Assembly: GCA_021780815.1 (NCBI GenBank)
Contig: JAJXYC010000018.1
Coordinates: forward strand, 62,001-126,000
DNA from: Bacteroidota bacterium
GTDB taxonomy: Bacteria; Bacteroidota; Ignavibacteria; Kapaibacteriales; UBA2268
Reading direction: 5' to 3'
Length of the DNA: 64,000 bases
The notes beneath the pieces were generated by a model. The model ran no database searches, had not been told where the DNA came from, and saw only the letters and a program-made list of their open reading frames with translations. This document shows, in pieces, positions 1-64,000 of the stretch. Made by a program: the position numbers and the translations under genes. Every line of letters starts with the position of its first letter. Position 1 is the first letter of the stretch.

Positions 1-2454
1 TATAACACTTGTAATTATGTTCTTTGGGATTTGAGCGGAATTAATATTAACCTCAGAACATTTTGCTAAATCTGCAATAGGTTTTTGTATAGAACGAAAA
101 GCTTTTTCAATATCTTTGTTATGAATATTTAAATAAACAGGCAAAGACACTGATGGCGGAATTTCTATTGATGAACGCAAACTACGGATTTCTTCTACTG
201 TTAATTGGATTATTTCGAAAGTATTTTCTACTGTTTCTGATGTTAATATCTTATATCCTTTTGGGAAAGGTCGTTTTGAGATACTTTCAACATTCCCTTT
301 CTGGAACAATAAATGCCAAAGTTCTTCTGAAATAAAAGGCATTACAGGATGTATTAGAGATAAAATATCTTCAAAAATTGATAAAGCAAAAGTAATATCA
401 ATAAATTTATCTTGTTCATTAGAAGTTTCAGAAAATGCTACTTTTACAGATTCGAGATACCAGTCGCAAAAGTCTTTCCAGATAAAATCATAAATTAGTT
501 TAGTAAATTCATTTAATTTATAATTATCCAGTGATTCATTTACTCTAATTAAAGCAGAATGTAATTTGGAGACAATCCATTTATCAGCAAAAGAAAATTT
601 ACTTTTAGCATCAAATTTTATATTAATATTTGAAAAATCTAATTGCTCATATTTCAATTTTAAAAATCGTGCGGCATTCCAAATTTTATTTGCAAAATTA
701 CGACCAATTTCCATAGAAGGGATATCTTGTGCTTTAACGTCCACATCCATTTTAATATCTTGTCCTAATGGAGAAAGATAAACCATAGTGAAGCGAACAG
801 CGTCAGAACCATATTTAGCAATTATATTTAATGGGTCGGGAGAATTACCCAAAGATTTGGAAAGTTTTCTCCCTTTGCCGTCTCTTATTGTGGAAGTGAA
901 ATAAACTTCTCTAAAAGGCAGTTCATCAACTAAATATAAAGTAGCCATAATCATTCTTGCGACCCAAAAGAATATAATGTCTGGTGCAGTAACGAGTAAA
1001 TCTGTTGGAAGAAATTTCATTACTGTTTCATTTTCATTATCATTCATTTGCCATCGCATAGTAGTTAAAGGCCAAAGCCAAGAAGAAAACCAAGTATCCA
1101 AAACATCTTCGTCTTGACGTAGCGGTACCTCTTCTTTTAAATTTAATTTATTTCTTGCTTCTGTTTCATTTTTAGCGGCAACAAAACTACCATCTTCTGT
1201 ATAATATACAGGGATACGATGTCCCCACCAAAGTTGCCTTGAAATACACCAATCTCGAATATTTTCCATCCAATGTTCGAAAGTTTTAACCCAATGATTT
1301 GGGTAAAATCTAATATATTTCCTTTTTACAATATTCAAAGCTTTTTCAGCAAGTGGTTGCATTTTAACAAACCATTGGTCACTCAAATATGGTTCAATAA
1401 CCTCGCCACCACGTTGAGAAAATCCAACATTATGAGTGTAATCATCAACTTTTGATAGCAAACCAAGTTCTTCAAGTTTTACAACAATTAATTTTCTTGC
1501 ACGAAAACGTTCTATTCCGTTATATTCACCTGTAACTTCATTTAATGTTCCGTCTGGATTAATTGAATTAATTTGAGGTAAATTATGTCTTTCGCCAATT
1601 TGGAAATCGTTCGGGTCATGTGCAGGAGTGATTTTAACGCAACCTGTTCCAAATACTGGGTCTGCATATTCATCAGCAATAATTGGTATTTCACGGTTTA
1701 CAAGAGGCACTATTACAGTTTTACCTATAAGGTGCTTGTAACGCTCATCATTAGGATTTACTGCAACAGCGACATCTCCAAAAATTGTTTCTGGACGAAC
1801 TGTTGCAACGATAAGATGTTCCTCACTATTTGGAAAATGATATTTTAAGAAATAAAGATGTTCTTTTACTTCCTTGTATTCAACTTCTTCATCTGAAAGT
1901 GCTGTTTGTGAGAGCGGCGACCAATTTATTATTCTTTTGCCTTTATAAATTAATCCTTCATCAAATAATTTAATAAAAACATCACGAACTAAATTGCTCG
2001 CTGATTCATCCATTGTAAAAAGTGTCCTACTCCAATCAGCAGATACTCCAAGTTTTTGCATTTGTTCAAGAATAATTCCGCCATATTTTTCACGCCATTG
2101 CCACACTTGGTCAACAAATTTTTCTCTCCCTAAATCGTAGCGACTTATTCCTTCCTTTGCTAATTCTTTTTCTACACGTGCTTGGGTCGCAATTCCTGCA
2201 TGGTCAGTGCCAGGGAACCAGCAAACTTCAAAGTTATTCATCCTTTTCCAACGAATGTATATATCTTGTATAGTTATATTTAATACGTGTCCAAAATGTA
2301 AAATACCTGTTACATTGGGTGGTGGCATTAAAATACTATATGAATCTTTTGAAGATTTTTCATCTGCTTTAAAAATGTTGTTTTCTAACCATTGATTGTA
2401 CCACCGAAGTTCAATATTTTCAGGTGAATAAGATTTGGAAATTTCGTGTTCCAT
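1..2454 (-). CDS. valS: Valine--tRNA ligase (C-terminal end beyond the window)
   Basis: Class I aminoacyl-tRNA synthetase that charges tRNA-Val and edits misactivated threonine. The frame is open from an ATG at 2454 to base 1, giving 818 residues; the last part of the tRNA-binding C-terminus lies outside. Visible are PPPNVTG near the N-terminus followed by the HIGH-type motif as HFGH, and the second ATP-binding motif as KLSKS (around bases 857-871) within GKGRKLSKSLGN. The editing (CP1) insert lies between them. It is read away from the tRNA-Leu/tig unit. No frameshift was seen. KLSKS is a variant of the consensus KMSKS. Identification is firm; only the 3' end is unknown. Confidence 0.96.
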   Translation of the reverse strand, partial: MEHEISKSYSPENIELRWYNQWLENNIFKADEKSSKDSYSILMPPPNVTGILHFGHVLNITIQDIYIRWKRMNNFEVCWFPGTDHAGIATQARVEKELAKEGISRYDLGREKFVDQVWQWREKYGGIILEQMQKLGVSADWSRTLFTMDESASNLVRDVFIKLFDEGLIYKGKRIINWSPLSQTALSDEEVEYKEVKEHLYFLKYHFPNSEEHLIVATVRPETIFGDVAVAVNPNDERYKHLIGKTVIVPLVNREIPIIADEYADPVFGTGCVKITPAHDPNDFQIGERHNLPQINSINPDGTLNEVTGEYNGIERFRARKLIVVKLEELGLLSKVDDYTHNVGFSQRGGEVIEPYLSDQWFVKMQPLAEKALNIVKRKYIRFYPNHWVKTFEHWMENIRDWCISRQLWWGHRIPVYYTEDGSFVAAKNETEARNKLNLKEEVPLRQDEDVLDTWFSSWLWPLTTMRWQMNDNENETVMKFLPTDLLVTAPDIIFFWVARMIMATLYLVDELPFREVYFTSTIRDGKGRKLSKSLGNSPDPLNIIAKYGSDAVRFTMVYLSPLGQDIKMDVDVKAQDIPSMEIGRNFANKIWNAARFLKLKYEQLDFSNINIKFDAKSKFSFADKWIVSKLHSALIRVNESLDNYKLNEFTKLIYDFIWKDFCDWYLESVKVAFSETSNEQDKFIDITFALSIFEDILSLIHPVMPFISEELWHLLFQKGNVESISKRPFPKGYKILTSETVENTFEIIQLTVEEIRSLRSSIEIPPSVSLPVYLNIHNKDIEKAFRSIQKPIADLAKCSEVNINSAQIPKNIITSVI

Positions 2455-2548
2455 ATAAAAAATATTAATCTATAAATTGCAAAAACTATAATCTACAAAA
2501 TTAATAAAAAATACTATCTTGTTAACCTATTTATTGATAAATATTTCG

Positions 2549-2556
2549 TAATTTTG
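2549..2556 (+). promoter_or_regulatory. TAnnTTTG promoter box before tRNA-Leu
   Basis: The bases read TAATTTTG inside CGTAATTTTGTA, matching the -7 box known for primary-sigma promoters in Bacteroidota. The same string precedes tRNA-Lys and tRNA-Gln in this window. A well-spaced -33 TTTG is not obvious here. It probably drives tRNA-Leu, 65 bases downstream, and perhaps tig. Confidence 0.55.
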
Positions 2557-2620
2557 TATTTTATATAAATTATTTTTGAAAATTCTTTGAATTTTTTGAA
2601 GTAAATAAAAGAACAAACGA

Positions 2621-2702
2621 GCGGTCGTGGCGGAATTGGCAGACGCACTAGACTTAGGATCTAGCGAGGCGACTCGTGAGAGTTCGAGTCTCTCCGACCG
2701 CA
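2621..2702 (+). tRNA. tRNA-Leu (anticodon TAG)
   Basis: An 82-base class II tRNA with a long variable arm. The acceptor strands GCGGTCG and CGACCGC pair perfectly and the discriminator is A. The anticodon stem CTAGA/TCTAG encloses the loop CTTAGGA, giving anticodon TAG, which reads CUA. The T arm is GAGAGTTCGAGTCTCTC. No CCA is encoded. The tig start lies 42 bases downstream, so both may share a transcript. Confidence 0.96.
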
Positions 2703-2744
2703 CTTATTTAAATTGTGTTTATTTGTTAATTCTTTGAGGATTTT

Positions 2745-4160
2745 GTGGAAAAAAATATTAATTTCTCCCAATCTGGTGTAAATACACTTGAACTATTTTT
2801 AACAAATTCTGAAACTGAACCTTTCTTTACAAAAGCTTATAGCGAACTTCAACAAAAAGTTGCTATCGCCGGCTTCCGTAAAGGAAAAGTTCCAGTTGCG
2901 ATGCTTAAAAAACTATATGGCAAATCAATTGAAGCAGAAGTTAATGTTGATATTGTTAATGATTATTTCCCGAAAATTGCAGAAGATAATAATTTAAGTC
3001 TAATTTCTAATCCAATTTTAAAAGATGTTCAACATCAAGATGATGGAGCAAAATATATAATTGAATTCCAAACTGTACCAGAATTCCAAATAAACAATTA
3101 CCAAGATTTAACTATTTACGAACCTGTTCATATAACAACAAGCGAAGAAATTGAACAAGAACTTGACCAAATTGCTTTAGAATATGCTGAATACGAAGAT
3201 GATGATAGCGTTGATTCACTCGATTATGTTGTAAATGTTGGCGTTGAACCGATAAAAGAAGATGCAGAAGCAGACCATCATCACGATGAACATCATCACA
3301 ATCACGACCATCAATCAATTTATTTAAGAGATAAACAATTCTTTGCTGATTTTAGAAATGCTTTTCTAAACAAAAAAGTTGGCGATGTATTTAACTTCAA
3401 AAGTGCTGAAAAACCTGATGAACCTGAACTAAAAATTAATATAGAAAGTGTTCAACGTGTTACACCTCCGGCACTTGATGATGAATTGGCAAAAAAATAT
3501 TCTAATGAAAAACTTGACACTATTGAAGATTTAAGAAAAGACATAGAATTTAGAATTCAAGATTATTGGGATAATAAATCTCGTCAAGAAATTGAAAATC
3601 AATTAATGGATATAATTACTAAACAAAATAGTCATATTGTTGTGCCTGAACCTTTAATTGAAAATGCCTTAGATATTTTAGTTGAAAATTTAAAAAAGCA
3701 ATATAATATCAAAAAAGAAGATACAAGATTAGATGCAACTTTAAGAACAACTTATAGAAAAACTGCCGAGAACTATGCTCGCTGGGATATGATACGGAAT
3801 GAAATTATCAAAAAAGAAGCCATTGAAATTGAAGATTATGATATTGATGATTTTATTGAAAAAAACAAAGAATCTCTTCCAGATGTAAGTGTAGAGCAAC
3901 TTCACGAACTTATACAAGGAAATAATCAAATTAAAGAAAATTTGAAAAATAAGAAGTTGTTCGATTTGTTAATAGGATTCTCCACAACTAATGATATATC
4001 CTTTGAAGATTATTACAAACAAAGAGAAGTTGAAGCTGCCGAAAGTTATTCCCCAAAAATAAAAACAGAAGAATATGATCCGTTAAATTCTGATGAAGAT
4101 GTTGACGAGATAGAAGATAGTGAAGTTAGTTCCGAAAGTCTTGATAAAGAAGACGAATAA
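2745..4160 (+). CDS. tig: Trigger factor with histidine-rich insert
   Basis: Ribosome-associated chaperone that binds nascent chains at the exit tunnel. The ribosome-binding signature GFRKGKVP is at residues 43-50. A degenerate FKBP-like middle region spans about residues 150-245, followed by the helical substrate-binding C-terminal domain. The 471 residues exceed the usual 430-450 because of two additions: an insert at 178-189 with eight histidines (HHHDEHHHNHDH) and an acidic tail of about 30 residues. The start is GTG with GAGGA five bases upstream; no better ATG exists. The insert lies where the FKBP domain should be, so prolyl isomerase activity is doubtful, and metal binding is an inference from composition only. 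It converges on gmk. Confidence 0.93.
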   Translation: MEKNINFSQSGVNTLELFLTNSETEPFFTKAYSELQQKVAIAGFRKGKVPVAMLKKLYGKSIEAEVNVDIVNDYFPKIAEDNNLSLISNPILKDVQHQDDGAKYIIEFQTVPEFQINNYQDLTIYEPVHITTSEEIEQELDQIALEYAEYEDDDSVDSLDYVVNVGVEPIKEDAEADHHHDEHHHNHDHQSIYLRDKQFFADFRNAFLNKKVGDVFNFKSAEKPDEPELKINIESVQRVTPPALDDELAKKYSNEKLDTIEDLRKDIEFRIQDYWDNKSRQEIENQLMDIITKQNSHIVVPEPLIENALDILVENLKKQYNIKKEDTRLDATLRTTYRKTAENYARWDMIRNEIIKKEAIEIEDYDIDDFIEKNKESLPDVSVEQLHELIQGNNQIKENLKNKKLFDLLIGFSTTNDISFEDYYKQREVEAAESYSPKIKTEEYDPLNSDEDVDEIEDSEVSSESLDKEDE

Positions 4161-4190
4161 ATAAAAGATAAGATAATCAATCTATTAAGG

Positions 4191-4237
4191 AAATTGTAAT
4201 TGTTAAGGGTTATATATTCTCAAAACAATTACAATTT
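4191..4237. terminator. Convergent terminator between tig and gmk
   Basis: A perfect 14-bp inverted repeat: AAATTGTAATTGTT at 4191-4204 and AACAATTACAATTT at 4224-4237, with a T-rich stretch after it on the plus strand. It lies 31 bases past the tig stop and includes the last codons of gmk, so the gmk 3' end doubles as the tig terminator stem. Confidence 0.7.
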
Positions 4238-4782
4238 TCTTTTATAATGCTAACAATTTCATTAAAAGCAGTTTGTAAATCATCATTAATAACAACAAAA
4301 TCAAATTTATCAATAAAAGATAGTTCGAAATTTATTCTATCAACTCGCTTTTTAATTTGTTCCTGTGTTTCGGTTTTTCTTCCGTATAACCGATTAATTA
4401 AAACATCATTAGATGGTGGGGCAATAAAAATTAAAAGGGTTTCCTCTGGGAAATTATTTTTAACAGAGATAGCACCTTTAACATCAATATCAAATATCAA
4501 ACATTTATTATTATTTGCAACTTTTTGTATTTCGCTTATTGGAGTACCATAATAATTACCAAAAATTTCTTCCCATTCAATCAATTGGTTATTAACAATC
4601 ATTTTCTTAAATTCATCAGAAGCAAGGAAATAATAATGCGTTCCATCGATTTCATTTTCTCTTGGCGAACGAGTAGTTGCAGAAACCGATAAAATAAAAT
4701 TAGAGAAATTTTTCAAAATCATTCTAACTAATGTAGACTTTCCTCCCCCACTGGGAGAGGAAAATACAATTAAATTTTTCAT
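4210..4782 (-). CDS. gmk: Guanylate kinase
   Basis: Converts GMP to GDP with ATP in purine nucleotide synthesis. The 190 residues match the usual family length. The P-loop SSPSGGGKST is at residues 8-17, followed by SATTRSPRENEIDG (GMP-binding region), a YYFL segment and the GNYYGTP motif. It starts at an ATG 27 bases after the upstream aminopeptidase gene, and follows guaB in the same direction. guaB makes XMP on the route to GMP, so the grouping makes metabolic sense. The final codons (ending NCNCFENI) overlap a strong inverted repeat that probably terminates tig. Confidence 0.95.
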   Translation of the reverse strand: MKNLIVFSSPSGGGKSTLVRMILKNFSNFILSVSATTRSPRENEIDGTHYYFLASDEFKKMIVNNQLIEWEEIFGNYYGTPISEIQKVANNNKCLIFDIDVKGAISVKNNFPEETLLIFIAPPSNDVLINRLYGRKTETQEQIKKRVDRINFELSFIDKFDFVVINDDLQTAFNEIVSIIKENCNCFENI

Positions 4783-4809
4783 TGCGTTCTTACTAAATTA
4801 AATAAAAAA

Positions 4810-6390
4810 TTAAAGGATATAAGGAAGTTCGTCGGGCGCATTGGTCAACATAATAGCCCCGTTTTTAGTAACAAAAATATTATCTTCTATTCTCATACCA
4901 TATTTATCGGGTAAATAAACTCCCGGTTCAATAGCTAGAACAGCATCTTCTGGTATAATTTGGTTATCTAATCTAAAAGTAATAATAGGATTTTCGTGAG
5001 GCACCAATCCCAAGCCATGCCCTAATGAATGCTGAAAATAATCGCCGAAGCCTGCGTTTTTAATTACATCACGAGCCAAAGCATCTAAATTTTTGCCATT
5101 CATAGTTGGAAGTACTCCACGAATAGCTTTCATTTCTGCTTCTCGTAATAAAGCATATAATGCTTTCTGTTCACGAGTTGGCTTAGCACCTACACAAATT
5201 GTACGTGTGATATCGGAACAATAGCCATTTACTCTAAATCCAAAATCCATAATGACAATATCACCTTTTCTAATTTTTTTATCAGTTGGTTGTCCATGCA
5301 CTAATGCACCACGAGAACCACTTGTTACAATAATATCGAAAGCATCGCCTTCGGCGCCTAATTTACGCCCTTGATATGCAATTTCAATTGCCACATCTTT
5401 TTCTGTCATACCAGGTTGAATAAAGTTCATCATCTTATCATAAACTTTTTCAGCGATTGTACAAGCTTCTTTGATATAAGTAAGTTCTTCTGGCGCCTTT
5501 GCTTGTGTGAAAGGCTCAATTACAGACGGAATTGGTTTAAATTTTACAGGTCTTAATTTATTCCGTGTTTCAACTGCTTCATAATAAGATACTCTATCAG
5601 ATTCAAAAGCAATGGCATCTAAACCTTTTAATAATTCTACTTTTTCAACATAATCCCAAATATCTCTGGCAATATGTGTATGCAAATTTGGTAATGGATA
5701 TAATTCTGTTTTTATTTGTTCTTCGTATCTATCATCAGTAATAAAATGTATGGAATCTTTAAATATAAACATATATGCAGATGAACCTGAAAATCCAGTG
5801 AGGTATCTAATATTAGGTAAATACGACACAAAAATGCCTTCAACTTTTTCAAAATCTAAAGCAAAGTAAAGCTGACTTAATCTGTAGTTTATTTTTTCAG
5901 GATATGGTGGTTTATTAGCAGAGGGTTGTTGCTTTATCTTTTCTAATTTCTTTTTAGTCTGCTCGTCAATTTTTTTATTGTCTGTCTTCTCATCTGGCAA
6001 AATTTCTTCTGTGAATTTTGCCCCATCATTCTTCTTACTTTTAGATTGTGAAGGAGCATTTTCGTCTAAAGTTTTTGCTTTTTTCTTTGGCTCTTCAACT
6101 AAAATATCTTCTGGAACAGTCTTTTTTGCTTTAAGGTCTTTTGTTACAATGTTTGTCGCATCTTTTTTTGAAGAAACAGGTTTTTTAGATTTAGTTTTAG
6201 TTGCTTCTTCGGAAATAACGATAGGAGATTCGTCTGGAACAGATATTTTTCCCGATTGTACAGGCTCTGCTATTTCTGGCGATTGGCTCTGTTTAGTCGT
6301 CGATTTAACAATGCGCTTTTTTGTAGTTGAAACGTCATTTTTGACTTCTTCAGCTATAGTTTCATTTTTAAGAGTAAATTTCTTTGCCAT
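4810..6390 (-). CDS. Xaa-Pro aminopeptidase (M24) with long charged N-terminal extension
   Basis: Metallopeptidase of the M24B family that removes an N-terminal residue preceding proline. The creatinase-like N-domain starts near residue 168 and the pita-bread catalytic domain near 300. The five expected metal ligands are D382 (VIMDFGF), D393 (CSDITRT), H458 (HSLGHG), E488 (IEPGVY) and E502 (MRIEDN). Residues 1-165 form a low-complexity tract rich in Lys, Glu, Ser, Thr and Pro, with no recognisable fold and no signal peptide. The family core is about 360 residues, so the extension is an addition. The frame is continuous across it and no internal ribosome binding site was obvious, but a start near residue 165 cannot be excluded. 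It lies between guaB and gmk. Confidence 0.88.
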   Translation of the reverse strand: MAKKFTLKNETIAEEVKNDVSTTKKRIVKSTTKQSQSPEIAEPVQSGKISVPDESPIVISEEATKTKSKKPVSSKKDATNIVTKDLKAKKTVPEDILVEEPKKKAKTLDENAPSQSKSKKNDGAKFTEEILPDEKTDNKKIDEQTKKKLEKIKQQPSANKPPYPEKINYRLSQLYFALDFEKVEGIFVSYLPNIRYLTGFSGSSAYMFIFKDSIHFITDDRYEEQIKTELYPLPNLHTHIARDIWDYVEKVELLKGLDAIAFESDRVSYYEAVETRNKLRPVKFKPIPSVIEPFTQAKAPEELTYIKEACTIAEKVYDKMMNFIQPGMTEKDVAIEIAYQGRKLGAEGDAFDIIVTSGSRGALVHGQPTDKKIRKGDIVIMDFGFRVNGYCSDITRTICVGAKPTREQKALYALLREAEMKAIRGVLPTMNGKNLDALARDVIKNAGFGDYFQHSLGHGLGLVPHENPIITFRLDNQIIPEDAVLAIEPGVYLPDKYGMRIEDNIFVTKNGAIMLTNAPDELPYIL

Positions 6391-6467
6391 AGACTGCCAT
6401 TTATTTTATATTAAAAAATACTTTTCTACCTGGATAATAAATTTTATAAATAATAAATTGCTATCCA

Positions 6468-7934
6468 TTATAAATAATAATTAGGTGGTTCTTTAGTTAT
6501 AGAAATATGGTGTGGGTGCGATTCCACAAGGCTTGCTTGAGTAATACGAACAAAATGAGCATTTTTTCTAAATTCAGATATACTCTTTGAGCCCGTATAA
6601 CCCATAGAAGCTTTCAAGCCACCAATTAATTGATAGATAGTTTCATTAACATTACCTCTAAAAGGTACTCGTCCTTCGATGCCTTCTGGAACAAATTTCG
6701 AGAGGTCTGATTCGACATCTTGGAAATATCTGTCCGCAGAACCTTCTTTCATAGCATCTATTGACCCCATACCACGATAAATTTTATAAGCACGACGTTC
6801 ATAAATAATCTTTTCGCCGGGACTTTCTTCATGCCCGGCAAGCAAGCTGCCTATCATTACAGAATTAGCACCACCGGCTAATGCCTTAGGAATATCACCT
6901 GTTTGTTTTATTCCACCATCAGCAATTACAGGAATATCTTTTTTGGAAGCAACATCTGCAACTGCCATCACAGCAGAAAGTTGCGGAATTCCTACACCTG
7001 CAACAATTCTTGTTGTGCAGATTGAACCAGGTCCGATACCAACTTTTAAACCATCTGCCCCTGCTTCAATAAGTGCCTCTGCCGCATCGGCTGTACCAAT
7101 ATTGCCTGCTACAACTTGTAAATTTTTATATCTCTTTTTAACTTTCTTTAATGTATCAATCACTCCTAACGAAAAGCCGTGTGCCGTATCAATAAAAATT
7201 ACATCAACTCCTGCTTCTACTAATGCATCGCATCTTTCAATTGTATTTACCGCCACCCCAATTGCTGCTGCCACTAATAATCTACCTTCTTTATCCTTAG
7301 CTGAATTTGGGAATTGTTTTTTCTTTTGTATATCTTTAAAAGTAATTAAACCTCCTAAAATATAATCATCATTGACAACAAGTAGTTTTTCTATTCTATG
7401 GTTTTGCAACAATTTCTCTGCATCTTCAAGTGTTGTACCAATTGGTGCTGTAACTAAATTATCTTTTGTCATAATACGGGAAATTTTATCTTTTAAATCG
7501 GGATTAAATCGCAAATCACGATTTGTAACAATACCAACTAATTTCCCATTACTTTCAATTATTGGAATACCTGAAATATGGTATTTACCCATTAAATTCA
7601 AAGCATCGGCAACGGTATTCTCAGGATACAAAGTGATAGGCTTGATGATCATACCACTTTCGCTACGTTTCACTGTATCAACTTCTTCTGCTTGCCTACG
7701 GATTGATAAATTTTTATGGATAACTCCTATACCACCTTCTCTTGCTATTGCCATAGCCATATTGGCTTCGGTAACAGTATCCATTGCAGCGCTAATGATA
7801 GGAATATTTAAAGTAATTTCACGGGTTAATTTTGTTGTTACATCAACATCTCGAGGTAGAATTTCGCTATATCTTGGTAAAATTAAAACGTCATCGTAAG
7901 TGAATGCATCACTTATAATTTTATCTTTATACAT
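6468..7934 (-). CDS. guaB: Inosine-5'-monophosphate dehydrogenase
   Basis: Oxidises IMP to XMP with NAD, the committed step to guanine nucleotides. The 488 residues form a TIM barrel with a two-CBS-domain insert at about residues 93-205. The catalytic loop GPGSICTTR places the nucleophilic cysteine at 306. The substrate-binding aspartate segment IPVIADGGIK and a flap-like region EGIEGRVPF follow. It starts at an ATG 22 bases downstream of the atpC stop and is followed by the aminopeptidase and gmk on the same strand. All expected motifs are intact. Confidence 0.97.
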   Translation of the reverse strand: MYKDKIISDAFTYDDVLILPRYSEILPRDVDVTTKLTREITLNIPIISAAMDTVTEANMAMAIAREGGIGVIHKNLSIRRQAEEVDTVKRSESGMIIKPITLYPENTVADALNLMGKYHISGIPIIESNGKLVGIVTNRDLRFNPDLKDKISRIMTKDNLVTAPIGTTLEDAEKLLQNHRIEKLLVVNDDYILGGLITFKDIQKKKQFPNSAKDKEGRLLVAAAIGVAVNTIERCDALVEAGVDVIFIDTAHGFSLGVIDTLKKVKKRYKNLQVVAGNIGTADAAEALIEAGADGLKVGIGPGSICTTRIVAGVGIPQLSAVMAVADVASKKDIPVIADGGIKQTGDIPKALAGGANSVMIGSLLAGHEESPGEKIIYERRAYKIYRGMGSIDAMKEGSADRYFQDVESDLSKFVPEGIEGRVPFRGNVNETIYQLIGGLKASMGYTGSKSISEFRKNAHFVRITQASLVESHPHHISITKEPPNYYL

Positions 7935-7955
7935 TTTTACTTTATTTTAAATTTT

Positions 7956-8375
7956 CTATTTCTTATGAGAAAGTAATTTTAATTTTGTCTTCTCGTATTG
8001 AATTTTATTTAAGATTGTGTCCTTATGTATATGTTCGTGAATATCCAAAGCATCAATTTCTTTTTCATATATTGCTACTAAATCTAATACGTCTTTTTCT
8101 ACTATTTCATCAGGACTACAAGCTTGTTCAACAACGATAGAGACATTATTATTGGCGACTTCAACAAAACCACTACTAACAGCAAAGAATAATTGCTCAT
8201 TATTTGAACTTACAATTTTAACAATTCCAATATCAGTAGTAGAAAAAATTGGAGCATGGTTGAAAAGTATTTGGAAAGGTGCAAGCGCACCTGGTACATT
8301 CACCAATTGAGCCTTACCTTTAAACACTTGCTGTTGTGGTGATACAATTTCAATATCAAGAAGTTTTTCATCCAT
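7956..8375 (-). CDS. atpC: ATP synthase F1 epsilon subunit
   Basis: Central-stalk subunit of F1 that helps couple rotation and inhibit ATP hydrolysis. The 139 residues begin with the beta-sandwich signature (LDIEIVSPQQQVFKGKAQ, then PGALAPFQILFNHAPIFS) and end in the short helical C-terminal domain. The gene lies 45 bases after atpD. No other ATP synthase subunits are in the window, so atpDC forms its own unit, an arrangement known from Chlorobi and some Bacteroidota. Confidence 0.92.
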   Translation of the reverse strand: MDEKLLDIEIVSPQQQVFKGKAQLVNVPGALAPFQILFNHAPIFSTTDIGIVKIVSSNNEQLFFAVSSGFVEVANNNVSIVVEQACSPDEIVEKDVLDLVAIYEKEIDALDIHEHIHKDTILNKIQYEKTKLKLLSHKK

Positions 8376-8420
8376 TTTAACCTATCTACTACTAATTATA
8401 ATAAATACAAATAAATACAA

Positions 8421-10203
<1,783 letters not shown>

Positions 10204-11589
10204 ATGGAAGTATTGATTGTTGATGATAATCCTGAATTTTGCTCTACAATGGACGATATTGTTCAATCGTTTTCTTATCAGACAAAGATATTTAATTTTA
10301 CGAATCAAGCATTAAGCTATATAAAAGAGAATTCTGCAAATATAGGATTGGCTTTGTTTGATATAGAGTTTTCCAAAGATGACCCTATGACAGGCATTGA
10401 TTTGTTAGAAATCATAAGACAAGATTTTCCTTTAATACCTGTTGTGATGATTTCAGGTAAAGGGACTATCTCAACAGCAGTAAAAGCCACAAAATTAGGT
10501 GCAGTAAACTTTATTGAGAAATCTGTTTTAAACAAAGAAAAGATTCGTGAAGTTTTAGAAAGTTCAATGTTAAAAGATTTTTCAGAAGATGACGAAGAAA
10601 TTAGGAAATTTTTGCTTTCTTGTGGAATAATAGCAAAAAGCCGTTCAATGATAGAAATAGGCAAGAACATTATCCGATTTGGACGAACTGATTTAAATAT
10701 ATTAATTACAGGTGATACTGGGACAGGGAAACGTCTTGTAGCAAAGGCAATTCATTTAGCAAGTCGGAGACATAAGAACCCATTTATTACAGTTGATATT
10801 CCTAATATTCCACGCGATTTATTTCAAAGTGAACTTTTTGGACATATCAAAGGTGCATTTTCAGGAGCGAATGAATCAAAGAAAGGACTGTTTCACGAAG
10901 CATCTCACGGAACGATTTTCTTAGATGAAATTGGAGATTTATCCCCTGATTTACAATCAAATTTGTTTATCCCCGTTGATGAAAAGGTAATTCGCAGAGT
11001 TGGCTCAGTTCAAACCGAAGAAATTGATTTAAGATTTATTTCTGCCACAGACCGTGATTTGGTAAGGATGATGGACGAAGGAGTTTTCCGTGAACAACTT
11101 TATCATCGGTTGCGTGAATGTGAAATAAACATTCCTCCTTTAAATGAAAGAGCCGAAGATATTCCTGATATAATAAAATTCTTGGTACAAATCCACAACC
11201 AAGATTACAACGATAATAAGTATTTCTCACAGATTGCATTAGATTTCCTTTCTGAAAGAATCTGGAAAGGAAATGTTAGAGAACTTACCAGTTTAATTAA
11301 AGTCGCTCTACAAACAATAACCGAAGATGAAATTAAAATTACTCATTTAGATAAAATCATTAATTCCAGTTCTCGTAACCATAATCAAAATTATGTCCCA
11401 CACACAACAGCATCTCGCTCTTTAAAAGAAGATTTAGCAGAAGTTGATAGAATAAAGATTGAAAATACTCTTAAAATCAATAATGGCAATGTTAGTAAAT
11501 CTGCTGCTATGCTTGGGGTTAGTCGTGAAACTTTGCACATTAAAATACGTAAATATGGAATTGACGTTTCAAAATTCAGAAAGAAATAA
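10204..11589 (+). CDS. NtrC-family sigma-54-dependent response regulator
   Basis: Two-component transcription activator. The receiver domain spans residues 1-120, with acidic residues D7/D8, phospho-acceptor D53 and the conserved lysine in NFIEKS (K106). The AAA+ domain follows at about 145-375: Walker A GDTGTGKR at 170-177, the sigma-54-contacting loop as GAFSGA at 217-222 (consensus GAFTGA), Walker B LDEIGD at 240-245 and an arginine-finger region FREQLYHRL. A Fis-type helix-turn-helix ends the protein (NGNVSKSAAMLGVSRETLH). The sensor I segment reads ATDRDL where family members usually have ATNRDL. No histidine kinase is adjacent; the OmpA/PD40 gene follows after 12 bases and is a likely cotranscribed gene or target. 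Confidence 0.92.
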   Translation: MEVLIVDDNPEFCSTMDDIVQSFSYQTKIFNFTNQALSYIKENSANIGLALFDIEFSKDDPMTGIDLLEIIRQDFPLIPVVMISGKGTISTAVKATKLGAVNFIEKSVLNKEKIREVLESSMLKDFSEDDEEIRKFLLSCGIIAKSRSMIEIGKNIIRFGRTDLNILITGDTGTGKRLVAKAIHLASRRHKNPFITVDIPNIPRDLFQSELFGHIKGAFSGANESKKGLFHEASHGTIFLDEIGDLSPDLQSNLFIPVDEKVIRRVGSVQTEEIDLRFISATDRDLVRMMDEGVFREQLYHRLRECEINIPPLNERAEDIPDIIKFLVQIHNQDYNDNKYFSQIALDFLSERIWKGNVRELTSLIKVALQTITEDEIKITHLDKIINSSSRNHNQNYVPHTTASRSLKEDLAEVDRIKIENTLKINNGNVSKSAAMLGVSRETLHIKIRKYGIDVSKFRKK

Positions 11590-11601
11590 ATTTCTAATTT
11601 G

Positions 11602-13653
11602 ATGAAAATAAAATTGCATTTTATAACTTCAAAAACAAATAAGATATTTTTCCTCTTGGGAATTGTTTTCTTGGTATTTTCAAATATGAAGATTTTTGCT
11701 CAAACTGTTTTTTGGGCAAGTAAAGTTATTGAATTTTCTGATGAAAATAATACTTCGGTAGCCAATTCTCCTTATTGCGTAATTGGTAAATATAACGTTA
11801 TGCCTAATTTTGGAAAATCTGCTTCTTCTTGGACTATCCAATATGGCATTAAGCGAAATCAATATATAACGGTTGCCTACGATACGACAATATTAGTAAA
11901 ACAAGTGGTTGTGTGCGAAAATTACAATCCTGGTTCTATCGCCAAAGTAATTTTAATTAATAAAAAAAATCAGAAGAGGGAAATTTATTCAAACGATAAC
12001 CCTGTGCCCTTTGTTGGAGGGCAAGGTCGTTTTTTTAATATATTAGTTCCTAATGCTGATTTTTTTGCTAATGTTGTTCGTATTGAATTCAACACAGCAT
12101 CGTTTTATGATGATACGCAAATTGACGCAATAGGCATTTCAAGCGATACCGCAAAAATAGAACCTAAAATAAATATAAGCCCTGAAGCTTTATTCGTAAG
12201 TCAGCCCGAACCTCTTAAAAACGTAAATTCTCCATATTCAGAATTAGCGCCTATTATTACGTCTGATGGTAATACTTTATATTTTACAAGAGAAGGACAC
12301 CCAGATAATTATGGCTTTGAAAAGCAACAAGATGTTTGGTATTCTTTGCTTGACCCATTTACAAATGAATTTCAACAGCCTATCAATATCGGACCTCCAA
12401 TCAATGATGCGTATAATAATTTTGCTATTTCAGTAACTCCTGATAATAATTCTCTGTTGTTGGGAAATGTATATAGAAAAAATGCTCCGCCTGTTTCGGG
12501 AATTTCCATTTCACACAGAATTGGCTCGGCTTGGTCTTATCCTGAAAAAGTTGAAATTGAAAATTTAATAACCAAAAGTAGGCAAAATAGTTACAATTTA
12601 GCAAGTGATGGTAAAACTCTATTACTCTCTATTGTTTCTGATACAACTTATGGTGAACACGACTTGTATGTAAGTTTTTTAAAGGAAGATGGAACTTGGA
12701 CAAAGCCGATGAATTTAGGCCCTGGAATTAATACTCCTTCAAATGAAGAATCGCCATTTCTTGCTTCTGATGGAAGAACTTTATATTTTTCTGGTAATGG
12801 CTACCCCGGATTTGGAAGCAATGATATTTTCATGACTAAAAGAATTGGTGAAGGCTGGAAACATTGGTCTGAACCTGTAAACCTTGGAGATAAAATTAAC
12901 AGTGTTTATTGGGATGCTTACTTTTCGGTACCTGCTTCTGGCGAATATGCTTATTTCGTTTCTTCTACTGATAAGCCTTTTAGTGAAGATATTTATAGAA
13001 TAAAACTACCAAATTCTCTTCGTCCGGAAACTGTTGTATTAATTTCAGGCAAAGTATTGAATAGCAAAACAAACCAACCTATTGCGGCAAGAATTGTTTA
13101 CGAAGAATTACCCTCTGGTCAAGAAATTGGAGTTGCTCGGTCAAACGATTCAACAGGAAATTACAAAATTGCTCTCCCTTCCGGTAAAAAATATGGATTT
13201 TTGGCGACAAGCAAAGGCTTTATTTCGGTAAATCAAAATATAGATTTAACTAAAATTACTCAATATAAAGAAGTAAATAAAGATTTAATGCTTGTACCTA
13301 TTGAAGTCGGCGAAGAGGTTAATTTAAATAATATTTTCTTTGATTTTGGGAAATTTGATTTATTAGAAGATTCTAAACCTGAACTTAATAGAGTAGTTAA
13401 ACTTTTGCAAAGCGGAACTATTAAAAAGATTAGAATAGAAGGTCATACAGATAATGTTGGCAATACAAAAGATAACCAAATTCTTTCAGAAAAACGTGCA
13501 CAAGCAGTTGCAGATTATTTAATTAGTAGTGGTGTTAAATCTACACAAATTAATGTGGTCGGTTATGGAAAAACTAAACCTGTTGCAAGCAATGATACAG
13601 AAGAAGGTCGTCAGAAAAATCGCCGAGTAGATTTTGTAATTCTTGAAAAATAA
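11602..13653 (+). CDS. OmpA-family envelope protein with PD40 propeller
   Basis: Exported outer-membrane-associated protein. A signal peptide ends near FAQ (residue 35). A discoidin-like beta domain covers about 40-190. WD40-like PD40 repeats follow, each with SDG-x-TLYF-type motifs (ITSDGNTLYFTREG, LASDGRTLYFSGNG). A carboxypeptidase regulatory-like domain starts near VLISGKVLNSKT, and a C-terminal OmpA peptidoglycan-binding domain reads FFDFGKFDLLED, IEGHTDNVG, LSEKRAQAVADYL, GYGKTKP and GRQKNRRVDF. PD40, regulatory-like and OmpA domains also occur together in PorE of the type IX secretion system, but the TPR part and lipobox of PorE are not seen. A TTG directly before the ATG could extend it by one codon. 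Confidence 0.85.
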   Translation: MKIKLHFITSKTNKIFFLLGIVFLVFSNMKIFAQTVFWASKVIEFSDENNTSVANSPYCVIGKYNVMPNFGKSASSWTIQYGIKRNQYITVAYDTTILVKQVVVCENYNPGSIAKVILINKKNQKREIYSNDNPVPFVGGQGRFFNILVPNADFFANVVRIEFNTASFYDDTQIDAIGISSDTAKIEPKINISPEALFVSQPEPLKNVNSPYSELAPIITSDGNTLYFTREGHPDNYGFEKQQDVWYSLLDPFTNEFQQPINIGPPINDAYNNFAISVTPDNNSLLLGNVYRKNAPPVSGISISHRIGSAWSYPEKVEIENLITKSRQNSYNLASDGKTLLLSIVSDTTYGEHDLYVSFLKEDGTWTKPMNLGPGINTPSNEESPFLASDGRTLYFSGNGYPGFGSNDIFMTKRIGEGWKHWSEPVNLGDKINSVYWDAYFSVPASGEYAYFVSSTDKPFSEDIYRIKLPNSLRPETVVLISGKVLNSKTNQPIAARIVYEELPSGQEIGVARSNDSTGNYKIALPSGKKYGFLATSKGFISVNQNIDLTKITQYKEVNKDLMLVPIEVGEEVNLNNIFFDFGKFDLLEDSKPELNRVVKLLQSGTIKKIRIEGHTDNVGNTKDNQILSEKRAQAVADYLISSGVKSTQINVVGYGKTKPVASNDTEEGRQKNRRVDFVILEK

Positions 13654-13656
13654 ATC

Positions 13657-14103
13657 TTATTTCTTCCGTATCCAATAAGTTGTTCTTCCTAATAAGGAAA
13701 TTCCAATATAACCACGAATTTTTAATTTATCTTTTTCTTCGAATTTTATATAGCAGCTGTATGTTTTCCCACTTTTTGGGTCATATATTTTACCATTGTT
13801 CCATTCGTTACTACCATCAAAAACAAAATCTTTTAAAATTAATAATCCGATAATAGGGCGTTCTTTTAAATTAGTATCAGGATTTTTCTCATCAACTTTG
13901 GGTTTACCATTGCGATTTGGCTCTTTAAGCCAGACAATTTTACCAAAATATTTCCCATTGCTTTTAAATATTTCCACAACAGATTCATTCCCTTCTGTGT
14001 ACCACTGTCCTAAAATGTCATCCGCTTTTTCTGCAAAGACATTAACCAAATTACCGAGCAGAAAAGTAAAGACAAAAAAGACAAAAATATGTAAATCTTT
14101 CAT
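13657..14103 (-). CDS. DUF2147 secreted protein
   Basis: Small exported protein of unknown function. The 148 residues start with a signal peptide (cleavage near VFAEKA). The DUF2147 pattern follows: DDILGQWYTEGNESVVEIF, KYFGKIVWLKEPN, a GLLIL segment, NGKIYDPKSGKTYSC and a final RGYIGISLLGRTTYW. Family members are predicted beta-barrel-like lipid or envelope proteins, but no activity is established. It converges on the OmpA/PD40 gene with only three bases between the stops. Confidence 0.85.
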   Translation of the reverse strand: MKDLHIFVFFVFTFLLGNLVNVFAEKADDILGQWYTEGNESVVEIFKSNGKYFGKIVWLKEPNRNGKPKVDEKNPDTNLKERPIIGLLILKDFVFDGSNEWNNGKIYDPKSGKTYSCYIKFEEKDKLKIRGYIGISLLGRTTYWIRKK

Positions 14104-14188
14104 TAAAAGTTGCCCTTTAAAATAATTGTAAAGTTAAAAGAAAATCTTTTTTTTAAGTAGTAAGAATGGAACAACAATAAAAAAGATA

Positions 14189-15340
14189 TTAAATTTTTCC
14201 AATCAAACTTCTTGCGATAACTAAACGCTGTATTTCACTTGTGCCTTCGTAAAGTTCAGTAATTTTGGCATCTCTATAATAACGTTCAACATTGAAATCT
14301 TCTGTGAAGCCATATCCACCGTGGATTTGAATAGCTTTGTTTGCACAAAACATTGCTGCTTCAGAAGCTTTGAGTTTTGCCATAGCTGCTTCACGGCTGT
14401 AATTCATCCCTTTATCTTTCATTACAGAAGCTCGCCAAGTCAGAAGTAAGGCTGATTCATATTCAACCCACATATCCGCAATCATCCATTGAATCGCTTG
14501 GAAATTAGCGATAGGCTGTTCAAATTGTATTCTTTCTCGTGAATATTTAATGGAATCTTCTATTGAAGCACGAGCTATACCAAGAGCTTGCGAAGCAATA
14601 CCTAATCTTCCACCATCTAATGTAATCATAGAAAGTTTAAAACCTTTGCCTATTTCACCTAATAAATTTTCTTCTGGCACAACTACATCTTCTAATATAA
14701 TTTCAGCGGTTGAAGATGAGCGAATGCCTAATTTCTTTTCCAATTTCCCAATTTTATAGCCGGGCATATCTTTTTCTACAATGAAAGCAGAAAGATTATG
14801 TTTATCCTCGCCTGTTCTTGCAATTAAAATAAAGACATCGGCTTCGTTTCCATTTGTAGCGAACAATTTTGAACCATTAATTATCCAATTTTTACCATCT
14901 TTGCGGGCAACTGTTCTTGTATTGCTTGAATCAGAACCAGCACTTGATTCCGTAAGAGAAAATGAACCTATTTTTTTACCCGAAAGTAAATCAGGCAAAT
15001 ACTTTTGTTTTTGCTCTTCTGTACCAAATCTATAAATTGGATCGCAGGCTAATGAAGAATGGGCTGAAATAATAACACCTGTCGAAGCACACCAACGAGA
15101 TATTTCTTCAACAGCAAGAAAATAGGACACATAATCCATTCCTGCGCCACCATACTTTACGGGATAAGCAATTCCCATCAACCCTAATTCGCCTGCTTCT
15201 TCTATGATTTCCTTTGGAAATCGGTGGTTCCTTTCATTTTCACTTGCAACGGGAGCTATCTTTTCCTGTGCAAATTTTGAAACCATATCTTTGAGCATCT
15301 TTTGCTCTTCTGTTAATAAAAAATCCATATCAACACCCAT
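14189..15340 (-). CDS. Acyl-CoA dehydrogenase, short-chain (butyryl-CoA) type
   Basis: FAD-dependent enzyme that introduces the alpha-beta double bond into acyl-CoA and passes electrons to ETF. The 383 residues show the ACAD layout: N-terminal helices (LTEEQKMLKDMVSKFA), the middle beta domain with FSLTESSAGSDSSNT, and the C-terminal helices with IQIHGGYGFTEDFNVERYYRD and LYEGTSEIQR, whose first Glu is the expected catalytic base. The first ATG is used; a second ATG four codons later is equally plausible. It is divergent from another acyl-CoA dehydrogenase 133 bases away. Substrate length cannot be set from sequence alone. Confidence 0.93.
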   Translation of the reverse strand: MGVDMDFLLTEEQKMLKDMVSKFAQEKIAPVASENERNHRFPKEIIEEAGELGLMGIAYPVKYGGAGMDYVSYFLAVEEISRWCASTGVIISAHSSLACDPIYRFGTEEQKQKYLPDLLSGKKIGSFSLTESSAGSDSSNTRTVARKDGKNWIINGSKLFATNGNEADVFILIARTGEDKHNLSAFIVEKDMPGYKIGKLEKKLGIRSSSTAEIILEDVVVPEENLLGEIGKGFKLSMITLDGGRLGIASQALGIARASIEDSIKYSRERIQFEQPIANFQAIQWMIADMWVEYESALLLTWRASVMKDKGMNYSREAAMAKLKASEAAMFCANKAIQIHGGYGFTEDFNVERYYRDAKITELYEGTSEIQRLVIARSLIGKI

Positions 15341-15473
15341 TTTTTATGATAAAACAAATCAAATTTTATTTTTTTGTATTTTAAATAATTCAAATTAAGA
15401 AAAATTTTTTAAATTACTTTTTTTAAAATTGAAATTATTAAATTTTATTTTTCAATTAACTATTAAAAAAATT

Positions 15474-16634
15474 ATGCCATTAAATAGAAACTTAAATGAA
15501 GAGCAAGTAATGTTACGGGAAACCGTAAGGAAATTTGCGGAAGAAGTGATTCGTCCAGTTGCCATAGAACTCGATGAAACTGAACATTTTTCAGTAGAAT
15601 TAACAAAACAGATGGCTGAATTGGGACTTATGGGAGCATTTATCCCAGAAGAATATGGAGGAACAGCACTCGATTACGTTTCATATATCATTATCGTAGA
15701 AGAACTATCACGTGTTGATGGTTCGAATGCGGCAACAGTTGCGGCACATAATTCTTTGGGTGTAGGTCCAATTTATTATTTCGGTAACGATGAACAAAAG
15801 GAAAAATACCTTCCGCAATTAGCCAGCGGAAAACTATGGGGATTTGGTTTGACTGAACCAAACGCTGGCTCAGATGCAGGGAACACACAAACAACCGCTG
15901 TCGAAGATGGTGATTATTGGATATTGAATGGCTCTAAAACATTTATTACTAATGCCTCAACTGAAATCACTCTTGGCTCTACTATTCTTGCTGTTACAGG
16001 CGAACGACCTGATGGACGGAAAGAATACTCTTGCTTTTTAGTTGAAAATGGGACACCTGGCTATATTGCAAAGCCAATTCACAAAAAAATGATGTGGCGT
16101 GCCTCCAATACAAGCGAAATTTTCCTTGATAATGTGAGAGTTCATAAATCAGCGTTGCTTGGCAAGCGTGGTGATGGATTTAAACAAATGCTCAAAACAT
16201 TAGATTATGGACGGCTTTCAATTGCATCAATGGGACTGGGTTTAGCGCAAGGTGCTTTTGATTATGCTTTGAACTACGCAAAACAAAGAAAAGCTTTTGG
16301 TGAAAAAATTTCTACTTTCCAAGCAACAGCTTTTAAATTTGCTGACATTGAAGTTGGCTTGGAACTCGCACGTAATTACTTGTATGAAACCTGTCGTATG
16401 GCAAACGAAGGAGTAAAAATTACAAAAGAAGGAGCAATTGCAAAATTATATTGTAGCGAACTTGCTCATTTAGCATCAAATCACGCTGTACAGATACTCG
16501 GTGGTTATGGTTTAATCAAAGAATACGAAGCAGAAAGATATTACCGAGATGCTAAATTACTTGAAATAGGCGAAGGAACAAGCGAAATCCAACGTCTTGT
16601 AATCGCACGGCAAGTTGGTTGTTTCGATGAATAA
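15474..16634 (+). CDS. Acyl-CoA dehydrogenase
   Basis: Second ACAD of the pair, 386 residues from the ATG chosen here. An in-frame TTG at 15429 would add 15 poorly matching residues. Typical motifs are LNEEQVMLRETVRKFAEE, FGLTEPNAGSDAGNTQT, VQILGGYGLIKEYEAERYYRD and IGEGTSEIQR with the catalytic Glu. It differs enough from its divergent neighbour to have another substrate. The region downstream leads to the HMG-CoA synthase/thiolase operon, so both could serve acyl-CoA metabolism, but no shared transcript is evident: 322 bases separate them. Confidence 0.93.
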   Translation: MPLNRNLNEEQVMLRETVRKFAEEVIRPVAIELDETEHFSVELTKQMAELGLMGAFIPEEYGGTALDYVSYIIIVEELSRVDGSNAATVAAHNSLGVGPIYYFGNDEQKEKYLPQLASGKLWGFGLTEPNAGSDAGNTQTTAVEDGDYWILNGSKTFITNASTEITLGSTILAVTGERPDGRKEYSCFLVENGTPGYIAKPIHKKMMWRASNTSEIFLDNVRVHKSALLGKRGDGFKQMLKTLDYGRLSIASMGLGLAQGAFDYALNYAKQRKAFGEKISTFQATAFKFADIEVGLELARNYLYETCRMANEGVKITKEGAIAKLYCSELAHLASNHAVQILGGYGLIKEYEAERYYRDAKLLEIGEGTSEIQRLVIARQVGCFDE

Positions 16635-16956
16635 AGAGAGGGAAGTTTTATACTAAACAAACAATATCTTTTTTACTTTTGTGTTTTTAATTGTTTGAAA
16701 TTATGATTTAGTTTGTCAGGATTTGTTGCATCTAATTTTTCAAATCTAAGTAAAGAAGTCCTAAGAAAAAATCCTGATTTAAATGATATGTACCCTTATA
16801 TAAAATTAAATAGATAGGCTAAAATATAATGGAAAGATTAGAGATAAATATAGATTAGGCTTTATATTTTATATAAAGATATAAAAAATAGATAATATGT
16901 TCCTTAATTTTTAACTTTTTTTAAATAATTTTTTAAATTAAATATATGGAGTGTGT
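16635..16956 (+). other. Intergenic region before the HMG-CoA synthase operon
   Basis: About 320 AT-rich bases. A perfect 9-bp inverted repeat, TCAGGATTT at 16716-16724 and AAATCCTGA at 16769-16777, encloses 44 bases. One frame across it is open for about 35 codons (including SKEVLRKNPDLNDMYPY) and lacks a start, so it may be a gene remnant or chance. A GGAG at 16948-16951 serves the following start. Confidence 0.35.
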
Positions 16957-18003
16957 ATGGTAGGTATAGTAGGCTATGGTTCTTATGTCCCAAGATATAG
17001 CATAAAAATCAGTACTATAGCCGATCAATGGGGTGATGATGCCTCTTCGATTGAAAACGGGTTATTGCTTACGGAAAAAACTGTTCCCGGTCGTGATGAA
17101 GATTCATTGACAATTGCAGTTCAAGCCGCAAAGTATGCCGTTCAAAGGGCACAAATTGACCCACAAAAAATCGGTGCAGTTTATATCGGTTCAGAGTCTC
17201 ATCCTTACGTGGTGAAGCCTTCGGGAACAATTCTCGTAGATGCTTTGGGTATTGGACCTAATGTTCATACGGCAGATTTTGAATTTGCTTGCAAAGCAGG
17301 TAGCGAAGCAATGTTCGTTGCATATAGCCACGTAAAATCGGGCAATATGGAGTATGCCATGGGTATCGGTGCGGATACCTCACAAGGTGCCCCTGGCGAT
17401 GCTTTGGAATTTGCTGCATCAGCCGGTGGCAGCGCTTTCATTTTCGGAGCAGAAAATGTTATCGCTAATGTAATTGAAACTCATTCTTTTGCAACTGATA
17501 CAGCAGACTTTTGGAGACGTGAAGCACAGATGTATCCACGTCATGGCGGAAGATTTACTGGCGACCCCGCTTATTTCAAACACGTTTTGAATGCAACTCG
17601 TATTGTTATGGAAAAAGCAAATTTGAAGGCATCTGATTTTGCTCATGCCGTTTTCCATATGCCTAATGGCAGATTTCCTCGAAAAGCTGGCAAGATTATG
17701 GGATTTACTCCTGAACAAATGCAACAAGGATTAGTTGTCTCTTTAATGGGGAATACTTATTCTGGTTCATCTATTACAGGTTTTTCTGCGATTTTAGACG
17801 TATTGAAACCGGGAGAAAAAGCTCTACTTGTTTCATTTGGTTCTGGTGCAGGAAGTGATGCATTCATTTTTGAAGCAACAGATAAGATTGTTGATGTACA
17901 AAACAAAGCTCCTCATATTTGGGAACAGCTGAAAAATAACAGAATGTATTTGACTTACGGTCAATACGTTGCATACCGCAAAAAAATTCAATTTAACTAT
18001 TAG
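16957..18003 (+). CDS. Archaeal-type hydroxymethylglutaryl-CoA synthase
   Basis: Thiolase-superfamily enzyme expected to condense acetyl-CoA with acetoacetyl-CoA to HMG-CoA, the entry to the mevalonate route. The 348 residues match the compact archaeal class, not the larger eukaryotic or Gram-positive enzymes. Candidate catalytic residues are E80 (IGSESHPY), C112 (FEFACKAG) and H234 ([10 protein letters not shown]). [11 protein letters not shown] and [12 protein letters not shown] complete the fold. ATG at 16957 is preceded by GGAG; the GTG two codons earlier is less likely. It is followed by a thiolase and a DUF35 protein, the three-gene set known in archaea to form one complex that channels acetoacetyl-CoA. 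An HMG-CoA reductase is not in the window, so the pathway is inferred. Confidence 0.87.
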
Positions 18004-18007
18004 GAGG
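18002..18007 (+). promoter_or_regulatory. Strong Shine-Dalgarno site before the thiolase
   Basis: AGGAGG overlaps the TAG stop of the upstream synthase and ends four bases before the thiolase ATG, so translation of the two is probably coupled. Near-consensus sites are rare elsewhere in this window, but all three genes of this operon have one (GGAG at 16948, AGGAGG here, GGAGG at about 19147). Confidence 0.8.
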
Positions 18008-18011
18008 TAAT

Positions 18012-19160
18012 ATGAGAGAAGTTGCAATTGTTGGCATTGGACTTACAAAATTTGGCGAATTATGGGACCAAAATGTTCGTGATATTTTCGCCGAAGCTGC
18101 TTTGAAAGCAATGGAAGATGCAAAAATCAATAAAATAGATTCCCTTTATGTTGGGGCAATGTCCGGTGGACTTTATAATTATCAAGAACATCTTGCTTCC
18201 GTAATGGCAGATTATATCGGCCAAGTCGGTGTGCCTGCTGCTCGTGTTGAATCTGCTTGTTCATCAGGAAGTCAGGCAGTTCGTATGGGATATTATGAAA
18301 TTGCCTCAGGCGCTTCTGATATAGTTTTGGTTGGTGGAGTTGAAAAGATGTGGGATGCAGATGATGGAACTTTTGTCCTTGCTACTGCCGCTGACCAAGA
18401 ATATGAGGCTTATAATGGTGTTACTTTTCCCGGACTATATGCGATGATGGCACAAGTTTATATGCAACGCTATGGTCTTACTCGTGAAGAACTTGCCGCC
18501 GTTCCAATTAAAAACCATAAACATGCCGTTCATAATCCTTATGCTCAATATCCTTTTGAAATTACTTTGAAAGATGTTTTGAAAGCGACAAAAGTTGCAG
18601 ACCCATTTGGTTTGCTTGATTGTTCGCCAATCACAGACGGAGCAGCCGCAATCATACTTGCACCGCTCGAAATCGCACATAAATTTACAGATAAACCAAT
18701 AAAAATTAAAGGTGTTGGTGCCGCAACTGGTCCAATTGCATTGCACGACCATAAAGATTTAACACGTATCGACGCTGTTCGTTTATCCGCAGAACGTGCT
18801 TATAAAGCTGCGGGCGTTACTCCAAAAGATATTCAGTTTGCTGAAGTTCACGATTGTTTCTCAATTGCCGAAATCATTGTTGCCGAAGAACTTGGTTTCT
18901 TCGAATATGGAACTGCAGGTAAAGCAATCGCAAATGGCGAAGCAACTTATGGTGGTAAAGTGGTTATCAACCCAAGCGGTGGATTAAAAGCAAAAGGTCA
19001 TCCCGTTGGTGCAACTGGTGTTGCTCAATTAATTGAAGCAACTTTGCAATTACAAGGACGGGCTGGAAAGCGTCAAATAGAGGGCGCTCGTTTAGGTCTC
19101 ACCCAAAATATGGGTGGTAGTGGTGGTAGTTCTGTTGTTCATATTTTGGAGGCATTATAA
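18012..19160 (+). CDS. Archaeal-type acetyl-CoA C-acetyltransferase (thiolase)
   Basis: Condenses two acetyl-CoA to acetoacetyl-CoA, feeding the upstream HMG-CoA synthase. In 382 residues, C83 (VESACSSGS) is the acyl-accepting cysteine, H280 lies in EVHDCFS and H330 in [14 protein letters not shown]. The C-terminal CxG cysteine of bacterial biosynthetic thiolases is absent and replaced by NMGGSGGS, as in the SCP-x-like/archaeal thiolase class. The stop overlaps the next gene's ATG (TAATG). Tight packing with its neighbours supports a multienzyme complex. An alternative role in beta-oxidation is possible, given the nearby acyl-CoA dehydrogenases, but the gene set argues for HMG-CoA synthesis. 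Confidence 0.88.
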
Positions 19161-19552
19161 TGGCTAATTCACAAAGATATACACGTGAAATTCCACATCG
19201 TTTTAGACTTGAAGCTCAAAAATTCGATGATGGATTTATTTCTTTGCCAAATAGATATATTTCACCTATTTCAGGCACAAGAAACTTTGAAAAAATCAAT
19301 TTATCTGGAAAAGGGACAATTCTTTCCTTTACAATTGTTCATACTCCTTCTGACCAATTCAAATTGGTAAATCCTTATGCTGTTGCTATTATTGAAACAG
19401 AAGAAGGTGCAAGGCTTACTGCCATGATTACCGATACAGCATTCGAGGACATAAAAATTGGTGCAAAAGTAGAATTAATATTCCGCAAAATGATGCAAGA
19501 AGGTTTGTCTGGGATAATTAACTATGGCTACAAAGCAATAGTTTGCAAATAA
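19160..19552 (+). CDS. DUF35 OB-fold protein lacking the zinc-ribbon cysteines
   Basis: Partner protein of archaeal-type thiolase and HMG-CoA synthase; in archaea it bridges the two enzymes. The 130 residues show the OB-fold part (GKGTILSFTIVHTPSDQF, PYAVAIIETEEGARL, IKIGAKVELIFRKM). The N-terminal segment, where the family has a rubredoxin-like ribbon with two CxxC pairs, contains no cysteine (region AQKFDDGFISLPNRYIS); the only cysteine is the penultimate residue. The start overlaps the thiolase stop and is preceded by GGAGG. Assignment rests on the OB-fold pattern and on gene order. Loss of zinc binding is seen directly; its effect on the complex is unknown. Confidence 0.82.
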   Translation: MANSQRYTREIPHRFRLEAQKFDDGFISLPNRYISPISGTRNFEKINLSGKGTILSFTIVHTPSDQFKLVNPYAVAIIETEEGARLTAMITDTAFEDIKIGAKVELIFRKMMQEGLSGIINYGYKAIVCK

Positions 19553-19573
19553 AATTAAATGAATTAAAAAAAT

Positions 19574-19614
19574 ACAGCAATTCTCATAAATAGTTTGGGA
19601 ATTGCTGTTTTTTT
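19574..19614 (+). terminator. Rho-independent terminator after the DUF35 gene
   Basis: Perfect 10-bp stem ACAGCAATTC (19574-19583) with GAATTGCTGT (19599-19608), followed by a run of Ts. It closes the HMG-CoA synthase operon 21 bases after the last stop. Confidence 0.88.
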
Positions 19615-19654
19615 ATTGTTAAAAAATCCAAATCTTTCATCAATTTTCAATTAA

Positions 19655-19756
19655 CTTAAACTCGAGTTCGAAAATATTTTTAAAGAAGCGGTTTCGGGAA
19701 AAAAAGTTCTTGTAATCGAAAATGGAAAACAGATAAACGATAAAATGGCAGAATAA
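19655..19756 (+). pseudogene. Short open fragment without a start codon
   Basis: A 33-codon frame, closed by TAA at both ends, that encodes a protein-like string containing EFENIFKEAVSGKKVLVIEN and a final KMAE. It has no plausible start. It may be the C-terminal end of an eroded gene; I cannot name the family. It sits between the operon terminator and the restriction-modification remnant. Confidence 0.3.
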
Positions 19757-19794
19757 ACAAAAAGTTCTACGGGTTGCGGAGGGCTTTTATTAAT

Positions 19795-20025
19795 TTATTT
19801 TTTTTCTAATCTTATAATACATTTATTTAATTGTGATGAAGTCTGCAAAGATATTTTATCGTTTAATTTTAATTTCGATAATTCATCAAAACTAATTTCA
19901 GCTTCACCAATTTTATCATCAAGAGAACCAATATCCTTATCCCAAAAAACAAATCTCAATTTAGATTTTGTATCAATAGAAATGACTTTATCCACGATAA
20001 ATTTACCTTCAAATCTATTTTGCAA
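19795..20025 (-). CDS. Small protein resembling part of a C2 domain
   Basis: A 76-residue frame with no certain start: the first candidate is TTG at 20025, directly after an in-frame TAA, with AGGAGAG about 17 bases upstream. The core LRFVFWDKDIGSLDDKIGEA, followed by EISFDEL, looks like the later strands of a C2 beta-sandwich (pattern WDKD...DDxIGE), including aspartates that bind calcium in C2 domains. It is about half of a full C2 domain, so it may be a truncated gene or a distinct small protein. It lies 135 bases downstream of the nuclease ORF on the same strand. Function unknown. Confidence 0.4.
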   Translation of the reverse strand: MQNRFEGKFIVDKVISIDTKSKLRFVFWDKDIGSLDDKIGEAEISFDELSKLKLNDKISLQTSSQLNKCIIRLEKK

Positions 20026-20160
20026 TTATTTTTTTACCTTTTACTCTCCTAATATGATTTTTTCGATTTCTCACTTTAATTTAGTTTAATACTTATTATT
20101 TATTTTCTGTAAATATAATTTAAAAACTGCATTTTAATTTGAAAATCTTTAAATTTTATT

Positions 20161-20931
20161 TTATTTAAATTTATTTAGAGATATTTTTAAAGATTTTTTA
20201 AAGATTACTTGTACTCCTAATTCTTCAATCAGTTCAATTAATTCTTTTATTTTGGGAGTTTTATCAGAATGACTCAATATATAAAGTATTAAATTGACTT
20301 TATAAAATCTATTCTTATAATAAACTATTTGACCAATTGCTCTTTCCATTTCAGAAGCATTTGGAACATTATATAATTTCACTTCAATACCTACTTGACC
20401 ATTCCCAATATCAATGTCTGTCTTTAATGATAATAAACCTCCAATATTATATTGTTGATGTACATTATCCTTATCAAAACCATACTCAAATTCTTTAACA
20501 AGAAAATCCTCTAACTTTCTTGAATCGTCAATTATCATTGGAATTATTAAATTTTCTAGAAAAAAGGCGACATTTTCTTTATTAATTTCAATTTTATTAA
20601 AGACAGAATAATTTTTTAAATCTTCGATATTTGCTTTATTATAATCAACTCCATCAATATCATTTTCAAGAATTGAAATAAATTCTTTGTTTACATCTAA
20701 ATTTACTGATTTATTTACTCTTTTATTTTTAACTTTATCAAATGCAGAATTCAAATAATTATAAATTATTCTAATTTTCTGATAATAAAAATCATTAGAA
20801 TTTAAATATTTTGAATGATACACAAATTCAATTTCTTCCATTAATTTTACAATTTCATTTTCATGAGCTTCATCTTTGTTATTTAAGTAAATAAATTTAC
20901 TTATAATAGTTTTTTGTATTCTATCTTCCAT
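20161..20931 (-). CDS. Putative PD-(D/E)XK nuclease beside a methyltransferase remnant
   Basis: A 256-residue protein I do not recognise as a named family. Residues from about 165 show a PD-(D/E)XK-like core: a TDIDIGNGQVGIEVKLYN segment with an aspartate, then E-V-K after a nine-residue gap, a helix with Q-x-x-Y-Y, and a hydrophobic strand LILYILSHS. The N-terminal half is helical and charged. Its ATG abuts the stop of a 38-codon frame (TAAATG), which follows a broken DNA methyltransferase on the same strand. This context suggests a type II restriction endonuclease. The frame itself has no break. If it were active, the loss of its methyltransferase should be harmful, so it may be inactive, specialised, or protected by another methylase. 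Confidence 0.55.
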   Translation of the reverse strand: MEDRIQKTIISKFIYLNNKDEAHENEIVKLMEEIEFVYHSKYLNSNDFYYQKIRIIYNYLNSAFDKVKNKRVNKSVNLDVNKEFISILENDIDGVDYNKANIEDLKNYSVFNKIEINKENVAFFLENLIIPMIIDDSRKLEDFLVKEFEYGFDKDNVHQQYNIGGLLSLKTDIDIGNGQVGIEVKLYNVPNASEMERAIGQIVYYKNRFYKVNLILYILSHSDKTPKIKELIELIEELGVQVIFKKSLKISLNKFK

Positions 20932-21048
20932 TTATCCTTCTCTTTCTACTATTCCATTTATTTTGATTTTGATTATTTCGATGGCTTCGAATCCTTCGGG
21001 ATCAACAACTTTTAGATAATAATTTCTTCGAGATTTTACTTTTTCCAT
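20932..21048 (-). CDS. Short frame, probable C-terminal remnant of the methyltransferase unit
   Basis: A 38-codon frame beginning MEKVKSRRNYYLK and ending GIVEREG, whose TAA touches the nuclease ATG. Its first residues (VKSRRN) continue, in a shifted frame, the EWKK segment that ends the methyltransferase piece upstream; one extra A in the AAAAA run would join them. It is therefore more likely the displaced end of the methyltransferase than an independent gene. The rest matches nothing I recognise. Confidence 0.4.
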   Translation of the reverse strand: MEKVKSRRNYYLKVVDPEGFEAIEIIKIKINGIVEREG

Positions 21049-21516
21049 TCATCTTTATAAAGAACTAATATCAACTCTACTGGTACAATAACATAAGATG
21101 CAGATACTGATAACCAAGGACCCCAAGCAGTTCTTCTCGAAATATTTCTTTCATTCCAAATAATTGTTGAATGATATTTCCAACCTACTTCTTGAACAAT
21201 TTTTGTAATATCTGCCCCGGCACTTTTTTGTCCTTCTTTTTTGTCCTTCTTTTTTCTTATGAAGTAGGATATCCAACAGAAATCTTGCCTGCGATTTATT
21301 CCAATCGTAATAATTTTTAACCCATAATCTTGTAAAGTCTAAATATCCATCATAAGTTAGTTCATCATCATTTGAATTATATTCAATACCTACATTGTAA
21401 GGAGAAGAAATAATAATTAAATCAATAAATTCTTTATCAAAGACATCTCTGTTTCTAACATCACCTTGAAATAAAAGAATTCTCTTATCCCTGTAAATTT
21501 TATAGCGATAAGGCAT
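21036..21516 (-). pseudogene. Frameshifted DNA methyltransferase (type II, N4/N6)
   Basis: Remnant of a DNA methyltransferase. From the ATG at 21516 the frame reads RILLFQGDVR and then SSPYNVGIEY (catalytic (S/D/N)PP(Y/F)-like motif, with Ser for the first Pro), up to a 13-bp tandem duplication at 21224-21249. Past it the frame is lost, but another frame carries the expected continuation: GADITKIVQEVGWKYHSTII, WNERNISRRTAWGPWL and VIVPVELILVLYKDEWKK, ending at TAA (21036). The usual later part, with the SAM-binding DPFxGSGTT motif, is missing. The reading frame is also open upstream of the ATG to 21594. This is a clear pseudogene and the gene downstream is a likely restriction enzyme. Confidence 0.8.
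21224..21249. repeat. 13-bp tandem duplication that breaks the methyltransferase
   Basis: Two perfect copies of TTTTTTGTCCTTC (21224-21236 and 21237-21249), followed by another TTTTTTC. On the minus strand the single-copy version would keep the frame EGQK-SAGADI; the extra 13 bases shift it. Confidence 0.85.
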
Positions 21517-21650
21517 TTGTTGCTCTTTAACAATACTCTCAAATATATCTTCTTTATTATAGACTATTATTTTTTCTTGATTTAAATATATTTCCTACCG
21601 AATTTATTTAAATAATATTAACAAAAACCTTTGGATGTCTTTGTTCCCAG

Positions 21651-21686
21651 ATGCGCCACACCTTCGAGGTGTATCGCATTTTTTTA
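21651..21686 (+). terminator. Hairpin with T-run, possible orphan terminator
   Basis: ACACCT-TCG-AGGTGT at 21658-21672, extended outward by ATGCG/CGCAT (21651-21655 and 21675-21679) and followed by seven Ts. No plus-strand gene ends just upstream, so it may be part of a dispersed repeat or a remnant. Confidence 0.45.
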
Positions 21687-21750
21687 GATTCTTCACTACA
21701 TTCAGAATAACAAAAATCCTAATTAAATTTACAAAGGGTATAAGATATAA

Positions 21751-21793
21751 TAAAAAGCTTCCGAAGGTTCGACGAAACTTCGGAAGTTTTATT
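21751..21793 (-). terminator. Terminator after lpdA
   Basis: Perfect 9-bp stem CTTCCGAAG (21758-21766) with CTTCGGAAG (21778-21786), flanked by A/T runs that also pair (AATAAAA and TTTTATT). On the minus strand the stem is followed by CTTTTTATT, so it fits lpdA, which ends 35 bases away; it could work both ways. Confidence 0.8.
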
Positions 21794-21820
21794 GAGTAAA
21801 AGCAGTTTTTTGGATATATA

Positions 21821-23224
21821 TTACAGATTTACAGTTTCATTGTAAGCAACAGCGGCGGCTTCCATCAAAGCTTCGCTTAAAGTAGGATGAGCGTGTATCG
21901 TTCTAAATATAGATTTGCCAGTTGCACCAATTGAGCGAGCAAATCCTGCTTCGGCAATTAATTCCGTAACATCTGGACCAATAAGATGAACACCTAAAAT
22001 TTCGCCATATTTAGCATCAACAATAATTTTAGCAAATCCACTTGTATCACCAATTGCAGTTGCTTTTCCATTTGCAGAAAATGGGAATTTGCCTATTTTT
22101 ACTTCATACCCTTGTTCTTTTGCTTTTGCTTCGGTCAAACCCACACTTGCAACTTGCGGAATACAATAAGTACAGCCTGGAATATTATTATAATCGACGC
22201 CTCCTGTGTGGTGTCCCGCAATATGTTCTGCCGCAACAATACCCTCAGCTGACGCTTTATGGGCAAGCCAAGGCGCACCTGCAACATCTCCAATTGCATA
22301 AATATTTGGCTGATTAGTCTGCAAAAATTGATTTACTTTAATAAAATTCCTTTCAAGTGCAATTCCAACATTTTCTAACCCGATGTTTTCGATATTTGCT
22401 TGAATACCAATTGCATTCAAAGCAATGTCCGCAATTAATATTTCTTCATTTCCATCTGCTTTTTGTATTTTAACTTCAACACCATTAGGAATGGAATTGG
22501 CAGATATGACTTTTGTTTTAGTTAAAACATTTATTCCATATTTTTTATAATGTCTTAATAATTCTTTTGAAACTTCTTCATCTTCAATTGGAAGTAGTCT
22601 ATCCATCATTTCAATAATAGTAACTTTACTGCCCAAAGAATTATAAAAATAAGCAAATTCCACACCAATAGCCCCAGCACCCATAATAATTACAGAGTTA
22701 GGAGTTCTTGTTGGCAACATTGCTTCACGGCTAGTAATAATTTTTTCTCTATCTACATTAATGCCGGGGAACATTCTGGGACGTGCTCCTGTTGCAATAA
22801 TAATATTGTTCGTAGTAATTAAATCTGTAACATTTCCATCTTTATCTTTGACTTCAACATTATTAGCATCTTTTATTGAAGCATTTCCCAGGACAGATTG
22901 AACTTTGTATTTTTTAAAAAGGAATTGAACACCTTTACTCATTTTGTCAGCAACTTTTCTGCTACGTTCAACAATTTTTTGAACGTCGAAGCTAAAATCA
23001 TTAACTTTTAATCCAAAAGATTCAGCCTCATTGATATGATGTATCATTTCTGCACTTTTTAGTAATGCTTTTGTAGGAATACATCCCCAGTTTAAACATA
23101 TACCGCCAATTTCAGCTCTTTCAACGCAAATCGTTTTTAATCCCAATTGCGATGCTCTTATAGCCGCAACATAACCACCCGGTCCTGAACCTATTACAGC
23201 TAAGTCAACTTCATAATTATTCAT
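21821..23224 (-). CDS. lpdA: Dihydrolipoamide dehydrogenase
   Basis: E3 flavoprotein of 2-oxoacid dehydrogenase complexes and the glycine cleavage system; it reoxidises lipoamide with NAD. In 467 residues the FAD-binding GSGPGG is at 12-17 and the redox disulfide C43/C48 lies in GGICLNWGCIPTK. The NAD-binding GAGAIGVEFA and the FAD-binding YAIGDVAG are present. The dimer-interface catalytic pair H446/E451 sits in AHPTLSEALMEAA. Length and motifs are standard. It lies 21 bases after the Dus gene. Other complex subunits are absent here, though gcvPB of the glycine system lies at 57 kb. Confidence 0.97.
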   Translation of the reverse strand: MNNYEVDLAVIGSGPGGYVAAIRASQLGLKTICVERAEIGGICLNWGCIPTKALLKSAEMIHHINEAESFGLKVNDFSFDVQKIVERSRKVADKMSKGVQFLFKKYKVQSVLGNASIKDANNVEVKDKDGNVTDLITTNNIIIATGARPRMFPGINVDREKIITSREAMLPTRTPNSVIIMGAGAIGVEFAYFYNSLGSKVTIIEMMDRLLPIEDEEVSKELLRHYKKYGINVLTKTKVISANSIPNGVEVKIQKADGNEEILIADIALNAIGIQANIENIGLENVGIALERNFIKVNQFLQTNQPNIYAIGDVAGAPWLAHKASAEGIVAAEHIAGHHTGGVDYNNIPGCTYCIPQVASVGLTEAKAKEQGYEVKIGKFPFSANGKATAIGDTSGFAKIIVDAKYGEILGVHLIGPDVTELIAEAGFARSIGATGKSIFRTIHAHPTLSEALMEAAAVAYNETVNL

Positions 23225-23245
23225 TTTTAACCTTTAATTTTATTA

Positions 23246-24241
23246 TTAAATATCAATTATAGTGCCTTTTGCAAGTTCATTTAATAAAAAGTCTTCGTAT
23301 TTATTTAATTCATCAATAATTTCATCATAATTAGTTAAATACATTAAATTTTGTCTAATTTTTGATGCGTTATATAACCCTTTTAAGTATCCTGAATAGT
23401 ATTTTCTAAACTCAATTATGCCTTTTTCTATTCCTTTATATTCAATACTTAAAAGCAAATGCTTCTTACACAAAGCAAATCTTTCGGTTACATCAAAATA
23501 TGATTTTATTGTATTATATGTTAAAATTTCACGAGATTGTTTAAAAATAAATGGGTTAGAAATTGCCGCACGACCAATCATTACACCATCACAATTAGTT
23601 GTATCAAAAGCAAGTTTCGCTTCTTCCGCCGAAGTAACATCACCATTCAAAATAACAGGAATAGATAAATTTGCTTTTACTTTTGGTATCCAAGACCAAT
23701 CAGATTTTCCTAACATTCCCATATCGCGTGTGCGGCAATGAATTGAAATCATTTTAGCGCCAGCATCTTCACATTTTTTTGATGTTTCTAAAATATTAAT
23801 ATTATCCCGAGTCCAACCCAGTCTTGTCTTTACTGTTACTGGAATCTTAACAGCATTTACAACAGAATTAGTCATTTCCGCCATTCTATTAGGTTCTTTC
23901 ATAAAAGCGGCACCAGCATCGTTATTTACAACTTTTTTTACCCAACATCCGTAATTTATATCTAAAAAATCAGCCCCAGAATCTTCAACAATTTTTGCCG
24001 CTTGAACCATTGCATCAATTTTTGAACCAAATATTTGCACTGCTACGGGTCTTTCCTCTTGCACGATTTTCATCTTTTTGAAAGATCTATCTACATTTCT
24101 TATTAGAGCATCACTTGCGATAAATTCAGTGAAAACAACATCGGCACCAAGTTCTCTACATATTATTCGGAAAGGTAAATCGGTAACTCCTTCCATTGGA
24201 GCTAAAAGCAATGGCTTGTCTATTTCGTCTATAATTTTCAT
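23246..24241 (-). CDS. dusB: tRNA-dihydrouridine synthase (Dus family)
   Basis: FMN-dependent TIM-barrel enzyme reducing specific uridines in tRNA D-loops. In 331 residues, the N-terminal LLLAPMEGVTDLPFR and the catalytic region DINYGCWVKKVVNNDAGAAF are diagnostic; the proton donor is C99. The family usually has GCP at this site and here the Pro is Trp. VTVKTRLGW and GVMIGRAAISNPF bind FMN and tRNA. Subfamily B is the likeliest by length and motifs but is not certain. It precedes lpdA by 21 bases. Confidence 0.9.
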   Translation of the reverse strand: MKIIDEIDKPLLLAPMEGVTDLPFRIICRELGADVVFTEFIASDALIRNVDRSFKKMKIVQEERPVAVQIFGSKIDAMVQAAKIVEDSGADFLDINYGCWVKKVVNNDAGAAFMKEPNRMAEMTNSVVNAVKIPVTVKTRLGWTRDNINILETSKKCEDAGAKMISIHCRTRDMGMLGKSDWSWIPKVKANLSIPVILNGDVTSAEEAKLAFDTTNCDGVMIGRAAISNPFIFKQSREILTYNTIKSYFDVTERFALCKKHLLLSIEYKGIEKGIIEFRKYYSGYLKGLYNASKIRQNLMYLTNYDEIIDELNKYEDFLLNELAKGTIIDI

Positions 24242-24285
24242 AGTTTGTATTAGACGATATTAATAAATTTGAATTTTAGTTTATC

Positions 24286-25050
24286 CTAAATTATTCTAGT
24301 ATCTGTAATTTCTTCTAAATAACCAAGTTGATATAAAATTTCCAAAACGTCATCAATCGCTTTTTCTGTGTTATCAGTAAATTGGTAATTAATTTCACCA
24401 AACCTCTCATAATGTGCATTTTGAGTATGTACTTCTTCTGTAATTTCTTCTTTTTTATTTAAATTTTTATCAAATATTTCATTGGTTAAAAACTTAAATA
24501 ATTCTGTGTCTTCTTGATGAGCAGTTACCCAAAACCCTATCGGTAATTCAAATTCAAAATTATCATACCATTCTTCAGTTAAATCAAGTGAATGTTCCGA
24601 AATTTTTTTGTCAGTAGTTGTTAAAACAGCATCGCATTCTTGCGGAATATAATTTAGGACATCTTTAAATTGTTCAATTTTAATATCAAAATTATATTTA
24701 TCTTCAAGTAAAACTTGAGTAATAGTTGCAATATAATCTTCGTTATGATTTATTGCTAATTTATGTATAGCCACTAAATTTTCTTTAAAATATATATTAG
24801 CAAATTTTGTAAAACCTTTTGCTGAAAAACAAGTTGAAGATAGCAAATCAAATTCATCATCTATAATTAGCCTGCCATAGTGCAATGGGTCTAAAAATCC
24901 AATATCAATTTCTGACTTTTTAAGCAAATCAATAATTTCATTTTCGTCTTTGAAAATTAATTCACAGTCAAACTTTGATTTAACTTCAGGGAAATTATTG
25001 ATTAATGGTTTTAAATATATCTTGTCAGGTATAGCAATTTTTATTGACAT
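24286..25050 (-). CDS. MqnA-like / periplasmic-binding-fold protein
   Basis: A 254-residue protein with the two-lobed fold pattern of MqnA/MqnD-type proteins (PF02621-like). It has an N-terminal IKIAIPDKIYLKPL strand-helix, IDIGFLDPLHYGR, a DAVLTTTD segment, and EEWYDNFEFELPIGFWVTA, which resembles the EWxxxTGLPFVFAVW block of MqnA. MqnA makes the futalosine precursor 3-enolpyruvoylbenzoate from chorismate. Similarity is weak, so another ligand-binding role is quite possible. It has no signal peptide, consistent with a cytoplasmic protein. It follows the TrmH gene by 12 bases. Confidence 0.45.
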   Translation of the reverse strand: MSIKIAIPDKIYLKPLINNFPEVKSKFDCELIFKDENEIIDLLKKSEIDIGFLDPLHYGRLIIDDEFDLLSSTCFSAKGFTKFANIYFKENLVAIHKLAINHNEDYIATITQVLLEDKYNFDIKIEQFKDVLNYIPQECDAVLTTTDKKISEHSLDLTEEWYDNFEFELPIGFWVTAHQEDTELFKFLTNEIFDKNLNKKEEITEEVHTQNAHYERFGEINYQFTDNTEKAIDDVLEILYQLGYLEEITDTRII

Positions 25051-25062
25051 AATCTTTAAAAT

Positions 25063-25623
25063 TTAATAATTTTGTAAAAAGGAGTTCCAAATCCTTACAG
25101 ATTCGAAGGCAACAATACCAGCGGCGACAGAAACATTAAGCGAATGTTTTAAGCCATACATAGGGATTTCAATAGCATCATCACATAATTCAAGTATATC
25201 ATCATCGATTCCAACAATTTCATTCCCTAAAATTAAAGTTACAGGGAACTCATATATTTGGAGCGATGAATAATCTCTTTTTTTATTAGTAAGTTCAACA
25301 GCGATTACTTTACGGTGATTTGCTTTTTCGAGCATAATTGCATCGTGAATATTTTTTTCATATCTCCAAGGAACTGTTTCAAGAGTTCCCAAAGCAGTTT
25401 TAGAAATTTCTTTGGCAGGCGGATGAGGTGTAAAACCGCAAAGGATTACTTCGCTTAATAAAGCAGAGTCCGCTGTACGAAATATAGAACCAACATTATA
25501 AGAACTCCTTATATTATGCAACATCAATGAAATGGGATGTCTTTTAATTGTTTTTGTGTCTTCAACAGAAAGTCGCTCTGCTAATATTTCGTGATGCAAT
25601 AATTTCCGCATTGTTTTATTCAT
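25063..25623 (-). CDS. TrmH/SpoU-family RNA 2'-O-methyltransferase
   Basis: SPOUT-fold methyltransferase modifying ribose 2'-hydroxyls in tRNA or rRNA. From ATG at 25623 it has 186 residues. The three SpoU motifs are visible: LHNIRSSYNVGSIFRTAD, LILGNEIVGID and IPMYGLKHSLNVSVAAGI. The frame continues 28 codons upstream into batE, but the ATG at 25623, seven bases after the batE stop, is the better start. The exact RNA target is unknown. Confidence 0.88.
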   Translation of the reverse strand: MNKTMRKLLHHEILAERLSVEDTKTIKRHPISLMLHNIRSSYNVGSIFRTADSALLSEVILCGFTPHPPAKEISKTALGTLETVPWRYEKNIHDAIMLEKANHRKVIAVELTNKKRDYSSLQIYEFPVTLILGNEIVGIDDDILELCDDAIEIPMYGLKHSLNVSVAAGIVAFESVRIWNSFLQNY

Positions 25624-25630
25624 AGTTCCA

Positions 25631-26392
25631 TCAAAAAGTTTCAAAAGAATTGCTTTGTATCCAACCAATATTTCCGCTTGGAATTTTAATTTTTGTCCAA
25701 TCGCCAACTTGGTCTAAAACATTAAAAGACGTACCTTCATGCAAAATAAAAGCATCAAGGGAACTTGCATCTGGTGAACTTTTTACATACACTGATGGGA
25801 CTAATATTACACCTTCATTTCGGCTGTTTTGAAAGTTCTGTGCTTCTATTGTAACATAAAAGAATAAAATTGCAAAAATAAAGGAGACAACTGATAAAAA
25901 GAATGTTATCTTCTTGATTAATATTGATTGTGAGATTAAAAAGATTGCGAGGAAGATAAATCCAACAATCCAAAGCAAAATAGTCCAAAATGATACACTA
26001 CCCACAGAAATATTATGAGTAATATCATCAACCCATTTAGTAAGAAAAAACTTTGGTAATTCTTTAATTTTATCAACAGTTTTTAGGTTTGCAATTTTTA
26101 AATTTAAATTTATACTTTCATCTTCTGGATTAATTTTGTGCGCTTTGTTATAATATAAAATTGCTTCTCCAATTTGATTGTTACGATAGTATGAATTTGC
26201 TAAGTTATAATACACATTAGCCGAGACATAACCTTCTTTTAGAATTTTATTATAGACATTTATAGCTCCCATAAAGTTTTTGCTATTATATAACTGATTA
26301 GCTTTATTAAAAAGTTCTTGATAGTTATCATTAGATAAGCATACCGAATATATAGAAAAGACTGAAATAATCAATATCGCTAATTTTTTCAT
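25631..26392 (-). CDS. batE: BatE-like TPR/SH3 membrane protein
   Basis: Last gene of the Bat (Bacteroides aerotolerance) set. The 253 residues run: signal peptide, TPR repeats (YQELFNKANQLYNSKN; YYNLANSYYRNNQIGEAILY), two membrane segments (about residues 133-180) and a C-terminal SH3-like domain (VYVKSSPDASS; GDWTKIKIPSGNIGWI). This is the usual BatE order. Its ATG overlaps the batD stop by four bases (26389-26392). Bat genes were linked to oxygen tolerance in Bacteroides and to virulence or stress in Leptospira; the mechanism is unclear. Confidence 0.85.
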   Translation of the reverse strand: MKKLAILIISVFSIYSVCLSNDNYQELFNKANQLYNSKNFMGAINVYNKILKEGYVSANVYYNLANSYYRNNQIGEAILYYNKAHKINPEDESINLNLKIANLKTVDKIKELPKFFLTKWVDDITHNISVGSVSFWTILLWIVGFIFLAIFLISQSILIKKITFFLSVVSFIFAILFFYVTIEAQNFQNSRNEGVILVPSVYVKSSPDASSLDAFILHEGTSFNVLDQVGDWTKIKIPSGNIGWIQSNSFETF

Positions 26393-28233
26393 TTTAATTT
26401 CTCCTCCAAATCAGAAATAATTGTTTCAGTTGTTAAATAAAGACTTTGCATATTATCATTAAATTGAGATGGAGCATATCGTGCAAATTCGCATTTGTCA
26501 AGTACATCAATCACACTATTAATAGTATCATCAGTTGCATTTTTGGAGCGTAAAACATCTCCGATATTTTCTCGTGTAAGTTTTGATGTTTCTATTGAGA
26601 ATTTATCACTCAAAAATCCCCACATTGCACGGGTTAATTCTTCTAAGAATTTATCGAAATTGCTTTCTTGCAAATACTTGTGCGAAGTTTCCAATCTTTT
26701 TTTAGCTAATTTTTTTGCTTTCATTTTTCGAAAAGCAGATTGGTTTTCTAAGTATTCTTTTTGCTTCCTTCTCCAAATTAAAAATAAAATGAATAGAATA
26801 ATTGGCAAAATAAATAAAATCAAGAACAAAACTGATGGGAATGAAGCCATTTGCGATACATTGGTGCCAATATCTGTTTTAATATAATCTATGTCTTGAT
26901 TAAGCAATTGAACATCTGATTTATTGACTTCGTTCCCAGAATAACTTTGTAAGTCTCCTTGTGTAACTTTCAAAGTTAATTCGTTTGTTTGCGTAGTTTT
27001 ATATTGTTTTGAATTTAAGTCAAAATATGAAAATTGGAATGGAGGAATTTTATAATCTCCTGGCGTTTGTGGAATTATAACATATTCAAAAATTAGATCT
27101 CCACTAATATTATTTTGTGTAACTTTTGTATTATCATTTGTTTTTGGGTCATAAACTTCTAAATTTGAAGGCAAATCAAGTTTCGGCGGAGTAATCAACT
27201 TCATATTTCCTTGACCTGAAATTTTGAGCTTCAAAGTTACAGCTTCGCCTGTTTTTACACTTGCTTTATCAAGCCAAGAATTAACAGTAAAATCTCCCAC
27301 CGCATTAGTAAAACCAACAGGAGCATTTTTAGGCAAAGGCTTAACATTAATTTGGATTGATGGCGAAGTTACAACAGTTTGAAAATCTTTATATGATGAA
27401 TTAAAAAACGGGTCGTTGAAAAAATCATCAAAGAAATTTGAGAACGGGTCCCGAGACCTTTGTCTTCTTTGGTTTTGTAATTGCAGTCTTACAGCCGTAT
27501 TAAAACTATACGAATCTACTGTTAAATTGCCACTTTGTTGAGGGAACAATATGACTTTCTTTATCACTGCCGCTCTGTATGTCGTACCATTTAATTGCTC
27601 TAATCCATATTTAATGTCTCCTAAATCAATCTCTTGGTTCCAAAATCCATTTAATTGCGGTACTTTATCTGGTGTAAGCTGTAATACATTTAATTGTGGA
27701 TGTAAATATAATTTGTATGTTGCAACAACAGGTTCACCTTCATAAACAGTTGTTTTATCAACACTTACAACTACTTTTAAATTTTTATTTATTATTTCTT
27801 TGGCTTGATTCTCTAAATTTTGATTTTGTTCTTTATCTTTTTTCATCTGCTCCAATTTGGCTTGACTTGGATTAGTTACCATAACTTGAACTGTGTTTGA
27901 TGAAATTTGCTTACCATTGCTTGTTATTATTGCCGACGGCAAAACAAATTTTCCTTCTTTTGTTGCTTCTAATATGAAACTATACGATAAAGAGCGGGTC
28001 ATTTGCCCATTAATAATCTGAATATTTTGGGATTGTGATGGTCCCATCAATACTTTAAAATTATCAAAATGCGGTGCCCTGAAATTTGAACCATCAGCAT
28101 CAATGGAATATGTTACAGTCAATCTGTCTCCAACTGAAACAACATCTGGATTTGCTGTTGCTCTAAAAGTTTGAGAATATAATTTCACACTAAAAAGCAT
28201 GAAAATAAGTATTAATATGCGAACTTTTGACAT
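26389..28233 (-). CDS. batD: BatD-family oxygen-tolerance protein
   Basis: Large exported membrane protein with stacked Ig-like domains. The 614 residues open with a signal peptide (to YSQTFRA). FRATANPDVVSVGDRLTVTY and VVVSVDKTTVYEGEPVVATY are typical of successive BatD beta domains. A membrane segment (about residues 460-485, ending IWRRK) is followed by a cytoplasmic helical tail of the kind that carries DUF4381-like features. It lies 140 bases after batC, in a gap that contains a duplicated TTTTTACCAATTTTTT-like stretch, and overlaps batE. Function inferred from the Bat cluster only. Confidence 0.87.
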   Translation of the reverse strand: MSKVRILILIFMLFSVKLYSQTFRATANPDVVSVGDRLTVTYSIDADGSNFRAPHFDNFKVLMGPSQSQNIQIINGQMTRSLSYSFILEATKEGKFVLPSAIITSNGKQISSNTVQVMVTNPSQAKLEQMKKDKEQNQNLENQAKEIINKNLKVVVSVDKTTVYEGEPVVATYKLYLHPQLNVLQLTPDKVPQLNGFWNQEIDLGDIKYGLEQLNGTTYRAAVIKKVILFPQQSGNLTVDSYSFNTAVRLQLQNQRRQRSRDPFSNFFDDFFNDPFFNSSYKDFQTVVTSPSIQINVKPLPKNAPVGFTNAVGDFTVNSWLDKASVKTGEAVTLKLKISGQGNMKLITPPKLDLPSNLEVYDPKTNDNTKVTQNNISGDLIFEYVIIPQTPGDYKIPPFQFSYFDLNSKQYKTTQTNELTLKVTQGDLQSYSGNEVNKSDVQLLNQDIDYIKTDIGTNVSQMASFPSVLFLILFILPIILFILFLIWRRKQKEYLENQSAFRKMKAKKLAKKRLETSHKYLQESNFDKFLEELTRAMWGFLSDKFSIETSKLTRENIGDVLRSKNATDDTINSVIDVLDKCEFARYAPSQFNDNMQSLYLTTETIISDLEEKLK

Positions 28234-28373
28234 TGACTTTTTATTTCTTAATTATACAAATGAATAATTAATTAAAACCAAAAATTATGACGAATAAATA
28301 TTTTACAAATTTCTGTTGGGAACTTATTTGTTGCAAATTCTACGGATATAAATTTATTTTTACCAATTTTTTT

Positions 28374-29183
28374 TTACCAATTTTTTTCTAATTTTCCTTT
28401 AACAGCAGCTTTTGCTTTTAATTTCTTTTGGACATTTTTTTCTTCATTTGTCAAAGCCTGCAAAATCCTTTCTGCATCTTGCTTTGATATTTTTTGCTTG
28501 TCTTGTTGTTGCTGTTGCTGATTCTGTTGGTTTTGGTCTTTGTTCTGTTGATTCTGCTTATTTTGGTCTTTGTTTTGTTGATTCTGTTGATTCTGCTTAT
28601 TTTGGTCTTTGTTTTGTTGATTCTGTTGATTCTGCTTATTTTGGTCTTTGTTCTGCTGATTCTGTTGATTCTGTTGATTCTGCTTATTTTGGTCTTTGTT
28701 CTGTTGATTCTGTTTGTTCTGTTGATTCTGTTGTTGCATCTGTTGCTGTAACATTTTACGGGCATACTCTAAATTATATTTTGTATCATAATCTTTGGGA
28801 TTATTAATTAAAGCTTTTTTATACGAATCTATACTTTCTTGATATTTTTTGCTTTCTAAATAGGAATTACCTAAATTGTAGTAGGCATTAGCTAAATTCT
28901 TCTTATCAAAATGATTTGGTTCAACTGCATCAAAGCTTTTCAGTGCTTCATCAAAGTTTCCTTGTCTATAATAAGAAGTCCCGAGATTATATTTTGCAAT
29001 ATTTGAATTAGGATTGGCTTCTAGTGCTTTCCTATATTGCACTTCCGCTTCTTTAAATTTATTATTTTTATAGTAAGCATTTCCTTTTTTTACATAATCT
29101 TCCACATTCTCAGCTAATAACGTATTCGCCGAAAAAACAAGTGAAAGCAGAAAGAAAACTAAAATATTTGCTGTATTTTTCAT
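28374..29183 (-). CDS. batC: BatC-like TPR protein with Gln/Asn-rich repeats
   Basis: Exported TPR protein of the Bat set, 269 residues. A signal peptide (to LLAEN) is followed by about four TPR units (YVKKGNAYYKNNKFKEAEVQ, YRKALEANPNSN, YNLGTSYYRQGNFDEALKSF, YYNLGNSYLESKKYQES). From about residue 150 an imperfect tandem repeat of NQQ and NKDQNKQ units runs for about 75 residues, then a lysine-rich end. The repeats make the protein longer than most TPR partners and make this locus prone to length change. It starts two bases after batB. Confidence 0.82.
   Translation of the reverse strand: MKNTANILVFFLLSLVFSANTLLAENVEDYVKKGNAYYKNNKFKEAEVQYRKALEANPNSNIAKYNLGTSYYRQGNFDEALKSFDAVEPNHFDKKNLANAYYNLGNSYLESKKYQESIDSYKKALINNPKDYDTKYNLEYARKMLQQQMQQQNQQNKQNQQNKDQNKQNQQNQQNQQNKDQNKQNQQNQQNKDQNKQNQQNQQNKDQNKQNQQNKDQNQQNQQQQQQDKQKISKQDAERILQALTNEEKNVQKKLKAKAAVKGKLEKNW
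28531..28735. repeat. Imperfect tandem repeat coding the Q/N-rich tract of batC
   Basis: The motif TTTTGGTCTTTGTT recurs five times, at spacings of about 30 to 48 bases, built from 9-base GATTCTGTT modules. Each copy codes for NKDQNKQ/NQQ in batC on the minus strand. Copies differ by a few bases and in module number, the pattern expected from slippage. Confidence 0.85.
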
Positions 29184-29185
29184 TT

Positions 29186-30214
29186 TTATTTTCCTTCAAA
29201 TAGTTTTACTTTAGATAAAATTGGGCTTTGTTTTTCAAAAATGAATAGATCTATTACCGCTAAAAAGATTGAAATTAAAAGGAACAATTGAAATTTATCG
29301 TCGTAATCTGTATATATCATATCATCAAACGACTTTTTCTTAAGTCCAGAAATATCTTTTAATACTTTTTCAATATCGGAATATTTGGCACTACCTAATT
29401 CAAATCGCCCATTGCCAGCATTTGCAATATCGTTCATTAGGTCGGGCGACATCTTAGTAATAACAACATTCCCATTTTCATCTTTAAGGAAATCATTAGT
29501 TCCTGCCTTTAAAGGAATAGGTGCCCCCGCAACAGTACCCATACCAACAGTAAAAATACGAATTCCTTCATCAGATGCTTTTCTAGCGGCGGTAACAGCA
29601 TCGTCTTCATGATTTTCACCATCTGACAGCAACACAATAACTTTATGAATTGTTTTATCTGAACTAAACGAAGCACGGCATATATCTATTGCTTTGCCAA
29701 TAGCAGTACCTTGTGTTCCGATTAAATCAGTATTAGAGGTTGAAATCATTAATTTCGCTGCTGAATAATCTGTCGTTAAAGGCATCTGTAAGAACGCATC
29801 GCCAGCAAATACTACTAATCCAACTTTATCACTTACTAGCTCATCAAGAAATTTGTTTAATATTTGTTTAGCTCTATCTAATCTCGACGGTTGTAAATCT
29901 TCTGCTAACATCGAATTGGAAACATCTAAGGCAAACATTATTTCTATACCTGAACGCTTCACTTTTTCTATTTTTGAACCTATTTGTGGATCAGACAATG
30001 CTAAAATTAAAGAACTTAAAAGCAATATACTTGTAACTAATTTTACGTACGGTTTATACTTCGAATTGCTTACCATTAATTTGTCTAATGTTTCAGTTGT
30101 TGTGAACCTTTTGAGCTTTTTGTTCCTATCAATTCTCCATAATATAAACAAGAATATTATTATCGGAACTGCTATAAATAAATATAAATATTCAGGATTC
30201 CCGAATCTAAACAC
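29186..30214 (-). CDS. batB: BatA/BatB-like von Willebrand factor A protein
   Basis: Membrane protein with a vWA domain between transmembrane segments. The 342 residues show N-terminal hydrophobic helices (to about 80), a vWA domain from 88 with MIDAS motif LDVSNSM and PSRLDRAKQILNKF, DKVGLVVFAGDAF, and TDLIGTQGTAIG followed by VIVLLSDGEN, and a C-terminal membrane helix near 315-335. The GTG start has AAGGGG at a good distance. Only one vWA gene is present, where many Bat operons have two (batA and batB), so the split name is uncertain. Neighbours batC, batD and batE follow in the usual order. Confidence 0.85.
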   Translation of the reverse strand: MFRFGNPEYLYLFIAVPIIIFLFILWRIDRNKKLKRFTTTETLDKLMVSNSKYKPYVKLVTSILLLSSLILALSDPQIGSKIEKVKRSGIEIMFALDVSNSMLAEDLQPSRLDRAKQILNKFLDELVSDKVGLVVFAGDAFLQMPLTTDYSAAKLMISTSNTDLIGTQGTAIGKAIDICRASFSSDKTIHKVIVLLSDGENHEDDAVTAARKASDEGIRIFTVGMGTVAGAPIPLKAGTNDFLKDENGNVVITKMSPDLMNDIANAGNGRFELGSAKYSDIEKVLKDISGLKKKSFDDMIYTDYDDKFQLFLLISIFLAVIDLFIFEKQSPILSKVKLFEGK

Positions 30215-30357
30215 AACTAACCCCTTAATTTGATTATTACAGACGAAACAATTTTTTAATAATTGAATTTAGCAATTTGTTATATTTATCTATTATCTAT
30301 TATTGTTTTGTTAAATTATCAACAGGTAATGTGTTTAATGAATAAGTCAAAAAATAT

Positions 30358-32403
30358 TTAATTTAAAAATGCCCAACTAAACGAAAATTGGAAATGGAAC
30401 CCCAACTCAGGATAGTAAGGGGTGTAATAATAACCTTGCCCAAGTATGTTCTCAAATTTTGCTCTAACATACGTATCGCCTAATCTGGCTTCTGCAAAAA
30501 AATTAAGACCATTACCCATAAAACCACTATTTGTATTTGTTAGAGAATAACCATCGTAAATCGGCATATAATTTAATCCTTCAAAAGAAGACAAGGCTTC
30601 ATATTCTAAACCTAACCGCATCATACTCCTACCTACAGAAATTATATAATACGTTTTAATTCCTGCATATATATTAGGGAAAATCGCTTGTGTCTCTGAA
30701 TTTATTTGACTATTATAAGATTTAAGGAAACTTTCAACTATTAATTTTTTGTTTAAGAAACTGCCCGAATATTGAATTTCAACGCCCATAATTCTTTCGT
30801 TCGAACCATTGGAAAATTTGGCGTTAATTACTTGTTGATTTGAATCTTTGGCAAATGAAAATAAAATTGGCAAATCTATTTGACGGAAAAATCCTAATAT
30901 ATCAAATTTGCTTTGACCAATATTAAAAGTCAAACCGGCAAATGCTAAATAGTGATGTTCGTTGTCTAAATTTAATCCTTCAATTAAACTTGGTATTCTG
31001 TCTGATTTTGATAAATCGAAAAAAAGTGTTTGCAAGAAAGTAGTATCTTGGGAATTCCATTGAATTTTAGCACCAAATGAAAGAACGTTCCTCCCAAATT
31101 CATTCCCATAGCGAGAGCCACCCGATAAAGTTAAATTTTTAAGAATTGAAAGTTTAGCTAATCCATAAAATGAAATATTTGTAAAGTCATTTTTGCCTAC
31201 TAAAAACGCATTATTCAAACTGTCAGATGTATTTAAATTTGACCTATAATAATCGTAACTTAAATCTATTCCTGTATTTAAATGAAAAAAGCCAATATCA
31301 GTTTCAACATTTGTGTTATTTGCAAAAGAAATAGCAGTATATTTAACAAATGGAATACTATCAGATGGGGAGGTAATTAAACTATTTGCATCGTTAATTT
31401 CTTTATCAGAATTCATATAAGCAAATTTAGAATTTATAACAAAATTTCGGCTCGAATCGAGAGACTTGTAAAATGTTAATAGTAAATTATGTTTAAATAA
31501 GCGGGAATTAGTGTTAAGAAATAAAGGATTTGCCGACACTTCATCAAAAATATTGGGCGAAGTTGCAGGGTTACTTCCACCATTTTCACCAATTCCATAA
31601 TTATTAAAAATATCACTGAGCGAAATACTTGTTAAATTATCAATATTCCACCTTGCTTTTGCCCGTAAGTTCCATGAGTTTATCCATTGGTTTTGGTATC
31701 CACCTGGACTATTGAAACTACGGAAACCTATATCTATATTGAAGTTCTTCGCAAAATTTTGTGAAAATGTTCCGTCTGCCGCTATCATATCGCTACTACC
31801 TTGTGAATACCATAATTTAGTATATGGTAAATACGTGTTATGCTCAATTTCTTTCAAATTCAGCAATGAACCTGTAGAATTATCTCCATAAATTACTGCA
31901 TCTGAACCTAAATATAGTTCTATACTCTCCAAAGCTTCCGATGGAAATAATGATAAATTACAATTTCCTGTTTCAAATTCATTCTGTGAAAGCCCATTAA
32001 ATCTCACATTTAATCCTTGCGGATTCCCACCTAAAAGATATAATGTATTATTCATTCCGTAAAATCCCAAAGACATCGGAAACCCAATATGCCTGTTTTT
32101 TAATATGTCCGAAATGGTGTAATAAGTATCAAAGACAATATCTTTTTTTGTAATATTTTTATAATAATTAGGCTTACTTAATTCAATAGCACCAAAATTG
32201 TTGAATGGTTTAGATAAACCAACTGTATCCATTTTAAATTTTGTTGTATCGGTTCTGGGGATTTGTGTACTGTCTGTTGAAGGTCTTAATTCGTTCTGTA
32301 TATTATTGCGTTCGAATTGGGAGTGCAAAGTTAAAGATGAAAGGATTAAAGAAAATCCAATAAATATACAATAATTGGAAAAATTCTTTAATCCCTTTAT
32401 CAT
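30358..32403 (-). CDS. TonB-dependent-receptor-like outer-membrane protein
   Basis: Outer-membrane protein of 681 residues with an N-terminal signal peptide (about 1-30), a plug-like domain (about 65-170: TISDILKNRHIGFPMS, LGGNPQGLNVRFNGLSQNEF, EALESIELYLGSDAVIYGD) and a barrel of many alternating aromatic/polar strands to the C-terminus (ending QFSFSWAFLN). No clear TonB box is visible, and the plug is short. The protein lies six bases after gyrA. Substrate is unknown; a passive porin-like protein is an alternative. Confidence 0.7.
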   Translation of the reverse strand: MIKGLKNFSNYCIFIGFSLILSSLTLHSQFERNNIQNELRPSTDSTQIPRTDTTKFKMDTVGLSKPFNNFGAIELSKPNYYKNITKKDIVFDTYYTISDILKNRHIGFPMSLGFYGMNNTLYLLGGNPQGLNVRFNGLSQNEFETGNCNLSLFPSEALESIELYLGSDAVIYGDNSTGSLLNLKEIEHNTYLPYTKLWYSQGSSDMIAADGTFSQNFAKNFNIDIGFRSFNSPGGYQNQWINSWNLRAKARWNIDNLTSISLSDIFNNYGIGENGGSNPATSPNIFDEVSANPLFLNTNSRLFKHNLLLTFYKSLDSSRNFVINSKFAYMNSDKEINDANSLITSPSDSIPFVKYTAISFANNTNVETDIGFFHLNTGIDLSYDYYRSNLNTSDSLNNAFLVGKNDFTNISFYGLAKLSILKNLTLSGGSRYGNEFGRNVLSFGAKIQWNSQDTTFLQTLFFDLSKSDRIPSLIEGLNLDNEHHYLAFAGLTFNIGQSKFDILGFFRQIDLPILFSFAKDSNQQVINAKFSNGSNERIMGVEIQYSGSFLNKKLIVESFLKSYNSQINSETQAIFPNIYAGIKTYYIISVGRSMMRLGLEYEALSSFEGLNYMPIYDGYSLTNTNSGFMGNGLNFFAEARLGDTYVRAKFENILGQGYYYTPYYPELGFHFQFSFSWAFLN

Positions 32404-32409
32404 AATTAA

Positions 32410-34911
32410 CTATTCATTATTATCGAAAATAGGATTATCTGAGTTTTCATTAGTATCTATTTCCTCTTCTTCTTCTCTCGGAATAACGGTAATATCAGCG
32501 ATTGTATCTCCTTTATCTAATCGTATAAGCTTAACGCCCTGAGTATTTCTACCGAGCAAACTAATGTTTTTAACTGCTTGTCTGATAATAACAGCATTTT
32601 GGGTCATAACAACTATTTCATCACTTTCCATAACAGTTAAAATTCCAATAACGTTTCCTGTTTTAAGAGTAGTTTTCATTGAAATTACACCTTTCGAGCC
32701 TCTATTCGTCATACGGAATTCTTCTACATTAGCACGCTTACCATAACCTTTATCGCCAACTATTAAAATTTGTTGTTCAGGTGAACTCACAGAAACCATA
32801 GAAACTACGTAATCGTCGCCTCGTAATCTAATACCAAAAACACCAGCGGCGGTTCTACCCATTGGACGAACATCTGTTTCTTTAAAGTGGACTGCTTGAC
32901 CGTGCTTTGAACCTATTATTATTTCATCACCGCCTGTTGTTATACGTGCCGCTACTAATTTATCATCATCTTTCAAATTTATTGCTATTATACCTGTTGA
33001 ACGGATTCTTGCAAAATCCGATAAACTTGTTTTCTTCACTATACCGTATTTCGTACACATAAATATGAAATGTTCTTCTTTAAATTCTTGAACAGGCAAA
33101 ATTACTGTAACTTTTTCATCTTCTTGCAATGGAATTACATTAGATAAACCACGACCTTTTGATGTCCTTGAACCTTCTGGCAAATCAAATACTCGAACAC
33201 TATAAGAACGACCCGAATCTGTAAAGAATAGCAAATGATTATGGTTGGTTGCTTGGAATACCATTTCAATATAATCATCTTCGGAAGTTGTTGCTCCACT
33301 AACCCCACGGCCTCCTTTATTTTGCTTACGGTAATTAGTTAGTGGAGTTCGCTTAATAAAGCCACGATGCGTAATTGTTACAATTACTTCTTCATCGGGA
33401 ACAATATCTTCCATCCTAATTTCAGTCGTATCTATCATTATTTCAGTTCTACGAGCATCGCCAAATTTATTTTTGATTTCTTCTAATTCTTCTGAAATAA
33501 TTTGCATCTGCAATTCTTTGCTCGCCAAAATGGCTCTTAATCGCTCTATTGTTCTCAATAGTTCACGATATTCTTCTAAAATTTTATCTCTTTCAAGGGC
33601 AGTAAGTCTTTGCAATCGCAAATCTAATACTGCTTTTGCTTGAATTTCGGTCATCCCAAATTTTTCTTGCAATTGGATACTTGCTTCTGTAGGGTTCGCT
33701 GAATTCCTGATTGTTTTTATAACTTCATCAAGATGGTCTAATGCTATTATATAACCTTCTAATATATGCGCTCTTTTTTCGGCAACGTCAAGTTCATATT
33801 GAGTTCTACGAACAATTACTTCTACACGATGTAAAATAAATTGCTCAATTAATTCTTTTAAGTTTAGTTCTTTTGGTTCGCCATTTACCAAAGCAAGCAT
33901 TATTGCACCAAAAGTAACTTGCATCGTCGTATGTTGGAAAAGTTTATTTAAAACTACTTCTTGAACGGCATCTTTTTTTAGTTCAAGAACAACACGAACC
34001 ATTTCGTTGCGATCCGATTCATCACGTAAATCCGAAATTTCTTCAATTACTTTTGCCTTTACTAATTCTGCTATTTTTTCAATTAAAGTTTTCTTTACTA
34101 CTTGGTAAGGTAATTCTTTAATAACAATACGCCGTTTACCTGTTTTGGTCTCACCAAATTCCGTTTTTGCACGCAGAACTATACGCCCACGACCTGTATG
34201 GTAACAATCAACAATCCCACGTGTCCCGTAAATAATCCCACCAGTTGGAAAATCAGGGGCAGGGATATATTGCATCAATTCGTCAATTGTAATATCTGGC
34301 TCTTTGATATAAGATTGGATTGCATTAATAACTTCACGCAAATTATGTGGCGGAATATTTGTCGCCATACCAACTGCTATACCGCTCGCCCCGTTTATGA
34401 GTAAATTTGGGACGACGCTTGGTAATACTTTTGGTTCTTTTAAAGATTCATCAAAGTTAGGTTGGAAATCAACAGTATTTTTATCTATATCTTTTAAAAT
34501 GTATGCGGCAAGCTGAGACATACGAGTTTCCGTATAACGCATTGCAGCTGCACTATCACCATCTATTGAGCCATAATTTCCTTGTCCATCAACAAGTTGA
34601 TAACGCATCGACCAAGGTTGTGCAAGTCGAACCATTGCTTCATAAACCGATGCATCGCCGTGAGGGTGATACTTACCTAATACTTCGCCCACAAGTCGGG
34701 CTGATTTCTTGTATGGTCTATTTGAGTATAAACCCATTTCTTGCATTGAAAAGAGGATACGGCGATGAACTGGTTTTAATCCGTCTCGCACATCGGGCAA
34801 AGCTCTTGATACTATTACACTCATCGCATAATCTAAATAAGAACTTTGCATTTCCTCTTCTAATATTGCTGTAACTATTCTATTATCATCAAGAAGAGAC
34901 ATCTTTAACAT
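32410..34911 (-). CDS. gyrA: DNA gyrase subunit A
   Basis: Topoisomerase II subunit that cuts and rejoins DNA during negative supercoiling. From the chosen ATG (34911) it has 833 residues. Catalytic Tyr126 lies in [28 protein letters not shown] and [18 protein letters not shown] are present. The C-terminal beta-pinwheel carries the GyrA box as QNKGGRG, which favours GyrA over ParC. The quinolone-region residues that are Ser83 and Asp87 in E. coli are Ala and Glu here. An acidic tail (EEEEEID...) closes it. MSLLDD three codons downstream is an alternative start; an in-frame TTG one codon upstream is less likely. Confidence 0.96.
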
Positions 34912-34927
34912 CAATTAATATAACTTA

Positions 34928-34935
34928 CAAAATTA
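34928..34935 (-). promoter_or_regulatory. TAnnTTTG promoter box before gyrA
   Basis: The minus strand reads GTAATTTTGTAAG, so TAATTTTG lies 16 bases ahead of the gyrA ATG. No ideally spaced -33 TTTG was found. Confidence 0.5.
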
Positions 34936-34998
34936 CTGAATTTTCAAGGAATAACAGAATTTTTCAATAATTTTATAAGCTTTTATTAATTGGATTAT

Positions 34999-35736
34999 TT
35001 AAAATGGAACTTTTGTAATTTTAACTCCTAATTGAAAATAATTATTCACAGCAGCAAGAACTTCATAATCAATATAATAGGATTGAACGAACTCAGTAAA
35101 AGCTTTAAACTCGTGCAATGGAACCCCAAATTCGTCAAATATGAGTATATCATCTTTCCTTAAATAAGGAGCAAGACTTGTTAAAACAAAAAGTGTGGAA
35201 GTATATAAATCTGCGTCAAGATGTATTACTTTTCTTTTATCATCATTAAAAGTTTTCAAAAACTGGAATAAAGTATTTTGAAATAAACCTTTAATAAATA
35301 AAATACGATTATCTTTTATGTCAGGGAATTTGCCATCAGGACTCATTTCTCCCTTTTTGTAAAGATGCCAATCTTCTGGCAAACCTTCAAAAGTGTCAAA
35401 ACCATAAAACTTTGCTTCATTATTTTGAATATTTGAGACCCACCATTTAAAAGTATATCCGTAAGCTACACCAAATTCGAGATAATTAATATTGGTATTG
35501 TCTTTTAATTCATTTTTTAATAAATAATCATATAAATCATATCTTTTCCCAGGTCCAAATTTTAATGAATAAAAATCATTAAATTTAACGTTGTCGTGTT
35601 TGCTTTTCCATTGAGAAAAGTAATTTAGATATAATAAATTTTTCATAAAAATATTCAAAAAGCCAAATACTTTATGAAGTTTGAACTTTAAAAACAAACC
35701 TTTAATTTTTCTAATATAGAATAATTTTGTGCGCAT
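34999..35736 (-). CDS. TylF/MycF-like class I methyltransferase
   Basis: SAM-dependent O-methyltransferase-like protein, 245 residues from ATG 35736. A TTG eight codons upstream would extend it. The SAM motif I is YLEFGVAYGYTF, then FYGFDTFEGLPEDW, a metal-binding-type HLDADLYTST and ILIFDEFGVP, all typical of the TylF/macrocin O-methyltransferase family. The N-terminal 50 residues are hydrophobic and basic and may be a membrane-associated or accessory helix. The gene is isolated: it is divergent from the SBBP protein, with 39 bases between them. In this kind of organism such enzymes modify surface sugars as often as antibiotics; the substrate is unknown. Confidence 0.78.
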   Translation of the reverse strand: MRTKLFYIRKIKGLFLKFKLHKVFGFLNIFMKNLLYLNYFSQWKSKHDNVKFNDFYSLKFGPGKRYDLYDYLLKNELKDNTNINYLEFGVAYGYTFKWWVSNIQNNEAKFYGFDTFEGLPEDWHLYKKGEMSPDGKFPDIKDNRILFIKGLFQNTLFQFLKTFNDDKRKVIHLDADLYTSTLFVLTSLAPYLRKDDILIFDEFGVPLHEFKAFTEFVQSYYIDYEVLAAVNNYFQLGVKITKVPF

Positions 35737-35775
35737 ATTTATTTTTTTATTAATTTGCAAAAAAAGTGAAAAACA

Positions 35776-38220
35776 ATGAGAAAATTGTTTTATATTTTAA
35801 TCATTTTTATTATAAGTAATTCAAACTTATATAACCAAACAAACATAAAATACAAATTTAATACAATTCAGAAAAATAAAACAAATTTATTGCAATCTTT
35901 TTCTAATCCCTATTTTATTTCTTATCTTGGTACTATATCAGATGACAATGCAAGTTTTGTACGTTTTGATAATGACGGCAATTTAGTCATTGTAGGTTAT
36001 ACGAATGGAACAATTCAAGTAACACCAAATTGTTATCAGGCAAAAAATGCAGGTTCATTTGATTTATTCATTATTAAATCAACTGTAGATGGAAAAATCA
36101 TATGGGCAACAATGTTTGGAGGTTCAGGGACTGAATATCCACAAGATTTACAAATTGATAAAGATAATAACATTTGGATATGCGGCGAAACATCCTCTAA
36201 TGATTTTCCCAGAAAAAACAGCTCTTTGACCGCTATGGGTAATAGTGATGGCTTTATATCTGAATTTAGTAATACAGGCAAAGTATTATTTTCAACAGTC
36301 GTTGGAGGTGAAAATTATGATGCTTTACTACAAATGTCTTTTGATAAAGAGGGGAATTGCTATGCTGTCGGCAGAAGTACAAGTAAAAGTTTTTTTCTTT
36401 CTCCTGATGCTTTGGAGAAAAATAATCCAGGAGGATACGCCGGTATTTTAGTTAAAGTAGATGCAAAATCCTATAAAATTTATTCAACATATCTTTTTGG
36501 ACAACCATCAGATCAAGAAATTGATATTTTTGTTGAAGCTATTGCTATCGATAATGACGACAATATTATTGTTGGGGGTACTACTGATATTCCGAATTAC
36601 ATAACAAAAAATTCTCAATTAAATACATCTTATTCAGGCGGTTCTTTAGATGCTTTTATTAGAAAGTATGATAAAAATTTTAATGTAATTTGGGACGAAC
36701 TTTATGGTGGTTCTGGTATTGACAGATTAAGCAATATAAGAGTGGATACTAATAGCAATAATATTTTTGTTGTAGGCTTTACAACAAGTAATAATTTACA
36801 AATCAAAGGTCCAATAAATAATGGTTATTCAGGCGAAGAAGATGCTTATGTTATGTCCCTTAATCCTGACGGTTCAATGATTTGGGGTACATATATTGGG
36901 GGCTCATCAGTGGAAGGTAAAGTTACAAGTAACGGCGATTTTGATAGATTTCATAGTGATTTATTCATTTTTAAGAATAATTTTGCAGTGAATTTTCGAA
37001 CATCAAGTTCAAACATCCCAATATTTGGAAATGCTTATAATAGTAGTATTAATAATTTTTTAACTTATGATTCTTATACAATTATTTTAGATTTTAATGG
37101 TAACCCTATTTATTCTACTTATTTTGGCGGCAATGGTGATGATTATTCAAGTTCTGTATGTTTAATTGACTCTTGTTTTGTCATAGCAGGACAAACCTCA
37201 AGCAATAATTTAGCGACTACGTCAAATGCTTTTAGTAAGAAACCAATAGGCTTGACCGATGGCTTTGTTGCGGTGTTTGGGATATCGATACCTGCTCCAA
37301 AAGATGATACACCACCATCAATTACTTCAATTATTAATAATCCGTGCAGCATTGAACGGACTTATGTTATAGAAGATATAGGACAAATTACTTCTGGGGT
37401 GTCTGACCCAAATATTTTGCTTTCCGATAATTGTAGTATTACTTTTTCAAGATTAGATAATAATAAAATTCAAATCAAAATAACTTTACAAAATCCTGAT
37501 TATACAGCTCATTACAAATTTACTGTTTCAGATAGTACAGGGAATATCCGCACCATAGAAGATTATTTGGGACCAATAAGCGAAGATAAATCGTTAAGCT
37601 TAATGCCTTCGGATAGCATCTTTTTTGGTTCAATAGAATATTCATTAAATTCGGTGCAATATCTTACTTTATATAATACAACGGATTCTGTTTACAATTT
37701 GACAAAATTGCAATTGCACAATAACACTCATTTTTCTATACCACAATCTCAATTTCCTATAATAATTCCAGCAAAAGATTCGGTAAAAATTGAAATAGAT
37801 TTTCAGCCTCTAACTCCAAATTATAGCGATGTGTATTATGATACTTTGGAAATGGTTTCTTTATGTTCCCCACATTTAATTAAATTGCATGGCTATTTGG
37901 CACACTCAATTTACAAATCAGATTCACGATGTGAAGTAAATTTACAGATGAATACCGATTTAACTACTCACAAAAATCGAACAATAATAAATTCAATCTA
38001 TCAAGATTTAACCGATGTAACAATAAATTTAAATGCACATAATTCACAAATAGAAATAACACTCGTAGATTTATTCGGCAATGAGCGTTTTAAATCTAAT
38101 ATATCCCAAAATCGGAATGATTTTAAAATCCCTAATGAGAACTTACCAACAAGCACATATTTTATTATTGCGTCTACCCCCGGGCAAGAGGAAGTTTATA
38201 AGATATTGGTATTAAAGTAA
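35776..38220 (+). CDS. SBBP-repeat secreted protein with T9SS-like tail
   Basis: Exported 814-residue surface protein. A signal peptide (about 1-20) precedes SBBP (seven-bladed beta-propeller) repeats spanning about 45-505, with recurring blocks such as IIWATMFGGSGTEYPQDLQI, IYSTYFGGNGDDYSSSV and GNLVIVGYTNG. An Ig-like middle region (about 520-720) has an ASH/choice-of-anchor-like segment (SIFFGSIEYSLNSVQYLTLY). The last 70 residues (ITLVDLFGNERFKSNI, ending YKILVLK) resemble a type IX secretion C-terminal sorting domain. That would place the mature protein on the cell surface or outside. No T9SS components were seen besides the distantly PorE-like gene at 11.6 kb. Confidence 0.75.
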   Translation: MRKLFYILIIFIISNSNLYNQTNIKYKFNTIQKNKTNLLQSFSNPYFISYLGTISDDNASFVRFDNDGNLVIVGYTNGTIQVTPNCYQAKNAGSFDLFIIKSTVDGKIIWATMFGGSGTEYPQDLQIDKDNNIWICGETSSNDFPRKNSSLTAMGNSDGFISEFSNTGKVLFSTVVGGENYDALLQMSFDKEGNCYAVGRSTSKSFFLSPDALEKNNPGGYAGILVKVDAKSYKIYSTYLFGQPSDQEIDIFVEAIAIDNDDNIIVGGTTDIPNYITKNSQLNTSYSGGSLDAFIRKYDKNFNVIWDELYGGSGIDRLSNIRVDTNSNNIFVVGFTTSNNLQIKGPINNGYSGEEDAYVMSLNPDGSMIWGTYIGGSSVEGKVTSNGDFDRFHSDLFIFKNNFAVNFRTSSSNIPIFGNAYNSSINNFLTYDSYTIILDFNGNPIYSTYFGGNGDDYSSSVCLIDSCFVIAGQTSSNNLATTSNAFSKKPIGLTDGFVAVFGISIPAPKDDTPPSITSIINNPCSIERTYVIEDIGQITSGVSDPNILLSDNCSITFSRLDNNKIQIKITLQNPDYTAHYKFTVSDSTGNIRTIEDYLGPISEDKSLSLMPSDSIFFGSIEYSLNSVQYLTLYNTTDSVYNLTKLQLHNNTHFSIPQSQFPIIIPAKDSVKIEIDFQPLTPNYSDVYYDTLEMVSLCSPHLIKLHGYLAHSIYKSDSRCEVNLQMNTDLTTHKNRTIINSIYQDLTDVTINLNAHNSQIEITLVDLFGNERFKSNISQNRNDFKIPNENLPTSTYFIIASTPGQEEVYKILVLK

Positions 38221-38245
38221 AAGGTAGAGAACCTGAAAAAATAAT

Positions 38246-38276
38246 TTTGTCAATAATAAAAAAGTTCGTAATTTTG
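38246..38276 (+). promoter_or_regulatory. Promoter of tRNA-Lys
   Basis: TTTG at 38246-38249, a 19-base gap, then TAATTTTG at 38269-38276, a textbook Bacteroidota -33/-7 promoter. The tRNA begins three bases past the -7 box, so the primary transcript can have almost no leader. Confidence 0.8.
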
Positions 38277-38279
38277 TAT

Positions 38280-38352
38280 GCTTTCTTAGCTCAGCTGGTA
38301 GAGCAATTGACTCTTAATCAATGGGCCGGGGGTTCGAGTCCCCCAGAGAGCA
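38280..38352 (+). tRNA. tRNA-Lys (anticodon CTT)
   Basis: 73 bases. The acceptor GCTTTCT pairs with AGAGAGC (one G-T wobble) and the discriminator is A. D-arm AGCTCAGCTGGTAGAGC, anticodon stem ATTGA/TCAAT with loop CTCTTAA, hence anticodon CTT, and T arm CGGGGGTTCGAGTCCCCC. No encoded CCA. It ends at a terminator a few bases later, so it is a single-gene unit. Confidence 0.95.
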
Positions 38353-38358
38353 CAAGGG

Positions 38359-38396
38359 AAACCCGAAAGTTTTACACTGGCGGGTTTTTTTATTTT
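38359..38396 (+). terminator. Terminator after tRNA-Lys
   Basis: Stem AAACCCG (38359-38365) with CGGGTTT (38381-38387), followed by a run of Ts. It closes tRNA-Lys six bases after the tRNA end. Confidence 0.85.
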
Positions 38397-38536
38397 TTAG
38401 AACATTTAACCCACGCATCAAGTAACAAAAGCAATTTGATAAAAACAAAAAAGTCTTTTAGATAAACATTAAATAAAATTATTTTTGCTTATTAAAAGAC
38501 TTAGTTTAAGATATAAAAGATATAATATAAAAAATA

Positions 38537-39517
38537 TTAAGACATCAAAACATTGATTGCAGCAACAGAAACCATATCATCGACGCTAGCCCCCCGAGAT
38601 AAATCGCAATAAGGCTTACGTAATCCTTGAACAATAGGTCCAACAGCTTCGGCACCTGCAAGTCGTTGAGTAATTTTATAACCAATATTTCCAGCATCTA
38701 AATCAGGAAATATCATAACGTTAACATTACCTGCAACTTCGGAATTAGGGAATTTCCTACGTCCAATAGCTGGCACAACGGCGGCATCAAATTGCATTTC
38801 ACCATCAACATTTAAATCGGGAGCTTTTTTCTTGATAATTTCAGTCGCAGTTTTAACTTTTGTTACATCGTCGTGTTCAGCACTACCATTAGTTGAAAAA
38901 GAAAGCATACCGATAGCAGGTTCAATTCCAGCAACAGATTTAAAATTTCGTGCAGATGAAATGGCAATATCAGCAAGTTGTTCAGCATTTGGCTGTGGAT
39001 TAACAGCACAATCAGCAAAACAATAAATTTTGTCAGGAAATACCATCAAAAAGTAGCTTGAAACAATAGAAATACCTTCGGCAACACCAACAGTATGAAT
39101 TGAAGCACGTAAAATATCACCAGTAGAGGACACATTACCACCAACCACGACATCAGTTTTGCCTGAATCTAACATCAGCCCAGCAAAATATAAAGGATTT
39201 TTTACCTGCTCTTTTGCTTGTTCCAACGTCATTCCTTTTGATTTTCTTTTTTCATAAAGAGTATTAGCAAACTCATCAAGCCAAATAGAATAATTAGTAT
39301 CAATAATTTCAATACCATCGAGGGATAAATTGTTTTCTTTTGCAACTTTTTCTATATCAGCGGGATTCCCTGTCAAGATAGGTTTAGCAATTCCCTGTTT
39401 AAATAAAATACCAGCAGCTTCGATAGAACGAGCATCAGCGGCATCGGGATAAACAACTTTTTTATTTAAAGTTTTTGCTTTATTAAGCATTTCTTGAATA
39501 AAATTACTACCGTTCAT
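38537..39517 (-). CDS. pta: Phosphate acetyltransferase
   Basis: Interconverts acetyl-CoA and acetyl phosphate. The 326 residues are the compact catalytic form without an N-terminal DRTGG part. Motifs include KVVYPDAADARSIEAA, VVGGNVSSTGDILRAS, VFPDKIYCFADCAVNPQPNAEQLADIA and SEVAGNVNVMIFPDLDAGNIGYK, then a glycine-rich end. It follows ackA by 16 bases on the same strand, the standard pair for acetate activation or excretion with ATP gain. Confidence 0.95.
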   Translation of the reverse strand: MNGSNFIQEMLNKAKTLNKKVVYPDAADARSIEAAGILFKQGIAKPILTGNPADIEKVAKENNLSLDGIEIIDTNYSIWLDEFANTLYEKRKSKGMTLEQAKEQVKNPLYFAGLMLDSGKTDVVVGGNVSSTGDILRASIHTVGVAEGISIVSSYFLMVFPDKIYCFADCAVNPQPNAEQLADIAISSARNFKSVAGIEPAIGMLSFSTNGSAEHDDVTKVKTATEIIKKKAPDLNVDGEMQFDAAVVPAIGRRKFPNSEVAGNVNVMIFPDLDAGNIGYKITQRLAGAEAVGPIVQGLRKPYCDLSRGASVDDMVSVAAINVLMS

Positions 39518-39533
39518 TTTTCAATCCTTAAAT

Positions 39534-40778
39534 TTATGGTAAAGGAGCATTTAATACAATACGACAAGTATCACGAGCGATAATCAATTCTTCATTTGTA
39601 GGAATAACATAAACTTTAACTTTGCTGGTAGGAGTACTGATAATAGATTCTTTCCCACCAATGGTTTCTTCATTTAACTTATCATCAATTTCAACACCCA
39701 AAACATTTAATCCTTCGCAAGCAATTTTTCTGATAGTAGGGGAGTTTTCACCAATTCCAGCAGTGAAACAAATAGCATCAGCACCACCCATTGTAGCATA
39801 ATAAGCCCCAACATATTTTTTAATTCTATTGCCAAACATATCTAATGCTAATTTAGCACGGCGGTCTCTGTATTCGTTCCATTCAGCTTCTAAATCTCTC
39901 ATATCATGAGTAAGTCCAGAAATACCTAAAAGTCCTGAGCGTTTATTGAGCAATTGCATTACTTCTTCCAAAGTAGAATTTTCTTTATGTGCAATAAATT
40001 CTATAACCGAAGGGTCTAAATCACCACATCTTGTTCCCATCATTAATCCTTCAAGCGGTGTCATTCCCATAGAAGTATCAACAGATTTTCCTTTTTTAAT
40101 TGCACAAGCAGAAGCCCCATTACCAAGGTGTAAACTAATTATGTTTACTTCTTCTCTTCTCAACCCTTCTAATTTTCTGTATCTATAACCGATATATCTA
40201 TGAGAAGTTCCGTGAAAACCATATTTTCTGATTTTAAATCTACGATATAATTGATAAGGAATTCCGTATAAGAAAGAAACTTCTGGCATAGTGGAATGGA
40301 ATGCAGTATCAAAAATTGCAGCTTGCGGTACTTGATTACCAAAAACTTCTTTTGCGGCATAAATACCTTTTAAATTCGCAGGATTGTGTAATGGAGCCAA
40401 ATCAATATTATCTTCTATACTTTTTATAACCGCTTCGTCAATTCTAACTGAATTTGTAAATTGTTCACCTCCATGAACAGTACGATGACCGATAGCGTTT
40501 ATATCAGTTAATGATTCTACACCTGGAATTTGTGTTTCAGGATTTAATATCCAATCTAAAGCATATTTTAATGCGGCTCTATGGTCTTTCAAAGGTAAAG
40601 CTGTTTTAAATTGTGGTTTATTTACTACTTGGAAGGATATTAAAGCTTGACTTCCTATACGCTCAACCAATCCTTTACATAGCATTTCATCAGTCCCTTG
40701 TTCAATCATTTCCAAATCGGTTTTAATGATCTGGAATTTCAAAGATGAACTTCCCGTGTTCAAAACTAATATGTTCAT
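39534..40778 (-). CDS. ackA: Acetate kinase
   Basis: Converts acetyl phosphate plus ADP to acetate plus ATP, reversibly. The 414 residues begin with the ASKHA phosphate-binding loop (ILVLNTGSSSLKFQII). GHRTVHGGEQFTNSV, ISLHLGNGASACAI, and MTPLEGLMMGTRCGDLDP all match. The C-terminal ADP-binding FTAGIGENSPTIRK is present. First gene of the ackA-pta unit. A TAnnTTTG box lies upstream at 40816-40823. Confidence 0.97.
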   Translation of the reverse strand: MNILVLNTGSSSLKFQIIKTDLEMIEQGTDEMLCKGLVERIGSQALISFQVVNKPQFKTALPLKDHRAALKYALDWILNPETQIPGVESLTDINAIGHRTVHGGEQFTNSVRIDEAVIKSIEDNIDLAPLHNPANLKGIYAAKEVFGNQVPQAAIFDTAFHSTMPEVSFLYGIPYQLYRRFKIRKYGFHGTSHRYIGYRYRKLEGLRREEVNIISLHLGNGASACAIKKGKSVDTSMGMTPLEGLMMGTRCGDLDPSVIEFIAHKENSTLEEVMQLLNKRSGLLGISGLTHDMRDLEAEWNEYRDRRAKLALDMFGNRIKKYVGAYYATMGGADAICFTAGIGENSPTIRKIACEGLNVLGVEIDDKLNEETIGGKESIISTPTSKVKVYVIPTNEELIIARDTCRIVLNAPLP

Positions 40779-40815
40779 AATTTATCCTTTTAATTTTTTG
40801 GAAATTTTTAACTTA

Positions 40816-40823
40816 CAAAATTA
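40816..40823 (-). promoter_or_regulatory. TAnnTTTG promoter box before ackA
   Basis: TAATTTTG on the minus strand, 37 bases ahead of the ackA start, within a long AT-rich divergent region (40779-41075) shared with adk. No strong -33 element seen. Confidence 0.5.
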
Positions 40824-41075
40824 AGAAATATTATTAATTATTAATATTAATTATTATTAATTATTTTTCATTAATCCGATTTATTTTATTTTATAATAAA
40901 GATGATTTTTGAACATAATAAAAATATTTAATAAATATCTTGTTATATTACCAATATCCTAATTAAATATCTTATTTTTTTTAAATTATTTAATTAAATA
41001 TATTTAGTAAATATTTTGATTTTTATTATTTTTTTTTGTAATTTGGAGTTTTTATAAAATAAATATAGAAAAATT

Positions 41076-41723
41076 ATGCGTTTAATATTTATTGGTCCTC
41101 CAGGTGCGGGGAAAGGCACGCAATCTGAATTAATTTATAGTAAATACCGTATAATACAGCTTTCCACAGGAGATATTTTGCGGTTAAACGTAAAAGAAAA
41201 AACAGAATTAGGCAAACAGGCAAATGAATTTATATCTTTTGGTAAACTTGTTCCAGATGACATAATTATAAATATGATTAAAGAGGAACTTGATGATCCT
41301 AAATTTAAAAACGGTTTTCTCCTTGATGGCTTTCCGAGAACAATACCCCAAGCCGAAGCCTTAGATGTTTTGCTTTCCAATTTAAATGTTAAATTAGACA
41401 AAGTTTTACTCCTTGAAGTCCCTGATACTGAAATAGTAACAAGGCTTTCAGGCCGTCGAACTTGTCGCACGTGTAATCGCACTTTTCATATTGTTTTTAA
41501 TCCTCCTCCAAACCCAGCAGATTGCGATAGAGGTATTTGCGATATTTACCAAAGAGACGATGACAAAGAAGAGACTATATTAAAAAGATTGCAAATTTAT
41601 CACAATCAAACTGCACCTTTAATTGATTTTTATACTAATAAAAATTTAGTTGCAAAAATTAACGGTACAGGAACTTTGGAAGAAGTTTTCCAACAAATTG
41701 ATTCTATTTTAATGCAATTGTAA
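41076..41723 (+). CDS. adk: Adenylate kinase
   Basis: Interconverts AMP, ADP and ATP. The 215 residues are the long-lid bacterial form. The P-loop GPPGAGKGTQ is at 7-16, then the AMP-binding STGDILR, the NMP-binding GFLLDGFPRT and the lid with a probable zinc site (CRTCNRTF, then ADCDRGIC, the last pair spaced wider than the usual CxxC/D). The final ETILKRLQIYHNQTAPLI is standard. Followed 12 bases later by a carbonic anhydrase. Confidence 0.97.
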   Translation: MRLIFIGPPGAGKGTQSELIYSKYRIIQLSTGDILRLNVKEKTELGKQANEFISFGKLVPDDIIINMIKEELDDPKFKNGFLLDGFPRTIPQAEALDVLLSNLNVKLDKVLLLEVPDTEIVTRLSGRRTCRTCNRTFHIVFNPPPNPADCDRGICDIYQRDDDKEETILKRLQIYHNQTAPLIDFYTNKNLVAKINGTGTLEEVFQQIDSILMQL

Positions 41724-41735
41724 TAATGTCGTTTT

Positions 41736-42314
41736 ATGGGAAATCAATTAATTAATTTACTAAAAGAAGGTAACTCTCGATTCATAAATAATCAAAGAAA
41801 AGAACATAACTTGAAGCATCAACTACAAGCCGCAATGGTAGAACAACGACCTTATGCTATTGTTGTTACTTGCTCTGATTCAAGAATACCTCCTGAAATT
41901 ATTTTTGATGAAGGAATTGGGCAGCTTTTTGTTGTGCGGATTGCTGGAAATATACTCGATAAAATAGCGATTGGAACTATTGAATTTGCTATTCAAAATT
42001 TTCAGACCAAACTAATTGCAATTTTAGGTCATTCCGATTGCGGTGCAGTTAAAACATCTTTTAATAAAGCAGAAAAATCCTTTTTTATAAATTCAATCCA
42101 GCAAAGCATTCAACCTGCAATTGATACTGCAAATTTAAAAACATTTCAAACAACCGAAGAAAAATTAAACTTTGCAATTATAGAAAATATTCAAAATCAA
42201 AAGCAAATGCTTTTACAAAGTAGTGAACTAATCAGAAATTACATAAATAACGAGCAGTTGCAATTAGCCACAGGTTTTCTTCAAACAGATACTGGCAAAG
42301 TGCATTTTTTTTGA
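41736..42314 (+). CDS. Beta-class carbonic anhydrase
   Basis: Zinc enzyme that interconverts carbon dioxide and bicarbonate. The 192 residues have the beta-class zinc ligands C46 (VTCSDSR), H99 and C102 (LGHSDCGAV), with the acidic partner D48 and R50. VVRIAGN and the C-terminal GFLQTDTGKVHFF follow. It directly follows adk; bicarbonate supply to carboxylases such as those starting fatty-acid synthesis is a plausible use but not shown. No signal peptide, so cytoplasmic. Confidence 0.93.
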   Translation: MGNQLINLLKEGNSRFINNQRKEHNLKHQLQAAMVEQRPYAIVVTCSDSRIPPEIIFDEGIGQLFVVRIAGNILDKIAIGTIEFAIQNFQTKLIAILGHSDCGAVKTSFNKAEKSFFINSIQQSIQPAIDTANLKTFQTTEEKLNFAIIENIQNQKQMLLQSSELIRNYINNEQLQLATGFLQTDTGKVHFF

Positions 42315-42323
42315 ATAGGTTTA

Positions 42324-42383
42324 TTTCACTTGTATAAATACAATTTCTTGAAAGTCAAGCAATTTATATAAATACAAGTGAAA
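42324..42383. terminator. 12-bp inverted repeat between carbonic anhydrase and pit
   Basis: Perfect arms TTTCACTTGTAT (42324-42335) and ATACAAGTGAAA (42372-42383) enclose 36 bases in the 76-base gap between two convergent genes. Likely a bidirectional terminator, although there is no strong T-run. TTGAAAGTCAAGC in the loop forms a smaller fold. Confidence 0.5.
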
Positions 42384-42390
42384 AATAGAA

Positions 42391-43422
42391 TTAAAATCCG
42401 GGGTGAATAAGTTTAACTAAATAAAAGAACAGCGCTGCTGCAATTGCAGAGCAAGGAATAGTAACAATCCAAGCAACAACAATTTTAGTGGCTGTTTTCC
42501 ATTTAATCCCTGCTAAATTAGTAGTAGCACCAACTCCAATAATAGAACCACCAATAGTATGAGTTGTAGAAACAGGAATTCCTAAGCTTGTAGCAAGAAA
42601 AAGAGTAGCGGCACCAGCAGTTTCTGCGGCAAAGCCATGAACAGGTTTAAGCTTTGTTAGCTTCATTCCCATTGTCTTTACAATCTTCCAGCCTCCTAAT
42701 GCTGTACCAATAGCCATCGCTATATGACAAGCAAGAATTATCCATAGTGTATCCCAATGTTCGAGGGATAAAGTAGTATTTTCACCAACTAATCTTGCGG
42801 CAATAAGTAAAGCAAGAATAACACCCATAGTTTTTTGAGCATCATTTCCACCATGCCCTAATGAGTATAACGCCGCAGAAAATAATTGACCTTTTCTGAA
42901 AAAATTATCTACTTTCATTGGATGCCATTTTCGAAAAATCCAATATAAAATAACCATAAATACAAATCCAACAGCAAAACCAATTAACGGTGCTAATGGT
43001 ATAAAAACCATTGCTTCTTCTAATTTAAACCAGCGAATTGAATTAATCCCAGAATAAGCAATGCCCGCCCCTGCTAATCCACCGATTAACGCATGGGATG
43101 AGCTTGTCGGAATTCCCCAGAACCAAGTTATTAAATCCCAAGCAATTGCACCAATTAATCCTGACAACACAACCCACAAGAATGCGGGATCATTAGAGTT
43201 TATAATTATAATTTTCGATATTGTGCCTGCTACTTTTGGTGCAAAAATAAACATTGCGACAAAATTAAAAAAAGCCGCCCATAAAACTGCAAACTTCGGC
43301 GACAATACTCTCGTGGAAACTATTGTTGCTATTGAATTTGCTGAATCATGGAAGCCATTTATTATATCGAATATTAAAGCTATTATAATTGCAATTACTA
43401 CTACTATCATAGTTGAAGTCAT
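42391..43422 (-). CDS. pit: Low-affinity inorganic phosphate transporter (PiT family)
   Basis: Integral membrane phosphate permease of 343 residues. PiT signature blocks with Asn/Asp/Ser are seen at the N-terminus (DIINGFHDSANSIATIVSTR), in the central loop region (GHGGNDAQKTMGVI) and near the end (ETAGAATLFLATSLGIPVSTTH). About ten hydrophobic segments alternate between. It follows the DUF47 gene by 36 bases; Pit-DUF47 pairs are common and suggest joint expression. Metal-phosphate complexes are probably carried. Confidence 0.94.
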   Translation of the reverse strand: MTSTMIVVVIAIIIALIFDIINGFHDSANSIATIVSTRVLSPKFAVLWAAFFNFVAMFIFAPKVAGTISKIIIINSNDPAFLWVVLSGLIGAIAWDLITWFWGIPTSSSHALIGGLAGAGIAYSGINSIRWFKLEEAMVFIPLAPLIGFAVGFVFMVILYWIFRKWHPMKVDNFFRKGQLFSAALYSLGHGGNDAQKTMGVILALLIAARLVGENTTLSLEHWDTLWIILACHIAMAIGTALGGWKIVKTMGMKLTKLKPVHGFAAETAGAATLFLATSLGIPVSTTHTIGGSIIGVGATTNLAGIKWKTATKIVVAWIVTIPCSAIAAALFFYLVKLIHPGF

Positions 43423-43458
43423 ATTTGAAATCCTTTCTTTCTTCTGTACGTTAATTAA

Positions 43459-44082
43459 TTATGCGTTGTCTATTAAAACGCCTTCTATCAAATTCGCTAA
43501 ATTATCACACCTATCTACAGCTTTTTCTAATCTTTCAAATATTTCTTTCCACTTGATAATTAAAACTGTGTCTTTTTCTTTGAAGAGTCTTGTTATTGCT
43601 TTTCTTAATATTTCATCTGCATCATTTTCCAATTTATGGATTAATGCACATTTTTCGTTAATTACATCAGGTTTTTTAATGTTCCTTAATCCGAAAATCG
43701 CTTCTTTTAATTCAGTGGTAGAATTTAATAAAATATCCGCCATTTCTTTGGCTTCATCTCTAATTTCTGTAATTTCATAGATTGACATCCTATTTGAGGC
43801 TGTCCTCATATTATCTGCAATATCATCCATCCTTTTAATTATATTAAATATGTCTGACCTTTCTATCGGGGTTATAAATGTTTTATGTAGTGCTTCTGTG
43901 CAAGTATCGTGAATTTTGTCTGCTTCTTTTTCTAATTTATCAATTTTTTCTACATACTCCAAAATCTTTGTTGGGGCTTCTGTTAATGACTTAAATTCTT
44001 TACAAATTTGAATTGTAATTTGTATATGTTCATCAAAAAAATCAAAGAAAGCATACTCTTTTGGCAAAATTCCTTTTAACAT
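43459..44082 (-). CDS. DUF47 (PhoU-like) Pit-accessory protein
   Basis: Soluble helical protein of 207 residues with the DUF47 / Pit-accessory pattern: ALFDFFDEHI-like start (EYAFFDFFDEHIQITIQI), EKEADKIHDTCTEALHKTF, TPIERSDIFNIIKRMDDIAD and DNLANLIEGVLID near the end. The family is related to PhoU and probably modulates the adjacent phosphate permease. It precedes pit on the same strand. Confidence 0.93.
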   Translation of the reverse strand: MLKGILPKEYAFFDFFDEHIQITIQICKEFKSLTEAPTKILEYVEKIDKLEKEADKIHDTCTEALHKTFITPIERSDIFNIIKRMDDIADNMRTASNRMSIYEITEIRDEAKEMADILLNSTTELKEAIFGLRNIKKPDVINEKCALIHKLENDADEILRKAITRLFKEKDTVLIIKWKEIFERLEKAVDRCDNLANLIEGVLIDNA

Positions 44083-44324
44083 AAATTTCCTTTTTATTAT
44101 TCCATAAATACAAAATTGTCTAATATTTGTTAAGATTGTGTTAAGAAAAAATATAAATCTTTTTGCTTATTGTGTCAAATTTATATATTTTTAATCCTTA
44201 TTAACATTAATTGTCAATCTTTTCGTAAAATCTGCTCTTTTTCTTTTGTTAATAAAAATAAATATAAGTTACATAAACTAATTTTTTGGGAGAAGAAGTT
44301 GAGGAAAAATTTTTATTGTAGGGT

Positions 44325-45134
44325 TTAATTTTTGCAGTCGAAAAATTCCTTAATTATTATTCTGAGAGTATTCATCAAAGCCACATTGTGAACTCGGACA
44401 ATATCAACACCTTTGGCAAGTAGAATTGAATGAATTAAAGCAGTCGCAATATCTCGTTCTTGTGGATTTTCAATTTCAAGCATTTTCCCGATAAAAGATT
44501 TTCGGGAAATACCTAATACCAAAGGTACTCCTAATTTATGAAATTGCTCTAAATGTTTCAGAAGTTGAATGTTATGAAAATATGTTTTACCAAAACCAAT
44601 TCCAACATCCGCCCAAATTTTATTTACCCCAATTTTATGAGAATATTGCACTTTATTCTCCAAAAAAGCATAAACCTCACCAACAACATCATTATAGTTA
44701 GGGTTTACTTGCATTAATTTCGGATTTTCTTGAATATGCATCAAAACAATTCCCGCATCATAATAAGCGGCAAGTTCAGCAAAACGAGGTTCAAATTGTA
44801 ATCCAGAAATATCATTAATAATGCCAGCCCCATTATCTAATGCAATTTGAGCAACTTCATATTTAGTAGTATCTATAGAAATCTTTATATCGGGGAAATT
44901 TTTGTTTAATTCTTTAATAACAGGTAGAACTCGTTTAATTTCTTCATCTACCGGGACACTTTCTGAACCTGGACGGGTGCTTTCGCCACCTATGTCAATT
45001 ATATCTACACCTGATTCAATCATCTTTTCCGCACTATCCAAAGCATCTTTCAAATTAAAATTTTCGCCACCATCAGAAAACGAATCAGGTGTTATATTCA
45101 ATATGCCCATTATTTTAAAAGGCTTACATTTCAT
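44325..45134 (-). CDS. folP: Dihydropteroate synthase
   Basis: Folate synthesis enzyme that joins p-aminobenzoate to 6-hydroxymethyl-dihydropterin diphosphate. The 269 residues form a TIM barrel with MGILNITPDSFSDGG, DIIDIGGESTRPGS, DTTKYEVAQIALDNGAGIIND, GFGKTYFHNIQLLKHL and VLGISRKSFIG, then RVHNVALM. All folP motifs are present. It overlaps the YfhO gene by 11 bases (45124-45134), so is probably translated from the same mRNA, though the two functions are unrelated. Confidence 0.96.
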   Translation of the reverse strand: MKCKPFKIMGILNITPDSFSDGGENFNLKDALDSAEKMIESGVDIIDIGGESTRPGSESVPVDEEIKRVLPVIKELNKNFPDIKISIDTTKYEVAQIALDNGAGIINDISGLQFEPRFAELAAYYDAGIVLMHIQENPKLMQVNPNYNDVVGEVYAFLENKVQYSHKIGVNKIWADVGIGFGKTYFHNIQLLKHLEQFHKLGVPLVLGISRKSFIGKMLEIENPQERDIATALIHSILLAKGVDIVRVHNVALMNTLRIIIKEFFDCKN

Positions 45135-47655
45135 TATTTTCTTCTTTTATTTCTTTTTTGTTCTTTTTAAATTCAAAAATTATAGATACAATAAATATTA
45201 AAGCAAGAAAAATATTAGAAGCAAGGCTTAAAGTTTTACCTGTATTAAATGCTTTAGAAATAAATTTCATTTCTAATTTATGTTTACCTGCTGGAATTAA
45301 AACTGACCGTAAAAGATAATCTGTCTTATAAACTGATGTCTCTTTCCCATCTATATAAGCTTTCCAGTCAGGATAATAAATTTCAGAAAGCACAAGTAAA
45401 TTATTGCCTGATGCTTGAACATTCATTGCAATATATTCATTTTGATAATTTGTGATTTTTACAGAATTCGTTGGTGCAGGTTTCTCAAAAGTAATTCCTT
45501 CTTGTTTTTCGAAGAATGCAACTTCATTAGGATTAAAATCGGCATTTTTCAAATCGTCCAAAATATCATTTTGTGTTTTAATAGCCATAGAATCCACAAA
45601 GAAAGCACGAGCAAGATATGATGGATTATAGTAAACTTTAGTTCCTGTTCTTTCGCTTTGGTAAATGGGTTTAATACCCATATTTTGGCGAGCAAGAATA
45701 TACTTAACATTAAGCAAATTCCACATAAACGGACTTGTTACATTACTTGTTGAGCCTTCCGAAGTTGCATCGAGCATATCTTGATAGACACGTAATTTAG
45801 CTGAATGGTAGCCATTTATATTTTGCAATAAATAATTAGCCGTTACATTCGGCGAAGCAGAAGCAAAATCAGCAACACGAAATACACTTTTATCTTGTTT
45901 TACAAAATCAAAAGCATCATCTTGCGGGAAAAATTGTGCTGTGAGCTTTTCTTCTGGTATATCCATTGGTCTCCAACCAACTCTCCAAAGGTCAAGTAAA
46001 AGCAAAATTAACAAAGGATAGATAAACCAACTAAATTTTATTTTACGATTCACAAAAAGATAAGCAAGATAAGATGCAATAATTACAAGGAAACCATTAA
46101 TATACCAATCACTAATCATATTGTCCCAAATAAAATCACGAAAACTTTCAGGCAATCGCAAACTTTTACTTGCTTGCATTGCTTCATAATATGCACCTTT
46201 AAAAATTAAAGAATAGATAAATCCAATAACTAAAAAAGCCACAGAACTATAAAGCATATATTTTATATATTTCTTCCCTTTTTCGTCTTGCTCTTTATTC
46301 CATTTTATAAATGAAGTTAGACCGTATCCTGCAAGTATCGGGAAAGTAAAATTAACAAGAACTAACACCATACTTGGCGCTCGGAATTTATTAAACATTG
46401 GCACGTTGTAATAAAAGAAATTATATAAAACAGGAAGAGTATATCCAAATGATAAAAGCCAAGCAAAAATTGAAATAAAAATCAAAGATTGCACAAAAAT
46501 ATCTTTTCTATTTGCAATTGCACCTAAAATAGCAAAAAAGAAAACAAAAATCCCCATATATGGAGCGGCATCTTCAAACGGTTTCTGCCCCCAATATGTA
46601 GGAATTTGCATCTTTCTACCATTAGTCTCCGGTCCATCATAACTCATCTTGCCAAATCCAAAATAATTCGGGACAAGAAAAGTAAAGGTTTCTCCGGGAG
46701 AAAATGACCATTGAGTGGCATAATTATAATCATTCCCACCATCTTTTGTTTGTTTATCTTTTGCTGTTTGAATAACCGATGCTGAACCCCGTGTAGAATA
46801 AGGTGTATATTCTTTTATACTTAAATATCTATCAGCTGAAAGTAAAAATGAAATGCCAAAGGCAAAAATTAGAACTAATGCCGGTTTCACTATTGACATT
46901 ACATTTTCTTTTTTCAATAATTTTGCAATAAATCCATAAGCCAAATAAATACTAAAAGCTATCACACCATAAAAAATCATTTGTACGTGAGTTGCTTCTA
47001 ACATTATATGAACAGCAAATACAATCAAAACAGCATAAAACCACGAGAATTTCTTTGTTAATTTCTCCATAAACAAGAAAATCCAAGGATACATTGAATA
47101 AACAACAGGTTTAGTATTATGTCCAATCATCATCCAAATTACTATGCCAGTAGAAAAAACTGCAGCAAGAGTAGAGAACAAAGAAACTAATTCATTATGT
47201 TTCTTTTCTTTCATTAAGAAGAACATACCAAAGGCAAAAATCACATAATGAAAAGCAATTCGGGCTTCATCACTTCCAAAGAGAACTCCAAATTGTTCTG
47301 TTACAGTAAAGTAAATTTTAGAAGTAAAATCCCACAATCTTTCACCTGTAAGTAAAAGTGAAGCAAAACTTGGCATTCCGCTAAAAATATAAGGTATCCA
47401 CAATGGGAAATTCCCATCTTTTTGGGCTTTGGCTAAATACTCCTTAAAACTTAATGAGGCAACCGTATCCGAAGCATTGAATCCATTCCCAAAAATTCCT
47501 GCCCCAAAAAATATAAAAATTAAAATAAAGAGTATCAGCATAATAAACCAATTCTTACGAAAAATTTCGGGGATTGATTTGTCTCTAAATTCATAGTTTG
47601 CTGTTTTACTAACCACTTTTTTTGGTTCATTGGTTTTCTTTGTATTTGTTGCCAT
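45124..47655 (-). CDS. YfhO-family multi-spanning membrane protein
   Basis: Large membrane protein of 843 residues with a family-typical C-terminal extracytoplasmic domain. Many hydrophobic segments (about 12-14) fill residues 30-530, followed by a globular end containing VLSEIYYPDWKAYIDGKE and RSVLIPAGKHKLEMKF, which is the hallmark of YfhO/GtrC-like proteins. These are thought to glycosylate or process cell-envelope lipids or teichoic acid analogues. The N-terminus has a short Lys-rich cytosolic segment. First gene before folP, with which it overlaps. Confidence 0.82.
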   Translation of the reverse strand: MATNTKKTNEPKKVVSKTANYEFRDKSIPEIFRKNWFIMLILFILIFIFFGAGIFGNGFNASDTVASLSFKEYLAKAQKDGNFPLWIPYIFSGMPSFASLLLTGERLWDFTSKIYFTVTEQFGVLFGSDEARIAFHYVIFAFGMFFLMKEKKHNELVSLFSTLAAVFSTGIVIWMMIGHNTKPVVYSMYPWIFLFMEKLTKKFSWFYAVLIVFAVHIMLEATHVQMIFYGVIAFSIYLAYGFIAKLLKKENVMSIVKPALVLIFAFGISFLLSADRYLSIKEYTPYSTRGSASVIQTAKDKQTKDGGNDYNYATQWSFSPGETFTFLVPNYFGFGKMSYDGPETNGRKMQIPTYWGQKPFEDAAPYMGIFVFFFAILGAIANRKDIFVQSLIFISIFAWLLSFGYTLPVLYNFFYYNVPMFNKFRAPSMVLVLVNFTFPILAGYGLTSFIKWNKEQDEKGKKYIKYMLYSSVAFLVIGFIYSLIFKGAYYEAMQASKSLRLPESFRDFIWDNMISDWYINGFLVIIASYLAYLFVNRKIKFSWFIYPLLILLLLDLWRVGWRPMDIPEEKLTAQFFPQDDAFDFVKQDKSVFRVADFASASPNVTANYLLQNINGYHSAKLRVYQDMLDATSEGSTSNVTSPFMWNLLNVKYILARQNMGIKPIYQSERTGTKVYYNPSYLARAFFVDSMAIKTQNDILDDLKNADFNPNEVAFFEKQEGITFEKPAPTNSVKITNYQNEYIAMNVQASGNNLLVLSEIYYPDWKAYIDGKETSVYKTDYLLRSVLIPAGKHKLEMKFISKAFNTGKTLSLASNIFLALIFIVSIIFEFKKNKKEIKEENNEM

Positions 47656-47743
47656 TTGTTTTGAATATATTTAAATTTACAAAATATTATTTTCAAAATT
47701 AATTGAATTTATATTAATAAAAAATTTTTTTTGGAAAAATACG

Positions 47744-47751
47744 TAATTTTG
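47744..47751 (+). promoter_or_regulatory. TAnnTTTG promoter box before rsfS
   Basis: TAATTTTG in ACGTAATTTTGTTT, 57 bases ahead of the rsfS start. A -33 TTTG is not optimally spaced. Confidence 0.45.
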
Positions 47752-47807
47752 TTTATAAAAAAATGTGTAATTAAGAAATTTATATTTAAATAAAGAAAAG
47801 AGGGAAA

Positions 47808-48239
47808 TTGATAAAATTAATAAAACCCCGTTCAGCAAAGACATTAGCAACTAATATTGCAAAAATTGCAATGAGCAAGTTAGCAACCGACATATTGATT
47901 GTAGATTTAACAAAAGTAGATTTTGCCCCTTGTGAATATTTTGTGATTTGTTCAACACTTTCAACACCACAAACAAAAGCAGTTTTTGAAGAAATCTATT
48001 ATGACATTAAACATTTTGATATTCCTTTACCAAAAGTTGAAGGATTAGATTCATCAGAGTGGATTTTGTTGGATTATTTTGATGTTGTTGTGCATATTAT
48101 GACCGAAGAAATCCGTAATTATTATAAACTTGAAAAACTTTGGTCTGATGCAAAATTTTACACTTTAAATGAAAATAATGATTTGGTTGTATTCCGAAAA
48201 GAACAATTAAAAAAGATGTATCTTGCTCCAACTGTTTAA
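47808..48239 (+). CDS. rsfS: Ribosomal silencing factor RsfS
   Basis: Binds ribosomal protein L14 and blocks subunit joining under starvation. The 143 residues show the family block DILIVDLTKVDFAPCEYFVI, then VEGLDSSEWILLDYFDVVVH and EIRNYYKLEKLWSDA. It starts at a TTG (47808) preceded by AGAGG, and no ATG lies in the right place. argS follows 39 bases downstream. RsfS is sometimes called Iojap; a role in silencing is family knowledge, not shown here. Confidence 0.93.
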   Translation: MIKLIKPRSAKTLATNIAKIAMSKLATDILIVDLTKVDFAPCEYFVICSTLSTPQTKAVFEEIYYDIKHFDIPLPKVEGLDSSEWILLDYFDVVVHIMTEEIRNYYKLEKLWSDAKFYTLNENNDLVVFRKEQLKKMYLAPTV

Positions 48240-48278
48240 TTTATTAACTTTTTACAAATATTTTATTCTATTTTGTTT

Positions 48279-49919
48279 ATGATTAAAACTTATTTATCCA
48301 ACCTGCTAAAAGAAGCATTAGAAAAACTGAAAATTGATAATTATACGCTAAATTTGGATTATCCAAAAAATCTAGAAAATGGAGATTTATCAACAAATAT
48401 TGCTATGACGCTTGCAAAACCTTTAAAAAAATCTCCTAAACAAATTGCCCAAGATATTATTGATAATTTACATTACGATAAAAGTTTAATTTCTAAAATT
48501 GAAATTGCAGGCAATGGATTTATTAATTTTACTTTTTCGGCTGTATTTTACCATAAATTATTAGAGCAAATTGCTAATTATGGGCAAAATTTCGGGAAAC
48601 AAGAAATTGGTAAAGATAAAAAAGTAATTGTTGAATATGTAAGTGCTAATCCAACTGGGCTGTTACATCTCGGACATGGACGGAATGCTATCATAGGCGA
48701 TACTCTTGCCAATTTATATGAGTGGCTGGGATATGATGTTACTCGTGAATATTATTTTAACAACGCCGGGAATCAAATGCGAAATCTGGCTAAATCAATT
48801 TATGCAAGATATAGGCAAATTCTTGATAATCCTAATTATCCGTTTCCTGAAGATGGATACTTCGGCGATTATATTATTCAAATTGCGAAAGATTTTATTG
48901 CAAAGAATGGAGATAAAGTTATAGAAGCAACTGATGAAAATTTGAAAGTTTTCCAAAAATTTGGTGAAGAATGGAATTTTATTGGCATCAAAAATACTTT
49001 AAATAGATTAAATGTAAATCAAAGTTCGTACTTTAATGAAAACTCATTATATGAAGATGGGAAAATAAAAGCACTTTTAGAAGAATTGCACCAAAAGGAT
49101 TTGACCTACGAAAAAGATGGTGCTATCTGGCTAAAATTAACTAAATTAGGCTTAGAAGATGATAGAGTTGCAGTAAAAACAACAGGGGAACCAACATATC
49201 GGTTGCCCGATATTGCATATCACAGAGAAAAGTTTTTGCGTGGGTTTGATGAAATAGTAGATATTTTTGGTGCTGACCATATTGCTACTGTACCCGATGT
49301 TTTAGCAACTGTTAAAGCTTTGGGGTTTGATACAAAGAAAGTCAAAGTGGTTATTCATCAATTTGTTACCTTAACTGAAAATGGACAGCAAGTAAAGATG
49401 TCAAAACGGTCGGGCAAGAGTTATACATTAGATGAACTTATCGATGAAGTAGGTGCCGATGTGGTTAGATTCTTTTTATTGATGCGGGGTGTTAATACTC
49501 ATTTAGAATTTGATTTAAATCTCGCAAAAGAACAAAGTGATAAAAACCCTGTTTTTTATTTACAATATGCTTATGCTAGAATTTCTTCTATTTTACAAAA
49601 AGTTAAAGAACAAGAAATAAGTATATCTAATTCTATAGATTTTTCAAAGTTACAAGAAAAAGTAGAATTAGATTTGATTAAGAAAATCTCGGATTTCCCA
49701 AAAATTATTTATGATGCTTGTGAAAAAAATGAACCACATATATTATCTGATTATTTAAAAGAATTATCAACAATTTTCCATAATTTTTATCATCATTGCA
49801 GAATTATTGGAGAAAGTGAAGGAATTTTTGTTGCTCGGTTGAAACTTGCTCAAATTACACAAATTACAATAAAAAATGGATTAGATATATTAGGAATATC
49901 TAGTCCCGAAAAAATGTAG
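48279..49919 (+). CDS. argS: Arginine--tRNA ligase
   Basis: Class I synthetase charging tRNA-Arg, 546 residues from ATG 48279 (a TTG two codons earlier is possible). The N-terminal Add-1 domain covers about 1-110. HIGH motif appears as HLGH in SANPTGLLHLGHGRNAI and the second motif as VKMSKRSGK. The DALR anticodon-binding end is at the C-terminus. Length is normal. It follows rsfS on the plus strand and converges on the TauE-like gene. Confidence 0.96.
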   Translation: MIKTYLSNLLKEALEKLKIDNYTLNLDYPKNLENGDLSTNIAMTLAKPLKKSPKQIAQDIIDNLHYDKSLISKIEIAGNGFINFTFSAVFYHKLLEQIANYGQNFGKQEIGKDKKVIVEYVSANPTGLLHLGHGRNAIIGDTLANLYEWLGYDVTREYYFNNAGNQMRNLAKSIYARYRQILDNPNYPFPEDGYFGDYIIQIAKDFIAKNGDKVIEATDENLKVFQKFGEEWNFIGIKNTLNRLNVNQSSYFNENSLYEDGKIKALLEELHQKDLTYEKDGAIWLKLTKLGLEDDRVAVKTTGEPTYRLPDIAYHREKFLRGFDEIVDIFGADHIATVPDVLATVKALGFDTKKVKVVIHQFVTLTENGQQVKMSKRSGKSYTLDELIDEVGADVVRFFLLMRGVNTHLEFDLNLAKEQSDKNPVFYLQYAYARISSILQKVKEQEISISNSIDFSKLQEKVELDLIKKISDFPKIIYDACEKNEPHILSDYLKELSTIFHNFYHHCRIIGESEGIFVARLKLAQITQITIKNGLDILGISSPEKM

Positions 49920-49952
49920 ATTTGTTGAAACTAAAAAATATTTATAAGGAAT

Positions 49953-50315
49953 TTATTTTTCCAAGAATATTTTAATAGCATAAATAAGCAAAAAAACGGC
50001 AAATATTTTTTTAATTACCTGAGCTGGTAATGTAATTGCAAGTTTGGAAGAATAGTAGCTGCTAACAATAAAAGCAACTGCCATTATACTCGCCGCTTTC
50101 AAATCAACAAACCCAGCTTTGTAATAATTGATAACAGCCAAAATTCCCACCGGTGGCAAAAGTAATCCAAGCGAAGTTCCTTGAGCTTGCTTTTGAGAAA
50201 AATCTAGGAATAGGACTAATGCGGGAATTACAACAAGTCCACCTCCTATACCAGAAAGTCCGCTCATAAAGCCAGCGGCTGTACCAATTAAAATTAATAT
50301 AACAATTTCAAGCAT
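49953..50315 (-). CDS. Short TauE/SafE-like membrane protein
   Basis: A 120-residue protein equal to half of a typical TauE/SafE transporter (about 250). It has a GFMSGLSGIGGGLVVIPALV block, GTSLGLLLPPVGILAVINYY and a terminal hydrophobic helix. The four or so membrane segments could assemble as a dimer. It follows the phosphofructokinase gene by 33 bases. The family exports sulfur compounds or is of unknown role; the substrate here is unknown. No frameshift at the ends suggests a truncation. Confidence 0.75.
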   Translation of the reverse strand: MLEIVILILIGTAAGFMSGLSGIGGGLVVIPALVLFLDFSQKQAQGTSLGLLLPPVGILAVINYYKAGFVDLKAASIMAVAFIVSSYYSSKLAITLPAQVIKKIFAVFLLIYAIKIFLEK

Positions 50316-50348
50316 TTATTTTTATTTTTATATTGAAAATAAATAAAA

Positions 50349-51554
50349 TTACATATATCTGTGTACTTTACCTGTTTGCAAATTATATTTTGGTTGATAT
50401 TCTTCTGGGATTCTACCAAAACAAACACCCAAAGATTCATGGAAAGAAACTTCATCTAAATCTACAAATCTTTGTTTAATAGCTTCTTCTGTTGGTATAT
50501 AAGTAATTAAAGTAGATTCAACACCAACAACAGTAACACCATAAATTCCAGATTTCATAAGATGCACAGCGGCACCACCTGCTTGTTTACCAAATGTTAC
50601 ATCATAAGCACTTGTTGCACCAGCACGCACAAGATGACCAAGCGATACTTCCCGAATTTCAGGATACATATATATTCCTTCAACATAGATTCCTTCTTGT
50701 TGCAAAACTGTCTTCCAATCTGGGTCTTGCTTTGTATAATGTTCTAATTGCGTTCTTATAAATTTGCCAACTCCTGATAAGCGTTGATGCCCAAAAGAAT
50801 CAGTTGAGACTGTGTCCGTAAAATATTTACCTTCTTTGTTTTTTACTCCTTCGGCAGCAACAATAATATAAGTTGAACCACGAACATCACTATTGACTAA
50901 TCGGTTGATGTAAGTTTTTTTGAAATGTTGATAAAGAATTTCATAATCAACTTCTACTTCTGGAATTAAAATAGCATCAGCATCAGCTCCAAGCCCACCA
51001 CGAAAAGCAGTATGACCTGCATAACGTCCAAAAACTTCAATTATTAAAGCCCGATTGTGTGTTAATCCAGTTGTACGCAGATCATCTGTAAATTTAGCAA
51101 TTCTATTGATTGTAGAATCGCCTCCTACTGAATAGGTTTGTAAATCTAAATCCATTGTCTTTGGGACGTGAATACATTTTATACCTTGTTTTAGCAAATC
51201 AACAACCACCGAACCTGTATCGTCACCCCCAGCAATAATTAATCCATCTATATTGTGTTTTTTCAACCCTGTTTTAATCTTTTCATATTTGTCTGGGTCA
51301 TTTATTTTGCTTATTTTTACTCTTGAATGCCCGGCTTCAGAACCTGCAACTCCCGAATGTATTTTATCGGCACGAGAAATATCAATTGTAACTAAATTTA
51401 AATTTTCTAAATTGTAAAGTCCCGCATATCCATTAGGTATTAAAGTTGCTTCTATTCCTAAATGGTGTGCCATTCTTGCGGCACCAATTATCACGGCGTT
51501 TAATCCTCCGCAATCTCCGCCTGATGTTATTATTCCTATCTTTTTCATTTCCAT
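50349..51554 (-). CDS. pfkA: 6-phosphofructokinase, probably PPi-dependent
   Basis: Phosphorylates fructose 6-phosphate in glycolysis. From ATG 51554 there are 401 residues; a TTG eight codons upstream (51578) is the longest frame but less likely, and MKKIG two codons downstream is also possible. GIITSGGDCGGLNAVI is the phosphoryl-donor loop. Two features point to diphosphate rather than ATP as donor: GGDD at 109-112 (ATP enzymes have GGDG) and a lysine in VPKTMDLDL (K132) next to the active site. The usual TIDND reads TMDLD. The fructose-phosphate binding EVFGRYAGH and RPT-like segments match. Donor choice is inferred from family rules. Confidence 0.88.
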   Translation of the reverse strand: MEMKKIGIITSGGDCGGLNAVIIGAARMAHHLGIEATLIPNGYAGLYNLENLNLVTIDISRADKIHSGVAGSEAGHSRVKISKINDPDKYEKIKTGLKKHNIDGLIIAGGDDTGSVVVDLLKQGIKCIHVPKTMDLDLQTYSVGGDSTINRIAKFTDDLRTTGLTHNRALIIEVFGRYAGHTAFRGGLGADADAILIPEVEVDYEILYQHFKKTYINRLVNSDVRGSTYIIVAAEGVKNKEGKYFTDTVSTDSFGHQRLSGVGKFIRTQLEHYTKQDPDWKTVLQQEGIYVEGIYMYPEIREVSLGHLVRAGATSAYDVTFGKQAGGAAVHLMKSGIYGVTVVGVESTLITYIPTEEAIKQRFVDLDEVSFHESLGVCFGRIPEEYQPKYNLQTGKVHRYM

Positions 51555-51589
51555 TCTTCTTTTATATATTTTATGCAATTAATAAAATA

Positions 51590-51621
51590 CAAAAATAACA
51601 TATTAAATTAAATATAATCAA
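51590..51621 (-). promoter_or_regulatory. Promoter of pfkA
   Basis: On the minus strand TTG (complement of 51619-51621), a 21-base gap, then TATTTTTG (complement of 51590-51597). This fits the TTG-N(17-23)-TAnnTTTG rule. The pfkA start lies 36 bases further on. Confidence 0.65.
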
Positions 51622-51830
51622 TTAATTGCTTTAAAAATACGTGCTCTTAATGAAGACAATTTTTGAAATAGTTGTGAAAAAATTTTTTTTGATGTTTAGA
51701 TTAGACTAATAAAGTTGAAATTAATATTGAATAAACAATACCTCCCAATTATTCAAACTTACTTCAATCCTAAATTTATTGCATAATATTTGGAATTTCT
51801 GTAGTCTCTAAAAATAAAAAAATAAAAAAA

Positions 51831-51862
51831 TTTGTATAATTAAAAAATTCTTCGTAATTTTG
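51831..51862 (+). promoter_or_regulatory. Promoter of tRNA-Gln
   Basis: TTTG at 51831-51834, 20 bases, then TAATTTTG at 51855-51862. The tRNA starts 16 bases after the -7 box. Confidence 0.75.
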
Positions 51863-51878
51863 TATTCTAAAATTTTAC

Positions 51879-51950
51879 TGGGGTGTGGCCAAGTGGTAAG
51901 GCAGCGGATTTTGGTTCCGCCATTCAGAGGTTCGAGTCCTTTCACCCCAG
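51879..51950 (+). tRNA. tRNA-Gln (anticodon TTG)
   Basis: 72 bases. The acceptor TGGGGTG pairs with CACCCCA and the discriminator is G. The anticodon stem GCGGA/TCCGC encloses TTTTGGT, giving anticodon TTG (reads CAA). T arm AGAGGTTCGAGTCCTTT. No encoded CCA. The prs ATG follows 18 bases later with no terminator, so tRNA and mRNA are likely cotranscribed. Confidence 0.95.
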
Positions 51951-51968
51951 CTTTTTTTATTAATAGTT

Positions 51969-52910
51969 ATGCACGACTTTAAGATAGCAACGGGACGTTC
52001 TAATCCTGAATTAGCAAATAGAGTAGCTAATATTCTTGGAATTGATTTATCTGAAACCAAGATACAAAATTTTAGCGATGGTGAGATTTGGGTAAAATTT
52101 GAGGATAATGTCCGTGGAATTGATTTATTTATTATACAATCCACTTTTCCCCCATCCGACAACATCTTTGAATTGTTGATGTTGATTGATGCTGCAAAAC
52201 GAGCATCTGTAAAAAGAGTAACTGCCGTTATTCCCTACTATGGTTATTCTCGCCAAGACAGAAAAGACCAGCCAAGAGTATCTATTACTGCTAAACTTGT
52301 TGCAAATCTTCTTGAACGTGCCGGAGCAGATAGAGTTATCACTATTGATTTACACTCTTCTCAAATTCAAGGGTTCTTTGATATTCCATTAGACAACATC
52401 TACGCATCGCCAGTTTTATTAAAAGCTGCAAGGGAATTAGGGCTTAACCCAGTTGCAGTTGCCGCTCCTGATATGGGTTCGGTTAAAACTGCTCGTGCCT
52501 ATGCAAAAAAACTTGACAACGCTAACCTCGTTATCATCGATAAAAGAAGACCTGTCCATAATGTTGCCGAAGTGATGCATATAATCGGAGAACCTGCTAA
52601 TAAACACGTATTTATTGTTGATGATATGATTGACACGGGAACGACTTTTATTAACTGTGCTGAAGCCATAAAAGAAAAAGGCGCTCTCGATATTTATGGA
52701 ATTTGTGTCCACCCTGTTCTATCAGGTAGTGCAATCGATAAAATCAACAATTCCGAAGCAGTGAAAAATGTATTTGTTACTGATACTATTCCTTTGAGAA
52801 AAAGTTCTGATAAATTTATTGTTGCTTCTGTTGCGGAATTATTAGCTGAGGCTATCATTAGAACTCATGACAATCGCTCTATCTCTTCACTTTTTGAAAT
52901 TGAAAGATAA
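51969..52910 (+). CDS. prs: Ribose-phosphate pyrophosphokinase (PRPP synthase)
   Basis: Makes PRPP from ribose 5-phosphate and ATP for purine, pyrimidine, histidine and NAD synthesis. The 313 residues carry FKIATGRSNPELANRVANIL, YYGYSRQDRKDQPRVSITAK (ATP-binding flexible loop), VITIDLHSSQIQGFF, and the PRPP-binding VFIVDDMIDTGTTF. The end DNRSISSLFE is typical. It lies between tRNA-Gln and rplY in one likely transcript; prs-rplY linkage is common. Confidence 0.97.
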   Translation: MHDFKIATGRSNPELANRVANILGIDLSETKIQNFSDGEIWVKFEDNVRGIDLFIIQSTFPPSDNIFELLMLIDAAKRASVKRVTAVIPYYGYSRQDRKDQPRVSITAKLVANLLERAGADRVITIDLHSSQIQGFFDIPLDNIYASPVLLKAARELGLNPVAVAAPDMGSVKTARAYAKKLDNANLVIIDKRRPVHNVAEVMHIIGEPANKHVFIVDDMIDTGTTFINCAEAIKEKGALDIYGICVHPVLSGSAIDKINNSEAVKNVFVTDTIPLRKSSDKFIVASVAELLAEAIIRTHDNRSISSLFEIER

Positions 52911-52991
52911 TTAGCAGTAATTTATATTTTTTTATTTTATATTTTTTTGAGAAAAAAATTTTTGTTTTATAAAATAAATTTGGAGTTCCAA

Positions 52992-53555
52992 ATGTTACAA
53001 ATTGATTTAAAAACATTCCCGAGAGAAACGGGGAGAAAAATTGCAAAAGAATTACGCCAAAACGATTTCGTCCCTTGCGTTTTTTATGCAAAAGGAAAAG
53101 AAAACATTAATTTCTATGCAAAAGCAAAGGATTTAAAACCGATTGTTTACACAGCTCACAAACCTATTGTAAAACTTTATGTGAACGATGCAACTGAACC
53201 AATTGATTGTATCGTGAAAGATATTGTTTTTGACCCTGTAACAGATAAAATTATGCATATTGACTTTTTAGGATTATTACCTAACCACCTAGTAAAAGTT
53301 GAATTACCTGTTATTCTCGTAGGAACACCTATTGGTGCCAGATTAGGAGGAAAATTAACCCAGGTTATTCATAAAATTGGTCTTATTACTACACCTGAAC
53401 TTTTAACAAGTTCTATTGAAATCGATATTGCGACACTCAATATTGGGCAACAGTTGCAAGTAAAAGATATTGAAAAAGAAGGCTGGAAATTTACTCTTCC
53501 TCCAAGTGCTTTGATTTGTTCAGTTTCTGCAACAAGAGTAGCAGAAGGCAAATAA
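52992..53555 (+). CDS. rplY: 50S ribosomal protein L25 (Ctc form)
   Basis: 5S-rRNA-binding ribosomal protein with the C-terminal TL5/Ctc extension. From ATG 52992 there are 187 residues; an upstream TTG would add 15. The N-terminal L25 core starts LQIDLKTFPRETGRKIAKEL, followed by RQNDFVPCVFYAKGKEN, and VKDIVFDPVTDKIMHIDFLG. The extra beta domain (VELPVILVGTPIGARLGGKL) follows. GGAG lies upstream of the ATG. It follows prs. Confidence 0.95.
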   Translation: MLQIDLKTFPRETGRKIAKELRQNDFVPCVFYAKGKENINFYAKAKDLKPIVYTAHKPIVKLYVNDATEPIDCIVKDIVFDPVTDKIMHIDFLGLLPNHLVKVELPVILVGTPIGARLGGKLTQVIHKIGLITTPELLTSSIEIDIATLNIGQQLQVKDIEKEGWKFTLPPSALICSVSATRVAEGK

Positions 53556-53609
53556 GGAAAATTCCTCTCATCTCAGCCTACAACACAAAAATAAATTAAA
53601 CAACATTCT

Positions 53610-53648
53610 AAATCTCCAACTGCTAATGAGCAATTGGAGATTTTTCAT
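53610..53648 (+). terminator. Terminator after rplY
   Basis: Stem AAATCTCCAA (53610-53619) with TTGGAGATTT (53634-53643) and a further TT on the 3' side. Placed 54 bases past the rplY stop. Confidence 0.8.
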
Positions 53649-53726
53649 TATGCACTTTTTTCCATTTGATTCAGCACTTATATCTTTACAAATTTTGAGC
53701 AAAAGGTAAAAGGGGTGGAATAGAAG

Positions 53727-53767
53727 AATCCTCTAAATTCTTTTTTTCTTAAAACATTTAGAGGATT
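53727..53767. terminator. Inverted repeat at the 3' end of the rubrerythrin gene
   Basis: Perfect 12-bp arms AATCCTCTAAAT (53727-53738) and ATTTAGAGGATT (53756-53767). It lies 21 bases past the rubrerythrin stop on the minus strand and probably ends that transcript, though neither side has a long T-run. Confidence 0.6.
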
Positions 53768-53787
53768 TTGTCGTGAAATAATTTTAC

Positions 53788-54447
53788 TTATTTGATAACA
53801 GCGAACATATCTTCGGGCGTATCGCAAATAGGGCAAGGTTTGTTACGTTTGCCTCTTTCTGTAAACCCACAAACAGGACAAACAAAAAAGTCATCTGTTG
53901 CTTTTTTCCACTTCTCCAAATTATTCATCGCTTCATTATAAAAGCCAGCATGAACTTTTTCTACTTGTAAAGAAAAATTAAAAGCTCGCATTGCATCAAT
54001 ATTTTTCTCTTTCTTCGCATTATCTAAAAATTCAGGGTACATTTTGGTATATTCGTAAGTTTCACCATTTAAAGCAGTCTGCAAATTTTCCTTTGTGGTT
54101 TTAACTTCGGGATTTTTCACGTCAGCAATTGGTTTAGCACCCATTTTTTGAATCACATTAGAAAGATTGTTTGCATGAACTTTTTCTGCCTGCGCTGCCG
54201 CCCGGAACAAAACTGCAGCTTGTTTGTATCCTTCTTCGTCAGCTTTTTTAGCGAATGCTTCGTACCTCGTATTCGCATTCATTTCCCCGTTATACGCTGT
54301 TTGCAAATTTTGCAACACTACACTATTGTTTGCCGTTTGGACTTGTGTTGTTGTTTCAGGCTTTTGCTCTTGTTTGGCTTCTTTCGTGCAAGAAACAACT
54401 GCCACCAATGTAATTGCAAGAAATAATAAGTTAATATTTTTTTTCAT
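53788..54447 (-). CDS. rbr: Rubrerythrin with a lipoprotein signal
   Basis: Non-heme diiron peroxidase fused to a rubredoxin domain, 219 residues. The first 20 residues look like a lipoprotein signal: KK, a hydrophobic run and the lipobox VVSC with C20. The diiron helices carry LQTAYNGEMNANTRYEAFAK, then AAAQAEKVHANNL, ALNGETYEYTKMY and SLQVEKVHAGFYNEA (Glu ligands and two ExxH). The rubredoxin end has FVCPVCGF and KPCPICDTPEDMF, four cysteines for iron. Rubrerythrins are usually cytoplasmic, so export and anchoring is unusual. It is divergent from a Fur-family regulator and a peroxiredoxin, in line with peroxide defence. Confidence 0.92.
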   Translation of the reverse strand: MKKNINLLFLAITLVAVVSCTKEAKQEQKPETTTQVQTANNSVVLQNLQTAYNGEMNANTRYEAFAKKADEEGYKQAAVLFRAAAQAEKVHANNLSNVIQKMGAKPIADVKNPEVKTTKENLQTALNGETYEYTKMYPEFLDNAKKEKNIDAMRAFNFSLQVEKVHAGFYNEAMNNLEKWKKATDDFFVCPVCGFTERGKRNKPCPICDTPEDMFAVIK

Positions 54448-54568
54448 AAAGACTCCAGTAAAAAAAGTTAATAAAAATATAATTAATTTATCTTTAATTT
54501 AACAAAATTTTTTTAAATTGCAAAATATTATAATAAAAAAATAAAAAGAAAATTCATTCGTTTTAATA

Positions 54569-54600
54569 TTAGAGTAATTCTAAATTTAAAATTATTCTAA
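54569..54600 (+). promoter_or_regulatory. Two tandem Fur/PerR-like boxes before the regulator
   Basis: TTAGAGTAATTCTAA (54569-54583) and TTAAAATTATTCTAA (54586-54600) are 15-base 7-1-7 palindromes, each with a single mismatch between half-sites. They are 17 bases apart, centre to centre, and end 14 bases ahead of the fur-family ATG. The layout resembles PerR boxes (TTATAATnATTATAA). Likely operator for self-control and possibly for the divergent rubrerythrin gene. Confidence 0.65.
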
Positions 54601-54614
54601 AAAAATAAGAAAAG

Positions 54615-55034
54615 ATGAAAACAAAAAATAAAGTAGGAAGTTTAGTAAACAAGAATGTAAAGCCAACTTTACAAAGGCAAATTATTTACGAAACCTTATC
54701 TAAATTACGTATTCATCCTACGGCAGAGGAATTGTATCAAGCGATTAAAAAAGATTATCCTGCAATTTCCCTCGCTACAATTTACAATACATTAGATTTG
54801 TTTGAAAAAAATAAAATTATCATTACAATTAACAGAAATGGAGAAAGCACTCGCTATGATTTAATAGAAAAGAAGCATTTCCACCTTTTTGATGAAGATA
54901 AAAATGAAATAGTTGATTATTACGATGACGAATTATATAAATTAATTAAAACGTATTTAAATTCCCATAAGTTAGAGAATTATCAAATTCAAGATTTTAA
55001 TCTTGAAATTTTTGTAAATAAAATTAAGGAGTAA
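54615..55034 (+). CDS. Fur-family regulator without cysteines
   Basis: Metal- or peroxide-responsive DNA-binding protein, 139 residues. The winged-helix part is intact: [54 protein letters not shown]. The second half keeps [17 protein letters not shown] in place of the usual HHHHxxCxxCGxV, so the metal-sensor HxH survives partly, but the whole protein has no cysteine and thus no Cys4 structural zinc site. It is followed five bases later by a peroxiredoxin gene and preceded by two palindromic boxes, which favours a PerR-like role. Confidence 0.85.
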
Positions 55035-55039
55035 CAAAA

Positions 55040-55693
55040 ATGTCAGAACAAACAAGACCTTTAATGCTTGGGGATAAATTCCCCGAAGTTGAGTTGCAAA
55101 CAACTCATGGGAAAATGAAGTTACCAAAAGTTTTCGAAGGCAAATGGTTTATCTTATTTAGTCACCCTGGTGATTTCACACCTGTTTGCACAACAGAATT
55201 CGTGGGGTTCCAAAGACGTTACGAAGAATTCAAAAAATTGAACTGCGAATTAATTGGATTAAGTATTGACCAAGTATTTGCTCATATTCAATGGGTAAGT
55301 TGGATTAAAGAACATCTCAATACACACATTGAGTTCCCTATTATTGCTGATGATGGTGCATTTGCTAATGTTCTCGGAATAATTCATCCTAACAAAGGGA
55401 AAAATACAGTTCGTGCTGTCTATTTTGTTGACCCAACAAGCACAATTAGAGCTATACTTTTCTATCCACAAGAATTAGGTAGAAATTTAGATGAGTTTTT
55501 ACGTATGTTGAAAGCTTTTCAAGTTGGTGAAGAAAACGGTGCTGCTATGCCTGCTAATTGGCCTAATAATGAGCTAATTGGGAATAAAGTTATTGTTCCA
55601 CCTCCGACAGATGTTAAAGCTGCTGAATACAAGAAACAAAAATACGAAAATTACGACTGGTGGTTCTTGTATAAAGATATTGGCAAAGAATAA
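55040..55693 (+). CDS. Peroxiredoxin (Prx6/1-Cys type)
   Basis: Thiol peroxidase of 217 residues. [15 protein letters not shown] sets the peroxidatic C50. The long C-terminal part ([29 protein letters not shown]) is typical of the Prx6 subfamily. AAGGAG precedes the ATG at 55040, and the regulator's stop is only five bases upstream, so the pair shares a transcript. Only one further cysteine is present (KLNCELIGL), so the resolving partner may be external. It likely detoxifies hydrogen peroxide or organic peroxides together with rubrerythrin. Confidence 0.93.
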
Positions 55694-55709
55694 TTCTAAA
55701 ATATTTTTT

Positions 55710-55759
55710 ACGCAGTGAAAATAATCAATAATGACACATGTTTTTCACTGCGTTTTTTA
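55710..55759 (+). terminator. Terminator after the peroxiredoxin gene
   Basis: Perfect 12-bp stem ACGCAGTGAAAA (55710-55721) with TTTTCACTGCGT (55742-55753), followed by TTTTT. Ends the fur-prx unit 16 bases past its stop. Confidence 0.88.
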
Positions 55760-55819
55760 TTTTTATAATAAAGATACAACTGATTAAAAGTAATTTTTAT
55801 TTTGAAATTCAAAAGCTTA

Positions 55820-55865
55820 TAAAAACTCCCGACTTTCTTTTTAATATTCACAGGAAATCGGGAGT
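55820..55865 (-). terminator. Terminator after gcvPB
   Basis: Stem ACTCCCGA (55825-55832) with TCGGGAGT (55858-55865), strengthened by inner TTTC/GAAA. On the minus strand the arm is followed by TTTTTA, so it ends gcvPB transcription, 38 bases past its stop. Confidence 0.82.
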
Positions 55866-55902
55866 AGTCCAAATTAAATGTTCTTACTTATAAAATAAAA
55901 AC

Positions 55903-57348
55903 TTAATCAACCCATTTTAAATTCAAATTACGAGCAGCATAAGCATCGTTAATTCTACCAATAGGTGTATTGTGAGGTGCTGATTTAACATTTGCGGGAT
56001 CTTCGTCAATTTCTTTATTGATGGCAATTAAAGCTTGTGCAAAAGATTCAATGCTTTCTTTAGTTTCTGTTTCGGTAGGCTCAATAAGCAAAGCTTCGTG
56101 AACAATCAAAGGGAAATAAACTGTTGGGGCATGGAAACCATAGTCCAACAATCGTTTAGCAATATCCATTGTAGTTGCCCCTTTTTTCTTTTGTTTGTCT
56201 CCACTCATTACAAATTCATGCATAGATTGAGCAGGATATGGAAATTCAAAATAATCTTTGATTAAAGACTTTAAGTAGTTTGCGTTAATAATAGCACCTT
56301 GACTTGTTTCTTTTAATCCTTCTTTTCCTAACATCTTAATGTAAGTATAGGCACGGACAAAAATTAAGAAATTGCCAAAGAATGAATGAATTTTACCAAT
56401 ACTTTTAGGTAAGTCGTAATTCAAAGAATATTCATTATTTTTAAATGAAATTTGTGGAACAGGCAAATAAGGCAATAATCTTTCAGAAACAACTACAGCG
56501 CCAGAACCAGGTCCACCACCACCATGAGGTGTTGAAAATGTTTTGTGCAAATTAATATGCAAAGCATCTACACCGATTTTGCCGGGGTGAACAATTCCTA
56601 GAAGAGCATTCAAATTAGCACCGTCCATATATAGCAAAGCCCCACAATCGTGTAAAATTTCTTGTATTGTCATAATATTTGTTTCGAATATTCCTAATGT
56701 ATTAGGATTGGTTACCATCATACCAGCGACTTCGTCATTGGCTTTTGCTTTTAAATCTTCTATGTCCACTCTGCCTTGTTCATCAGATTTAACATTAACA
56801 ATTTGGAAACCCGCAATTGCAGCAGAAGCAGGATTTGTACCATGTGCTGAATCTGGAATTAATATTTTTGTTCTTTTAAAATCTTTTCTGTCCAGATGAT
56901 ATGCTCTAATCATCATAATTCCAGTAAATTCACCTGCGGCACCAGCTGATGGCTGCAATGTAACACCTTTCATATCAGTGATTTTCATTAAATCATTTCC
57001 CAACTCATACATTAATTGCAATGCTCCTTGAGCATATTTAGCATTTACGAGAGGGTGAATATTTGTAAATCCATCTAAAGACGCAGTTTTTTCATTTACT
57101 TTTGGGTTGTATTTCATTGTACAAGAACCAAGTGGATAGAACCCTTCTTCTATGTTATAATTCAAATGTGAAAGCCTTACAAAATGTCTAGCTAATTCAT
57201 TTTCACTAACTTCTGGCAATTTAGCAGGTTCTGTGCGAATAAACTTTGCGTCTAATAAATTTGTCAATTCAGTCTTATTGACATCTAACTTTGGTAATGA
57301 ATAACCTTTTCTACCCTTGCGGGATTTTTCAAAAATAAGTTTTTCCAT
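55903..57348 (-). CDS. gcvPB: Glycine dehydrogenase (decarboxylating) subunit 2
   Basis: PLP-binding half of the two-subunit P-protein of the glycine cleavage system. The 481 residues contain GSCTMKYNPK, ILIPDSAHGTNPASA, and the PLP lysine in LHINLHKTFSTPHGGGG. The end carries the typical KSAPHNTPIGRINDAYA. Subunit 1 (gcvPA), gcvT and gcvH are not in the window. lpdA at 22 kb could supply the L-protein. A TAnnTTTG box at the end of rnc gives it a separate promoter. Confidence 0.96.
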   Translation of the reverse strand: MEKLIFEKSRKGRKGYSLPKLDVNKTELTNLLDAKFIRTEPAKLPEVSENELARHFVRLSHLNYNIEEGFYPLGSCTMKYNPKVNEKTASLDGFTNIHPLVNAKYAQGALQLMYELGNDLMKITDMKGVTLQPSAGAAGEFTGIMMIRAYHLDRKDFKRTKILIPDSAHGTNPASAAIAGFQIVNVKSDEQGRVDIEDLKAKANDEVAGMMVTNPNTLGIFETNIMTIQEILHDCGALLYMDGANLNALLGIVHPGKIGVDALHINLHKTFSTPHGGGGPGSGAVVVSERLLPYLPVPQISFKNNEYSLNYDLPKSIGKIHSFFGNFLIFVRAYTYIKMLGKEGLKETSQGAIINANYLKSLIKDYFEFPYPAQSMHEFVMSGDKQKKKGATTMDIAKRLLDYGFHAPTVYFPLIVHEALLIEPTETETKESIESFAQALIAINKEIDEDPANVKSAPHNTPIGRINDAYAARNLNLKWVD

Positions 57349-57391
57349 TTTTTTTAGTATAGTTTTTTTGAAATGATATTTAAAATAAATT

Positions 57392-57399
57392 CAAAATTA
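57392..57399 (-). promoter_or_regulatory. TAnnTTTG promoter box before gcvPB
   Basis: TAATTTTG on the minus strand overlaps the rnc stop codon and lies 43 bases ahead of the gcvPB ATG. It lets gcvPB be transcribed apart from the fab operon. No clear -33 element. Confidence 0.45.
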
Positions 57400-58269
57400 C
57401 AACAAGAAATTGGATAAATTTAAAACTTTTTTAGCAGCAAACTGTTCAGCATCTTTTTTTGAGTTCGCAATTGCCGTTCCAACTAATTTCTCGTTAATAT
57501 AAACTCCGATTAAAAATCTTTTTAAGTGAGCTGGTCCTTCTTCCCATAAAACTTTGTAAATAGGGAAATTAACTCCATAGGATTGGACAAATTCCATTAA
57601 TTCGCTTTTATAATTCATTGAATCTAATGCGTGGATTTTCATCAATATCGGCAATACTTTGTTATACACAAAATGTTGTGTAGTAGCAAATCCCGAATCT
57701 AAATAAATAGCTCCAATTATAGATTCTAAAGCATTTGAAAGAATTGTAACATTTCCTGAGTTAATCAAATTACGAGCATTATTTGAAGTTTGAATTAAAT
57801 TACTAATACCTAACTCTTTTGCGGTTTTCCCCAAGATATTACGGTTAATAAGTTTAGACCGCATACTGCTCAATTCACCTTCTTTAAGATTTGGGTACTT
57901 ATGAAACAAGTAATCTGTAATAATAAAATTAAAAATAGAATCCCCAAGATATTCAAGCCTTTCAAAGTTCAACAAATCGCAAAAAGCCGCATTGGAAAAC
58001 TTTTTCTGGAATAAAGGCATTAAAGAGCGATGAATTAAAGCTAATTTAAAGAAATTAGGCTCGTGAATACTTATAGATAAAATATTTGCTAATTGAAAAA
58101 TTTTTTTATCTTCAATAAGATTGGTTTCATTAATAGCATTAAAAAGAATTGCGGAAAAATATTCACTATCAATATTTTCCCGCAATTTGCTTTTTTGTGT
58201 TTTTTTTACAAATTCTTCTTGATTCTTTTGAAAGTATGCATTAATATTATTATTAAGGTTCTTTCCCAC
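57397..58269 (-). CDS. rnc: Ribonuclease III
   Basis: Cleaves double-stranded RNA, processing rRNA precursors. The 290 residues include an extra N-terminal stretch of about 45 residues compared with the usual 225-250. The signature LERLEYLGDSIFNFIITDYL and GELSSMRSKLINR hold the catalytic acidic residues; ALESIIGAIYLDSG follows. The C-terminal dsRNA-binding domain ends IANSKKDAEQFAAKKVL. It follows fabF by six bases as the last gene of the fatty-acid operon, a common order. Confidence 0.94.
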   Translation of the reverse strand: MGKNLNNNINAYFQKNQEEFVKKTQKSKLRENIDSEYFSAILFNAINETNLIEDKKIFQLANILSISIHEPNFFKLALIHRSLMPLFQKKFSNAAFCDLLNFERLEYLGDSIFNFIITDYLFHKYPNLKEGELSSMRSKLINRNILGKTAKELGISNLIQTSNNARNLINSGNVTILSNALESIIGAIYLDSGFATTQHFVYNKVLPILMKIHALDSMNYKSELMEFVQSYGVNFPIYKVLWEEGPAHLKRFLIGVYINEKLVGTAIANSKKDAEQFAAKKVLNLSNFLL

Positions 58270-58275
58270 AATTCA

Positions 58276-59523
58276 TCAAGCATATTTCTTGAAAAGAACA
58301 GTTGCATTATGTCCACCAAAACCAAAGGTATTGCTGATAGCAACATTTATATCTTTTTTAATAGGAGTGTTAGGGACATAATTTAAATCACATTCAGGGT
58401 CAGGAGTTTCATAGTTAATAGTCGGAGGAATAACTCCATTAGCAATAGTTAGAACTGAAGTGATAGCTTCAATTGCACCAGCCGCACCGAGACAATGTCC
58501 TGCCATAGATTTAGTAGAACTAATTAGCAAATCTTTTGCTTTTTCGCCGAATAATTCTTTAATTGCAGCAGTTTCATTTTTATCATTAAATGGAGTTGAA
58601 GTACCATGAGCGTTAATATAATCAACATCATTTAAAGTTAAATTAGCATCGGCAATAGCGAACTTCATTGAATTATAAGGTCCAATTAAAGTAGGCTGAG
58701 TAATATGGTAAGCATCATCAGTTAAGCCAAACCCTGCGAATTCTGCATAAATTTTCGCTCCACGGTTTAAAGCATGTTCTTCGGTTTCAAGGACAATAAC
58801 TCCTGAGCCTTCGCCAATTACAAATCCATCACGGTCTTTGTCAAAAGGACGAGAAGCTTTTTGTGGTGCATCATTTCTTGTAGATAAAGCTTTCATTGAA
58901 TTGAAACCACCAATTCCCATCGGAGTAACGCTTGCTTCCGCACCTCCCACAACCATCACATTAGCTGAACCTCTTTGCATTAGCATTAAAGCGTCCGCAA
59001 GAGCATGAGATGAAGATGCACAAGCAGAAACAGTCGAATAGTTAGGACCACGTAAGCCATAACGAATTGCGATATGTCCTGATGCTATGTCTATAATCAT
59101 CATAGGAATAAAGAAAGGAGATATCCTATCAGGTTTACCTCTTTTGATATAACCTTCAAATTGTTCGTGATAAGAATTCATTCCACCTATTCCAGAAGCA
59201 ACAATAACACCAATCTTATCTTTATCTTCTTTTTCGAAATCAATACCAGCATCATCAATAGCCATAGTCGCTGCCGCCATAGCAAAATGGGTAAATAAAT
59301 CCATTCTTTGAGCTTCTTTGCGGTTTACGAATTGGTATACATCAAAATTTTTCACCTCATGGGCAAATTTTGTGTCAAATTCTGTGGCATCAAAACGGGT
59401 TATTGGTGCCGCTCCACTTTTCCCTAATAATAATGCTTCCCAAAAATCTTTCACATTATTACCAATAGAAGTTACAGCACCAATCCCAGTAACAACAACT
59501 TTAGGGTAATTATATTTGGACAT
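58276..59523 (-). CDS. fabF: Beta-ketoacyl-ACP synthase II
   Basis: Elongating condensing enzyme of type II fatty-acid synthesis. The 415 residues have catalytic C168 (STVSACASSSHAL), one active-site histidine in NAHGTSTPFND and the other in SMAGHCLGAAGAIEA. Closes with NTFGFGGHNATVLFKK. Lies eight bases after acpP and six before rnc. Confidence 0.97.
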   Translation of the reverse strand: MSKYNYPKVVVTGIGAVTSIGNNVKDFWEALLLGKSGAAPITRFDATEFDTKFAHEVKNFDVYQFVNRKEAQRMDLFTHFAMAAATMAIDDAGIDFEKEDKDKIGVIVASGIGGMNSYHEQFEGYIKRGKPDRISPFFIPMMIIDIASGHIAIRYGLRGPNYSTVSACASSSHALADALMLMQRGSANVMVVGGAEASVTPMGIGGFNSMKALSTRNDAPQKASRPFDKDRDGFVIGEGSGVIVLETEEHALNRGAKIYAEFAGFGLTDDAYHITQPTLIGPYNSMKFAIADANLTLNDVDYINAHGTSTPFNDKNETAAIKELFGEKAKDLLISSTKSMAGHCLGAAGAIEAITSVLTIANGVIPPTINYETPDPECDLNYVPNTPIKKDINVAISNTFGFGGHNATVLFKKYA

Positions 59524-59531
59524 CGCCTATA

Positions 59532-59768
59532 TTAACCTAATTTTGAAGTAAGATAATTAACTACATCGCCAACTGTTTGAATTTTTTCTGCATCTGCTTC
59601 ATCAATTGATATGTCAAATTCTTTTTCAAATTCCATAATCAATTCAACGGTATCCAATGAATCTGCACCTAAATCTTTTGTAAAAGAAGCGGCATCATTA
59701 ATTAAGGATTCTTCTACACCAAGTTTCTTGATGATAATTTCTGTTACTTGTTTTCTTATGTCTGCCAT
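59532..59768 (-). CDS. acpP: Acyl carrier protein
   Basis: Carries the growing acyl chain on phosphopantetheine. The 78 residues have the modification site S37 in [14 protein letters not shown], followed by [18 protein letters not shown]. Fully typical in size and charge. Between fabG and fabF. Confidence 0.97.
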
Positions 59769-59845
59769 AAAAACTCCAATTATTTAATTAATAAAAAAAA
59801 TGTTAAAATAATATTCAAATAATTACTTATGTTTAAATTTCAATT

Positions 59846-60592
59846 TTAAAGATATAAGCCACCATTAACATGCAAAACTTGACCTGTCATATAAGACGAA
59901 TCTTCTGATGCAAGGAAAGCTACAACATTTGCAATATCTTCTGGTTCGGCTATTCGTTTTAAAGGTATATTATTCAAAAAAATCTTCTTTTGCTCATCAG
60001 ATAGTTGGTCTGTCATTGGTGTACGAACATATCCAGGAGCAACTAAATTAATCAAAATATTTCGAGAAGCTAATTCCCGGGCTGTTGATTTGGTGAAACC
60101 AATAAGTCCTGCTTTGGAAGCAGAATAATTAGATTGACCGGCATTACCCATTGAACCAACAACAGAACCTATATTAATAATTCTGCCGTAACGCTGTCCC
60201 ATCATTATTCTTGCTATTGCTTTTGTACAAACAAAAGCACCTTTTAAATTTGTATTTAATACTGAATCCCATTCGGTTTCACTCATACGAATCAGCAAAT
60301 TATCTCTTGTAATACCTGCATTGTTTACTAATATATCAATTCTGCCCTTTTCTTTGACAATCTCATTAAAGCGTGCTTCAATTGATTCAAATTTAGTAAC
60401 ATCTGCTTGAACACATCTTATTTTTTCTGCAATTTCTGCGTTTTCGCAAAAAACTTCATTTTCGTCAGGAATTTGATAATCTAATGCAAAGACAAATGCA
60501 CCTTCTTTAGCAAATTTTATAGCAATGGATTTGCCTATTCCTCTACAACCACCTGTTACTACTGCTATTTGATTTAGAAACTTTTGGGACAT
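59846..60592 (-). CDS. fabG: 3-oxoacyl-ACP reductase
   Basis: NADPH-dependent SDR enzyme reducing 3-ketoacyl-ACP. In 248 residues, TGGCRGIGKSIA binds the cofactor and the catalytic set is S143, Y156, K160 (YSASK). NAGITRDNLL and PGYVRTPMT match FabG. A 70-base gap to fabD contains a TTCGTAATTTTAC string on the minus strand resembling, but not matching, the -7 box. Confidence 0.96.
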   Translation of the reverse strand: MSQKFLNQIAVVTGGCRGIGKSIAIKFAKEGAFVFALDYQIPDENEVFCENAEIAEKIRCVQADVTKFESIEARFNEIVKEKGRIDILVNNAGITRDNLLIRMSETEWDSVLNTNLKGAFVCTKAIARIMMGQRYGRIINIGSVVGSMGNAGQSNYSASKAGLIGFTKSTARELASRNILINLVAPGYVRTPMTDQLSDEQKKIFLNNIPLKRIAEPEDIANVVAFLASEDSSYMTGQVLHVNGGLYL

Positions 60593-60662
60593 ATTTATTC
60601 TAACTTTATTTAAAATATATTTAATACAAATTGTAAAATTACGAAATATTTTTCAAAAAAAA

Positions 60663-61583
60663 TTAAATGTTTAATAAATTTTCAAATTTATCAATGCCAT
60701 AAATCTTTACATCAGAAAGAGTTCTTTTAATTAATCCTTGCAACACATTTCCTGCACCAATTTCATAGAAACTATCAAACCCTGCATTTTTCATATTCTG
60801 CATAATTTGAGACCAAAGTACAGGCGAAGTTAATTGCTTAATTAAAGCATCTTTTATAACTACTTTATCTGTTTCAGGCAAACTTGTTGTATTTAAAAAT
60901 ACAGGGAATTTAGCATCGGCAAAATTAGACGAATTGATTGCAGTTGATAATTCCTGTGCGGCATCTTCAAGTAAAGGTGAGTGGAATGCCCCACTAACAA
61001 CAAGTTCCTTTACCATTTTTGCTCCTGCTTCTTTAAATTTTATTGCTGTATTTTGCAAAAGAGATTTTGAACCTGACACAACCAATTGCCCAGGAGAATT
61101 ATAATTTGCTGGAACAATTACTCCTGCACCACTTTCTGCCGTCACTTCTTCGCAAACTTGTTTCACTTTTTCATCGTCTAATCCAATTACAGCAAACATA
61201 GTACCAGGTTTTTTAATGCCAGAATTAAACATTAAATTAGCTCTTAATGAAACAATTTTTAAAGCATCGGCAAAGCTAATTACACCAGCGGCATAAAGAG
61301 CAGAATATTCTCCGACAGAATGTCCAGCGGTAGATTCAAAAGTTATTTTTTCCTTTACTAAGTCATACAAAATAGCACTATGCACAAATAAAGCGGGCTG
61401 TGTGTATCTTGTTTCTTTTAAAGTTTCCAAAGGACCTTCAAAACATATTTGGCTTAAAGAATAGCCCAATATCTCATCTGCTTCTATAAATCTTTTCTTT
61501 GCAAATTCTGAATTTGTAAACAAATCCAATCCCATTCCGACATATTGAGAACCTTGTCCTGGGAAAACAACAACGTTTTTCAT
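60663..61583 (-). CDS. fabD: Malonyl-CoA:ACP transacylase
   Basis: Loads malonyl groups onto ACP. The 306 residues include VVFPGQGSQYVGMG, the nucleophile S89 in AGHSVGEYSALY, and the active-site histidine in VVSGAFHSPLLEDAA. The end GAGNVLQGLIKR is typical. Nine bases after fabH. Confidence 0.97.
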   Translation of the reverse strand: MKNVVVFPGQGSQYVGMGLDLFTNSEFAKKRFIEADEILGYSLSQICFEGPLETLKETRYTQPALFVHSAILYDLVKEKITFESTAGHSVGEYSALYAAGVISFADALKIVSLRANLMFNSGIKKPGTMFAVIGLDDEKVKQVCEEVTAESGAGVIVPANYNSPGQLVVSGSKSLLQNTAIKFKEAGAKMVKELVVSGAFHSPLLEDAAQELSTAINSSNFADAKFPVFLNTTSLPETDKVVIKDALIKQLTSPVLWSQIMQNMKNAGFDSFYEIGAGNVLQGLIKRTLSDVKIYGIDKFENLLNI

Positions 61584-61592
61584 ACTTTCACC

Positions 61593-62582
61593 TTAAACAT
61601 TCATATTCCAACGGAGCAAAATGGCTCCCCAAGTAAATCCAGCACCGAAGCTAGATAATACTAAATAATCACCCTTCTTAATTTTACCTGCATCTTTCCA
61701 TTCAGAAAGACAAGAAGGAATTGTTGCAGAAGTTGTGTTAGCATATTTATCAATGTTAATCATAACCTTGTCAGGCGATAAGCCCATTCTGTTAGCTGTT
61801 GCAGAAATAATTCTTAAATTTGCTTGATGAGGTACAAGCCAAGCAATATCATCGTGTGATAAATTATGTCTTTGCATAATTTCTGTACTCACATCAGCCA
61901 TACCTTTAACAGCGGCTTTAAAAACATTTTGACCATCTTGGAATATGTAATGTTCTCTTTTATCAACCGTCTCGTGTGAAGCAGGTTTGAAAGAACCTCC
62001 TGCAATTTGTTTTAGATATTTTCCACCTTCGCCATCGATATGCAAAATATTATCAAGGATACCATAATTAGGATCATCAGACATTTCTACAAGTGTAGCA
62101 GTACCCCCATCGCCAAAAAGTACAGCAGTTGCTCTATCTTGAAAATCCATAATTGAGCTCATCTTATCTGCACCACAAAGAAGAACTCGTTTTGAAGTTC
62201 CACTTTCTACAAGTGAGGCAGCAGTCCTTAAAGAGAAAAGATAACCTGAACACGCCGCCGAAATATCAAAACCCCAAGCATTTGGCATTCCAACCTTGTC
62301 TTGAACAACAGCCGCCGTGTTTGGGAACATATGGTCCGGCGTTACAGTAGAAACTATAATTGTATCAATATCACTGGGAGATAATCCTTTTTGTTCTAAT
62401 AATTGCTTTGCCGCAGGCACTATTAAATCTGATGTTGCACCTTCTTTTAAAAATCTTCTTTCAGAAATACCAGTGCGTGTTTTTATCCACTCATCTGATG
62501 TATCAAGATATTTTGAAAAATAATCATTTTTATAAATATCTGGTGGGAAGTAATGAGTAACAGCAGTAATTGTAGCTGGCAT
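61593..62582 (-). CDS. fabH: Beta-ketoacyl-ACP synthase III
   Basis: Starts fatty-acid synthesis from acetyl-CoA (or branched primers) and malonyl-ACP. The 329 residues hold C111 (ISAACSGYLF), the histidine in VPHQANLRII and the asparagine in KYANTTSATIPSCL. Preceded by plsX at 11 bases. Primer choice (straight or branched) cannot be told from sequence. Confidence 0.97.
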   Translation of the reverse strand: MPATITAVTHYFPPDIYKNDYFSKYLDTSDEWIKTRTGISERRFLKEGATSDLIVPAAKQLLEQKGLSPSDIDTIIVSTVTPDHMFPNTAAVVQDKVGMPNAWGFDISAACSGYLFSLRTAASLVESGTSKRVLLCGADKMSSIMDFQDRATAVLFGDGGTATLVEMSDDPNYGILDNILHIDGEGGKYLKQIAGGSFKPASHETVDKREHYIFQDGQNVFKAAVKGMADVSTEIMQRHNLSHDDIAWLVPHQANLRIISATANRMGLSPDKVMINIDKYANTTSATIPSCLSEWKDAGKIKKGDYLVLSSFGAGFTWGAILLRWNMNV

Positions 62583-62593
62583 TTGATTTTCCT

Positions 62594-63640
62594 TTATTGT
62601 ATGTTTATACTTAAATTTGTAATAAAATTCTCAATCTTTTGTAGAAAAGATATGTGAACTAACTCCGTAGCTCTCATAATCATATTAGCATAAGCCAGTG
62701 GAGTAGATTTGCCATGTCCAACTATTGATATACCTTTTACTCCAAGAATTGGTACTCCACCGTACTCTTGATAATCAAAAGCCTTAGTAACTCCTTTTAA
62801 TGCCGGAACAGAAAAAGCCGCTTTAATTTTATTTAATATACTTTTATCAGCATAATTTTTAATTTTTGATTTTAAAAGACTTGTAAAACTTTCTGCAAAT
62901 TTTAAAATCACATTTCCAACAAACCCATCACATACTACCACATTTGTATTGCCCCGTAATATGTCTCTTCCTTCCACATTCCCGACAAAGTTTAAAGGGC
63001 TTTCTTTCATAATTTGGTAAGTTTCTTTTAATACGTCTGTGCCTTTGCTTTCTTCTTCCCCAACATTTAAAAGACCAACAGTAGGATTTTCAACAGAGAA
63101 TACTTCTTGGAAATACAAAGAGCCTAACATCGCAAAATCAAACAAGAATCTAGATTTAGAATCAATAGTAGCTCCCGCATCTATTAACAAAGTTGGGAAC
63201 TGCCCTGCTGATGGCAAAAAAGTAGCAATAGCTGGACGACTTACCCCACTTATTCTCCCAAGTAAAACTGTTGAAAGGCTTAACATTGCACCGGTATTCC
63301 CCCCTGAAACAAATCCATCAATTTCCTGATTCTTTGTTGATTGCAATCCTAAATAAAGCGAAGAATTTTTCTTGGTTTTTATAATTTCAGTAGGATCATC
63401 TTTCATTGTTATTATTTCAGGCGCATCTACAATTGTAAACTTTTCAAGCGAGAGATTATTGCTTTTTGCTATTTCTAATATTTTAGATTTTAATCCAAAA
63501 ATATGTATTTTCAAATCAAAATCTTTACTAATTTTAGATTTGGCAAATAATTCCAAAGCGATGACAGCACCCATAATTTCATTTTCAGGCGCAAAATCAC
63601 CACCCATTGCATCGATTCCGATACGAATAGTTTTCTGCAA
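62594..63640 (-). CDS. plsX: Phosphate acyltransferase PlsX
   Basis: Makes acyl phosphate from acyl-ACP for phospholipid synthesis. The 348 residues start RIGIDAMGGDFAPE and contain VSGGNTGAMLSLSTVLLGRI, FVGNVEGRDILRGNTNVVVC, and the terminal YGGVPILGVKGISIVGHGKS. All PlsX hallmarks. It follows rpmF by 34 bases in the usual yceD-rpmF-plsX-fab order. Confidence 0.96.
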   Translation of the reverse strand: MQKTIRIGIDAMGGDFAPENEIMGAVIALELFAKSKISKDFDLKIHIFGLKSKILEIAKSNNLSLEKFTIVDAPEIITMKDDPTEIIKTKKNSSLYLGLQSTKNQEIDGFVSGGNTGAMLSLSTVLLGRISGVSRPAIATFLPSAGQFPTLLIDAGATIDSKSRFLFDFAMLGSLYFQEVFSVENPTVGLLNVGEEESKGTDVLKETYQIMKESPLNFVGNVEGRDILRGNTNVVVCDGFVGNVILKFAESFTSLLKSKIKNYADKSILNKIKAAFSVPALKGVTKAFDYQEYGGVPILGVKGISIVGHGKSTPLAYANMIMRATELVHISFLQKIENFITNLSINIQ

Positions 63641-63674
63641 TTCTTAAACCTCTTTTAACGAAATACTATAAGTA

Positions 63675-63851
63675 CTATACTTTTTCAATTACCAATCTAC
63701 CATTATAATAGCCACATTCTGGGCAAGCAGCATGTGATAATTTTAATGCTCCGCATTGCGGACAAACTGTTGTTTGCATCGGTGTTGCTTTGTAATGTGT
63801 ACGCCTTTTATCTCTGCGAGAAGCTGAAAATTTTCTATTTGGATTTGGCAT
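63675..63851 (-). CDS. rpmF: 50S ribosomal protein L32
   Basis: Small ribosomal protein, 58 residues. Starts MPNPNRKFSASRRDKRRTHY and carries the zinc ribbon VCPQCGA and CPECGYYNGR, so it is the zinc-bound form of L32. Its short length hides it from searches with a 60-residue cut-off. ATG at 63851 has the RBS-like AGG upstream. It sits between a partial yceD and plsX, the standard position. Confidence 0.95.
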   Translation of the reverse strand: MPNPNRKFSASRRDKRRTHYKATPMQTTVCPQCGALKLSHAACPECGYYNGRLVIEKV

Positions 63852-63916
63852 TTAAAACCTCTATGTTTTTAATTAATTTTCAAAATGTAATTGAATATAA
63901 ACGAAAATTTTTTCTT

Positions 63917-64000
63917 TTAATTTCCTAACTGTAATTTTTTTAATTCGCTCCACACATTTTCAATGTCTTGTCCTTTATTTTTATCACTTGAAAATTGTGG
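63917..64000 (-). CDS. yceD: YceD/DUF177 protein, C-terminal end only
   Basis: The last 27 codons of a frame running out of the window. Its end (DIENVWSELKKLQ) fits the DPRWxxLKKL-like end of DUF177 proteins, a family linked to 23S rRNA maturation and almost always upstream of rpmF. The call rests on that short piece and on gene order. Confidence 0.7.
   Translation of the reverse strand, partial: PQFSSDKNKGQDIENVWSELKKLQLGN

Follow-up and report, generated by a model that had tools for sequence, protein, structure and literature searches.

Rubrerythrins are a standard component of the peroxide defence of anaerobes and are regarded as acting in the cytoplasm with electrons supplied by NAD(P)H and rubredoxin. 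The window analysed here, a stretch of 64,000 nucleotides from a member of the Bacteroidota, encodes a rubrerythrin-type protein with the N-terminus of a lipoprotein, which raises the question of whether such an enzyme would work in the cell envelope and what would reduce it there. The preliminary description of the locus had placed the known rubrerythrin systems in the cytoplasm, in agreement with the passages of PMC545781 considered here; it is this site of action that would separate the classical enzymes (PDB 1b71; 1nnq of P. furiosus) from the window protein, while the combination of a diiron domain with a C-terminal rubredoxin domain is common to both. The relevant features are as follows.

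53788..54447, minus strand: whole coding sequence, including the stop codon, of a rubrerythrin-type lipoprotein of 219 amino acids
54388..54447, minus strand: predicted lipoprotein signal peptide with the lipobox VVSC, Cys20 being the predicted lipidated residue (sequence and heuristic)
54322..54387, minus strand: linker, residues 21-42, charged and Gln/Thr-rich, with low pLDDT (AlphaFold)
53914..54321, minus strand: diiron four-helix domain, residues 43-178 (Pfam, ligands, AlphaFold)
53791..53889, minus strand: rubredoxin-like C-terminal domain, residues 187-219 (Pfam, Cys positions, AlphaFold)
54453..54456, minus strand: Shine-Dalgarno-like GGAG, 5 nt 5' of the ATG (sequence)
54569..54583, no strand assigned: near-palindrome TTAGAGTAATTCTAA, PerR-box-like, recognized post hoc
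54586..54600, no strand assigned: near-palindrome TTAAAATTATTCTAA, PerR-box-like, recognized post hoc
54615..55034, plus strand: divergent Fur-family regulator, best NCBIfam match PerR, below the cut-off (profile matches)
55040..55693, plus strand: 1-Cys peroxiredoxin, directly 3' of the regulator (profile matches)

Bacterial lipoproteins are recognized by a positively charged start, a hydrophobic core, and a lipobox whose final Cys lies within about 30 residues. Read from the ATG, the rubrerythrin begins with MKKNINLLFLAITLVAVVSC, followed by TKEAK; a Lys-rich start (Lys2-Lys3) precedes a hydrophobic core that ends in the VVSC lipobox with Cys20, so that by this heuristic the protein has the sequence characteristics of a lipoprotein, its processing being predicted. 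With a crude signal rule that asks for a positive start, a hydrophobic stretch free of charges, and a lipobox, it was the sole lipoprotein call among the 53 non-overlapping window ORFs of at least 100 amino acids. In view of this rarity and the retention of signals in homologues, a chance lipobox was rejected. The lipoprotein-type signal noted earlier is borne out at the level of sequence, from which export, processing, and activity of the protein are predicted.

Behind the linker, all seven diiron residues (E55, E88, H91, E129, E132, E163, and H166) and all four rubredoxin cysteines (C190, C193, C205, and C208) are kept, confirming the earlier statement that both metal-binding parts are complete. 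The two E-x-x-H motifs and the carboxylate ligands, including an extra Glu, align to nigerythrin. The Pfam family Rubrerythrin (PF02915) is matched with 95.5 bits (cut-off 22.8), and RUBY_RBDX, despite the four cysteines, with 21.6 bits, which is below its cut-off of 26.5. Neither the nigerythrin equivalog NF045783 (135.2 versus 340 bits) nor the rubrerythrin equivalog NF045767 (110.6 versus 200 bits) reaches its cut-off. The AlphaFold model (mean pLDDT 90; low confidence for residues 1-42, fold from residue 43) shows a bundle of four helices followed by a small beta domain. Its nearest solved fold, according to Foldseek, is that of nigerythrin (PDB 1yuz/1yux, from Desulfovibrio vulgaris), with TM values of 0.74/0.81, an rmsd of 1.5, and 37-38% identity; bacterioferritins are also matched by the ferritin-like fold. 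Nigerythrin is the best solved sequence match as well (9.7e-31), with the same domain order and ligands, but the solved chain has 202 amino acids and carries no indication of export, and the window protein stays under the equivalog cut-off. Judged by domain and ligands, the protein is a member of the rubrerythrin family, with a predicted peroxidase activity.

The Fur-family regulator is transcribed divergently from the rubrerythrin gene, with 167 bp between them. It scores 77.7 bits against the PerR NCBIfam model (cut-off 180) and has an Asp at a position which we take to be typical of PerR. Given this PerR/Fur-type regulator and the 1-Cys peroxiredoxin, both divergent from the rubrerythrin gene, a role in peroxide stress is likely. 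In the congeneric genome G003, the rubrerythrin gene is likewise divergent from a FUR-family gene; an adjacent peroxiredoxin was not found at that locus. Between the rubrerythrin and regulator genes of the window, the two near-palindromes, 17 bp apart, resemble TTAGAAT-N-ATTCTAA, a motif picked post hoc, and no such repeats were found in the intergenic region of G003. A PerR box is not accepted as proof of control, as the motif was chosen after it had been seen and is absent in G003. According to the passages of PMC545781 considered here, rubrerythrin is PerR-linked in several bacteria, and PerR-rubrerythrin gene clusters are described in delta-proteobacteria.

Matches to the window protein occur in 23 of the 123 genomes of the order, five of which encode a version with a signal (G000, the window's own genome, and G003, G018, G034, and G011); the other matches with a readable N-terminus begin directly at the domain. 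A second match in G011 has its start cut off, and a weak second match in G033 has a rubredoxin-like part in front. Within the genus, the gene is present in two of five genomes and missing from three. Homologues lacking the signal had been named in the preliminary description as potential counterevidence to export; the nearest homologue, from G003 (51% identity), has its own signal with an LVSC lipobox.

The survey was extended to 117 distinct rubrerythrin ORFs, drawn from 43 loci of genome contigs, from the relatives, and from selected loci of the phylum. A script called 10 of these as lipoproteins and 13 as carrying Sec-type signals; five more were assigned to export by eye (L002, L108, L112, and two Brachyspira rows with a mis-chosen start). 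Predicted exported rubrerythrins recur within the same phylum, and others come from Brachyspira and from a single Kiritimatiellota MAG. The earlier reading of a predicted lipoprotein signal on a complete rubrerythrin stands, and the case is not an isolated one. The Brachyspira proteins (L028-L034) resemble the window protein in having a signal ahead of a full diiron-rubredoxin protein and differ from it in that this signal is of the Sec type without a lipobox and in that their position differs between trees. In the passages of PMC4955376 that deal with Brachyspira fractions, rubrerythrin is abundant in the exopeptidome and in surface fractions, together with many cytosolic proteins, and its signal is not discussed. 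The Kiritimatiellota rubrerythrin (L002:4848-5531), which groups with the window protein, has a Tat-like twin-Arg N-terminus, GRREALGIITLS; export in a folded, metal-loaded state would be possible in this case. Another lipoprotein lineage (L108, L111-L115, L120) has lost diiron ligands in most of its members; with L220-L222 included, most of these relatives have degraded ligands and retain the rubredoxin cysteines. At L111 and L112, the gene is next to a set of genes common to both loci; one of them codes for a 4Fe-4S protein, and the set resembles a hydrogenase cluster.

For phylogenetic analysis, the signal columns were removed from the alignments. In a tree of 95 rows, with 22 of the 117 left out and 27 labelled as exported (L002, L108, L112, L027, and L030 by eye, the rest by script), exported rows cluster with 3 changes versus a shuffled mean of 23.8. 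A tree of 56 rows, from which the long L120, L108, L136, L113, and L115 and four Brachyspira near-copies were dropped and in which the cytosolic rows were thinned to 37, gives 2 changes versus 16.1; here, a single group (81/88) contains all exported rows and two cytosolic tandem copies, from G018 and G034. In a third tree, built with mostly different cytosolic rows and with the seven degenerate rows removed, the window-type proteins and those linked to DUF2231 (see below) fall together (95/95) with Brachyspira apart, and the AU test does not reject a single clade of exported rows (p 0.57). One origin for all predicted exported rubrerythrins is possible. Tandem genes for an exported and a cytosolic rubrerythrin occur in two genomes of one genus (L047/L098 and L048/L099), the cytosolic copy nesting within the exported group, a pattern which suggests that after duplication one copy went back to the cytosol.

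The strongest new result is the partnership of the sister lineage with a membrane protein. A short membrane protein is encoded upstream at all nine loci of a first set (L098-L106) and was identified as PF09990 (DUF2231) in both of the two loci scanned. When 395 genomes of the phylum were searched with a DUF2231 profile, six sister-lineage genomes scored 212-239 bits, the highest score among the rest being 120, a raw co-occurrence which is partly circular as these six were in the profile; with each of the nine held out in turn, the scores were 147-216 bits, compared with no more than 120 for the best unlinked proteins. For an independent test, 391 genomes of the class were searched with a profile built from the nine rubrerythrins. 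It found 29 genomes at 248-350 bits, followed by G003 (210), the window's genome (185), and the remainder at 156 and lower. Of the high-scoring genomes, 23 were outside the first set, and inspection by eye gave all 23 of their rubrerythrins a signal-like N-terminus, which in two includes a lipobox. DUF2231 is encoded at 18 of these 23 new loci (192-229 bits), always upstream and on the same strand, at an ORF-to-ORF distance of 4-146 nt in seven and of 2.1-3.5 kb in eleven; in the first set, a gap of the latter size holds the genes of a two-component pair (OmpR-type regulator, histidine kinase). Altogether, the gene for a distinct DUF2231 protein lies upstream on the same strand, either directly or behind the two-component pair, at 27 of 32 sister-lineage loci. 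Three of the five exceptions (L199, L202, L215) are contig ends with 1-356 nt of upstream sequence, and the other two have 1.5 kb (L195) and 5 kb (L219) upstream without DUF2231. At control loci, DUF2231 was found at none of 54 cytosolic (513 kb), 10 degenerate-lineage, eight Brachyspira, and three window-type loci.

His8, His13, and His79 are invariant across the 27 DUF2231 proteins. The mean number of Lys and Arg residues is 0.0 at the N-terminus, 2.6, 1.1, and 4.1 in loops 1 to 3, and 0.9 at the C-terminus; on this distribution, and by the positive-inside rule, the invariant histidines are predicted to face the periplasm. Such a placement matches the expectation for a membrane donor, for which we infer haem binding and quinol oxidation, and makes DUF2231 a candidate quinol-linked electron donor to the exported rubrerythrin of this lineage. 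The DUF2231-linked proteins are like the window protein in their sister relationship, predicted export, and complete diiron site, and unlike it in the DUF2231 partner, the frequent OmpR/histidine kinase pair, and the fourth rubredoxin cysteine, which is Ser in many of them (RCGISMT for RCGICMT; L101-L105, L198-L218). The Ser variant is found mostly where the two-component pair separates the DUF2231 and rubrerythrin genes and may possibly represent a natural Cys3-Ser iron site.

It had been argued at the outset that a membrane-anchored rubrerythrin would need a periplasmic electron donor, and this question proves to be a real one. Profile searches of the window's genome place PF02915 at a single site and give no match to rubredoxin (PF00301). 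DUF2231 is near neither the window gene nor that of G003; the genomes with window-type proteins contain only distant, unlinked copies (52-54 bits), the single one of the window's genome (52 bits) belonging to another subfamily and that of G003 being divergent from what, read by eye, appear to be cytochrome oxidase genes. DUF2231 as the window protein's own donor is unsupported by linkage. The one match to cytochrome c (PF00034) lies in a cluster (G000:C9, L165) coding for proteins with 6, 1, 1, 13, and 6 CxxCH motifs, including a cytochrome b561-NapC/NrfH-like fusion, an OmcA/MtrC-like protein, and a Rieske protein. Periplasmic electron carriers are therefore encoded in the genome, without any tie to the rubrerythrin gene. 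The sole COX1-family match (G000:C14:48778-50076, L167) lies within a frame of 756 amino acids, a length that brings to mind a quinol-dependent nitric oxide reductase more than an oxygen reductase.

On balance, the window protein is probably a diiron peroxidase of the rubrerythrin/nigerythrin type that would be exported by the Sec route, lipidated on Cys20, and anchored at the periplasmic face of the membrane. Its gene would be controlled by the divergent PerR-like regulator; electrons would pass through the rubredoxin domain to the diiron site, where hydrogen peroxide would be reduced to water within the cell envelope. The most likely donor would be a c-type cytochrome of the periplasm or some other donor derived from the membrane, while DUF2231, passing electrons from the quinol pool, would be the natural candidate in the sister lineage. 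Given Sec export, iron loading would have to take place outside the cytoplasm. The lipoprotein-type signal, the metal ligands, the fold, the PerR/peroxiredoxin neighbourhood, and the kinship with other rubrerythrins of predicted export are read from the sequence; processing, peroxidase activity, PerR control, and the donor are what we infer. Against the account stand the absence of the gene from most of the genus, the lack of DUF2231 nearby, and the missing repeats in G003. Its weakest link is the electron donor of the window protein itself, which may be an unrelated one, and the protein may not turn over at all.

It is unlikely, though deserving of serious consideration, that the protein is exported and serves the envelope mainly as a ferroxidase, an iron binder, or a sensor, instead of as a turning-over peroxidase. 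The resemblance of its fold to bacterioferritins, the persistence of a lipoprotein side lineage after loss of the diiron ligands, and the lack of a dedicated donor next to the gene would suit such a role, but the rubredoxin domain is complete, every diiron ligand including the extra Glu is kept, and a PerR-like regulator and a peroxiredoxin adjoin the gene. An uncleaved signal serving as a plain N-terminal membrane anchor for a cytoplasmic domain supplied by ordinary cytosolic donors is very improbable: Lys2-Lys3 ahead of the core are compatible with any signal, whereas the strict lipobox closing the core, the plain Sec-type or Tat-like signals of sister proteins, and the genome's lack of a PF00301 match argue against it. 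The signal would be an annotation artefact of a cytosolic protein if translation began at GTG44, TTG45, or TTG48, codons just 5' of the domain, where cytosolic rubrerythrins begin and each of which would delete the signal. No Shine-Dalgarno-like site was found before any of these three, GGAG precedes the ATG, and the N-termini in G003, G018, G034, and G011 are of the signal type beyond a mere open frame, as are those of the 23 further sister-lineage proteins. A conserved downstream start, foreseen earlier as an argument against export, is hence not well supported; on the position of GGAG and the homologous N-termini it was rejected, with hardly any probability left to it.

What sets the probable exported peroxidase apart within the rubrerythrin family is its predicted place of work, the cell envelope. 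In the literature searched, mostly that outside subscription journals, no description was found of a periplasmic, exported, secreted, or lipoprotein rubrerythrin or of a link between DUF2231 and rubrerythrin. Likewise, the terms periplasm, signal peptide, secret-, lipoprotein, membrane, and export do not occur in the main text of a rubrerythrin phylogeny (PMC5114695). As a tentative idea, more doubtful than probable, exported rubrerythrins might form a distinct, old group of quinol-fed envelope peroxidases, in which the four-helix DUF2231, with its invariant histidines predicted on the periplasmic side, would bind haem b and reduce the rubredoxin domain, as a non-haem counterpart of the haem-c quinol peroxidases, with the lipoprotein branch of the window using another membrane or cytochrome donor. 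A rubrerythrin lineage working outside the inner membrane needs another source of electrons and another route of iron loading than its cytoplasmic relatives, and the recurrent DUF2231 neighbour gives an uncharacterized, widespread membrane family a testable function. If true, peroxide defence in the cell envelope would extend beyond haem and thiol enzymes.
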